A stretch of 36,521 nucleotides of DNA from a virus, in the IMG/VR virus record IMGVR_UViG_3300043436_001485, positions 1-36,521 of that record; one strand, 5' to 3'. Below the pieces are notes generated by a model. That model worked only from the letters and a program-made list of their open reading frames with translations. It did not search any database and had not been told where the DNA came from. This document shows, piece after piece, positions 1-36,521 of this stretch (position 1 is its first letter; every line of letters begins with the position of its first letter). Both the position numbers and the translations under genes were made by a program.

Positions 1-24
1 CCGCGCAGCACTAAAGGGAAGCAA

Positions 25-153
25 ATGACCGCCGACAACTGGCTTTTCATAACGATCATGGGGGTGATAATCCTCGCCGCATATCTGAGTGCCACTAAGC
101 CAAAGATAACAGAGGAAGAACGCAAAGAGATGGAAGAGGATTGGTGGGGATGA
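25..153 (+). CDS. Small single-pass membrane protein (42 aa), unknown function
   Basis: An ATG at 25 follows a purine-rich AAAGGGAAG ribosome-binding site at 13-21. The product is 42 aa: a short N-terminus, one hydrophobic stretch at about residues 6-22 (LFITIMGVIILAAYL), then a charged tail rich in K and E ending in WWG. The stop overlaps the ATG of the next gene (ATGA at 150-153), as elsewhere in this arm, and this supports it as a real gene despite its size. It is probably an inner-membrane protein with a cytoplasmic charged tail. I do not recognise a family. Confidence 0.6.
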   Translation: MTADNWLFITIMGVIILAAYLSATKPKITEEERKEMEEDWWG

Positions 154-437
154 CAAACACATTCAGAGTTAGCGACGCGGACATCAAGCGAGCCTGCTCG
201 TACATAACGGAAGACAAGGCCATCGCCGACTACTTCCACGTCGACATAGCACGCGTGGAAGAGCTGCGTAAGAAGACGTCACAGAGGGAGGCATTGAAGG
301 CCGAGCGTGCGCAGAGCCGCGCGCCCATGCACGCCACCGCCGAGGAGAACCGCATGCGCGCAAACGCAAAGCAGGGATCTGATGATTTGCTGCGCGCACT
401 AATGAAATTCTTTGAAAATCGAAAGGCAACACTATGA
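150..437 (+). CDS. Hypothetical early protein with a possible HTH segment (95 aa)
   Basis: I place the start at ATG 150, which overlaps the previous stop (ATGA), rather than at the in-frame TTG at 141. The N-terminal half contains ITEDKAIADYFHVDIARVEE (about residues 18-37). Its pattern (helix, IADYF turn, second helix) resembles a small helix-turn-helix. The middle is basic and rich in R, K and A, and the C-terminus is helical (LLRALMKFFENRK). It could be a small DNA-binding regulator, but that rests only on pattern and charge. It is coupled to the genes on both sides by 4-nt overlaps. Confidence 0.7.
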   Translation: MTNTFRVSDADIKRACSYITEDKAIADYFHVDIARVEELRKKTSQREALKAERAQSRAPMHATAEENRMRANAKQGSDDLLRALMKFFENRKATL

Positions 438-661
438 GCAAGAAGATAACCGCCGCAGTCGAGGCCGAGAAGGCCGCCGTCATTGAGATGCTGACAACGA
501 TGCAGAACGGCATAGACGTTGCCTCGCGCACCGCAGCGCCTGCGGACATCGGCACCCTGCGCTTCGCCAGCGGCTTCGTGTCCGGCATCATCGAGAGCCT
601 CGAGGACAATCTGCACCGGGGAGAGGCCCCGCAGCCGAAGTCGTCGATTATTTTATCGTAG
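434..661 (+). CDS. Hypothetical early protein (75 aa)
   Basis: ATG at 434 overlaps the previous stop by 4 nt. The 75-aa product begins with a lysine-containing helix (about residues 1-25, rich in A, E and V). A middle segment, RFASGFVSGIIESLEDNL, may form an amphipathic helix. I see no cysteine clusters, nucleotide-binding motif or membrane segment, and I do not recognise the family. Its place in a run of tightly packed small early genes suggests an accessory or host-takeover protein, which is inference only. Confidence 0.65.
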   Translation: MSKKITAAVEAEKAAVIEMLTTMQNGIDVASRTAAPADIGTLRFASGFVSGIIESLEDNLHRGEAPQPKSSIILS

Positions 662-666
662 GCACT

Positions 667-683
667 TGCAACTTTGGATTGCA
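667..683. promoter_or_regulatory. Inverted repeat TGCAA-N7-TTGCA, copy 1 (putative operator)
   Basis: Perfect 5-bp arms (667-671 and 679-683) are separated by 7 nt. The same 17-bp layout recurs at 3211-3227 and 9270-9286, each time a short way upstream of a start codon (33 nt here). In each copy the left arm is part of TTGCAA, which could serve as a -35 box, and a (CA)TGT sequence follows the right arm. The -10 position here (689-694, CACACG) is poor, so this copy may be an operator without a strong sigma-70 promoter. Confidence 0.5.
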
Positions 684-715
684 CATGTCACACGTCAATC
701 AGTAGGAGAAAGCAA

Positions 716-916
716 ATGAACATACTGGACACCCTTAACCCGTGGGGCGCGCTGCGCCGCGTACGTAAAGAGTTCGAAGATGCGCAGGCAGCGCACTGGG
801 TTGAGCACAAGAAGTGGACAACCCTGAACAACAAACTCAAGGCGCAGATCGCCAAGGGCCACTTCCGTAACCCGGAGACCGGCTGCATCGGCCCAAAGGG
901 AGTGACGTTTGAATGA
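716..916 (+). CDS. Hypothetical early protein (66 aa)
   Basis: I choose ATG 716 because AGGAG at 704-708 sits 7 nt before it; an upstream in-frame ATG at 674 lies within the repeat region and has no such site. The product starts MNILDTLNPWGALRRV and continues with a charged helix (KEFEDAQAAHWVEHKKW and LNNKLKAQIAKG, about residues 18-47) that could be a coiled coil. It ends in a short C-terminal segment with a GCIGPKG turn. It is the first gene after the copy-1 inverted repeat and overlaps the HTH gene downstream by 4 nt. I do not recognise a family. Confidence 0.65.
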   Translation: MNILDTLNPWGALRRVRKEFEDAQAAHWVEHKKWTTLNNKLKAQIAKGHFRNPETGCIGPKGVTFE

Positions 917-1155
917 CCAGCAAGGATGAACGTATCGCAGCCCTCGACCTCGCCATTGAGCGCGGCGGCGGCATTGTGCGCTTTGCAAAGAGCATGAACG
1001 TCACGCATCAGGCCGTTTACAACTGGCGGAAGCGTGGCTGGGTTCCGCCCGAGCGCTCTCTGATTATTGAGACCATATTTGGTGTTGAACGAAGTCGGCT
1101 GATGGACCCCAACCTTGTCCGCGCATTGAGCACGCCCGCAGCACACACTTTTTAA
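913..1155 (+). CDS. Cro/YdaS-like helix-turn-helix regulator (80 aa)
   Basis: The product matches the Cro/YdaS layout: ALDLAIERGGGIVRFAKSMN, then VTHQAVYNWRKRGWVPPE, then a helix around LIIETIFGVERSRL. The helix-turn-helix spans roughly residues 18-40, with the recognition helix at THQAVYNWRKRG. The W-RKRG-VPPERS stretch is typical of this family, which binds operators as dimers in phages and YdaS-type toxin-antitoxin loci. It overlaps the preceding gene by 4 nt and ends 15 nt before the primase-helicase. It is the best local candidate for binding the three TGCAA-N7-TTGCA repeats. That pairing is inferred. Confidence 0.82.
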   Translation: MTSKDERIAALDLAIERGGGIVRFAKSMNVTHQAVYNWRKRGWVPPERSLIIETIFGVERSRLMDPNLVRALSTPAAHTF

Positions 1156-1170
1156 GAAGGCCGAGGCAAC

Positions 1171-3192
1171 ATGACTGCCGTCCAGCGTATCACACCACAC
1201 CTGCGCGAAATAAAAGCGCCAGCGCCCTTGCGCGACCTGCCATACTGGCTGTGCTGGAGGCTCGAGCCCTTCCCCGGTGAGGCAAAGGCACGTAAGGTGC
1301 CATACTACCCAACGGGCGAGCGCCGGCATGGCACGCAGGGCGCGCCGCAGGACATGGCCAAGCTGACAACCTTTGCGGCTGCGCGCGAGGCGGCCATCAA
1401 GGGCGGCTTTGATGGCGTGGGCTTCGCGCACACGTTGGCAGGCGGTGTTGTCACGCTCGACTTCGACGCGTGCGTAACGGACGGCGTCGTGCGTCCGGAC
1501 ATCCTCAGTCTGGTCGAGAGCACGTACGCAGAGTTCAGCCCCAGCGGTCAGGGCATACACGCCATCTTCTTCGGACCCCCGAACCTGCTCGAGAACCGCA
1601 AGGCCCGCAACGAGGGGCCTGAGTTCGCAGTGGAGGCATTCAGCTCTGCGGGCTTTACGACGTTCACCGGCTGGCTGCTCGACCACGTGGACATTCTCGG
1701 ATACGAGGACCGCATCGCGCCCCTGCCACAGGCTGTTGTTGACGCATGCCAGCGCCGCTTCGGTAAGTCCCGCACGGCCGTCGACAGCGACGACTTCATG
1801 CTCGGTCGCGAGAGGCCGATCGGCCTTTCCATAGAGCAGATCGAGGACATCCTGCGGCACCTGAGCCCGGATTGCAGCCGCGAGGAGTGGATCCGCATCG
1901 GTACGGCCATCCATCACGAGACGGAGGGTGATGACACCGGCCTGTACCTTTGGGACGAGTGGTCCTCTGACGGTGTCACGTACCCCGGCTCTGAGGGCGT
2001 TGAGTACCAGTGGCGCAGCTTCCGAGGGCCAACCCCCGGCCGCGCGTCCATAACAATGGCCTCGGTCATCAAGATGGCCAAGGAGGCAGGCTACCGCCCC
2101 AGTGAGGCAGCCAGCAGGGAACAAGTGCTCGCCAAGGCCGAGGCGATCATGGCTGAGCTGCCTAAAAAGAGTTTAGGCCGCTTCGGCCCCGTGCCGATCT
2201 ACGACCTGTCCCTCGCACCGCCGATGGACTGGCTGATCAAGGGCGTCCTGCCGAGGGGCGAGCTGGGCGTCCTCTTCGGCGCGTCGGGGTCTGGCAAGAC
2301 GTTCGTGGCGCTGGATCTGGCCTTCTCGGTCGCTCGCGGCATCGCTTGGCGCGATCGGCGCACGACGCGCGGGCGTGTTGCGATCATCGCCGCAGAGGGC
2401 GGGGCGGGCATCGGCAAGCGCGGCGAGGCGTACGCGCGCTACCATGACTTCAACTTGCATGGCGTTGACGTGCACGTCATCACGGCCGCACCGAACTTCC
2501 TCGACAGTGACGACGTCTCCGAGGTGATAGCCGAGCTGAACAACATTGGCCCCGTGGACTTGGTCATAGTCGACACGTTCGCGCAGGTGACGCCCGGCGC
2601 AAATGAGAACACGTCCGAGGACGTGGGCCGCGCACTGGCGAACCTGAAGCTCCTGCATGAGGCGACGCGCGCCATGAACCTTGTCGTCGCCCACGCCGGC
2701 AAGGATCTCAGCAAGGGCGTGCGTGGCTGGTCGGGCCTGAAGGCCGCAGCCGACGTTCAGATCGAAGTGGTGCGCCACGAGGACGGCACGCGCGAGATCA
2801 TCATCGAGAAGATGAAGGACGGCGAGGACGGCATACGCTGGGCCTTCAGGCTTGAAGTCGTCGAGGTGGGCATCGACTATGACGGCGACATCGTTACGAG
2901 CTGCGTCGCCGTGCCCGCGGAATTGCCGACCAAGGTCGAGGAAGAGCGCATCGGCCTGAAGCGTCGCGGACGTGTAGAAAATCACGTGTTGGAGGTTATG
3001 ACCCTGTTCGGATCTGACAGCATTGTCAGCGCTATTGAGCTAATTGACCGCGCCGTGGCCGCATTGCAGCCCCCAGAGGACGGCAAGCGCGACACGCGCA
3101 GGCAGTCTGTAACCCGCGCAATTCAGGCACTTAGCAAGGAGAAGGACGGCCCGCTGCGCATGGAAGGTGGGAAAATTATCTTTTATGAGTAA
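1171..3192 (+). CDS. AEP-type primase / RepA-like replicative helicase fusion (673 aa)
   Basis: Three parts are visible. Residues about 25-150 look like an archaeo-eukaryotic (Prim-Pol) primase: a DFD acidic pair (D97, D99) and SPSGQGIH with H130. Residues about 220-310 resemble a PriCT-2 domain, with DILRHLSPDCSREEWIRIG and later WRSFRG. Residues about 350-560 form a RecA/RepA-like ATPase with Walker A GASGSGKT (370-377) and Walker B VDLVIVD ending at D468, followed by HAGKDLSKGVRGWSG. It therefore probably primes and unwinds at the phage origin. Start ATG 1171 follows an AAGGCCGAGG site. It sits directly after the Cro-like gene and ahead of the nuclease, SSB and polymerase cassette. Activity on DNA is inferred from motifs. 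Confidence 0.9.
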   Translation: MTAVQRITPHLREIKAPAPLRDLPYWLCWRLEPFPGEAKARKVPYYPTGERRHGTQGAPQDMAKLTTFAAAREAAIKGGFDGVGFAHTLAGGVVTLDFDACVTDGVVRPDILSLVESTYAEFSPSGQGIHAIFFGPPNLLENRKARNEGPEFAVEAFSSAGFTTFTGWLLDHVDILGYEDRIAPLPQAVVDACQRRFGKSRTAVDSDDFMLGRERPIGLSIEQIEDILRHLSPDCSREEWIRIGTAIHHETEGDDTGLYLWDEWSSDGVTYPGSEGVEYQWRSFRGPTPGRASITMASVIKMAKEAGYRPSEAASREQVLAKAEAIMAELPKKSLGRFGPVPIYDLSLAPPMDWLIKGVLPRGELGVLFGASGSGKTFVALDLAFSVARGIAWRDRRTTRGRVAIIAAEGGAGIGKRGEAYARYHDFNLHGVDVHVITAAPNFLDSDDVSEVIAELNNIGPVDLVIVDTFAQVTPGANENTSEDVGRALANLKLLHEATRAMNLVVAHAGKDLSKGVRGWSGLKAAADVQIEVVRHEDGTREIIIEKMKDGEDGIRWAFRLEVVEVGIDYDGDIVTSCVAVPAELPTKVEEERIGLKRRGRVENHVLEVMTLFGSDSIVSAIELIDRAVAALQPPEDGKRDTRRQSVTRAIQALSKEKDGPLRMEGGKIIFYE

Positions 3193-3209
3193 AAAATTGC
3201 AGATAGGTG

Positions 3210-3238
3210 TTGCAATGCCTAATTGCATGTGCCATTAG
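3210..3238 (+). promoter_or_regulatory. Inverted repeat copy 2 with possible promoter
   Basis: TGCAA (3211-3215) and TTGCA (3223-3227) form a perfect inverted repeat with a 7-nt spacer. TTGCAA at 3210-3215 could be a -35 box; 17 nt later is CATTAG (3233-3238), a weak -10. The leader that follows, CATCAGCAACGAAGGAGTA, is shared with copy 3 except at one base. An extra TTGCA half-site lies at 3197-3201. This 75-bp gap separates the primase-helicase from the next operon. Confidence 0.55.
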
Positions 3239-3267
3239 GGTGCATCAGCAACGAAGGAGTACACAAT

Positions 3268-3579
3268 ATGAGCACCGCATTTGCAACCATCAGCAACATC
3301 CACCCAGCCGACCGTCTGGGTGACATCAAGGCAGAGATCGCCCGCCTGTCGGAGATCTCGAAGTTCCTTGAGGCCGAAATCAAAGATCTTGGCGTCGGCG
3401 CGCATGAGGGCAACCTCTTCCGTGCCACCGTCAGCGAAGTGGCCGAGCGTTCGTCGCTCTGCCCCAAGGCTGCCGAAGCCAAGCTCCGCGAACTGGGCGT
3501 TGACGGTCGCTGGTTCAGCAAGAACCAGAAGACCACCAAGGGCTACACCGCCCTCAAAATCGCAGCGAGGAAAGTATAA
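3268..3579 (+). CDS. Hypothetical phage protein (103 aa)
   Basis: ATG 3268 is preceded by GAAGGAG at 3253-3259. An upstream in-frame ATG at 3223 lies inside the inverted repeat and is unlikely to be used. The product has a helical N-terminal half (DIKAEIARLSEISKFLEAEI, about residues 18-37) and a C-terminal half with basic residues (GRWFSKNQKTTKGYTALKI). The overall pattern, a short coiled coil followed by a possible HTH-like AEAKLRELGVDGRWF region, could fit a small nucleic-acid-binding protein, but I do not recognise a family. It is the first gene of the operon controlled from the copy-2 repeat. Confidence 0.7.
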   Translation: MSTAFATISNIHPADRLGDIKAEIARLSEISKFLEAEIKDLGVGAHEGNLFRATVSEVAERSSLCPKAAEAKLRELGVDGRWFSKNQKTTKGYTALKIAARKV

Positions 3580-3758
3580 TGACCGACAGCATCCTCGCAG
3601 CGGAATACACGTCGGGTACTAACAAGTACCCGCCGACCCTCTACATAAACCGGATCGCGAACGGACGCCGTTCGAACGTGGCCGCATTCAACGTGTCAGG
3701 CAAGCGCGAGGCGCGCCAACTGGCAAAGCAACAGGGAGCAGAACCGTGGAACTTTTAA
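3579..3758 (+). CDS. Small hypothetical protein (59 aa)
   Basis: The ATG at 3579 shares a base with the previous stop (TAATG) and the stop at 3756-3758 likewise shares a base with the next ATG, so the reading frame is fixed by coupling on both sides. The product is basic and contains TLYINRIANGRRSNVAAFNV followed by KREARQLAKQQG. The layout of two short strands followed by a basic helix resembles tiny phage DNA-binding or host-interaction proteins, but no family is recognised. Confidence 0.6.
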   Translation: MTDSILAAEYTSGTNKYPPTLYINRIANGRRSNVAAFNVSGKREARQLAKQQGAEPWNF

Positions 3759-4042
3759 TGGACCGCAGCTACTATCGCATGCGTGGAGACGCCGGCCTTC
3801 TTGAACGGGCAAAGTACAACCCCACCGCAGAGCTGGCCATCGTGCTGGCCGAGCGTCTGGCAGAAATTCAAGTCGAGTTTGACGAACAGATCGACGAGGC
3901 GAAGGAGGCCGCCGAGGACGCGCGGCTCGACATGAACCAACTCGACGACAAGATCTATCTGCTACAGCAGGAGATCGACAAGCTCGAACTGATGCTGGGA
4001 GAGCGCGACCGTATTATTGACGAACTGAGAAAAGGAAACTGA
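3758..4042 (+). CDS. Coiled-coil hypothetical protein (94 aa)
   Basis: I choose ATG 3758, which overlaps the upstream TAA (TAATG); a GTG at 3746 is possible but lies inside the previous gene. After a short N-terminus (MDRSYYRMRGDAG) the protein is one long acidic helix from about residue 25. Heptad-like hydrophobic spacing runs through RLAEIQVEFDEQIDEAKEAA and LLQQEIDKLELMLGERDRI. It is probably a dimeric coiled coil. I see no catalytic motif. Its job in the replication operon is unknown. Confidence 0.7.
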   Translation: MDRSYYRMRGDAGLLERAKYNPTAELAIVLAERLAEIQVEFDEQIDEAKEAAEDARLDMNQLDDKIYLLQQEIDKLELMLGERDRIIDELRKGN

Positions 4043-4045
4043 TAA

Positions 4046-4474
4046 ATGATTAAGATCGAAGTAACCGGCAACAGCATCCCCGAAGTGGCCGACAAGCTGC
4101 TGGCCATCGGTGCCAGCCTGCGGGCCAGCACGGCCGTTCTGCCCATCGCCAACGGCGGCACCGGTGCCCAGACAATCGAAGAAGTTATGGGGGTAGCCGA
4201 AGCCGCACCCGTGGACCCTACTCCGGCCCCCAAGAGTGCCCCCGTTGCTACAGTCTCCGAGAGCCAGCCAACGACGACGGAACCCTCTTCTACCCCTGCC
4301 CCTGCGGCATTGGACTTTGACACGGACGTAGCGCCGCACGTGCTGGCCGTGGTGCAGAAGCTGGGCAAGCCGGCCGCGCAGGAGATCCTGTCGCAGTTCG
4401 GCGTTGAGAAGGCATCGCTGCTCGACCCAGCCCGCTGGCCCGAGTTGGTCACTGCATTGCAGGACGCAGGCTAA
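4046..4474 (+). CDS. Hypothetical protein with a tail-fibre-like NGGTGA motif (142 aa)
   Basis: ATG 4046 follows GAAAAGGAAACTG. Residues 1-35 form a small alpha/beta-like unit ([19 protein letters not shown]). [13 protein letters not shown] motif follows at about residues 32-43. A long Pro/Ala/Thr/Ser linker covers about 55-92. A helical C-terminal domain ([20 protein letters not shown] and further) completes it. The linker implies two folded ends joined flexibly. The NGGTGA motif also occurs in this phage's tail fibre at 33614-35905, which is odd for an early gene. It lies directly upstream of the DUF2800 nuclease, whose ATG overlaps its stop. Confidence 0.75.
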
Positions 4475-5712
4475 TGGCACACGCAAAACTTTCACCGTCG
4501 GGGGCGCACCGTTGGCTGCGCTGCCCCGGCAGCGTCGTCCTTGAGGCACCCTATCCAGACACGAGTAGCAGCTACGCCCGTGAGGGCACTGCCGCGCACG
4601 AGCTGGCGGCCTTTATACTTTCCAGCGAGAGACCGAATGCCCAGTACTATGTGAACCAGATATTTGAGTTCGAGGACCACGGCGAAATGGTGGACTGGCG
4701 CGTCACGCAGGACATGGCCGATTACGTTGACGATTACATCAAGCTGGTTCGCGAGCTGGCGCAGGGTAAGATGCTGCTCGTTGAGCGCAAGGTGCCCATC
4801 AGCCACCTTACGGGCGAGGAGGGTGCCACCGGTACCAGCGACGTCGTCATCGTGGACACGACCGGCCGCAACCTAACCGTAGTCGACTTGAAGTACGGCA
4901 TGGGCGTCCGCGTTGAGGCCGAGGAGAACCCCCAGCTCATGATGTACGCCCTTGGCGCGCTGCACGAGTACGACGTTCTGGGCGTCTTTGAGACGGTCAG
5001 CATGTACATCCACATGCCCCGCCTGAACTTCGTCAGCGAGTACCACATACCCGTTCAAGAGCTTCTGAGCGCGGGCGATGACGTCCGTCGCGGCGCGGAG
5101 CTGTGCCGCAAGGCAGAGGCTGCCGAGGATGCAGATCTGGCCGAGTTCCTTGAGCCGGGCGAAAAGCAGTGCCGCTTCTGCAAGGCAAAGGCCACGTGCG
5201 GTGCCCTGCGTGCCGACATCACCGACGTTGTGGGCGGCGACGCTGCCTGCACCATTGATGAGTTCGCGGAGTTCCTGCCAGAGACCGTCGACAGCGAGAC
5301 TGGCGACAACTACCTGCCGATCGCCATGTCCAAGGTCGCGCTGGTCGAGGATTGGTGCAAGGCCGTCCGCGCTGAAGTCGAGCGCAGATTGTTCGCCGGC
5401 CAGAAGGTGGACGGCTACAAACTGGTCGAGGGCAAGCGCGGCCACCGCAAGTGGGGCAATGAGGCGGAGGTCGAGGATCTCTTCAAATCATTCCGCATGC
5501 GGCAGGACGAGATGTACGATTTGAGCTTGATTTCGCCCACCAAGGCGGAGAAAGTGTTCAAGCAAAATCCCAAGCGCTGGGCTAAGGTCACCGACCTTAT
5601 CACCCAAAGCGTGGGCAAGCCATCTGTGGCACTCGCCACGGATAAACGACCAGAGATGGTCATCCAACCGGTCTCTGATGATTTCAGCGACCTAATTAAA
5701 ACGCTAAACTGA
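4474..5712 (+). CDS. DUF2800 Cas4/RecB-like Fe-S nuclease (412 aa)
   Basis: The protein has the DUF2800 layout. N-terminal [14 protein letters not shown] gives the first cysteine (C17), and EGTAAHELA gives an early His. The nuclease core reads GTSDVVIVD (D123) then VVDLKYG (D138, K140), and [10 protein letters not shown] is the downstream Q-x3-Y motif. [10 protein letters not shown] adds C233, C236 and C242. Four cysteines in this arrangement suggest a 4Fe-4S cluster as in Cas4 and AddB. The family belongs to the PD-(D/E)XK nucleases and is found beside DUF2815, family A polymerase, VRR-NUC and SNF2-like helicase genes in phages, as here. It probably resects DNA ends during recombination-dependent replication. 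That role is inferred from family and context. Confidence 0.9.
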
Positions 5713-5729
5713 GAATAGGATAATTGAAA

Positions 5730-6323
5730 ATGGCTGCTAAAAAACAACTTATGCTGAAGAACGTCGTTCTTGCCTTCCCGAACATTGCCGAACCGCAGGC
5801 CTTCGGAAAAGGTGAACCAGCATACGGCGCAAAGTTCCCCATCGTACCCAACAGCGAACAGCACAAGGCTATCGAAGCCGCGATGCTGGAAGTTGCCAAG
5901 GAAGAGTGGGGCGATAAGGGCGCGAACATTCTCGCCACCCTCACTGAGGACGACAAGGTCGCCTTCACAAAGAAGGTCTACAAGAACAAGACCTCCGGCG
6001 AGCCGTATCAGGGCTTCGAGGACAAGCACTACCTGTCGACGCGTAACCCCAAGACCCAGCCGAGCGTGTACAACGCTTACGGTGACGACGTGGTCGGTAA
6101 GACGGACATCGAGCGCGAGGCGTTCAGCGGTGCCGTTGTCAACGCCTCGATCGAGATCTGGGCGCAGGACAGCAAGGACTGGGGCCGTCGCATCAACTGT
6201 TCGCTGCGTGGCATCATGCTCACAGGCGAAGGCGAGAACTTCGGTGGTGGCTCAAAGCCAGCATCGGCTGATGAGTTCGCCGCCTTTGCTAAGGCCAAGG
6301 CCGATGCCGAGGACATCCTGTGA
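5730..6323 (+). CDS. DUF2815 / Enc34-type single-stranded DNA-binding protein (197 aa)
   Basis: ATG 5730 is favoured because AGGA at 5717-5720 lies 9 nt upstream; the TTG at 5724 is too close to it. The sequence has the family's N-terminal strand (LMLKNVVLAFPNIAEPQAF), then GAKFPIVP, the segment GDDVVGKTDIEREAFSGAVV, and a final RRINCSLRGIMLTGEGENFG. These match the OB-fold ssDNA-binding proteins described for phage Enc34 (PF10991). It should coat ssDNA and assist the polymerase and the DUF2800 nuclease next door. The acidic tail (DEFAAFAKAKADAEDIL) is typical of phage SSBs, where it recruits partners. Confidence 0.88.
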   Translation: MAAKKQLMLKNVVLAFPNIAEPQAFGKGEPAYGAKFPIVPNSEQHKAIEAAMLEVAKEEWGDKGANILATLTEDDKVAFTKKVYKNKTSGEPYQGFEDKHYLSTRNPKTQPSVYNAYGDDVVGKTDIEREAFSGAVVNASIEIWAQDSKDWGRRINCSLRGIMLTGEGENFGGGSKPASADEFAAFAKAKADAEDIL

Positions 6324-6574
6324 GCGTAATCGGCCACAACTCCAGCGAAGAGCAACTGCGCCTCTTAATCGAGCGTGTTGAGCGTCTGGAGGAAGAAAAG
6401 AAGGGCGTCGCCGAAGATATTCGGGACGTCTACAGTGAGGCGAAAGCCTTCGGCTTCGATGCGAAAATCATGCGTCAAATCGTCCGCCTGCGGAAGATGA
6501 CCAAAGATGATCGGGCGGAGATGGAGGCCATCCTAGAGACCTACAAAAAGGCTCTTGGCATGGATCTGCTCTAA
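6320..6574 (+). CDS. DUF2312 / GapR-like DNA-binding protein (84 aa)
   Basis: A GTG start at 6320 overlaps the previous stop (GTGA). The sequence reads like DUF2312: a coiled helix (LRLLIERVERLEEEKKGV), then DIRDVYSEAKAFGFDAKIM, then RQIVRLRKMTKDDRAEMEAI and a short tail. This family includes GapR, which in Caulobacter binds overtwisted DNA as a clamp-like coiled-coil assembly and tracks replication and transcription. In phages it may support DNA unwinding or take over host nucleoid functions. It is also the best clue that the host is an alphaproteobacterium. The length, about 84 aa, is normal for the family. Confidence 0.92.
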   Translation: MSVIGHNSSEEQLRLLIERVERLEEEKKGVAEDIRDVYSEAKAFGFDAKIMRQIVRLRKMTKDDRAEMEAILETYKKALGMDLL

Positions 6575-6586
6575 CTGTATAAGATT

Positions 6587-6635
6587 GGTGCGTCGGTCTC
6601 TATCCACCCTTCAAGACTGACGCACCCTTCTTTCT
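6587..6635 (+). terminator. Putative rho-independent terminator after the GapR-like gene
   Basis: A 13-bp stem pairs 6587-6599 (GGTGCGTCGGTCT) with 6614-6626, with one G-U wobble and a 14-nt loop. The pyrimidine tail CTTCTTTCT follows. It lies 13 nt after the stop of the preceding gene. The U-tract is interrupted by C, so termination may be partial. Its last bases overlap the left arm of the next hairpin (from 6626), so the two structures may compete. Confidence 0.6.
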
Positions 6636-6720
6636 GGCGAGCCGCGCGCGGGTGCGGGTTGCTCCTGCGTTGCTGATACACGAAGCGCGCGGCTCACCTG
6701 AAAGAAGGAGTATCAGCATG
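6626..6720 (+). promoter_or_regulatory. Long hairpin with possible start-codon pseudoknot (cis-regulatory RNA candidate)
   Basis: Positions 6626-6649 can pair with 6685-6708 over 24 positions with two mismatches, including 11 perfect GC-rich pairs next to a 35-nt loop. The right arm runs into the AAGGAG ribosome-binding site (6705-6710). Inside the loop, TGCTGATAC (6671-6679) is a perfect complement of GTATCAGCA (6710-6718), which spans the end of the ribosome-binding site to the A of the start codon. A pseudoknot would hide the start of the downstream gene. This reading is from base pairing alone. Confidence 0.5.
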
Positions 6721-7011
6721 AAACTTACCATACCACAAATCCGTGACTTGATTACCGAACTGACCGATGAGAGCAAAACACTCGCTCGGCGTCAGATTTA
6801 CATCGCGACTAAGATCCACAAACTGTCCGAAGAGACACGCCGCCGCAGCTATACGCGTGCGCCTACCACCAGCCGCCGCATCACGGCAGCCGTCCGTGCG
6901 TCCGTGCGCCAGATGGCCGCGGACTTCCCCGACCTATCGCACCAAGAGATCGCGAATGCCCACGGCATCAACATCGGACGCGTCAGCGAGATCCTGCACG
7001 GGAAGCGTTGA
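6718..7011 (+). CDS. Small basic HTH protein (97 aa)
   Basis: ATG 6718 has AAGGAG at 6705-6710 upstream; an earlier in-frame ATG at 6652 lies inside the hairpin. The N-terminal half is helical (IPQIRDLITELTDESKTLAR). The middle is very basic (RRRSYTRAPTTSRRITAAV). The C-terminal 35 residues look like a helix-turn-helix: MAADFPDLSHQEIANAHGIN followed by IGRVSEILHGKR. It could regulate the polymerase gene, whose start overlaps its stop, or its own leader. I know of no named family. Its leader has an unusual fold (6626-6720), suggesting translation is controlled. Confidence 0.75.
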   Translation: MKLTIPQIRDLITELTDESKTLARRQIYIATKIHKLSEETRRRSYTRAPTTSRRITAAVRASVRQMAADFPDLSHQEIANAHGINIGRVSEILHGKR

Positions 7012-8978
7012 TGCCCACACTTTGGCTTGACCTCGAAACCTACAGCCCTGTGCCTATCAAGCACGGGGCGCATCGCTACGCCGAGGAGGCTGAGGTGCTG
7101 TTGGTGGCCGTCGCAGTAGACGACCAGCCCACCGACGTGTGGGACACACAGTTCCGGCCGACGTGGAAGCGCGACCTCCAGTCCCTGATCGACGCAGCCG
7201 AGCGCGTCGTCATTCACAACAGCGCCTTCGACCGCACAATCCTGCGCCATCAGGACGTGCACATACCCGTCGAGAAGGTCGAGGACACCATGATCATGGC
7301 GCTGGCGCACAGCCTACCCCCGTCGCTCGGCACGCTCTGCGACGTTCTGGACGTCCCGCAAGATAAATCTAAAGACAAAACCGGCAGAAGGTTTATACAG
7401 CTATTCACGAAGCCGTGTCCGAAGAACTGGAAGATCCGGCGCGCCAACATGGGAACCCATCCGGATGAGTGGACCGCCTTCATCGAATACGCCCGCCTCG
7501 ATGTGGACGCGATGCGAAACCTACACGGACGCATACCACAATGGAATTATACACATAGTGAGCGCTACCTTTGGCAACTCGACCAGAGAATTAACGACAA
7601 TGGTGTCGCCGTCGATGTTCATCTCGCAAGGTGCGCAATCGGAGCTTTTCAACGAGCTTCTCGATCTCTGGCCGCTCGTGCAGCCAGTCTGACCGGCGGG
7701 CAGGTTTCGTCCACGACGCAGCGCGAAAAGCTGTTGACGTACCTAAAGGATGATCGCGGCTTTGACACCGACGACCTGACCAAGGCCACCGTCGAGACGG
7801 CATTAAAGGGCGAACTTGACCCGAAGGTGCGCGAGTTGTTGGAGATCCGCCAGCAGGCCGCCGCGACATCTCCCGCTAAGTACCAAGCCCTGATTGACGC
7901 TACGTCACAGGACGGCCGCCTGCGCGGGACGATACAGTTCTGCGGCGCGGGGCGCACAGGCCGTGACGCCGGGCGGATCTTCCAGCCGCAGAACCTGCCC
8001 CGATCGCCAGACTGGTTCGACGGTGACGTGCAGGAGGCCACCATCGCCGCCTTCAAGGCCGACTGCGAGGACATCATTTACGACAACGTAAGCGAGCGCT
8101 GCTCCTTTGCCGTGCGCGGGTGTCTGGTCGCACCCAAGGGCAAGAAGCTGGTCATCGCCGACCTGTCCAATATCGAGGGGCGCGTGCTGGCATGGATGGC
8201 CGGCGAGGAGTGGAAGATCGAGGCCTTTAAGGCTTACGATCGCGGCGAGGGCGCGGACCTGTACAAGGTCACCGCCGGGCGCATCTTGAATAAGGACCCA
8301 TTCGACGTGACGAAGGCCGAGCGCCAGACGCAGGGCAAGGTGCCTGAGCTGGCAGGAGGCTATGGCGGCGGCCTCGGTGCCTACCGCAAGATGGGCGGCG
8401 CGGTGTTCGACGCGATGGACGACGATGCCATCATGGATATCGTGCACGCGTGGCGTAAGGCGCACCCTGCGACGAAGCGCTTCTGGTACGACGTCGAGGG
8501 GGCGGCGCGCGCCGCCGTGCGTACCGAGGGCGAGAGCTTCGCCGTGCGCGGCGAGATGGTGCGCTTCGACAGCATACTCGGCCCCGACAAAGTTAAGTAC
8601 GTGCGCTGCCGCCTGCCCTCTGGGCGGTACCTGTGCTACCGCAGCATGCACGTCGACGAGGACGGCAAGCTGCAATACGAGGGTGTGAACCAGTTCACGC
8701 GCAAGTGGGAGCTACAGGAGACGTACTACGGCAAGCTGGTCGAGAACATCGTTCAGGCCGTGGCGCGCGATGTGTTCATGACGGGCATGCGCCGCGCCGA
8801 GGAGAACGACTACCCGGTCGTCCTGCGCGTGCACGATGAGCTGGTGTGCGAAGTGCCCAACCACAGTGGCTACGACGCCGACACGTTGGCGGCAATGATG
8901 TCAACGAACCCGAGCTGGTCGATAGGCCTGCCGCTGTCCGCTGCGGGCTTTGAGGCCCTGCGCTACCGGAAGGAATGA
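7011..8978 (+). CDS. Family A DNA polymerase with 3'-5' exonuclease (655 aa)
   Basis: ATG 7011 overlaps the previous stop (TGATG). The N-terminal exonuclease domain shows all DEDD elements: LWLDLE (D7, E9), HNSAFD (D74) and YARLD (Y160, D164). The polymerase domain has motif A ADLSNIEGR (D384, E389), motif B with K443 and YG at 451-452, and motif C RVHDE (D609, E610). There is no 5'-3' exonuclease domain, as is usual for phage enzymes. It should be the replicative polymerase, working with the primase-helicase and SSB of this arm. Motif B has GKVPELAGGYGG in place of the more common spacing. This matches DUF2800-associated phage polymerases as I recall them. Confidence 0.95.
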   Translation: MPTLWLDLETYSPVPIKHGAHRYAEEAEVLLVAVAVDDQPTDVWDTQFRPTWKRDLQSLIDAAERVVIHNSAFDRTILRHQDVHIPVEKVEDTMIMALAHSLPPSLGTLCDVLDVPQDKSKDKTGRRFIQLFTKPCPKNWKIRRANMGTHPDEWTAFIEYARLDVDAMRNLHGRIPQWNYTHSERYLWQLDQRINDNGVAVDVHLARCAIGAFQRASRSLAARAASLTGGQVSSTTQREKLLTYLKDDRGFDTDDLTKATVETALKGELDPKVRELLEIRQQAAATSPAKYQALIDATSQDGRLRGTIQFCGAGRTGRDAGRIFQPQNLPRSPDWFDGDVQEATIAAFKADCEDIIYDNVSERCSFAVRGCLVAPKGKKLVIADLSNIEGRVLAWMAGEEWKIEAFKAYDRGEGADLYKVTAGRILNKDPFDVTKAERQTQGKVPELAGGYGGGLGAYRKMGGAVFDAMDDDAIMDIVHAWRKAHPATKRFWYDVEGAARAAVRTEGESFAVRGEMVRFDSILGPDKVKYVRCRLPSGRYLCYRSMHVDEDGKLQYEGVNQFTRKWELQETYYGKLVENIVQAVARDVFMTGMRRAEENDYPVVLRVHDELVCEVPNHSGYDADTLAAMMSTNPSWSIGLPLSAAGFEALRYRKE

Positions 8979-9259
8979 CGCCCGCAGGCCGCCTACAGGA
9001 CCACCTGAAGCACGTCGTGCAGAAGAGTGGGGGTCAGTACCGCAAGGTGCGCTGGGAGGGCCGTAACGGCTGCCCAGACTGCTTTGTGTGGTGGACGTGG
9101 CCCTGCGCCGCATTCATCGAGATCAAGGCAGACAACGACCGCGTCAGCAAGGTGCAGCAGCACGAGATCCAGCGCATGCAGAACTACGGCATCCCGGTGT
9201 TTATTGCGACCAGCAAGGAAGAAATCGACGAAATCGTAAAAAAAGTACGAACTATTTAA
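8975..9259 (+). CDS. VRR-NUC domain nuclease (94 aa)
   Basis: The 94-aa protein is a minimal VRR-NUC domain. Conserved elements are N-terminal RLQDHLKHVVQK, then RNGCPD (D35), FIEIKA (E49, K51) and VQQHEIQRM with Gln near 61-62, then GIPVFIATS. The family belongs to the PD-(D/E)XK fold; stand-alone phage members cleave Holliday junctions or branched DNA. It overlaps the polymerase by 4 nt. Next to a SNF2-like helicase it probably resolves branched replication or recombination intermediates. Its exact substrate is not shown by sequence. Confidence 0.93.
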   Translation: MTPAGRLQDHLKHVVQKSGGQYRKVRWEGRNGCPDCFVWWTWPCAAFIEIKADNDRVSKVQQHEIQRMQNYGIPVFIATSKEEIDEIVKKVRTI

Positions 9260-9268
9260 TTAAGGGGG

Positions 9269-9299
9269 TTGCAACCTGTGATTGCATGTGCTATATACT
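9269..9299 (+). promoter_or_regulatory. Inverted repeat copy 3 with sigma-70-like promoter
   Basis: TTGCAA (9269-9274), a 17-nt spacer and TATATA (9292-9297) give a good sigma-70-like promoter. The inverted repeat TGCAA (9270-9274) / TTGCA (9282-9286) overlaps the -35 and spacer, where a repressor could block polymerase. The leader is nearly the same as at copy 2 (TATCAGCAACGAAGGAGTA at 9302-9320). It would drive the small genes and SNF2-like helicase downstream. Confidence 0.65.
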
Positions 9300-9327
9300 G
9301 CGTATCAGCAACGAAGGAGTAAACCAC

Positions 9328-9504
9328 ATGTCTAACAAATACACCGCATACGCCGTCTTCGAAAACGGCGACCGAGAAGTCCACGAGGGGCTGAGCCGTG
9401 CTCGCGCCATTGCCCGCTACGGCCAGTTCACCCGTCAGGTCCGCGACAAGCGCTATGGCGTAGCTGGCCCGATCAAGTCCTACGGCTGGAGGCTCGAAGC
9501 ATGA
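9328..9504 (+). CDS. Small hypothetical protein (58 aa)
   Basis: ATG 9328 follows GAAGGAG at 9313-9319, in a leader nearly identical to that before the gene at 3268. The product contains KYTAYAVFENGDREVHEGLS, then RARAIARYGQFTRQV and IKSYGWRLEA. A beta-strand, helix, beta-strand order is plausible. It is basic and small, and I recognise no family. It is coupled to the next gene by a 4-nt overlap. Confidence 0.65.
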   Translation: MSNKYTAYAVFENGDREVHEGLSRARAIARYGQFTRQVRDKRYGVAGPIKSYGWRLEA

Positions 9505-9752
9505 CATACCTCACAGCCAAATACATCCGCGCAGCCGCAGCCAAAGACCCGCGCATAGACCCCGAGATCGAGTGGGACGAGTTGGGCAAGGCCATCGTCT
9601 GGCTGGCTGATGGTTACACGTGGAACGCCAACGACGGCAACCGCTCCGTCGAGGCTTTCATCATTTCCGAGCGCAACGCCGACCAAGACCCACGCGACAC
9701 CGTGGCTCGTTGGAAGGATTGCGTTGCTAACATCGAGGAGATTGCGGCATGA
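9501..9752 (+). CDS. Hypothetical protein (83 aa)
   Basis: ATG 9501 overlaps the previous stop by 4 nt. The product is mildly acidic with a helical start (TAKYIRAAAAKDPRI), an EWDELGKAIVWLADGYTWN segment and a C-terminal helix ending DCVANIEEIAA. I see no metal or nucleotide motif and recognise no family. It sits between two other tiny genes in front of the helicase, within the operon that starts at the copy-3 promoter. Confidence 0.65.
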   Translation: MTYLTAKYIRAAAAKDPRIDPEIEWDELGKAIVWLADGYTWNANDGNRSVEAFIISERNADQDPRDTVARWKDCVANIEEIAA

Positions 9753-9901
9753 GCAAGAAACGCACACAAGCAGAACTTAAGGCAATCGCATATGCACTGG
9801 CCGACGAGATCGAGACGCGCGCCGAGGCCATCTGGCAACGCGCGCCGAGGCTCACATACGAGCAGTGCCAGACACTGGCGCTACTACAGTTGGTGAAATG
9901 A
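9749..9901 (+). CDS. Small hypothetical protein (50 aa)
   Basis: ATG 9749 and the stop at 9899-9901 both overlap neighbouring genes by 4 nt (ATGA), so the frame is supported on both sides. The 50-aa product starts MSKKRTQAELKAIAYALADE and ends QCQTLALLQLVK; it looks all-helical with a basic tip. I recognise no family. It might be a small partner of the helicase encoded immediately after, but nothing in the sequence shows this. Confidence 0.55.
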   Translation: MSKKRTQAELKAIAYALADEIETRAEAIWQRAPRLTYEQCQTLALLQLVK

Positions 9902-11256
9902 CCTTCACTCCACACGATTATCAGAAAGAGGCAATGGCGCACCTGTACAAGGTGCGCCGTTCCGCATTGTGGATGCCGATGGGCGGCGGGAAGACCGTCT
10001 CCACGCTGACCGCATTGGACAACCTGTCGCTGGTCGAGGACGTCTTCCCCGCACTGGTGCTGGCCCCGCTGCGCGTCGCAAAGTCGACATGGCCCGACGA
10101 GGTCGCAAAGTGGCCCCATCTGGCGCACTTGCGCGTCAGCGTCGTCACCGGCACGCCGAAGCAGCGTCAGGCTGCGCTCGACACGCCGGCGGACATCTAC
10201 TGCACGAACTACGACAACCTCGTTTGGCTGCGCACCGCCCTCGGCGACGCATGGCCGTTCAAGACCGTGGTGGCCGATGAGTTCACGCGCCTGAAGTCCT
10301 ACCGCATCCGTCAGGGTGGGTCGAGGGCACGGGCGCTGGGTCAGGTGGCCCACGCAGAGGGGAGCCGCTTTATCGGCCTCACGGGGACGCCCGCGCCGAA
10401 CGGCGTGAAGGATCTTTGGGGGCAGATCTGGTTCCTCGACAAGGGCGAGCGGCTGGGCAAGACCTTCAGCGCCTTCGAGCAGCGCTGGTTCCGCAAGGGG
10501 TACGACGGCTACAGCCTTGTGCCATATGAGCACACGCAGCGCGAGGTCGAGGAGAAGCTGCGCGACATCTGCCTGACGGTCCAAGGCCTTCAGGTCGACG
10601 AGCCGATCACGACGCCGATCTACATCGACCTGCCACGCGCCGCCCGCGCCGCGTACGACGAGATGGAGGTGGAGATGTTCGCCGTAATTAACGAGGAGGG
10701 TGTCGAGGCACCCAATGCCGCCGTGCGCACGCAGAAGTGTCTGCAAATCGCCAACGGGGCCATATACACGAATGACGTAGGAGAGTGGGAGGATGTACAT
10801 GCCGCGAAGTTGGACGCACTGGAGAGCATTATTGAAGAGGCCAATGGTGCGCCTGTTATCGTTGCCTATAACTTCAAGCACGATCTCGAACGTCTACAGG
10901 CTCGTTTCCGTCAGGGTCGGGTGCTGGACGCTAACCCTGATACGATCAGGGACTGGAACGCCGGACGGGTGCCGCTACTATTCGCTCACCCTGCGTCGGC
11001 GGGGCACGGGCTTAACCTCGCGGACGGGGGCAACATCCTCGCCTTCTTCGGCGTCAACTGGAACTTAGAAGAGCACATGCAGATCATCGAGCGCATCGGC
11101 CCCATGCGGCAGAAGCAGGCGGGCTACGATCGCCCGGTGCATATTTACCCCATCCTCGCCCGCGACACGGTGGACGACATGGTCATGGAGCGCCTGTCCT
11201 CGAAGAAGAGCGTGCAGGAGATACTATTGGAAGCATTGAAACGGAGAAAGAAATGA
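9898..11256 (+). CDS. SNF2-like superfamily 2 helicase (452 aa)
   Basis: I start at ATG 9898, coupled to the previous stop; an in-frame GTG at 9865 lies inside that gene. Motifs are in order: DYQ near the N-terminus, Walker A GGGKT (29-33), DEFT (127-130), LTGTPAP (161-167), HPASAGHGLNL as motif V, and motif VI around R399-R404 (ERIGPMRQ). SNF2-like phage helicases usually have RIHRQGQ-type motif VI; here GPM replaces part of it. It probably remodels or unwinds branched DNA together with the VRR-NUC nuclease. The same pair occurs with DUF2800, DUF2815 and polymerase A in other phages. Confidence 0.92.
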   Translation: MTFTPHDYQKEAMAHLYKVRRSALWMPMGGGKTVSTLTALDNLSLVEDVFPALVLAPLRVAKSTWPDEVAKWPHLAHLRVSVVTGTPKQRQAALDTPADIYCTNYDNLVWLRTALGDAWPFKTVVADEFTRLKSYRIRQGGSRARALGQVAHAEGSRFIGLTGTPAPNGVKDLWGQIWFLDKGERLGKTFSAFEQRWFRKGYDGYSLVPYEHTQREVEEKLRDICLTVQGLQVDEPITTPIYIDLPRAARAAYDEMEVEMFAVINEEGVEAPNAAVRTQKCLQIANGAIYTNDVGEWEDVHAAKLDALESIIEEANGAPVIVAYNFKHDLERLQARFRQGRVLDANPDTIRDWNAGRVPLLFAHPASAGHGLNLADGGNILAFFGVNWNLEEHMQIIERIGPMRQKQAGYDRPVHIYPILARDTVDDMVMERLSSKKSVQEILLEALKRRKK

Positions 11257-11429
11257 GCACGAAAGGCAAAACTTACGAGGAGTTCCTACAATCTATATCC
11301 GCCGAAGACCGCCATTATTACACCAACCTGAGCCGAGGCTATTACGACAAGGAGAAGTACAGGCGAACGGCTGCGGCGGACCTCAAGCATACTTCTCAGA
11401 AAGAAGGCCAAGATCCCCCGCAGCGTTGA
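11253..11429 (+). CDS. Small hypothetical protein at the end of the early arm (58 aa)
   Basis: ATG 11253 overlaps the helicase stop by 4 nt and AAGAAA precedes it. The product has TYEEFLQSISAEDRHYYTNL followed by SRGYYDKEKYRRTAAADLKH; it is charged and helical. Its last 47 nt overlap the 3' end of the convergent late gene at 11383-13737. The coupling to the helicase supports it, but the overlap means its C-terminus could be an annotation artefact or a real convergent overlap. No family is recognised. Confidence 0.55.
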   Translation: MSTKGKTYEEFLQSISAEDRHYYTNLSRGYYDKEKYRRTAAADLKHTSQKEGQDPPQR

Positions 11430-13737
11430 CCATGTCGCGCTCGACCATTCCGCCCTTGGCCTTACCAAGACCGCGTCTGCGGATAAGCTCACGTAGACCC
11501 GCCTCACCCTCGGCGGCGATTGCCGCGCGCATGTCGTCGATGTTGCTGGAGATGTCAAAGCCGTAATCTTTGGACGTCCGTTTGTCGAGTTCACGTAACT
11601 TTTCGGCCATGCCGGGGGCGATGGCGTTGAAGCGATCGACAAACTGCGGGCGATCATCAGGGAAAATGTACGGAAGGTACTGCTGCCCGAACATGCCCTC
11701 TGGCGTGTCAAACGCGTTCTCGGCGTAAATGCTGTCCATGAAGCCCGGCGTACTGGTTCCGCCGAGTTCGTTGCCTAACTCACCCGAGAAACGGTTCAGA
11801 CGTTCCATGCGGTCTTTGATGACCTGCTTGTACATTTCTGGGTCTTCAGCCTGCATCCGCGCCAGATCCTCATCGAATACCCCGAGGTCCATAGCGCGCA
11901 CGCCGCGAGGTGACGGAACAACAGCGAAATCGTCGGGCGTGAAGCCAGCCCGCGACAATACGCTAAGTGCCGCTTTGCCCTCATCGTAGGAGATTGGGCG
12001 ACCGCCGACGTCTATTTCAAATGCGTTCGAACGGCTCTTAGGAACATCAGTAAAGAAGCGGTTCCCGGCGATGCCCTTCTGGGCACCGAGCAGCCCAAAG
12101 ATGGCCTCGTTGTTGAGCATCAGGTTGCGCGACGCCGGGTCTACACGGGGGTCGGTGCTCTTGGTGTTCGGCACCTCAACGCGTGTCGTCCCGACGGCGT
12201 ACTGTGCCTGACGTCCGGGGTTAATACCCTCGTATACGCCCGGACCCTCGAAACTGGGCCCAACGAGCATGTCGTTATTTAGCGCGATACGGTCGCGCCC
12301 TGCCTCATCAAAGAAGATGGGCATGAATTGATCGGTGTATTCCTTGCGCTGTTCAAATGGGGCGTCCAACAGACCCTGTAGGTTCCCAGTGTTCGAGCCG
12401 GGGACCGCCTCGCGGCTGCCCTGCGCGTAGAGCCTTGAGATGTCGTCGGCGTAGCTATAGGCCGCGTCCTCCGGGCTAATGTCGCCGGCTTTAATTTTGG
12501 CACCAGTCCACGTCGCGGCCTGACCACGGCCCGGAAGGCCTTGGATGTCGGGATCGTTTACGTAATTCTTAAGGACCGTGTTCATCTGGCGGTCCATCCA
12601 GTCATGCTCTGCGTCTTGGAAGGCGCGGCGGATGGGCCGGCCCTCTGCGTCTGTGTAGCCCCAAGCCTCTCCGTCCCAGATGTCGTGAACACCCCGATGG
12701 CCTTGGCCTGTTATGCTTGGGTCATAGAAGCCACCGCCGATCGCGAGCTGGTCCGCAAAGGGTGTACGCTTCTTCCCAGTCACGGCAGTATCGCCGCGAT
12801 ACAAATCCTCGATCTGACCGCCCATTGCAGTGGGGAAGCGCCCCGTCACGACAGGGTCGCCGTAGGAGGCTTGGTTCATGCCCTTGATGGCAAAGCCAGT
12901 GTTTGCCGGCACGCCCGTGCCAGAGGATGTGATCGAGAACACTTCCGACGCGCGGCGTGCCTTAGTCGGATCGTCCCCGACGTTTTCGAGGATCGCCCTT
13001 CCGCTGTCGTCGTACCAGCTTGCGCCAGCGCGTCCGAGTTCCATCGTGTTCGCGTACTCTTTACGGCGAAGCGCCTCGTCGGCTGGGGTGTTAACGCCGA
13101 GGGGCGCGCCTACAATCTTCTGGCCTTCGGCCTTGGCCTTGCTGATGTTGCGCGTCTTGCGCTGCACAACGTCTGGGCCTTTCTTTTTCGGCGTGACTGT
13201 CAGTTCGGACGCGGCCTTTCCTTTAGGTGTGACCTTCAAGGGTGGCGTCGCCTTAGCCGCCGTCTTCGCCGTCTTCGTCGCTGCGTCTACGCCCGCCTTC
13301 GTTGCGACGTTACCTGCGCCGCGAACTTGGGGGAGCACTCCGGCCACGGCGAGAGGAACCATAGCGGCGAGTTTCTTTCCGCCGGTTTCGTTGCCGCGTG
13401 CCCGTTCGGTCGCCGCCTGCTTAAAAACGCGGTATGGATCGGCCAGCGGGTCGATGTAGCCAGCCTTAAGCAGCCGCAGACTTTCCGTAATGGGTGCGGC
13501 GCGGATGAGTTTGCCCTCTTTGCGCAGCCAGTCCCCCGCGTCTTGCGCAGTGTTGCGGATGTCACGCACAACGGTCCGAGGTGTGGACTTCGTTACGTAA
13601 TCATACGCGGCACCGCCAAGCGTAGCCGCAGGGGAGTTGCGCGGGTTTACGAAAAACATATCTCCGAGCGTGGCCAGATAGTCACCGGTAGATGGCTGCC
13701 GTACCCGAGGTGCGTTCTTCTTTTTAGGCCCAGACAT
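11383..13737 (-). CDS. Large virion-associated protein, probably internal (784 aa)
   Basis: This is the last gene of the late arm. The N-terminal part is basic and helical, with an Ala/Gly-rich stretch around residues 130-145 (AAMVPLAVAGVLPQVRGAG) and a Lys/Pro linker to about 200. The centre (about 220-640) looks globular and rich in W, Y and D, with GGFYDPSITGQGHRGVHDIW and WMDRQMN. The C-terminus carries RRRGLGKAKGGMVERD. I recognise no enzyme. Size, position after other large late proteins and the GGM motif shared with its neighbours suggest a capsid-internal or ejected protein. Start ATG 13737 follows AAGAAGGG. Confidence 0.7.
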   Translation of the reverse strand: MSGPKKKNAPRVRQPSTGDYLATLGDMFFVNPRNSPAATLGGAAYDYVTKSTPRTVVRDIRNTAQDAGDWLRKEGKLIRAAPITESLRLLKAGYIDPLADPYRVFKQAATERARGNETGGKKLAAMVPLAVAGVLPQVRGAGNVATKAGVDAATKTAKTAAKATPPLKVTPKGKAASELTVTPKKKGPDVVQRKTRNISKAKAEGQKIVGAPLGVNTPADEALRRKEYANTMELGRAGASWYDDSGRAILENVGDDPTKARRASEVFSITSSGTGVPANTGFAIKGMNQASYGDPVVTGRFPTAMGGQIEDLYRGDTAVTGKKRTPFADQLAIGGGFYDPSITGQGHRGVHDIWDGEAWGYTDAEGRPIRRAFQDAEHDWMDRQMNTVLKNYVNDPDIQGLPGRGQAATWTGAKIKAGDISPEDAAYSYADDISRLYAQGSREAVPGSNTGNLQGLLDAPFEQRKEYTDQFMPIFFDEAGRDRIALNNDMLVGPSFEGPGVYEGINPGRQAQYAVGTTRVEVPNTKSTDPRVDPASRNLMLNNEAIFGLLGAQKGIAGNRFFTDVPKSRSNAFEIDVGGRPISYDEGKAALSVLSRAGFTPDDFAVVPSPRGVRAMDLGVFDEDLARMQAEDPEMYKQVIKDRMERLNRFSGELGNELGGTSTPGFMDSIYAENAFDTPEGMFGQQYLPYIFPDDRPQFVDRFNAIAPGMAEKLRELDKRTSKDYGFDISSNIDDMRAAIAAEGEAGLRELIRRRGLGKAKGGMVERDMVNAAGDLGLLSEKYA

Positions 13738-13751
13738 TAACGTAACCCTTC

Positions 13752-16637
13752 TTAGCGGCGCATGCCGTAGTGTCGTGCCAGATCGGCGATGGAGGCCATG
13801 CCGCCGTTGCGGAACGCCTGCACATGACCGCCACGGCGCGTGGCCATAGGAACGACGACGTTTTGGACCGGCGCGCTTACAGGCATAGGCACCTCTATCT
13901 GTGGCATTTCTGCGCTTAAGCTATGTGCCATTCCGCCCATAGCAAATTCTTGCACAGAGCCGCCTTGGTACATGCCGAGCGCAGGATCACTGCGGTCCGC
14001 AAGTGGGTCAGTTTCAACAAATTCGTTTGTGTCTACGAAATAGCGACGCCCATTCTCGTCCACGGCCGTGTCACGGCCATCCACTTTAACTGAGCCTTCC
14101 TCGCTTTGTGGCGGTTCGGCAAACGCCATCTGGTCGAGGAGGGCCTGTGTCTGCGGGTCGATGATAGGCACTGGCTCTTGCGGCGAGGGAACGCCCGGCT
14201 CGCTGGTCGCACCGCGCTCAATGCCACGGAACAGTGCCGGGGTGTAACGCTCGATGAGCGAACCCAACTCTTGCTGCCCCGGTGTCCGAGATCCGCGAAG
14301 TAGGCCTGCCATTCCGCGATTGCCGAACCTGCTGTAGGGGATCGACGCGAGGAGGCCAGCTCCAAGACCGTAGGCCAATGGCGCGGGCAGCACACTGCTG
14401 CCTTCACCTTCGCCCTGATCGTTGCCACCCTGTTCGGGCTGCGCCATGAGGGAGACGCCGCCGTAGCCGAGGCCTGCACCGCCCGCGACGGCAGGCCCAG
14501 CAAAGCGACCCGTCAAAGAGACGTCATCGTATTTCTTGGGGACGACATCTAGGGACGACATCACCAAGGCGTTGAAGGGGCGATCACCACGCGCGCTGGC
14601 CTTCTTGCCACCGAAGCGGGTCGTGCCTTGCCTAGTGGCCTGACGCAGTTTGGCTGGGTTAAACATGTCGCCGTCTGTTGCGGTATCGACAGCCGTTTCG
14701 AGAATGCTCACGTTGCGATAGGCCTCGTTCGCCTTCTTGAACTTCTGGAAGTTTTCAGGGAACTGGCGCTCTAGAAGACCGCTATAGCCATCGCTGATCT
14801 CGTCGAGCTGCGGGGCGATCTGCGTTCTCCAGCGCGTATCAGTCTTGTAATCGGTTTTGAGTTTCTGCAAGTCTTGCAGAGCCATCTGCAAACCTTCGCC
14901 TGAAAGCTCGCCGTTCGGACCAGCGTATCGTGTGTAGATGTCGTCAACTTCTTGCTGAAGTTCAGGACCAACGTCACGCAACTTAGACAATTTGCCGTAA
15001 GCAGGGCCGCGAACCTGTTGGACGAAATTGGTATCGGGCGTCAAAGTCACGCCATCGAGTGCGTCCTTATACGCGCCGCTCACAGCCTGTTGCGCCTCTG
15101 CGATACCCGTCTGTCCCGGTGCAGACACCTTGGCCCCGATGGGTTTAAGCCCCTCGTCGAACGCCGCAATGTTGAATTGATCCAAGGTCTCGTTGCGGCG
15201 GGCGCGGATTTGGTTACCGACGATAGGTAGAGCCGACACTGTCTGCTCAAAGCCGCCGCCGCCAGTCATCTGACCCGGCGTCAGGTTGAGGCCATACTTG
15301 TCGGCAAGAAGGCGAACGCGCGCAGGTGCGCCCTGCAAAGGCACGCCGATGGTCTTACCGACGACGTTCCCGAAGATGTTGGTGAGGGGCGTCATCATGG
15401 CCTCGTAGATGGCGTTAGACGTCCGTTGACCCGGCTCTGCCGAACCCGCGCCATAGGCGGCGTTCTGTACGATGCCTTCCAAAATACCGCCGCCCGTCTT
15501 GCCGAACTTTGAGGCAATACCCACAGGCAGCAGCGAAGACGTAATACCGCCGACGAGCTGACCTCCGCCGTACTCAAGCGGATACTTTTCTGCCAAGCCG
15601 CGCATAACCGCAGCCGTCTGCTCGCGGTCGCCCGAAAGCTCGTCCACAGTCCCTGCGAGGATCTGGTCAGCGCCGCCTGCGGCGAATGCGCCAAGGGAAC
15701 TGTCACCCGCCGCACCAATGGTGCTTTCACTCGGCACAAACTGCCGCTCAATCCCAACGCGGGGGTCTTTTTTGGTTTTCCGATAATAGTCAATGTTGGC
15801 CTGAAGGTACTTGGTCTTGTCCCCCAGTTCAGGCTGATACTCGTTCAGCCACTGCCGGATTTCAGCTTCAGACCGACCAGCCTTAATCATCGAAGTCACG
15901 GCGGCGTCTACGCCGAGCAACTCAGGGTTCTTCGCCCACTTCCCAGACTTCAGATCGCCACCAGTAGGCATTGGCGGCTCTTCCGTGCCTTTCGGCCTCG
16001 GAAGGCCGACTAAGATAGCGCCTTCTGGCTTGTTGGGGTCGTACCCGGCGTTGTACGCCATGAAACGCCGAGTAGACAGGTCAATGCGGTTGAGCGTGTC
16101 CAGAAGCTGCTCAGTGCTTTGCCCCTCGCGCAGCGAACCCAGCGACCCGGCCAAAAGGTCTAGTTCCTTGCCGGACAGGGCACCAAAGCCCGTCGCGCCT
16201 ACTTTCGACCCAGCGCGGGCCGCTTGCATAGCTTCGAGGACGATTGGGTTCTTTAGGGCCGCAAGCAGGGCGCTAAGGTCGTACGCAGGTGTGCTGTAGA
16301 TGCCGCCAGTAAGCTGCGCCGCAGGGCCGGTAGCCATAGGATTGCTCAGCAGCTTGCGCGCCCGCTGGATGTCTTCCAGAAAGTTACGCATCTGCTCGCG
16401 GTTCTTCTGGGCAGCCGCAGCCTGCGCCGCTTTAGCTGCCTCTTTCGCAGCAGCATCCTCGTCCCTCTTACGCCGCTTCGCCTCAATCGAAAGCTCTTTT
16501 TCTTCAGCCTCAAGCGGTGTGAGCTTCACCACGCGCTCGGTACCAGCCACCGTACTTTCCGTAGATGCGGTGTCCTTGCGATCCTCGCGCGTAGGTGTTG
16601 GCTTGTCAGGTAAGCCCGCTAGAAGTGATTGAACCAT
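13752..16637 (-). CDS. Large internal/ejection-type virion protein (961 aa)
   Basis: Residues about 40-90 form a highly charged Lys/Glu/Ala coiled coil (EAKRRKRDEDAAAKEAAKAA). Gly/Ala-rich, membrane-prone stretches follow at about 330-440 and again near 710-780. The segment LTPGQMTGGGGFEQTVSALP, with a later LDQFNIAAFDEGLKPIG, is a pattern I know from large uncharacterised virion proteins of other phages. The C-terminal 60 residues hold GG motifs: QGGSVQEFAMGGMAH and RRGGHVQAFRNGGM. Size, order and amphipathic segments suggest a protein ejected with DNA. That role is inferred. Confidence 0.75.
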   Translation of the reverse strand: MVQSLLAGLPDKPTPTREDRKDTASTESTVAGTERVVKLTPLEAEEKELSIEAKRRKRDEDAAAKEAAKAAQAAAAQKNREQMRNFLEDIQRARKLLSNPMATGPAAQLTGGIYSTPAYDLSALLAALKNPIVLEAMQAARAGSKVGATGFGALSGKELDLLAGSLGSLREGQSTEQLLDTLNRIDLSTRRFMAYNAGYDPNKPEGAILVGLPRPKGTEEPPMPTGGDLKSGKWAKNPELLGVDAAVTSMIKAGRSEAEIRQWLNEYQPELGDKTKYLQANIDYYRKTKKDPRVGIERQFVPSESTIGAAGDSSLGAFAAGGADQILAGTVDELSGDREQTAAVMRGLAEKYPLEYGGGQLVGGITSSLLPVGIASKFGKTGGGILEGIVQNAAYGAGSAEPGQRTSNAIYEAMMTPLTNIFGNVVGKTIGVPLQGAPARVRLLADKYGLNLTPGQMTGGGGFEQTVSALPIVGNQIRARRNETLDQFNIAAFDEGLKPIGAKVSAPGQTGIAEAQQAVSGAYKDALDGVTLTPDTNFVQQVRGPAYGKLSKLRDVGPELQQEVDDIYTRYAGPNGELSGEGLQMALQDLQKLKTDYKTDTRWRTQIAPQLDEISDGYSGLLERQFPENFQKFKKANEAYRNVSILETAVDTATDGDMFNPAKLRQATRQGTTRFGGKKASARGDRPFNALVMSSLDVVPKKYDDVSLTGRFAGPAVAGGAGLGYGGVSLMAQPEQGGNDQGEGEGSSVLPAPLAYGLGAGLLASIPYSRFGNRGMAGLLRGSRTPGQQELGSLIERYTPALFRGIERGATSEPGVPSPQEPVPIIDPQTQALLDQMAFAEPPQSEEGSVKVDGRDTAVDENGRRYFVDTNEFVETDPLADRSDPALGMYQGGSVQEFAMGGMAHSLSAEMPQIEVPMPVSAPVQNVVVPMATRRGGHVQAFRNGGMASIADLARHYGMRR

Positions 16638-16651
16638 ATTCTTTCTCCGGC

Positions 16652-16693
16652 TTAGCGATCTTGGTTAGCGCGATCTGGGTTAGCGCGATCTGG
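16652..16693 (-). repeat. 15-bp tandem repeat encoding a PDRAN-type tail
   Basis: About three copies of TTAGCGCGATCTGGG on the + strand (the first is two bases shorter overall and ends the gene) encode PDRANPDRANQDR at the C-terminus of the 258-aa protein. Slippage could change copy number without shifting the frame, because the full unit is 15 bp. Confidence 0.7.
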
Positions 16694-17428
16694 CACATAT
16701 TTAGGCTTCATTGGATCCTGTCCAACTTCGACTACGGGGGTGTTAGGCGGTAAGTACTCAAGTTGCCGCCTGTCCGTGATGACGTAGTTTCCGAATTGGT
16801 CCATAGCTGGCATGGTTGGGTAATTGCCTGTCCCCGGCTGGACGCGCCAAGCGCCATCGGCAAACACGAGTTTTGGCTCCTCGCTTTTTTTAGCCTTTGC
16901 GTTAATATTCGCCATAGCGAGCGACGTCGTCAAGCCCTGCTTGGCGAGGCCCACCTGCTGAGCGAGCCTGTCGGCGCTCAGCTTATCAAGCGCCTCACGG
17001 CGGCTGATATTACCCTCGCGCTGGGCCTTCTGCTGCGCCGCTAAGACGGGCGTGATGTTTTCCAAGACGCCGCCAAAGCCACGACGCGTTGTCGGTTGGG
17101 CTAACGCCGCCGACAACTGGAACATGCGCTCGCTGAACGAAGGGCCGTACCGTTTTTCCGCCAGAGCCTTCTCCAGCGCGTCATACCGAGACGTTTGCTC
17201 CTTTGCGAGCTTGTCGAGGTTGGCCATAGCACTGCGGACAGCCGGATCGCTGTACACCGCCAGACCACCGACTTCCGCGTCTGCGGCATCTACGTCAGCG
17301 ACAGTGCCGAGGGCACCTAAATCTTCGTCCATCGTAACTTCCTCTGTGTCGGGCGAACCCAATTCTTCCTGCATTTTACGGATGTGGTCAATCTGCCACT
17401 GCGCGAGGGGTGGGCTTCCCACGGTCAC
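16652..17428 (-). CDS. Conserved virion-type protein with repeat tail (258 aa)
   Basis: The start is a GTG at 17428 that overlaps the previous stop by 4 nt. Residues about 30-55 are acidic. The central part, FSERMFQLSAALAQPTTRRG followed by FGGVLENITPVLAAQQKAQR, is a pattern I associate with a conserved family found next to internal virion genes. A helical segment runs to about residue 180. The C-terminal third is Pro/Tyr-rich (LEYLPPNTPVVEVGQD) and ends in the short PDRAN repeat. It lies between the 347-aa and 961-aa proteins and is probably part of the same virion sub-assembly. Confidence 0.7.
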   Translation of the reverse strand: MTVGSPPLAQWQIDHIRKMQEELGSPDTEEVTMDEDLGALGTVADVDAADAEVGGLAVYSDPAVRSAMANLDKLAKEQTSRYDALEKALAEKRYGPSFSERMFQLSAALAQPTTRRGFGGVLENITPVLAAQQKAQREGNISRREALDKLSADRLAQQVGLAKQGLTTSLAMANINAKAKKSEEPKLVFADGAWRVQPGTGNYPTMPAMDQFGNYVITDRRQLEYLPPNTPVVEVGQDPMKPKYVPDRANPDRANQDR

Positions 17429-18468
17429 TTACCCTTCAAGGAGCCGACGATACCCGCCGCAGCGGTTAGCGCGCTGGCGATGTCCTTACCAGTCGATGAG
17501 TACTCCTGTCTGACGCCCGACGGTGAAAGACCATACTCTTGCGATGCACTCGGCACACCGGAGGCGACGCCTTGGAACGTCTTGAGCAGGTTGTTGATCT
17601 GCTCCTGTTCGTAGCCCTGCTGACGCAACCAGTCGGCGTATGCCACGTCGAGGTTCTTCTGACCCAACTGCTGTTGCAGCGCGCCGACGTTACCAATCGC
17701 ATTCGCGCCAGTGAGGCCGAGTTCTTGCGCCCGTGCGCCAAGGTTCGACAGAGCGCCGGATGCCGCGAGCTGCTGTGCCTGCTGTGTCTGCGCCAAGCCG
17801 CCAATCGTGTTTGCGAGTGTGCCAAAGCGCGACAAGTCGGTGCCTGCAAGCCCTGCGGCCTCAGAGTAGCCAGACTGAAGAGCCTTCGCCTGCTGCGCGA
17901 GGATGTCGGCGCTAACGTCACGAACGGCGCGTGAAGTGTCGGTCATCATGCCCGACGGCGTGCCCGCGCCGTCACGGGCACCGTAGCCGAGTTGACCGGC
18001 CTGAATATAGCGCCCCTCGATCTGGGGCATAATATTTTCGGTGAGGTTGCGTGTGCCCAACTCGGCAATGCGGTTGGTGACGGCCTCGTTGTACGGGTTC
18101 ATGTACTGGCCGATGTTCGACACGGATGTCTGACCCGCCTGCGTTAGGTAAGGCTGCGCTACGTTTAGCGCGCCCGGCGCGTCTGCGGCAGCCTGTGCGG
18201 CAGTCGTGGCTTGACTGAGATAAGGCTGGTACGCGCCAGCCGCAGTCTCTGTCAGGCCGAAGGACTTCTCTTGCAGCGGCGTGAAGCCCGCAACGCGTGG
18301 CATAGGCGCAGTCGCATACGGACGACCGGCTATGGCCTGCTGACCCGCCAAGATGTCCATCGCATAATTGGTGTACCACTCAGGTAGCACCTGCTGTTTG
18401 GTCATGTCCGTGAGGGCCGAGCCTTGCGGGATTTCCATCCCTTCAGCTAGAAATGAACTGACAGCCAT
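17425..18468 (-). CDS. Conserved phage structural protein, helical (347 aa)
   Basis: The N-terminus reads QQVLPEWYTNYAMDILAGQQ, then PRVAGFTPLQEKSF. Later come QYMNPYNEAVTNRIAELGTR and YIQAGQLGYGAR, which I recognise as a conserved pattern in virion proteins of many aquatic podovirus-like phages. It is Ala/Gln-rich and almost entirely helical (about residues 65-300), ending in a small Gly/Ala segment. It is not a known enzyme. The 1-nt overlap with the 787-aa gene and 4-nt overlap with the 258-aa gene suggest a stoichiometric virion complex, perhaps equivalent to small ejection proteins. Its function is not established by sequence. Confidence 0.75.
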   Translation of the reverse strand: MAVSSFLAEGMEIPQGSALTDMTKQQVLPEWYTNYAMDILAGQQAIAGRPYATAPMPRVAGFTPLQEKSFGLTETAAGAYQPYLSQATTAAQAAADAPGALNVAQPYLTQAGQTSVSNIGQYMNPYNEAVTNRIAELGTRNLTENIMPQIEGRYIQAGQLGYGARDGAGTPSGMMTDTSRAVRDVSADILAQQAKALQSGYSEAAGLAGTDLSRFGTLANTIGGLAQTQQAQQLAASGALSNLGARAQELGLTGANAIGNVGALQQQLGQKNLDVAYADWLRQQGYEQEQINNLLKTFQGVASGVPSASQEYGLSPSGVRQEYSSTGKDIASALTAAAGIVGSLKGK

Positions 18469-20831
18469 TAAACGCGTCCTCCAGACAGATATGCTTCGGG
18501 GTTCTTGGCATTAGCACTAAAACGGCCCTTTGCCAACTTCTTGCCCTTGTGTTTACGAACTTTAACTCGAAGCTCATCCAGCTTCTTTGCGCCAGCCTTG
18601 CTCGACCCATCGCCCAGTAGGGCGACAGTCTCGGCGTCGATGACATATTCACCGTCGGACAGCACCGCAGGGATGTCGTCGCTGCGTCCAGTGCCGGGGC
18701 CATTGACTGCAAATTCAGTGCGGCGTGGTGAGCCACCGCCCTTTGCGGCGAACATGCCGCCTTCAGCGAAACGCATGTCGTCGGGGACGTACATCGACGG
18801 GCCGTATTTGCCGCCGGGACGGTAATCGGGGTGGTACATTGAGTAGTCGCCTTGCGCTGGCGTCCCGACTGGTCTGTCCGCAGCCATGATTGGTCCGGCG
18901 GGGTTGCCGGGCACGGGCGTTGTGACAGGTGTCGGCAACGCAGTCCGTGGCGAGTAGTCGAAGAAACTAAGCTCAGGCCGTGTGCCGTAAGTCAGCCAGT
19001 CTACGTCGCCCATCGGGCGCTGGGTGCGGTTCATGCCGATAGCGCCGAGGCCGCCTGCGGATGGCAGCTTGGCCGAGAAGATTGGGTTCAAGCGACCTGT
19101 GCCGCCACGGGTGTACGTGCCAGCTTGGCCTGTGCCGCCTTTACCGCCACTGAGGCCGCCGACGAGACCAGAGGCAAGGCCCGCGATGCGCAGGTATTGT
19201 TCAAGGCCGAGCTTCTTCCGAGCTTCTTCAGCCTTTCTTTCCGCTTCAGACTTTTGATTGATATCGGTGAGCAAATCTTGCGATAGATTTAGGCCGCCAG
19301 TAACGGGCCGCTCAATCTTATTACCCGTTACAACGATCTGCTCGGAGCTGTCGGTAACCTCGCCGGGGCGCTTTCCTGAAACGACAATATCGTCGGTAGT
19401 GTTTATAGCAGGGTCCGCTATCAAACCGCTTAAAGACGTAACCGCACCGGGGCGTTGGCCCGTTACGACAATCTCGTTGGTGTTGTTCGCGGCGGGGCCT
19501 CCCGTCGGACCAGCTAAGTTCAAGCCACCGGTAACCGCGCCGGGGACCGAGCCGGTGACATTGATGAGGTCGCCGTCGTACCCGGTGTTGTAAGGCCGAC
19601 CTGTTCGAGGGTCGCTAAATTCGTCTGAGGCGGCATCATCCAAATACTTTTGCGTCGGCGTTTTGAACCCACCGAGCTTTATGTTTGGCGTTGAGAAGGC
19701 AGGAGCGTTGACTATGATGTCCGCATTCGGGCCTCCGTAAACGGCGTCGCCGCCGGTGCTAGTGCTTGCGGCGGTGTTACCGCCACGGAAGATACTGCCA
19801 GACTTAGAGCTTATGCCCAGCTCGCGTTGAATGTCGGGCGCGACGTAACTAAGCGCGCCGGAAGCTACCCCGCCGAGAAGCGAGTTCTTCAGGCTCTGGC
19901 CGGTAACCAAGCCGCCTGCGGTTGAGCCGAGGCCCGTACCTATCGCAGTGGCGAGTTTCGGGGCCAAGTTAGTGCCGAGAGCGCCTCCGGCCCCAAGTGC
20001 AGGGCCGAGTACTTGACCGCCAGCGGCAGACAAGCCGCCCATAGCAACGCCCTTGAGAATATTGTTGCCCTTCAGCGCGGCACCCGCACCGCCAGCGAGA
20101 GCGGCAGAAGCAACGGGGCCGAGGAATTGAAGACCGGGTATGAGGCTGACTGCGATTGGTAGCGCCGTCCCCGCCACGTCCGCGATCTTACCCAGCGTGC
20201 TCTTGTTCTTCTTCTCGTACGCAACGGTCGAATAGTTACCAGTTGGGTCTGCGGTCTGAATGCTGTAATTCGCCTTGCGACCAAACTGGTCCGTAAGGCT
20301 TTGACCTAACTCAGTTGCCTTGCGTGCGGCGTCGAAGCCCGACCCCTCGAACACAACCTGATTGGTGCGATGGTCGACGAGGCGCACCGGCTGATCGGCT
20401 CGCACCGCAAAAGTGTTTCCACCCGTCTGCGAAGTGGCGTTGCCTTTGTTAGACTTTGGCGCGCCGATATACTGTAGGTTTGGATCGGGCTGATATTGGC
20501 CGCCCATAGCGCCACCACCAAAGTCTGTGCCGAAGTTCAGTCCGCTCAAATCCAGACCAGCCAAAGCACCGAGGTCGTAAGGCGCAACAGCTTCCTGTGT
20601 CATCGGCTGCGCGGCGGGGAGGGACTGGTACGGCTCAACGTAAGGAGCTGCGGCAGGCGCTACGGCCTCTTGTGTCATCGGCTGCACGGCAGGCAGATAC
20701 TGCTGCTCAACGGGCGGGGCAATCATCTCACCTTCATAAACGTCCTCCCCAGCGAACCGCGCAGGGCCACCCTTCGCGTAGCGCGGCATGGACGTTTCCA
20801 GATAGTTGCTGAAGCCGGGGATGTAATTCAT
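18468..20831 (-). CDS. Large virion protein with TonB-box-like repeats and IPA-LS-GEY domain (787 aa)
   Basis: The N-terminus has RYAKGGPARF and a duplicated Pro-rich segment (PAVQPMTQEAVAP and PAAQPMTQEAVAP, about residues 45-85). Residues about 215-345 are Gly/Ala-rich and hydrophobic. Between 371 and 503 there are five TonB-box-like motifs: DIIVNA (371), DLINVTG (421), EIVVTGQR (453), DIVVSGKR (481) and QIVVTGNK (498). The C-terminal region holds GGMFAAKGGG and then RSDDIPAVLSDGEYVIDAET, a motif widespread in phage structural proteins, and ends LSGGRV. Hydrophobic and glycine-rich parts suggest membrane contact during ejection. It overlaps the next and previous genes by 1 and 4 nt. Confidence 0.75.
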   Translation of the reverse strand: MNYIPGFSNYLETSMPRYAKGGPARFAGEDVYEGEMIAPPVEQQYLPAVQPMTQEAVAPAAAPYVEPYQSLPAAQPMTQEAVAPYDLGALAGLDLSGLNFGTDFGGGAMGGQYQPDPNLQYIGAPKSNKGNATSQTGGNTFAVRADQPVRLVDHRTNQVVFEGSGFDAARKATELGQSLTDQFGRKANYSIQTADPTGNYSTVAYEKKNKSTLGKIADVAGTALPIAVSLIPGLQFLGPVASAALAGGAGAALKGNNILKGVAMGGLSAAGGQVLGPALGAGGALGTNLAPKLATAIGTGLGSTAGGLVTGQSLKNSLLGGVASGALSYVAPDIQRELGISSKSGSIFRGGNTAASTSTGGDAVYGGPNADIIVNAPAFSTPNIKLGGFKTPTQKYLDDAASDEFSDPRTGRPYNTGYDGDLINVTGSVPGAVTGGLNLAGPTGGPAANNTNEIVVTGQRPGAVTSLSGLIADPAINTTDDIVVSGKRPGEVTDSSEQIVVTGNKIERPVTGGLNLSQDLLTDINQKSEAERKAEEARKKLGLEQYLRIAGLASGLVGGLSGGKGGTGQAGTYTRGGTGRLNPIFSAKLPSAGGLGAIGMNRTQRPMGDVDWLTYGTRPELSFFDYSPRTALPTPVTTPVPGNPAGPIMAADRPVGTPAQGDYSMYHPDYRPGGKYGPSMYVPDDMRFAEGGMFAAKGGGSPRRTEFAVNGPGTGRSDDIPAVLSDGEYVIDAETVALLGDGSSKAGAKKLDELRVKVRKHKGKKLAKGRFSANAKNPEAYLSGGRV
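19320..19721 (-). repeat. Imperfect repeats encoding TonB-box-like motifs
   Basis: Within the 787-aa protein, the motifs start at residues 371, 421, 453, 481 and 498. The clearest pair is EIVVTGQRPGAVT and DIVVSGKRPGEVT; GAVTGGLNL and PVTGGLNL follow the second and fifth motifs. The repeats are irregularly spaced (17-50 residues) and diverged, so they look selected rather than freshly duplicated. Confidence 0.6.
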
Positions 20832-21064
20832 GAGCTTTTACCTTCGAGCATTGGATATACACGCATTCCCCACTCACGCCAATCAGAGAACTGATACGGA
20901 TCGGGAATAATTTGTTGCGTAAATGGGGAGGCACGCAGCAGCCCTATTGCCCAGCCTTGCCACTCGGCCTCCTCGGGAGGCGTGCCGAATGCCCACGCGT
21001 CGTTGACGGACAGTATAACTGAACAGGCCCAGTCGTCCCAAGTCATGTTGCGCGGGTCGATCAT
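20828..21064 (-). CDS. Small conserved phage protein rich in tryptophan (78 aa)
   Basis: The product starts MIDPRNMTWDDWACSVILSV and continues with EEAEWQGWAIGLLRASPFTQ and YQFSDWREWGMRVYPML. The repeated W-x-x-W(A) spacing, with six Trp in 78 residues, is a pattern I know from small proteins in late arms of podovirus-like phages. Its start overlaps the tail-nozzle-like gene by 1 nt and its stop overlaps the 787-aa gene by 4 nt. It could be an adaptor or chaperone for one of them. Function is unknown. Confidence 0.7.
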   Translation of the reverse strand: MIDPRNMTWDDWACSVILSVNDAWAFGTPPEEAEWQGWAIGLLRASPFTQQIIPDPYQFSDWREWGMRVYPMLEGKSS

Positions 21065-22839
21065 CAGCCGAGCGTCGTCCCATCGCCCTCTTGGACGTGA
21101 GCTAAAATAAGACCAGTCTGATAGTCGCCGCCGAGGGTGTTACTCTCGAAGCGGAAGCGCAGCTCGCGGCGCTGTGTCTTCAGGAAGACGACCTGCTCCT
21201 GCGGGGTCTGCGGCGTCTCAGGGAACGTCATGACGATGCCGTTGACTTCTGGCGCACGCGCGTTCGCACGGCCCATGACCTGAACAGTCATGTCGCCGCT
21301 CTGCACGAAGTCTGGCTCAAGCATCAGCACTTGCAGCGACTTGTTGATTTGTGACGTGGCGGGAAGCGATAAGTCGGCTGTCTCGAAGAACGACTGTATC
21401 GGGTTGAGCGTCAGGCCGTCAATCTCGTCCGTGCCGACCTCGTGCACCCAGAACTTGTACGGGTTGTCAAACGTGACATTGAACGTCGCGGCAGAGCCAG
21501 CGCCGCCAGTCACGCTGACTGGGTTGGTTGGGGCGGTGCTATACTGCCCCGCGTTGCTAATCGTTACGCCAGTAACGCCGCCCGTGCCGTTAACCGTGGA
21601 CACCGTCAGCTCGGTCGTTATGGTCCCGATACCGCCCACGACGGCGAGTGTGTTACCCGCAACGTAGCCAGTGCCAGCCGCATTAACGGCAACGCTAAAG
21701 GCCTCAGCCTCCTGCGGCGCAACGCCAGACATGAGCGGCTTGCGGAATACGGCAGGGAAAATGCCCGCGCCGCGTCCGCCGTTTGGCAGTGCGGTGTCGT
21801 ACCATGTGTTTTCGCGCACGTTGTAGACGACGGCATGGTTCGGCTCGGTGCTGTCGCCGAACGGGAAGCACCACCAGATCTCGCCGAAACGCGGCACCTT
21901 CATGGCAAACACCTTCTGGCGCTGCTCGTAGTTCAGGTTATCGAAGAAGAAGTTCAGGTTTATATTGTTCTCGACTTCGCGCACGACGCCGTTGAACGAC
22001 AGGAAGCGGTCAGTGCCGATCCAGTAGAAGATGCCGTCATACTCAATGACGCTGTTGGCCGCCAAGATCGACGACTGCGCGCTGATGGTGTCGAATTGGA
22101 ACACCGCCGTGCCGCCGACATAGGTGCCGCGAATGAGGCTGTCGGCAGACCAGAACAGGCCAGACGGGCTGTTGCCGGGGCCGCCACGCAGAGGCATACC
22201 CTTAACAATCTTCTGCCCCGTGATGTACGCGTTTCCTGCACCGGAACTGGTGAAGTCTGCGGGGTCGTTGGGCACGGACCACGCCGCATAGCCGTCGTTG
22301 CCGAAGGCGAACGTGTATGGTGGCAGTGACGCGACGCCGCCAGTGACGCTGAAGTTGGCGGGCACCGTAGTGACTTGCGTCAGGGCCGACGTGCCGAGGA
22401 GGTCGCCAACAAAGAGCGCGCCGCCGTCGCTGTTGCATATGCAGTTCAGGTTCGGCGCAACTTGTGCGACGATTTGGTTACCGTTCGTCGTGTCATACGC
22501 CGTGGCGAACTGCCACATGTTTCCGTCGGCTACTGTAAAACCTGACGTGGGTGTGCGGTCGGTGATGACGCTCGTGTTGTACCCGCCGTCGATATAGAAG
22601 CGCTCCACACGGCTGGCCGACCCTGCGTGGATGTACGTCAGCAAGTCCTGCGTGTACTCGTGGAGCGCACGCGGTAGGTCGCGAAGGAACTTGTTGATCG
22701 AGCGGTAGCCGCCCATCTTGCGCGGCAGGCCACGCTGGAAGCGCACCCACTGCCCGTCAACATATTGGTCGCCCTCAAACTTCGTCCCGTCCCGCTTAAT
22801 GCCGGGCGCGGATTTAATCTGGACAATCTGTTCAGCCAT
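21064..22839 (-). CDS. Tail nozzle / DNA-stabilisation-like beta protein (591 aa)
   Basis: The N-terminus reads GDQYVDGQWVRFQRGLPRKM then GGYRSI, which is typical of a family of podovirus-style tail proteins. Strands follow through to VPRFGEIWWCFPFGDSTEPN and VVYNVRENTWYDTALP. The layout, many short strands with repeated W and Y and calls such as SVIEYDGIFYWIGTDRFLSF, suggests a beta-propeller like the P22 gp10-type tail hub. Residues about 385-460 form an inserted Gly/Thr/Val-rich domain (GNTLAVVGGIGTITTELTVS). It probably closes or extends the tail tube below the adaptor encoded just upstream at 24065-24718. The assignment rests on fold impression and context. Confidence 0.65.
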   Translation of the reverse strand: MAEQIVQIKSAPGIKRDGTKFEGDQYVDGQWVRFQRGLPRKMGGYRSINKFLRDLPRALHEYTQDLLTYIHAGSASRVERFYIDGGYNTSVITDRTPTSGFTVADGNMWQFATAYDTTNGNQIVAQVAPNLNCICNSDGGALFVGDLLGTSALTQVTTVPANFSVTGGVASLPPYTFAFGNDGYAAWSVPNDPADFTSSGAGNAYITGQKIVKGMPLRGGPGNSPSGLFWSADSLIRGTYVGGTAVFQFDTISAQSSILAANSVIEYDGIFYWIGTDRFLSFNGVVREVENNINLNFFFDNLNYEQRQKVFAMKVPRFGEIWWCFPFGDSTEPNHAVVYNVRENTWYDTALPNGGRGAGIFPAVFRKPLMSGVAPQEAEAFSVAVNAAGTGYVAGNTLAVVGGIGTITTELTVSTVNGTGGVTGVTISNAGQYSTAPTNPVSVTGGAGSAATFNVTFDNPYKFWVHEVGTDEIDGLTLNPIQSFFETADLSLPATSQINKSLQVLMLEPDFVQSGDMTVQVMGRANARAPEVNGIVMTFPETPQTPQEQVVFLKTQRRELRFRFESNTLGGDYQTGLILAHVQEGDGTTLG

Positions 22840-24065
22840 TACCCCAACGCCACTGCGAACACGATGGCGTCATTGTTAGAGCCGCCGCCACTGACACCTA
22901 TGGCCGCCTGCGCAGCCGCCTGATCTACTGCCGTGAAGACGGCGATGCCGACCGATGTGCCGCCGAGGTTGATACGCGCGCCACTGGCCGTCGTTGCGCC
23001 TGTGCCGCCGTCGGAGATGGCGATTGGCGTCGCGAGGCCCCCCGTCTCTGCGTCAACGACTTCGGAGCCGTTGCAGTACAGGATGGCGCGGCTGCCGCGA
23101 GTGACCAACACGCCCGGTGTCTGGGCGCTGGTCCTGACGCGCAGGGTGTAAGAGCCGCCCGTTGTGTTGTTGTATACCCAGTATTGCTGTACCGTATTCG
23201 GTACAACAACCTCGATGTTACCCGTGATCGCACCGGTGAACTCGTAGGCGATGCGGTTAAGTTCAGCGCCAGCAAGCGTGTAGTTACCGGTCAGGCCGCC
23301 TAAGTTGATCGAGGTATAGTCGAAGGCGAAGACCGCGCTCTGGCCGAGGCCGAGCGTAAACCAGTTAATGCCGTCTGTGACTATCGTCGCGCTGTCGCCC
23401 GGCTGTAGGACCAGCGACGCACCGCCGTTGATGGTTTCGGAACCCTGCGTCGCGACGGTGATGTCACCGGCACCACTGTTGCGTAGCGAGACGAACCAAT
23501 CGTTCCCAGCCGTCACGGCTGAGAGTAAGGTGAGGGTGCCAACGCCGCCGTTCCACACATACGTCTCGGCGCGGTCTGCGATACCGGCAGTGTAGTTTGA
23601 GTTGAAGAGCGTGACCGGCGCTGACTGCGACAATGTCGAGCCAGTTGCGGTGAGACCAGCGCCAGCGAGCGCCGAGGCTTGAGCCTGCGCCGTTGCGGCA
23701 CCGTAGCGGAACACACGCCACGAACCGGCGGCTGTGCTGTTGTCGGTCAGGTATATCTGCCACTGCTCGCCCTGCGCCATTGACAGGAGCGTTGCGCCCG
23801 CGCTGTTCTTGACGGTTACAGTCTGCGGCCCGAGGTTGTTGAACAGGACCGTCTGACCGACGCCGGTCTGATCGGCGGGTGGCATGGTGATTGAGTAGAC
23901 GCCCGTTGGCGTAACGTCGATGATACGGGCGACGGGGTACTCAGCCGTGCTGCTCTCAAGCGGCCACTCAAGGGTGATGTCGGCGGTGAGCGCGAGCGCC
24001 AAATAGGAGACGTCCGACGGGTAGATTGTCGTGCCACCAAAAACCTGTGTAAATGTGTTGGTCAT
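22839..24065 (-). CDS. Fibre-like virion protein with C-terminal GGTGATT motif (408 aa)
   Basis: I start at ATG 24065 because GGAGG lies just before it and the codon overlaps the previous stop; a longer frame reaching 24158 lies inside the adaptor gene. The protein is Thr/Ser/Gly/Asn-rich and beta-stranded, with VYSITMPPADQTGVGQTVLF, AETYVWNGGVGTLTLLSAVT and later ISDGGTGATTASGARINLGG. This last motif is a tail-fibre hallmark that also occurs in the 763-aa fibre. It probably sits on the virion surface near the tail, since it is encoded between adaptor and nozzle-like genes. Sugar binding cannot be read from sequence. Confidence 0.7.
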   Translation of the reverse strand: MTNTFTQVFGGTTIYPSDVSYLALALTADITLEWPLESSTAEYPVARIIDVTPTGVYSITMPPADQTGVGQTVLFNNLGPQTVTVKNSAGATLLSMAQGEQWQIYLTDNSTAAGSWRVFRYGAATAQAQASALAGAGLTATGSTLSQSAPVTLFNSNYTAGIADRAETYVWNGGVGTLTLLSAVTAGNDWFVSLRNSGAGDITVATQGSETINGGASLVLQPGDSATIVTDGINWFTLGLGQSAVFAFDYTSINLGGLTGNYTLAGAELNRIAYEFTGAITGNIEVVVPNTVQQYWVYNNTTGGSYTLRVRTSAQTPGVLVTRGSRAILYCNGSEVVDAETGGLATPIAISDGGTGATTASGARINLGGTSVGIAVFTAVDQAAAQAAIGVSGGGSNNDAIVFAVALG

Positions 24066-24718
24066 TACGCCTCCTTGCGCACGGCGGATCGGTCTAGGAT
24101 TTTGGCGAGGTCTTCGCCGTTCAACATTGCCGCCGCACGGTCGTACATGCTCTGCCAAACTGGGATGCGTTCGTCGTTCTTCAGGAACGGCGTTGCCTCA
24201 ACCAGCGTACCGTAAAGCAAAAGCTGCGGGGCGTATTCGGTAATCCAGTTTGTCTGCACGCTCTCGTCGAGTAAGGGAGGCAGTTCGTAGTACAGGATTT
24301 CGAATGGGTACTCTGCGTCCGGTGTCGGCGCGAATAGCCAGTGGCTGTAGTCGTAGTCGCTGTAGAAGAGGGGCGTGTCCGTCTGTGAGGCGTCCGGCCA
24401 ATAGGACCGCAGGTATTCGTACACGCGGGAGAATATGATTTTGCGGTTGTTCCCTGTCGCACCCGTGCCGATGTTAACCGACACCGTGTCGCGCCAGCGG
24501 TCGGGCTTGGGGTAAACAGACTGGCCCTCAGCAAGCGTGCCAGTCACGACGTTGATGAAGCCCTCGACCTTCAGCTCGCGGGCGATGCGGCGCTCGGCGA
24601 GGTTGATCAGACGCGGGATTTGTTCAAAGACTATAGGGTCCGACGCAAGCGTATTGCCACGCTCAAGGTAGCGCTGCACGTCTTGTTTCAACGTCGTGAA
24701 TGTCATATTGGTGGCCAT
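24065..24718 (-). CDS. Head-tail adaptor-like protein (217 aa)
   Basis: The protein begins MATNMTFTTLKQDVQRYLER and has IPRLINLAERRIARELKVEG near residue 33. It then has VYPKPDRWRDTVSVNIG, YEYLRSYWPD, DYDYSHWLFAPTPDAEYPFE, ILYYELPPLLDE and a final helix, ERIPVWQSMYDRAAAMLNGE. This is the pattern of podovirus head-tail adaptor proteins, which bind below the portal. Position before the fibre-like and nozzle-like genes agrees. Portal itself is not in the window. Length fits the family. I am fairly sure of the class but not of an exact subfamily name. Confidence 0.75.
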   Translation of the reverse strand: MATNMTFTTLKQDVQRYLERGNTLASDPIVFEQIPRLINLAERRIARELKVEGFINVVTGTLAEGQSVYPKPDRWRDTVSVNIGTGATGNNRKIIFSRVYEYLRSYWPDASQTDTPLFYSDYDYSHWLFAPTPDAEYPFEILYYELPPLLDESVQTNWITEYAPQLLLYGTLVEATPFLKNDERIPVWQSMYDRAAAMLNGEDLAKILDRSAVRKEA

Positions 24719-24757
24719 AATACGCCCCTATAACAGATTTAACTCAGAATAACAGCC

Positions 24758-24788
24758 TCCGCCGCGACTGGCGCGGCGGATTTGTTGT
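24758..24788. terminator. Hairpin with T-rich flank after the lysis genes
   Basis: TCCGCCGCG (24758-24766) pairs perfectly with 24772-24780 around a 5-nt loop. On the + strand it is followed by TTTGTTGTTT, a good terminator tail. For leftward transcription, the direction of all local genes, the tail reads GGCTGTTATT and is weaker. It lies just after the stop of the small membrane protein, so it may end or attenuate the fibre/lysis transcript, or guard against antisense transcription. The 70-bp gap holds nothing else I see. Confidence 0.55.
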
Positions 24789-24974
24789 TTACCCGGCGAG
24801 GTACTGCGAAAGCAGTGTCGCGCCTGTGGCAATCGTGGCGAGTATGGCCGCAGCCTTGGCTTTCCAACCAAGGGCAGGCTTCGCTTCGCCGTCCATTGGG
24901 ATGATTTTGCCTACAGCCTTTTTGAGGATCGCCTTCTCGGCTTCCTTCTGGATGAGTTTCTTCAGGTTAACCAT
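24789..24974 (-). CDS. Small membrane protein next to the endolysin, possible holin (61 aa)
   Basis: ATG 24974 follows AAGGAGAACGACT; the longer in-frame start at 24995 overlaps the endolysin gene and lacks such a site. The N-terminal half is basic and amphipathic (MVNLKKLIQKEAEKAILKKA). After GKIIPMDGEAKPALGW a single hydrophobic stretch follows (AAAILATIATGATLLSQYLA, about residues 41-60). Size, one membrane segment and location beside the endolysin suggest a pinholin-like or accessory lysis protein. It ends 9 nt after the hairpin. No exact family recognised. Confidence 0.6.
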   Translation of the reverse strand: MVNLKKLIQKEAEKAILKKAVGKIIPMDGEAKPALGWKAKAAAILATIATGATLLSQYLAG

Positions 24975-24985
24975 AGTCGTTCTCC

Positions 24986-25600
24986 TTAGAGCCAAGTAGC
25001 ATACTTCTTGGTTTTCTGTTTGCGGTCATCGAGGCCGTGTGTGCCCCCGTTGATCCGCTTCGTCAGTGCGAGGATCGCAGCGTCGTTGATGCCCTGATCG
25101 CAGATGCTCCAGAGCTTGTTTGCATCGAAGAACCACAGGGCGCTTTCAAAGCCCAGTTCGGTAGCCACAAGGTCTGGATTGTCCAAAATCTCCTGTTCGC
25201 GACCGATGTACTTACCGAATGCGCGGTAGTTGTTCTTCCCGGTGAGTTGGAGCGGGCCTCGGCCCCGGTATTTCCACCCCTCGCCTGACGCCTCGTCGCC
25301 ATTGCCCATACGGTTGGCGTAGACGCGGTTGGCAATCTTCTGCGGCTGACGCTCGTAAGCGCGAGCAAGTGCGTCGGTCGGGAAGTACTTGCCGAAGATG
25401 CCGCGCAGACCCTTCGCGCCGTAGTTCAGGTTCTCGCTGAACGCCTTGAAGTTGCCGCTTTCGTGCGCCGTCTGGGCGAAGAAGTGAGCGGCGCGGTTCT
25501 TGTTCAACTTGAAGTGCGCGCAGGCGGCCTTCAGTGTTCCCGGACCAAACGCACCATCTGCGTGACACCCACATTTACCTTGAAGATTTATAAGGCTCAT
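24986..25600 (-). CDS. GH19 chitinase-like endolysin (204 aa)
   Basis: I start at ATG 25600, which overlaps the previous stop by 4 nt. After a short N-terminal segment with CGCHADGAFGPGTLKAA, the catalytic domain reads AHFFAQTAHESGNFKAFSEN (E47 is the likely catalytic acid), then YRGRGPLQLTGKNNYRAFG (111-129) and SALWFFDANKLWSICDQG. These are the signatures of GH19-type phage lysins, which cleave peptidoglycan glycan strands. There is no signal peptide, so it needs a holin for release. Candidate holins are encoded directly upstream (25597-26365) and downstream (24789-24974). Confidence 0.92.
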   Translation of the reverse strand: MSLINLQGKCGCHADGAFGPGTLKAACAHFKLNKNRAAHFFAQTAHESGNFKAFSENLNYGAKGLRGIFGKYFPTDALARAYERQPQKIANRVYANRMGNGDEASGEGWKYRGRGPLQLTGKNNYRAFGKYIGREQEILDNPDLVATELGFESALWFFDANKLWSICDQGINDAAILALTKRINGGTHGLDDRKQKTKKYATWL

Positions 25601-26088
25601 TGTCCAGCACTCCGCCAAGCAGGGAAGTCATTTTCGTCGACCACACCGTCGCCGGTGACGTCGTAGCGTAGGTCGTTGCGGTACTTCTCCCATGGCTCCA
25701 TATCGTCATCGTCATCGTCTTCAGGCTCGTCGATGAAGACCGTGCCTTGAGGGTCGCTATATGGCTTGGGTGCTTCTGGCTCTGGCGCGGGCGTGTCCAG
25801 TTCAAGCGGCGCTTCTGGCTCAGGCTCTTTGTCCCGCGCATTGGCGTTGAGGCTCAGGCCGCCCAGCAGTCCGACGAACGCGCCGATGATTGTCTGGAAG
25901 GCGGGGTTAACCATCTCAAGGATGGCGGTGCTTTCTATGACGTCATTAGGCATAAACAGGCCAACGGCTAGTGTCAGCACGACGACAAGGATAACTGCCG
26001 CCAGCGTTACGATGGCCACGCGCACAACAAACTCGACGGTGTCGTTAACACCTTCACCCTTGCTCTCAAAACTATTTAGGAAGCTCAT
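25597..26088 (-). CDS. Holin-like two-helix membrane protein with EF-hand-like tail (163 aa)
   Basis: ATG 26088 follows AAGGAGAAGAAG. Two membrane segments are visible: about residues 21-46 (FVVRVAIVTLAAVILVVVLT and on) and 60-82 (EMVNPAFQTIIGAFVGLLGG). An acidic Pro/Glu linker follows (about 88-130, including DDDDDD). The tail contains a complete EF-hand/dockerin-like loop at 143-154 (D-V-T-G-D-G-V-V-D-E-N-D) and then FPAW. The NPAFQTIIGAFVG pattern is like other phage holin-type proteins and like the next gene. The calcium loop is unusual for a holin. A structural or lysis-timing role are both possible. Confidence 0.65.
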   Translation of the reverse strand: MSFLNSFESKGEGVNDTVEFVVRVAIVTLAAVILVVVLTLAVGLFMPNDVIESTAILEMVNPAFQTIIGAFVGLLGGLSLNANARDKEPEPEAPLELDTPAPEPEAPKPYSDPQGTVFIDEPEDDDDDDMEPWEKYRNDLRYDVTGDGVVDENDFPAWRSAGQ

Positions 26089-26365
26089 CTTCTTCTCCTT
26101 CAATCTTCTCTGGGGGCTTCGACGTCATTGAGCCGTTGCCCTGACCCGCCATCAATCCTGCCAACGCCCCGACAATAAATGTCGCTATCGGGTTAATCAG
26201 CTTAAAAAACTCAGCGTCATTCGGGGACTGCCCCTCCATCGGCTGCGACACAAACACCAGCGAGTACAGCACGGTTGCAACGATAAACGTCAGCGTCAGC
26301 GACAGCACGATGCCGACGATGAACCGCAGCAGTTCTTCTGGCGACCATTCACTTCTCGGCTTCAT
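26072..26365 (-). CDS. Holin-like two-helix membrane protein (97 aa)
   Basis: I prefer ATG 26365; a GTG four codons upstream (26377) is possible. Membrane segments lie at about residues 13-40 (LLRFIVGIVLSLTLTFIVAT onwards) and 56-74 (KLINPIATFIVGALAGLMAG). The tail is charged (PPEKIEGEEDELPK). The INP-x-FIVGALAG segment resembles the MVNPAFQTIIGAFVG segment of the following gene, so the two may be diverged relatives. It overlaps the lipoprotein gene upstream and the next gene downstream. A holin or antiholin role fits size and context but is not proven. Confidence 0.65.
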   Translation of the reverse strand: MKPRSEWSPEELLRFIVGIVLSLTLTFIVATVLYSLVFVSQPMEGQSPNDAEFFKLINPIATFIVGALAGLMAGQGNGSMTSKPPEKIEGEEDELPK

Positions 26366-26537
26366 GCTTTTCTTCACCTGTATCTATCAACCACTCTGTG
26401 CAGTAGCCCATAGCGATGCACTTAGGCTTCTTGCAGATTTCCTCCTGCCAGTTCGCTGGGTCTTGGCAGTCGTAGCGGTAGCGGTCTTGGCAGCCCATGA
26501 GCGCTAAAACAGCAAAAAGTAACAAAACCTGCTTCAT
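26349..26537 (-). CDS. Small Cys-rich lipoprotein, candidate outer-membrane spanin (62 aa)
   Basis: ATG 26537 overlaps the previous stop by 1 nt. The N-terminus is a lipoprotein signal: MKQVLLLFAVLALMGC, with lipobox LMGC and lipidated C16. The mature 47 residues hold four more cysteines (DC, EIC, PKC, GYC) and read QDRYRYDCQDPANWQEEICK. A short lipoprotein directly after a small membrane coiled-coil protein, in a lysis block, is the usual o-spanin arrangement. Spanin pairs fuse the inner and outer membranes at the end of lysis. The cysteines are unusual and may form disulfides in the periplasm. Start and role are inferred from the signal and context. Confidence 0.7.
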   Translation of the reverse strand: MKQVLLLFAVLALMGCQDRYRYDCQDPANWQEEICKKPKCIAMGYCTEWLIDTGEEKHEAEK

Positions 26538-26749
26538 CACCGATCCGCTTTGTTGTCCAATTTATCTTCGATCCGACGGAGGTGCATCATCACCTCGTCA
26601 AACTTCTTGTCGATGCCGTTGAACTTCTCGTCACCAAAGCCAAGGCGCGCCTCAAGCAGCGTCAGTCTGCTGTTGAGGTTCACCCACACGGTAATCAGGC
26701 CTCCAATGAAGCCGATGACTGTGATTATGGTGTTGATGTCGATATCCAT
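26537..26749 (-). CDS. Membrane-anchored coiled-coil protein, candidate inner-membrane spanin (70 aa)
   Basis: ATG 26749 overlaps the previous stop. An N-terminal membrane segment (about residues 6-25: TIITVIGFIGGLITVWVNLN) is followed by a charged helix with heptad-like spacing (RLTLLEARLGFGDEKFNGID and FDEVMMHLRRIEDKL). This topology, one N-terminal anchor with a coiled coil, is that of i-spanins, and the next gene is a small lipoprotein. Similar short anchored coiled-coil proteins also occur as haemolysin-like phage proteins, which is the main alternative. Confidence 0.6.
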   Translation of the reverse strand: MDIDINTIITVIGFIGGLITVWVNLNSRLTLLEARLGFGDEKFNGIDKKFDEVMMHLRRIEDKLDNKADR

Positions 26750-27111
26750 CACTTGAGGTTCCGCAGCTTGTATATGGTGGTCAGATACGTGTCTGTGACG
26801 CCGTCGACGAGGTTGCCCACTGCGCGGTTGCCCTTGCAGATCTCTTCGTGATGCTCTTCAATCCAGTGCGCGTCGGCCTCTAGGAGCTTCAACACGTCAC
26901 GCTCAGACACCTTCGGGGCGGGTATGTTGCCGATTAGCTCGAACGCGCCTTGGTAGGCCTCCACGAGCTTGTCGATTGCGTCGATGACGTCGTCGTAGAA
27001 GTCGCCCAGCGACATGTGCTTTGCGAAGCTGCCTTCGCCCTTTGCGCGCCAGTGCTCGAAGTGGGCTACGTTGCGTGCGTAGAACACGCGGCTGATAAGT
27101 TCTTCAATCAT
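26749..27111 (-). CDS. DUF5856-like helical protein resembling ferritin/Dps bundles (120 aa)
   Basis: The sequence begins MIEELISRVFYARNVAHFEH and continues HMSLGDFYDDVIDAIDKLVE then AYQGAFEL. This is the pattern of DUF5856 as I recall it. The helix order and the spacing AHFEHW, H-x8-YDDVIDAID recall the Dps/ferritin four-helix bundle, where such H, E and D residues sit on paired helices and bind iron. Whether metal is bound here is unknown. The gene lies just upstream of the lysis genes and just downstream of the GIFALG-repeat fibre. It could be a virion or stress-protection protein. Confidence 0.65.
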   Translation of the reverse strand: MIEELISRVFYARNVAHFEHWRAKGEGSFAKHMSLGDFYDDVIDAIDKLVEAYQGAFELIGNIPAPKVSERDVLKLLEADAHWIEEHHEEICKGNRAVGNLVDGVTDTYLTTIYKLRNLK

Positions 27112-27120
27112 TGGATTTCC

Positions 27121-28140
27121 TTACATGTTCACGCCGGTTGTGCCGTTGGACGCGGCGGAGCCAAAATACGACGCGGCACTTGCGGCACCGCCAGAAGACA
27201 CCACGCAACTAGAATAAGTGTACTTGTCGCGGGTGGCTGAAATACAGGGCGATGCACCTAATGCAAAAATGCCAACGGTGCTGTTACCTGCGGCGGACCC
27301 ATAATACGACGCCGCAGTAGCAGCCCCACCTGTGGCTACAGTGTCTCCTGAATAGGTGTATCTATTGCGGGTGGCTACTGGGCCGGTTGACCTATTACCC
27401 AAAGCAAATATGCCGCGCGTGCTATTGCCGGTGGCGGAACCGCCGTATGAAGTTACGGTAGCGGATGCACCTGCCCCGACAGTGTCGCTGGAGTATGTGT
27501 ACTTATTGCGGGTAGTGGTGCCGCACGGATTGGCAGCCGTACTTCCAAGCGCAAAAATCCCGACGGTGCTATTGCCCGCCGCTGAACCAGTACTAGAGGC
27601 CACAGTCGCGGCTCCCCCCGCACTGACTACGTCGCCCGAGTAAGTGTACTTGTTCCGTGTGGTGGAGACAGCGGTTGTAAACCCAAGCGCGAAGATACCC
27701 GTTGTGCTGTTGCCCGCAGCAGAACCAGTCTGGGAGGCCACAGTAGCGGCTCCCCCCGCGCTGACAACACAGCCTGAATAGGTGTACTTGTCACGGGTGG
27801 TGCTCCCTGTAGGCGCGGCTCCAAGTGCAAAAATACCGACTGTGCTGGTGCCCGCAGCAGAACCTTGGGTCGATGCCACGGTGGCGGCTCCCCCTGCGGT
27901 GACACTATCGCTTGAGAATTGATAGTTATCTCGCGTGGTTACCGCCACATTGGCAAAACCCAGCGCAAAGATACCGACTGTACCCGCACCCACGTTCTCA
28001 GCCAGCGGCCACAGCCCTTGCTTCGTCCAGTAGGACGCCTCGGCAAGTGTCCACACACCAGAAGCCGCGCCGTTCCGGAGCGGGCCAGCGGGGGTGACGG
28101 GTGTTTTGCGGATAATACCACCGGGCCAACGGTTACTCAT
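27121..28140 (-). CDS. Repeat-type adhesin with six GIFALG units (339 aa)
   Basis: The first 50 residues (MSNRWPGGIIRKTPVTPAGP, then GVWTLAEASYWTKQGLWP) look like a short virion-anchoring segment. Six units of about 46 aa follow, each with GIFALG, TTR(D/N)KYTY, a V-S-A-G-G-A-A-T-V-A-S stretch and GSAAGNST. The pattern suggests a six-bladed beta-propeller or similar solenoid on the virion surface. It belongs to the fibre cluster and probably binds a host or environmental ligand. An AAGGAAC site precedes ATG 28140. The family is one I have seen in aquatic phage fibres. Confidence 0.8.
   Translation of the reverse strand: MSNRWPGGIIRKTPVTPAGPLRNGAASGVWTLAEASYWTKQGLWPLAENVGAGTVGIFALGFANVAVTTRDNYQFSSDSVTAGGAATVASTQGSAAGTSTVGIFALGAAPTGSTTRDKYTYSGCVVSAGGAATVASQTGSAAGNSTTGIFALGFTTAVSTTRNKYTYSGDVVSAGGAATVASSTGSAAGNSTVGIFALGSTAANPCGTTTRNKYTYSSDTVGAGASATVTSYGGSATGNSTRGIFALGNRSTGPVATRNRYTYSGDTVATGGAATAASYYGSAAGNSTVGIFALGASPCISATRDKYTYSSCVVSSGGAASAASYFGSAASNGTTGVNM
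27124..27975 (-). repeat. Six tandem ~138-bp repeats encoding GIFALG units
   Basis: Six in-frame units of roughly 138 bp carry the GIFALG / KYTYS / GGAATVAS / GSAAGNST motifs. Some stretches are almost identical at DNA level, for example the GCTCCCCCCGC blocks around 27610 and 27750, while the loops between GIFALG and TTR differ. Recombination between units could change blade number, and the variable loops are the likely binding surface. Confidence 0.8.
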
Positions 28141-28152
28141 GGGTTCAGTTCC

Positions 28153-28377
28153 TTACGGGTTTATTATAGCAGTAGATGTCTCTCTATCCAAGCGCAGAGT
28201 ACCCTTGCAGACCATGCTCCAATCTCCGCCGGTTTTTTCCCCTTTGCAGGGCACGTTTATCTCGACGTTCTTGGCGAGATACTCCTTGCCGTCCTCAAAC
28301 ACGCGCCAGACGTGATCGACCGTGCCGCGCCCCGGCTTACCCCGCGTCTGGTTGTAGCGTATGTGAAATTCACTCAC
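28153..28377 (-). CDS. Small conserved hypothetical protein (74 aa)
   Basis: The start is a GTG at 28377 overlapping the previous stop by 4 nt (GTGA). The sequence reads VDHVWRVFEDGKEYLAKNVE then INVPCKGEKTGGDWSMVCKG and TLRLDRETSTAIINP. The strand-rich layout and the DRETSTAII ending match a small family I recall from other aquatic phages, where function is also unknown. Two cysteines are present. It is encoded between the 205-aa protein and the GIFALG fibre. Confidence 0.65.
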   Translation of the reverse strand: MSEFHIRYNQTRGKPGRGTVDHVWRVFEDGKEYLAKNVEINVPCKGEKTGGDWSMVCKGTLRLDRETSTAIINP

Positions 28378-28991
28378 GACTTATCTTCCAGAAACAGCGG
28401 CTTCATGTTGGTCAGCACTTTGGAGCGGTCACCTTGGCTGTTGATTACCTTCAAGGTGATCGCCTCGATGTGCGGCACAATCTGGCTTTCGAAGTCTGGG
28501 TGGCAGCGCATGGTGTTGAGGTGGTCGTGCGGAATTGTGCCAGCGGTCAGCAGGAAGTTCTCCGCCCGCGTCTTCAACTCGCCCAGCCACTCTTCGCGCT
28601 GCATGGCCTCGTTGGCTTCCAAGAACGGCAAGTCGCGGTGCTTGCGGTTAGGCTCAAGCTCGTCCATCAGCTTGCAGATGTAGTCATACTCGTTGAGCGC
28701 GGCTTGGTGGTTTAACGCCCAGCCCTCGTTGACCGAGTTGCACTCTAGCAGGTCTGCCTCTGCGTTAAGGCGCTGTATTTCGGTTGACGCATCGTCAGCC
28801 AGTACGGCCTCGGCGGCGAGAAACTTAGCCTTGCGGCGCAGGGCCTGCGCCTTCGAGTGCTCAATCTTGACGCCGATGTCGATCTTCTGGTCGTGCAACA
28901 GCGCCCAAGCGCCGTCGGCTGTGTGGCAGCTTCCCGCCATGAAGTGCTTTAATTGGAAATCGCAGTTGTTGCGATGTGGCTTGCTGTTCAT
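28374..28991 (-). CDS. Conserved hypothetical phage protein (205 aa)
   Basis: ATG 28991 overlaps the previous stop by 1 nt; the longer frame to 29114 lies within the oxygenase gene. The N-terminus reads NNCDFQLKHFMAGSCHTADG followed by AWALLHDQKIDIGVKIEHSK. A long helical part follows (EHSKAQALRRKAKFLAAEAV, then IQRLNAEADLLECN), and a tail with PHIEAITLKVINSQ. I recognise this pattern from aquatic phage genomes, where it is uncharacterised and near tail-fibre or oxygenase genes. No catalytic motif is visible. Confidence 0.7.
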   Translation of the reverse strand: MNSKPHRNNCDFQLKHFMAGSCHTADGAWALLHDQKIDIGVKIEHSKAQALRRKAKFLAAEAVLADDASTEIQRLNAEADLLECNSVNEGWALNHQAALNEYDYICKLMDELEPNRKHRDLPFLEANEAMQREEWLGELKTRAENFLLTAGTIPHDHLNTMRCHPDFESQIVPHIEAITLKVINSQGDRSKVLTNMKPLFLEDKS

Positions 28992-29653
28992 CAAACGATC
29001 TCCGCTTCTGGCATTGGGCAAGCGGCTGCCGCATTCGGCTGCACGGTAAGGTTGAAGTGGACGAACCGGAACGGGGCCTTCGATGCGTTGCGACTGAAGC
29101 TGTGCGCCAGCCACGCAGGTGCGAACATCATCAGCCCCGGCTCTGGGGTGAAGTTGACCATAGTGCTGGCCAGCGACAGTTGGTTCACGTCAGCCTGCGG
29201 CAGGTCGAGCATAAGGCGACCGGCGCGGGGGTCGTGGATGACAACAGGTGGGCAGCCTTCCGGCGTGTCAAGGAAGTAGAAGCCAACGAGGAAATTACCA
29301 CCGGAATGCGTGTGGTAATCCATCGACGACGTCTGGTAATGCTCTTGGCACCACAGTTCCGTGAACGTGGTGTTGAACTGATCCATTGCGTAGCCTTGGC
29401 TGGACAGGATGTTCCACGCCGTCTGGCCGACAAACTCTGCAAATGGTGCAATCCGCTCGTCCTCAAGCATGTTGCCTGACATGAGGACGGGGTGGATTTT
29501 GTTCGGCTTGCTCTTGCCGTGAACCTGTTTGATGCTGTCAGCCGCGATGGCTTTGACAGTCTCAAGGAACTGCGGCTGTTTGGTGATATATATCGGCGTT
29601 ACGAAATAGTGGAACTCGTCTAGCGGTGCCACGGTGGGTTCTTCCTGTGCCAT
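28991..29653 (-). CDS. 2OG-Fe(II) oxygenase superfamily protein (220 aa)
   Basis: The pattern fits the PF13759-type 2OG-Fe(II) oxygenases. MDYHTHSGGNFLVGFYFLDT carries H114 and H116, followed by a DPR (141-143). VNFTPEPGLMMFAPAWLAHS carries H184, and FRFVHFN with R196 would bind 2-oxoglutarate. This double-stranded beta-helix fold uses Fe(II), O2 and 2-oxoglutarate to hydroxylate protein or small-molecule targets. Such genes are common in aquatic phages. Here it is within the adhesin/chaperone cluster, so a virion protein could be its target; that is inference. ATG 29653 follows GAGGAG. The second ligand is less clear than in HxD-type members. Confidence 0.85.
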   Translation of the reverse strand: MAQEEPTVAPLDEFHYFVTPIYITKQPQFLETVKAIAADSIKQVHGKSKPNKIHPVLMSGNMLEDERIAPFAEFVGQTAWNILSSQGYAMDQFNTTFTELWCQEHYQTSSMDYHTHSGGNFLVGFYFLDTPEGCPPVVIHDPRAGRLMLDLPQADVNQLSLASTMVNFTPEPGLMMFAPAWLAHSFSRNASKAPFRFVHFNLTVQPNAAAACPMPEAEIV

Positions 29654-29673
29654 TGGTGCTCCTCAATGGTGGT

Positions 29674-30153
29674 TTATGGAGCGAACCAGTTACCAGCTTC
29701 ATCTTTAATAGGGAAGCGCGGAAACGCTGGCGTGATCGGATCGACGCTTTCAAGCACCCACGCCTCGTGCGCATCCTTGGCAGCCTGCCAAATATCGACA
29801 GCCTCACCCTTGCCAATCATATCGTCGCAAATTGCGATCCGGTTCAGTTTGGCTTGGTTGGCAGCCGCTTCTAGCTCTGCCGTTTTCTCCGCGCGCTCTT
29901 CATCGGTCATTGGGCGGACGGTGTGAACGTCCTTCACAACGCCGTCAAACCACTGATACGCTACGCCCTCATACACTTCATATGTGTCTGGCACAGGGGC
30001 GTCAACGCGAATGAACTTAGCAAACCGATCCGCCGGAAGATCATTTATATTGACGTCTGGAAAAGCCAGCTTGAAGTTGTCCGCAAAGATTGGGTGCTCA
30101 TGCGGCTGCCCATCACGGATTTGGATGTATAGTTCGAGGTCAGTGTGTTCCAT
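29674..30153 (-). CDS. Tail-fibre-chaperone-like protein (159 aa)
   Basis: The N-terminal domain reads LELYIQIRDGQPHEHPIFAD then NFKLAFPDVNINDLPADRFA. A middle segment has VYEGVAYQWFDGVVKDVHTV. A helical C-terminal region follows (MTDEERAEKTAELEAAANQA), and the end reads FPIKDEAGNWFAP. Small proteins of this design sit beside tail fibres in many phages and are often assembly chaperones. Its location immediately after the FN3/glycine-rich adhesin supports this. Its RBS (GGAG) lies at the end of that gene. Exact family not certain. Confidence 0.6.
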   Translation of the reverse strand: MEHTDLELYIQIRDGQPHEHPIFADNFKLAFPDVNINDLPADRFAKFIRVDAPVPDTYEVYEGVAYQWFDGVVKDVHTVRPMTDEERAEKTAELEAAANQAKLNRIAICDDMIGKGEAVDIWQAAKDAHEAWVLESVDPITPAFPRFPIKDEAGNWFAP

Positions 30154-30156
30154 AAT

Positions 30157-31329
30157 TTATGCTCCGACGTTAGTTGATGGGAATGATGGTGTGCCGCGAC
30201 CCGCGCCAGCCCAGACGATACGGACTGCTCCGACCGATCCACTACCGCCGCTGCCGCAACGGCCTCCACCGCCGCCGCCACCATAAGCGCCGCCAATAGG
30301 AGTGCCAAATCCACTGCCGCCAGATGTGCCGCCAGAGCCACCGCCGCCAGCGCCAGCAGCGTAAACGCCCGCGGTGCCATTAGACCCTTGGCCAAAAATA
30401 CCAACGCCGCCGCCACCGCCACCCCGATAAGTCGGGCCTGAGCCGCCGCCAGCCCCGCCGCCGCCAGCCCCGCCAGTGCCAGCTACACCGCAGTTACTGT
30501 ACGGGCCGCCGCAGGGCCCATTAGCGGCGTACCCCGCAGCACCACCGCCGCCCCCGCCGCCGTAATAGTACCCAGTGCATGAGCAAGAACTGTCTACTGC
30601 ACTCGAACGACCGGCCCCACCAGTAAAGCCCGCTGTATAGGTACCGGACGGCGTGCCGCCCGAGTTATCACAGTTTGGTCCAGTGGCGTTTGTCCCACCT
30701 CCAGCAGTCATACTGAAAACGGACGAACTGGTAGCCTGACCACCAACAACAACAGTGTACGATGTTCCGGGTGTTACGGAAACACCATTCCTATATGTTA
30801 GCGCGCCAGCGCCCCCGCCTGACCCAGACGCCCTAAGATACATAGTGGTTCCGCAACAGCAGTAAATTTGGGAGTACCCAGTTGCGCCGCGACCTCCGCC
30901 ACCAACTGCCACAGCGGCAACACTCGTTACGCCCGCTGGGGCGACCCAGCTATATGTGCCCGCCGTTGTGTATGTGGCGCACGTTAGCAAAACAGCCGTG
31001 ATGCTGTTTGATGCAGCACTGCACGGCCCTGTGCCCGCGCCAGTAGTAGCCTTTACCTTAAACGTATACGAGGTGCCGTTCGTCAGACCACTAACCGTGA
31101 CGGGTGACGACGTGCCAGTGGCGGTGATGCAGCCCGGTGTGGATGTGGCGGTATAAGTGAACGTCGTCGGAACGCCGCAAGCGGGAGCCGTAAACGCGAC
31201 AGACGCGCAGTTTGACGGGCCAGCCGTTGCCGTGCCAATCGTCGGCGCACTGGGAAGTTGTGGCCACAGTCCCTGACCGCGACCTTGAAACTGCTGGGAG
31301 AGGCTCCACATGCCGGAATAATTGGGCAT
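30157..31329 (-). CDS. Fibronectin-III plus glycine-rich adhesin, Cys-rich copy (390 aa)
   Basis: The first 30 residues (MPNYSGMWSLSQQFQGRGQG) are a short anchor. An FN3-like domain covers about 28-112, ending SGLTNGTSYTFKVKATTGAG. A second small domain (TYTTAGTYSWVAPAGVTSVA) leads into a long Gly-rich part to about 370 with runs such as YYYGGGGGGGAAG. The end, GAVRIVWAG, is typical. Polyglycine-rich fibre tips are known host-binding domains in other phages (for example S16). Unlike its neighbour it has many cysteines (YCCCGTT, SSCSCTG, GPCGG). Probably a receptor-binding fibre. Confidence 0.85.
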   Translation of the reverse strand: MPNYSGMWSLSQQFQGRGQGLWPQLPSAPTIGTATAGPSNCASVAFTAPACGVPTTFTYTATSTPGCITATGTSSPVTVSGLTNGTSYTFKVKATTGAGTGPCSAASNSITAVLLTCATYTTAGTYSWVAPAGVTSVAAVAVGGGGRGATGYSQIYCCCGTTMYLRASGSGGGAGALTYRNGVSVTPGTSYTVVVGGQATSSSVFSMTAGGGTNATGPNCDNSGGTPSGTYTAGFTGGAGRSSAVDSSCSCTGYYYGGGGGGGAAGYAANGPCGGPYSNCGVAGTGGAGGGGAGGGSGPTYRGGGGGGVGIFGQGSNGTAGVYAAGAGGGGSGGTSGGSGFGTPIGGAYGGGGGGGRCGSGGSGSVGAVRIVWAGAGRGTPSFPSTNVGA

Positions 31330-32472
31330 TTATAGGTCTCCTGTATTAGTAGATGGGAAGGAGCGCGCTGTACCCGACCAGATGATGCGCACAGCACCGC
31401 CGCCACCAGCAGCGCCAGCATTGCCGTCATCGTTAGAGCCGCCGCCGCCGCCACCATAAGCACCGCCCGCAGCGCCAGCATCTGTGGTTGATGCAGTGCC
31501 GTTAGCGCCGCCAGAACCACCAACGCCACCAGCGCCTATAGTAGCCCCGCCAGTGCCCGTTGCGCCAATACCAAGGATGCCGACACCGCCGCCACCGCCG
31601 CCGCCTAAAGAACTGATATTACCAACCGAACCACCCCCGCCGCCGCCAGAACAGGCCGCAGCAGCCGAGCCGTTGGTGGTAGAACTGCCCGCACCCCCAG
31701 CACCAGAGTACCCGCCTGCGCCGCCGCCGCCGGTACCGCTAGAAGCCACTGCCGACGCGCCCGCGCCGCCCGCGCCCCCAGTACCAACAAGCACTATGCC
31801 ACCGGAAGTGGGAGTAGAAAGGGTTGCAATGCCACCATTACCCCCACCTGCTCTCACAAGATATGTCGCGCTTCTTTGTAGCGCGCTTTCGCCGCCAGCG
31901 GTGCCATTAGCTCCGTTAGCGCCGCCCGGACCGCCTGTACCAACGGTTACGGTGAGCGTCTCTCCCGGCGTGGTTGAGATATTATTAGTGTACGCAAGAG
32001 CGCCGCCACCGCCACCGCCACGCGCGCAAGCCCCGTTAGTGCCACCACCGCCGCCCCCCGCGCCCACTGAGACAACAGAGATAGACGTGACATTAGTCGG
32101 AACGACAAATGAGTAAGTGCCTGCGGTTGTGTAGGCTGTCTGGCTCGGCGCAACAGGAGTTACACTATTAGACGCTGCCGCAGGTGACGGCCCGTAGCTG
32201 TTCAGCGCGGTAACGCGAAATGTGTATGCTGTACCTGTGGTCAGCCCACTAAAAGCAATCGGCGAAGACGCGCCAGTGGCGGTGATGCAGCCGGGTGACG
32301 ACAGCGCCACGTAAGACGTAATGGCAGAGCCGCCCACGTTGGCGGGTGCAGTGAAGGCCACAGAGGCTGTGGTCGCCGCGAGGGACGAGGCCGTCACGCT
32401 AGTCGGCGCGTCTGGGGCTTGCAGCGGGTTAAACCCTACGCCGAGAATGCCGCCTTGATACCGCTGTGACAT
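31330..32472 (-). CDS. Fibronectin-III plus glycine-rich adhesin, Cys-poor copy (380 aa)
   Basis: It starts MSQRYQGGILGVGFNPLQAP, then an FN3-like domain with PTSVTASSLAATTASVAFTA and SSPIAFSGLTTGTAYTFRVT (about 20-110). TYSFVVPTNVTSISVVSVGA starts the Gly-rich region, which ends near SGTARSFPSTNTGDL. It is a clear relative of the gene at 30157-31329, sharing the domain order and the segment SPGCITATG, but it has few cysteines. Its stop is directly adjacent to the next ATG. Two adjacent diverged adhesins suggest either a hetero-complex or broadened host range. Confidence 0.87.
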   Translation of the reverse strand: MSQRYQGGILGVGFNPLQAPDAPTSVTASSLAATTASVAFTAPANVGGSAITSYVALSSPGCITATGASSPIAFSGLTTGTAYTFRVTALNSYGPSPAAASNSVTPVAPSQTAYTTAGTYSFVVPTNVTSISVVSVGAGGGGGGTNGACARGGGGGGALAYTNNISTTPGETLTVTVGTGGPGGANGANGTAGGESALQRSATYLVRAGGGNGGIATLSTPTSGGIVLVGTGGAGGAGASAVASSGTGGGGAGGYSGAGGAGSSTTNGSAAAACSGGGGGGSVGNISSLGGGGGGGVGILGIGATGTGGATIGAGGVGGSGGANGTASTTDAGAAGGAYGGGGGGSNDDGNAGAAGGGGAVRIIWSGTARSFPSTNTGDL

Positions 32473-32477
32473 GTGTC

Positions 32478-32849
32478 TTACCCCACAAATTCTTGGTAGG
32501 TCACCGTCATTGTAATCGTATCGCTGGCACCAGCCGTTGCGCCAAGCGACGTGTTGGCGGCCAGTACAACTGGCGTTGTCGCGTCGGAGACAATCAGCGA
32601 GGCGTTGGCGGGGACAGAGATTGCCAGCGCCATCGGGAAGGCCGTACCGCCCAGAGCGGCAGCCGAGTAACGCGACACCGAGATGTCGGCGGCGTTCGTG
32701 CCATCGACGTTGGCTGCGACGATTGAGAGGATCTTGAATACGCGGCCAGACGACGCGGCGTTCGACAGCAGTGACGTGTCACTCGTTGTGCTCAGATCGA
32801 CGTTGACGGTGTGCTCACCGATCAGATTATTGGGGGCTACATAGGCCAT
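32478..32849 (-). CDS. Small beta-type virion protein, first of a related pair (123 aa)
   Basis: The product is Ser/Thr/Ala/Val-rich, with no charged helices: RVFKILSIVAANVDGTNAAD, then ISVSRYSAAALGGTAFPMAL, then ISVPANASLIVSDATTPVVL and VTYQEFVG. The same block order (ANVDGTNA-D, GGTAFP, SVPA-ASLIV) occurs in the gene at 33208-33603, so they are paralogues. A jelly-roll or immunoglobulin-like fold is likely. Proteins of this kind decorate heads or tails in other phages. The exact site is unknown. Confidence 0.75.
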   Translation of the reverse strand: MAYVAPNNLIGEHTVNVDLSTTSDTSLLSNAASSGRVFKILSIVAANVDGTNAADISVSRYSAAALGGTAFPMALAISVPANASLIVSDATTPVVLAANTSLGATAGASDTITMTVTYQEFVG

Positions 32850-32857
32850 CAGTTACC

Positions 32858-33190
32858 TCACGAAATCTCAAGGATGGACATTACGACGTCCAGTGACGTT
32901 GCCGCCGAGGATTGAACCTTAATACTGTCGCCAGTAATCAAGACCACCTTCTCGTCGCCGCCGATGGGGATCAGCGACTGGCCCACAGGAATACCCGCAC
33001 CCTTGACCAGATACGCGTCGTTCGTGCCGTCGTTGACGGTGACGCTAATCGTCACGGGTGATGCGGTAGTGTTGCACACCGACAGGCCGATGATCGTCGT
33101 CTGCACGCCTGCGCCGACTACGTAGCTGCCCACTGTGGTCAGCGACGTGCCGATGTTGCGGCTTACTCTCCTAGTAAATACGTTTGCCAT
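32858..33190 (-). CDS. Small conserved beta-type virion protein (110 aa)
   Basis: The sequence reads MANVFTRRVSRNIGTSLTTV then GSYVVGAGVQTTIIGLSVCN, TTASPVTISVTVNDGTNDAY, and VLITGDSIKVQSSAATSLDV. I recognise it as a widely shared small phage protein in aquatic T4-like and other phages. It is beta-rich. It lies between two related beta proteins and its fold may be similar, but the sequence is only weakly like theirs. It probably sits on the virion surface. Confidence 0.75.
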   Translation of the reverse strand: MANVFTRRVSRNIGTSLTTVGSYVVGAGVQTTIIGLSVCNTTASPVTISVTVNDGTNDAYLVKGAGIPVGQSLIPIGGDEKVVLITGDSIKVQSSAATSLDVVMSILEIS

Positions 33191-33207
33191 TGCTGGTTCC
33201 TATCACA

Positions 33208-33603
33208 CTATGTCATTATTTCATAGCTGACACTGAACGTCAGCTTGCTTGCGATACCCGACGTGATCGAGATGGAGGTGCCCTCCTCAAGATAGAGACC
33301 AGTCGTCTTGTCGACCACAATCAGCGAGGCGTCGGCAGGCACCGAGACCGTAGAGGCAATCGGGAAGGCCGTGCCGCCCGATGGCGCGCTGCCCTGCGCC
33401 ACCGCGCCGTTTGTGTAGATCGACACCGTTGCGTCAACGGCGTTCGTGCCATCGACGTTCGCGACGACGATCTGGTTAATCTTCAACACATTGTTTGAGG
33501 CCGCCGCGTTCGGCAGCAGCACAACGGCTGTCGTGCCCGTCGGCGTAAAGTACGTCGTCTTACCCGTAATCGTTGTGAGTGATGCAATGTTGGGAGCGGC
33601 CAT
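33208..33603 (-). CDS. Small beta-type virion protein, second of the related pair (131 aa)
   Basis: It contains VLKINQIVVANVDGTNAVDA, then TVSIYTNGAVAQGSAPSGGT, then AFPIASTVSVPADASLIVVD and SKLTFSVSYEIMT. It is a paralogue of the 123-aa protein at 32478-32849 with an insertion of about 6 residues before GGTAFP. The conserved D-x-V-S-x-Y and SVPA-ASLIV segments are typical strands of a beta-sandwich. It follows the 763-aa fibre gene at a gap of 10 nt. Confidence 0.75.
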   Translation of the reverse strand: MAAPNIASLTTITGKTTYFTPTGTTAVVLLPNAAASNNVLKINQIVVANVDGTNAVDATVSIYTNGAVAQGSAPSGGTAFPIASTVSVPADASLIVVDKTTGLYLEEGTSISITSGIASKLTFSVSYEIMT

Positions 33604-33613
33604 GTCTTAGTCC

Positions 33614-35905
33614 TTACAATCCAAAAACCATTGCCAGCGCGGTCGCGCGGGCCTGTGAAACGCCAGAAGCGGCTGGTGCCTGTGACACCCATGTCGTGCC
33701 ATTGCTGACCAATACGTTACCAAGAGTGCCCGGCGCAACAACTTGAAGTGCGCTGGTGCCGTTGCCCAAGAGGACGTTGTTCGTCGTGAGTGTAGTCGCG
33801 CCTGTACCGCCGTTAGCGACAGGCAGTGTGCCTGTGACCTGTGACGTTAGGTCAACGCCTGACAGCGTGCCGCCGAGGGTAAGTGAGCCGGATGTCGTAA
33901 CTGAGCCAGTGAGCGTCATGCCGTTGACGGTGCCAGTGCCGCCGACGGAAGTTACCGTACCGACGTTGGTGGTGTAGCCCGCAGGGTTGCTCGCAGGGTA
34001 CGCTCCGAGGTTCGTGAGCGCGGTAGCCGCGTCCGAGGCACCTGTACCGCCATTGGCCACCGCAACGCTGCCAGACGTGATCTGCGAGCCTGAGATGGCG
34101 ATAGATGTGTTGGTGACGCTTGTGGCCTGACCCTGCGCGTTGAACGCGATGACAGGCACCGCAGACGCGCTGCCATATGTCGACGCCGTTAGCCCCGTGT
34201 TCGTGATGCTGAAGACCGTACCGGTCAGCGTTAGGCCCGTGCCCGCCGAGTAAGTGATTGGCGCGCCGAACTGCGTGAAGACAATCGCCGTCGTGCCGAC
34301 AGTAATCGGCAGTGGCGTCTGCTGCACAAAGGATGTGTTGGCCTGCGTCGAGCCTGCTGTGACGAGGAAGAAGTCGCCCGCGTCGATTTGGTCAACGCCA
34401 GTGCCTGCGCTGTCGAAGTCAGTCGCACGGGTAAGGATGTAGGGCACAGAGCCGCTACCGACCTGCGTTACGGTGTAGACGCCGTTATTGGCCTGAGCCA
34501 CTTCGTCTTTAACAAGGATACGGTTGCCCGCAACCACAGCCGTACCGTCAACGCTCAGTGCGCCGTTGGCGTTAGCCGTGAGCGTTGCGCCGACACCGCC
34601 AGTGCCGTTGTTGTACGTGTTGGCAGGCAGGGGCGCAACCGTTGCCAAGCGCACGGCTTGGTGGAAGTTAATGCCCGACGCGATGCTGTCGGCATACGCC
34701 TTGTTGACGATGTCCGTGCCGTTGCTTGGCGTTGTGCTGATTGTGCCTGTGGTGAGCGCAATCGACGTGATGTCGGTGTTCGCGCCTGACGCCGCTGCGC
34801 CGAGGCTAGTCAGCGCTGCGCCCGCCGTTGTTGCGCCAGTGCCGCCGTTGGCTACAGCCAGCGTGCCGCCGAGCGTCAGGGTGCCTGACGACGTGATTGG
34901 TGAGCCGCTGAACGTGAGGCCCGTCGTGCCGCCAGATGCGGCCACGCTGCTGACAGTGCCTGTGCCGCCGGAGGATGTGATGGTGAAATTAGGGTATGTG
35001 CCCGTTATGGTGGTCAAGCCGCCGCCGGTCAGCGACACGATTTGGTCGGGTGCGGTGTTGACCACCGCGATAGAGCCGAAAGTCGTGATCGGGCCGCCTG
35101 AGACGCTGATGCCCGTGCCCGCCGTCAAGTTGACGCTGGTGACTGTGCCGCCGCCGCCGGGTGCCTGCCAGAACGGCGGCGATACACCACCGCCCGACAC
35201 CAGAATATCGCCTGCGTTACCAGCCGTTGGCGTCAGATACAGCGCGTCACTGCTGGAATAAAGGACGGCACCGACAACAGGAGACAGACTGTTGCCGGTG
35301 CCTCCACGGGACAAGGGGAGCACGCCTTGCGTTTCCGTGGTGTCGCTCAGGTCCACCGCTGGGTGGACGTGATCTCCACGCGCGGCAACAGTCGAGACAC
35401 CGGGGTTTCCGGGACCGAGAGGCTCAGGCGTTGTAGATGAAAATAGTACGGCAAAGGAACGGTTGGCAGAGAGGTCTCCGCCGCCGCTTAAACCCGTGCC
35501 AGCCGTGATTGTGCGGCTGGTGGGGACGTAATTCGCAAGAACGATGGGTGTGTTCGTGACACTCGTCACACGGCCCTGTGCGTTGACATTGAAGACTGGC
35601 ACGCTGTCGGCGGCACCGTAATTGCCAGCCGTAACGCCTGTGGTGGTCAGCATGCTGTCGTCAACGCCGCCCGGCAAAATGAAGAGCGTGCGGTTGGCAG
35701 ACAGGTCTCCGCCGCCGCTCAGGCCGCTGCCTGTGTTGATTTGACGCGTCGATGGCACCGCGCCAACGGCGGCGATGTTTGAGAACTGAACCTTGTACGT
35801 AAGTCCGTCGATCACATACGGCAGGTAGCCGAGTGTGCTCGCGCCCAGATACTCTGGCAGACCCGTAATGCGGGTCGGGATGAGGTTGCTAGGTACATCA
35901 CTCAT
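33614..35905 (-). CDS. Tail fibre protein with GGTGATT repeats (763 aa)
   Basis: The N-terminus reads SNLIPTRITGLPEYLGASTL then GYLPYVIDGLTYKVQFSNIA, a virion-attachment pattern. Repeats TAGTGLSGGGDLSANR (twice) and ANGGTGATT or ANGGTGASD follow. A central domain has NKAYADSIASGINFHQAVRL, GNRILVKDEVAQANNGVYTV and ILTRATDFDSAGTG, widespread in phage fibres. The NGGTGA motif recurs at least three times. The fibre is Thr/Ser/Gly-rich and probably trimeric beta-structure. The tail end (VLLGNGTSALQVVAPGTLGN) completes it. It is likely the main long fibre, preceding the small virion proteins. Confidence 0.92.
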   Translation of the reverse strand: MSDVPSNLIPTRITGLPEYLGASTLGYLPYVIDGLTYKVQFSNIAAVGAVPSTRQINTGSGLSGGGDLSANRTLFILPGGVDDSMLTTTGVTAGNYGAADSVPVFNVNAQGRVTSVTNTPIVLANYVPTSRTITAGTGLSGGGDLSANRSFAVLFSSTTPEPLGPGNPGVSTVAARGDHVHPAVDLSDTTETQGVLPLSRGGTGNSLSPVVGAVLYSSSDALYLTPTAGNAGDILVSGGGVSPPFWQAPGGGGTVTSVNLTAGTGISVSGGPITTFGSIAVVNTAPDQIVSLTGGGLTTITGTYPNFTITSSGGTGTVSSVAASGGTTGLTFSGSPITSSGTLTLGGTLAVANGGTGATTAGAALTSLGAAASGANTDITSIALTTGTISTTPSNGTDIVNKAYADSIASGINFHQAVRLATVAPLPANTYNNGTGGVGATLTANANGALSVDGTAVVAGNRILVKDEVAQANNGVYTVTQVGSGSVPYILTRATDFDSAGTGVDQIDAGDFFLVTAGSTQANTSFVQQTPLPITVGTTAIVFTQFGAPITYSAGTGLTLTGTVFSITNTGLTASTYGSASAVPVIAFNAQGQATSVTNTSIAISGSQITSGSVAVANGGTGASDAATALTNLGAYPASNPAGYTTNVGTVTSVGGTGTVNGMTLTGSVTTSGSLTLGGTLSGVDLTSQVTGTLPVANGGTGATTLTTNNVLLGNGTSALQVVAPGTLGNVLVSNGTTWVSQAPAASGVSQARATALAMVFGL

Positions 35906-36204
35906 GGCTCAAGGTAATCCTCTCCGTCCTCAGTGATGAGGAAGTAGTTGTCGTCTTGCGTAATAACACCAACGGGGTCGGTTCCGATAGGTGTATCTGG
36001 ACGGGCGAATGGTAGCACAATGTTGTCTGGTTGGCGAGCAGGAAGGCGATACGGGTCGTATTGGTCCAAATCTACGGTGCAAACCATCAAACCCGGTGAA
36101 TTGGGGTCTGAATACAGATCATCGAGCGAAAACTTGCGGCTGCACCGGGCACAGATGCCGATGCCCAGTGTGGTTCTGCCGCGGGTGCTGAGATATACAG
36201 GCAT
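35902..36204 (-). CDS. Zinc-ribbon-like conserved phage protein (100 aa)
   Basis: The protein starts MPVYLSTRGRTTLGIGICAR and has CARCSRKFSLDDLYSDPNSP then VCTVDLDQYDPYRLPARQPD. The two cysteines of CARC plus the later C at VC are consistent with a small metal-binding motif (only three Cys, so the fourth ligand is unclear). The YRLPARQPDNIVLPFARPDT part is conserved in many phages. It overlaps the fibre gene by 4 nt. It may link the adjacent virion protein to the fibre. Function is not known. Confidence 0.75.
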   Translation of the reverse strand: MPVYLSTRGRTTLGIGICARCSRKFSLDDLYSDPNSPGLMVCTVDLDQYDPYRLPARQPDNIVLPFARPDTPIGTDPVGVITQDDNYFLITEDGEDYLEP

Positions 36205-36213
36205 ACCCCTACA

Positions 36214-36521
36214 TTACCTCGTGTACGGCGAAATATTGGGAGCGATCATCATCGGGCTGTTGTCGCGCTCTTCCATTTGCGCGATATTCAGCGAAATTGC
36301 CGCTTTTTCGTCCAAAATCGGGATCAAATTGACGTCAACTTCGACCAATTCAAGCGCCATTTTAGCCGCCAGACCCGAAACGATGGCCTCGAACCAGCGT
36401 TGGGGCACTTCGATATCCTGTGTCATGGTGCCGACGTCCATAATGTAGCGCTGACGCCACACAACGATCTGGCAGACGGTTGCGGCTGCGTTTGGCACCG
36501 GCCACATGTGCATAATTGGGT
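36214..36521 (-). CDS. Partial virion protein, C-terminal part (cut by the window edge)
   Basis: The frame is open to the right edge, so the first ATG seen (36513) is unlikely to be the true start; the gene continues outside. The visible part reads MHMWPVPNAAATVCQIVVWR then QRYIMDVGTMTQDIEVPQRW, FEAIVSGLAAKMALELVEVD, and a tail with AQMEERDNSPMMIAPNISPY. The WPVP and GLAAKMA segments are typical of a conserved family in the late region of many aquatic phages, next to zinc-ribbon and fibre genes as here. A head-tail or tail-structural role is likely but its family function is not established. Confidence 0.8.
   Translation of the reverse strand, partial: PIMHMWPVPNAAATVCQIVVWRQRYIMDVGTMTQDIEVPQRWFEAIVSGLAAKMALELVEVDVNLIPILDEKAAISLNIAQMEERDNSPMMIAPNISPYTR

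What the first reader, a model, noticed from the sequence alone, without database searches (positions are those of the whole stretch)
19320..19721. TonB-box-like motifs repeated in a large phage virion protein
The 787-aa late protein has EIVVTGQR, DIVVSGKR and QIVVTGNK, plus weaker DLINVTG and DIIVNA, within 135 residues. TonB boxes of outer-membrane transporters follow a D/E-T-x-V-V-T-A pattern, and in alphaproteobacteria EIVVTG-type sequences are common after their signal peptide. Colicins B and M carry a TonB box to use host energy for import. A virion or ejected protein with tandem TonB-like boxes could engage periplasmic TonB during DNA delivery. This is inference from short motifs; the residues are also compatible with a simple linker.
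Basis: partly seen in the sequence, partly recalled or inferred. Interest (0 to 1): 0.72.

Follow-up and report, generated by a model that had tools for sequence, protein, structure and literature searches.

The report
TonB-box motifs in phage ejection-locus protein
A family of freshwater bacterial viruses carries, in a floppy stretch of a protein that is probably injected into the host, several copies of the short docking motif by which bacterial outer-membrane transporters connect to the TonB energy motor, which suggests that these viruses borrow that motor during entry, as some bacteriocins do.

Summary
The motifs are real and far above chance. A profile built from 58 alphaproteobacterial TonB boxes finds three boxes in the 787-aa protein, none in the 26 other window proteins tested, and about 0.01 per shuffle. 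The linker holding them is predicted disordered. Homologues found by homology alone have linkers that drift in length and sequence but keep boxes: 74 sites against 2.5 expected in 23 proteins, 83 against 4.5 in 33 further proteins. When sites are selected only on [ILV]xV, the other columns still show the TonB-box register ([DE][DE]-I-x-V-[TSN]-[GA]-x-[RK]); other viral proteins do not. In some relatives a second large protein of the same block carries one copy. The nearest cultured relative, Caulobacter phage RW, has DEIVVTPSQ in the same protein. The gene abuts a predicted DNA-ejection gene. Best explanation: TonB boxes on an ejected protein that engages periplasmic TonB during entry. TonB binding, ejection and the window phage's host are untested. 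Boxes are not general in tape-measure proteins, and some relatives lack them. I found no earlier description in the open-access papers searched.

The parts
18468..20831 (-). 787-aa protein of the ejection block that carries the boxes
   Evidence: ORF; over 500 related stretches in viral contigs; syntenic with GP066c of Caulobacter phage RW
20211..20489 (-). Folded alpha/beta domain, residues 115-207
   Evidence: AlphaFold pLDDT mostly 70-93; conserved in the family
19821..20198 (-). Gly/Ala-rich hydrophobic helices, residues 212-337, possible membrane segment
   Evidence: Helices at low confidence; hydropathy up to 1.67 near residues 213-241; membrane insertion is inference
19257..19814 (-). 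Disordered linker, residues 340-525, of variable length in homologues
   Evidence: pLDDT mostly 26-45, almost no secondary structure; variable in the alignment
19698..19721 (-). DIIVNAPA, weaker box-like site
   Evidence: Below strong threshold here; aligned with AEIVVNAPA and AEIIVNATP in homologues, 8.0 and 11.2 bits
19551..19571 (-). DLINVTG, weaker box-like site
   Evidence: Below strong threshold here; related to DLIKVTG sites of homologues, about 8-11 bits
19452..19475 (-). EIVVTGQR, TonB-box-like site
   Evidence: 21.6 bits with the transporter profile
19368..19391 (-). DIVVSGKR, TonB-box-like site
   Evidence: 14.6 bits
19317..19340 (-). QIVVTGNK, TonB-box-like site
   Evidence: 18.6 bits
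19161..19247 (-). Helix after the linker, residues 529-557
   Evidence: DSSP on the model, low confidence; conserved KKLGLEEYLRIAGL segment
18471..18770 (-). Conserved C-terminal region resembling tape-measure C-termini, residues 688-787
   Evidence: phrog_6090, residues 708-787, E 2.2e-6; 74% identity to Caulobacter phage RW over residues 704-787
17425..18468 (-). Next gene, predicted DNA-ejection protein (347 aa), overlapping the stop of the 787-aa gene
   Evidence: phrog_4287, E 1.5e-6; 52% identity to RW GP065c
13752..16637 (-). 961-aa protein of the same block; relatives in this slot carry one TonB box
   Evidence: phrog_2534 'released from the phage upon host infection', E 1.5e-5; boxes in L006, L017, L023, L036; no strong box in the window copy

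Best explanation
The 787-aa protein is a virion protein of the ejection block whose disordered linker displays several TonB boxes. Shown by sequence: the sites fit the TonB-box profile in its register, lie in a predicted disordered linker, and are kept across many homologues while the linker changes. Inferred: the protein leaves the virion on infection, its hydrophobic helices enter the envelope, and the linker reaches the periplasm. There the boxes bind the C-terminal domain of host TonB by strand addition, as the boxes of TonB-dependent transporters and group B bacteriocins do. TonB then pulls or anchors the ejected complex using proton motive force, helping to build or open the path for DNA. 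Several boxes would give avidity or repeated pulling.
For: Transporter-derived profile: three strong sites here, none in 26 other window proteins, 0.013 per shuffle. Linker predicted disordered. 74 sites against 2.5 expected in 23 homologues, replicated as 83 against 4.5 in 33 more. Columns not used for selection show the TonB-box register, +6 Arg/Lys included; other viral ORFs show none of it. A second large protein of the same block carries EEIVVTATE or EQITVTGTR in some relatives. Gene next to a predicted DNA-ejection gene. Cultured relative RW infects Caulobacter vibrioides, in which the TonB plug family is found, and has DEIVVTPSQ, 17.0 bits. Precedent: bacteriocins with TonB boxes in disordered regions (PMC12927319); T1 needs TonB for irreversible adsorption (PMC11658791).
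Against: No binding, localisation or ejection data. Host of the window phage unknown. RW has proline at the Gly/Ala position and only one strong site. Five of 33 homologues in the second set have no site of 7 bits or more. C-terminal-domain relatives in two gammaproteobacterial bins lack boxes although those genomes hold 15 and 30 plug domains. Prophage tape-measure proteins in general have none. Fold search gave nothing significant. The profile was trained on boxes chosen for looking canonical.
Confidence: 0.58

Rival explanations
1. The motif is a strand-forming linear motif that binds something other than TonB: a virion partner during assembly, or another periplasmic host protein. Its likeness to the TonB box is convergence on a beta-augmentation motif.
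For: Strand addition needs little sequence specificity. The RW version has proline at the Gly/Ala position. Copy number and spacing vary widely. Not every relative has boxes.
Against: The match covers all columns of the transporter motif, including Arg/Lys at +6 but not +8, which a general strand motif does not predict. The same motif stands in a different protein of the block in relatives and in unrelated multi-copy phage proteins.
Confidence: 0.23
2. The boxes are a TonB decoy: the protein occupies TonB and blocks TonB-dependent uptake, for example to exclude other phages or bacteriocins, without driving entry.
For: Many tandem boxes would suit titration. A TonB-box pentapeptide is reported to inhibit TonB-dependent processes in vivo (Tuckman and Osburne 1992, known here only by its title in the reference list of PMC7142613).
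Against: The boxes sit in a protein encoded next to a predicted ejection gene that would reach the cell in few copies, and in a second protein of that block in relatives, which fits entry better than titration. No signal peptide was looked for.
Confidence: 0.1
3. Neutral linker: tandem duplication of a beta-prone unit in a fast-changing disordered linker gives chance likeness to TonB boxes.
For: The linkers do expand by tandem duplication, for example repeated EEILVNARE units in L032. Motifs are lost in some relatives.
Against: About 18- to 30-fold enrichment over shuffled sequence in two sets. Codon identity between copies is near that of independent draws, so the likeness is at protein level. 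A permuted motif gave no multi-copy protein (0 of 59 against 13 of 135).
Confidence: 0.07

Closest known systems
TonB-dependent bacteriocins (colicins B, M, Ia, 5, 10; pyocin S2; klebicin C)
   Same: TonB box in a disordered region of a protein that enters the envelope from outside; pulled by TonB-ExbBD (PMC12927319, PMC11658791)
   Different: There one box in a disordered N-terminal region of a toxin; here up to about six or more boxes in an internal linker of a phage protein; TonB binding not shown here
TonB-dependent outer-membrane transporters
   Same: Same motif profile and register ([DE][DE]-I-x-V-T-[GA]-x-[RK])
   Different: No plug or barrel domain, not a transporter; motif in tandem and in mid-protein
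TonB-dependent phages T1 and phi80
   Same: Tailed phages whose entry needs TonB (PMC11658791)
   Different: There TonB is known to act with the host receptor FhuA; here the phage protein itself carries the boxes
Caulobacter phage RW (Riverwalkvirus) GP066c
   Same: Same gene order and homologous protein with DEIVVTPSQ, DPVVVNPP, SPVTVSPP and DELVIKPP in its linker
   Different: Shorter linker; proline replaces Gly/Ala; only one strong site by profile
Filamentous phage g3p with TolA (from memory)
   Same: A virion protein engages the periplasmic part of a force-transducing envelope system
   Different: Tol rather than Ton; folded domain rather than linear motif; filamentous rather than tailed phage

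Membership tests
TonB box (linear motif) | Sequence fits the profile of transporter TonB boxes | tested here: met
   Three sites above the 10th percentile of 58 transporter boxes; replicated in homologues
TonB box (linear motif) | Lies in a flexible, accessible segment | tested here: met
   Linker pLDDT mostly 26-45 with almost no secondary structure; low confidence is a proxy for disorder
TonB box (linear motif) | Conserved while surrounding sequence drifts | tested here: met
   not universal, as 5 of 33 in the second set lack sites
TonB box (linear motif) | Exposed in the periplasm and binds TonB | not testable with these tools
   Complexes with host TonB could not be modelled here
TonB-dependent transporter | Plug and beta-barrel domains | tested here: not met
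   No Pfam hit for the 787-aa protein; PF00593 absent from the record
Phage DNA-ejection protein block | Encoded with predicted DNA-ejection proteins | tested here: met
   Overlaps the gene matching phrog_4287; phrog_2534 hit in the 961-aa protein; order kept in RW
Phage DNA-ejection protein block | Protein is present in the virion and leaves it on infection | not testable with these tools
   Needs virion proteomics before and after ejection
Tail tape-measure protein | Matches tape-measure families along its length | tested here: not met
   Only the C-terminal part (708-787 at best) resembles tape-measure C-termini; no Pfam match

The most novel reading that the evidence does not exclude
A large group of tailed phages of Gram-negative, probably alphaproteobacterial, hosts uses tandem TonB boxes on ejected proteins to harness the host TonB-ExbBD motor for crossing the periplasm, a tailed-phage counterpart of group B colicin import.
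Probability: 0.45. Interest if true: 0.87.

Novelty: new variant of a known kind. Interest (0 to 1): 0.72.

Why it matters
How ejected phage proteins and DNA cross the periplasm, and where the energy comes from, is largely open for tailed phages. TonB boxes on a protein of the ejection block would link entry directly to the host's TonB motor, without the receptor as intermediary. The idea can be tested at once in a harmless laboratory pair, Caulobacter vibrioides and phage RW.

Tried and rejected
A general claim that tape-measure proteins carry TonB boxes was rejected: PF10145 loci from alphaproteobacterial (30) and gammaproteobacterial (30) genomes gave no strong hit, actinobacterial ones (18) gave one marginal hit, and the Marinobacter phage PS3 relative of the two-box L285 protein has none. 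Tape-measure families match at least 11 of 107 box-selected viral ORFs against about 1 of 52 for a permuted motif, but these proteins are long and the permuted set is dominated by integrases and invertases, so this is not counted as evidence. Transporters as the source of the viral hits: only 7 of 107 carry a Plug domain. Fold comparison gave nothing significant (best E 0.05). Host assignment through genome bins failed: the close hits look like phage contigs in metagenome bins. Linkers of L092 and L196 had no match in cultured phages. A test on within-protein copies was weak because it mixed box and non-box sites. A tape-measure search in the order of one transporter-rich genome found no match in its five genomes.

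Full report
OBSERVATION. The 787-aa ORF lies at 18468-20831 on the minus strand, and the five motifs are at the stated places. To test them objectively I collected N-terminal regions of 60 TonB-dependent transporter hits from alphaproteobacterial genomes and built a 9-column profile from 58 recognisable TonB boxes. Boxes were picked by a simple score near the plug domain, so the profile leans to canonical boxes. Of 27 window proteins only this one has sites above the 10th percentile of true boxes: NEIVVTGQR 21.6 bits, DDIVVSGKR 14.6, EQIVVTGNK 18.6. Shuffled versions average 0.013 such sites and none of 5000 reached three. DIIVNA and DLINVTG score below that threshold.

ANATOMY. AlphaFold with 24 homologues gives a confident alpha/beta domain (residues 115-207), low-confidence Gly/Ala-rich helices (212-337), a linker (340-525) with pLDDT mostly 26-45 and almost no secondary structure, a helix (529-557) and a mostly unstructured C-terminal part. 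Overall confidence is low (pTM 0.26). The motifs are therefore not buried in a predicted fold. The C-terminus resembles those of tape-measure proteins (residues 708-787, E 2.2e-6). The next gene overlaps this one and matches a DNA-ejection family (phrog_4287), and the 961-aa protein further on matches 'released from the phage upon host infection' (phrog_2534, weak). Replication genes lie on the plus strand. The gene order matches Caulobacter phage RW, a Riverwalkvirus of C. vibrioides (PMC11053796).

CONSERVATION. Homologues were found by homology, not by motif. Their linkers differ greatly in length and sequence. Even so, 23 non-redundant proteins have 74 sites of at least 7 bits against 2.5 expected in shuffled linkers; all 23 have at least one and 18 have a strong one. 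In a second set of 33, distinct from the first, there are 83 sites against 4.5 expected; 28 have a site and 22 a strong one. The motif varies in the way real TonB boxes do: DEIVVTGNK, EDIVVTGTK, PETVVTAQK, DEIKVTAPK, EEQVVSARR, GEILVQAAR.

A LESS CIRCULAR TEST. I chose sites only by [ILV]-x-V. The columns not used for choosing still show the TonB-box register: acidic at -2 (46% against 11% in the linkers), Thr/Ser/Asn at +3 (61% against 21%), Gly/Ala at +4 (76% against 24%), Arg/Lys at +6 (30% against 7%), none at +8. The second set repeats this. The 3379 [ILV]xV sites in 560 other viral ORFs show nothing of the kind at +3, +4 or +6, and the rest of the same proteins shows no Gly/Ala enrichment at +4. 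Sites in related proteins are not independent, so P values overstate certainty; the replication and the control carry the argument. Copies within one protein differ in synonymous codons at about the rate of independent draws, so they are not fresh duplications.

A SECOND PROTEIN. Among all other ORFs of the homologue loci (about 191,000 residues, spurious frames included) five have a strong site. Four of these are large proteins downstream in the same block: PSEEIVVTATEGYP in L006 and L017, PSEDIVVTATEGYP in L023, AAEEQITVTGTRNP in L036. Three of them share the C-terminus of the window's 961-aa protein. From the shuffle rate I estimate about three chance hits at the lower threshold, but these four score 16.8-19.4 bits. 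They represent about two independent cases.

BEYOND THE FAMILY. Exact-motif scans of viral contigs found other proteins with two to six copies, some relatives of this family (L084, L092, L122) and some with other architectures (L059, L196, L275, L285): 13 of 135 ORFs against 0 of 59 for a permuted motif. Prophage tape-measure proteins in general lack boxes, so this is a feature of certain lineages.

MECHANISM. Established elsewhere: TonB boxes bind TonB in the periplasm; bacteriocins such as klebicin C carry one in a disordered region and are pulled in by TonB-ExbBD (PMC12927319); phage T1 needs TonB for irreversible adsorption (PMC11658791). Inferred here: the phage protein is ejected, enters the envelope and presents its boxes to TonB. 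Not shown: TonB binding, ejection, the host of the window phage, any energy use. Rivals are another strand-binding partner, a TonB decoy, or a neutral linker.

AGAINST. RW carries proline where Gly/Ala is usual and has one strong site only. C-terminal-domain relatives in two gammaproteobacterial bins lack boxes although those genomes have 15 and 30 plug domains. Some family members have no site.

VERDICT. The functional reading is the best supported but needs an experiment. I found no earlier report in the open-access library; most subscription papers are not covered.

Noticed in passing
13752-16637 (C-terminus); L006, L017, L023: The last 30 or so residues of the 961-aa protein (about GxVQAFRNGGMASIADLARHYGMRR) are 69-93% identical in proteins that otherwise give no blast match to it. 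It may be a packaging or assembly tag.
   Followed up: partly
18471-18770; L301-L311: The C-terminal GPGTGRSDDIPAVLSDGEYVI stretch recurs at the ends of tape-measure-like proteins, including ones in Gram-positive hosts such as Streptomyces and Arthrobacter phages.
   Followed up: no
20580-20700: The N-terminal disordered part holds two copies of a LPAxQPMTQEAVAP repeat; PMTQEA recurs in most homologues.
   Followed up: no
L275, L285: Two siphophage-type tape-measure proteins carry two close boxes each (EIVVSGRR and EIVVTAQR; EIVVTAQR and EIVVTASR), absent from the Marinobacter phage PS3 relative of L285.
   Followed up: partly
L059:2499-3728, L196:2105-3466: Viral proteins of other architecture with five tandem box-like motifs each; L196 has no match in cultured phages.
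   Followed up: partly
19821-20198: The Gly/Ala-rich helices gave weak, non-significant fold hits to Tim22/Tim23 and complex I membrane subunits.
   Followed up: no
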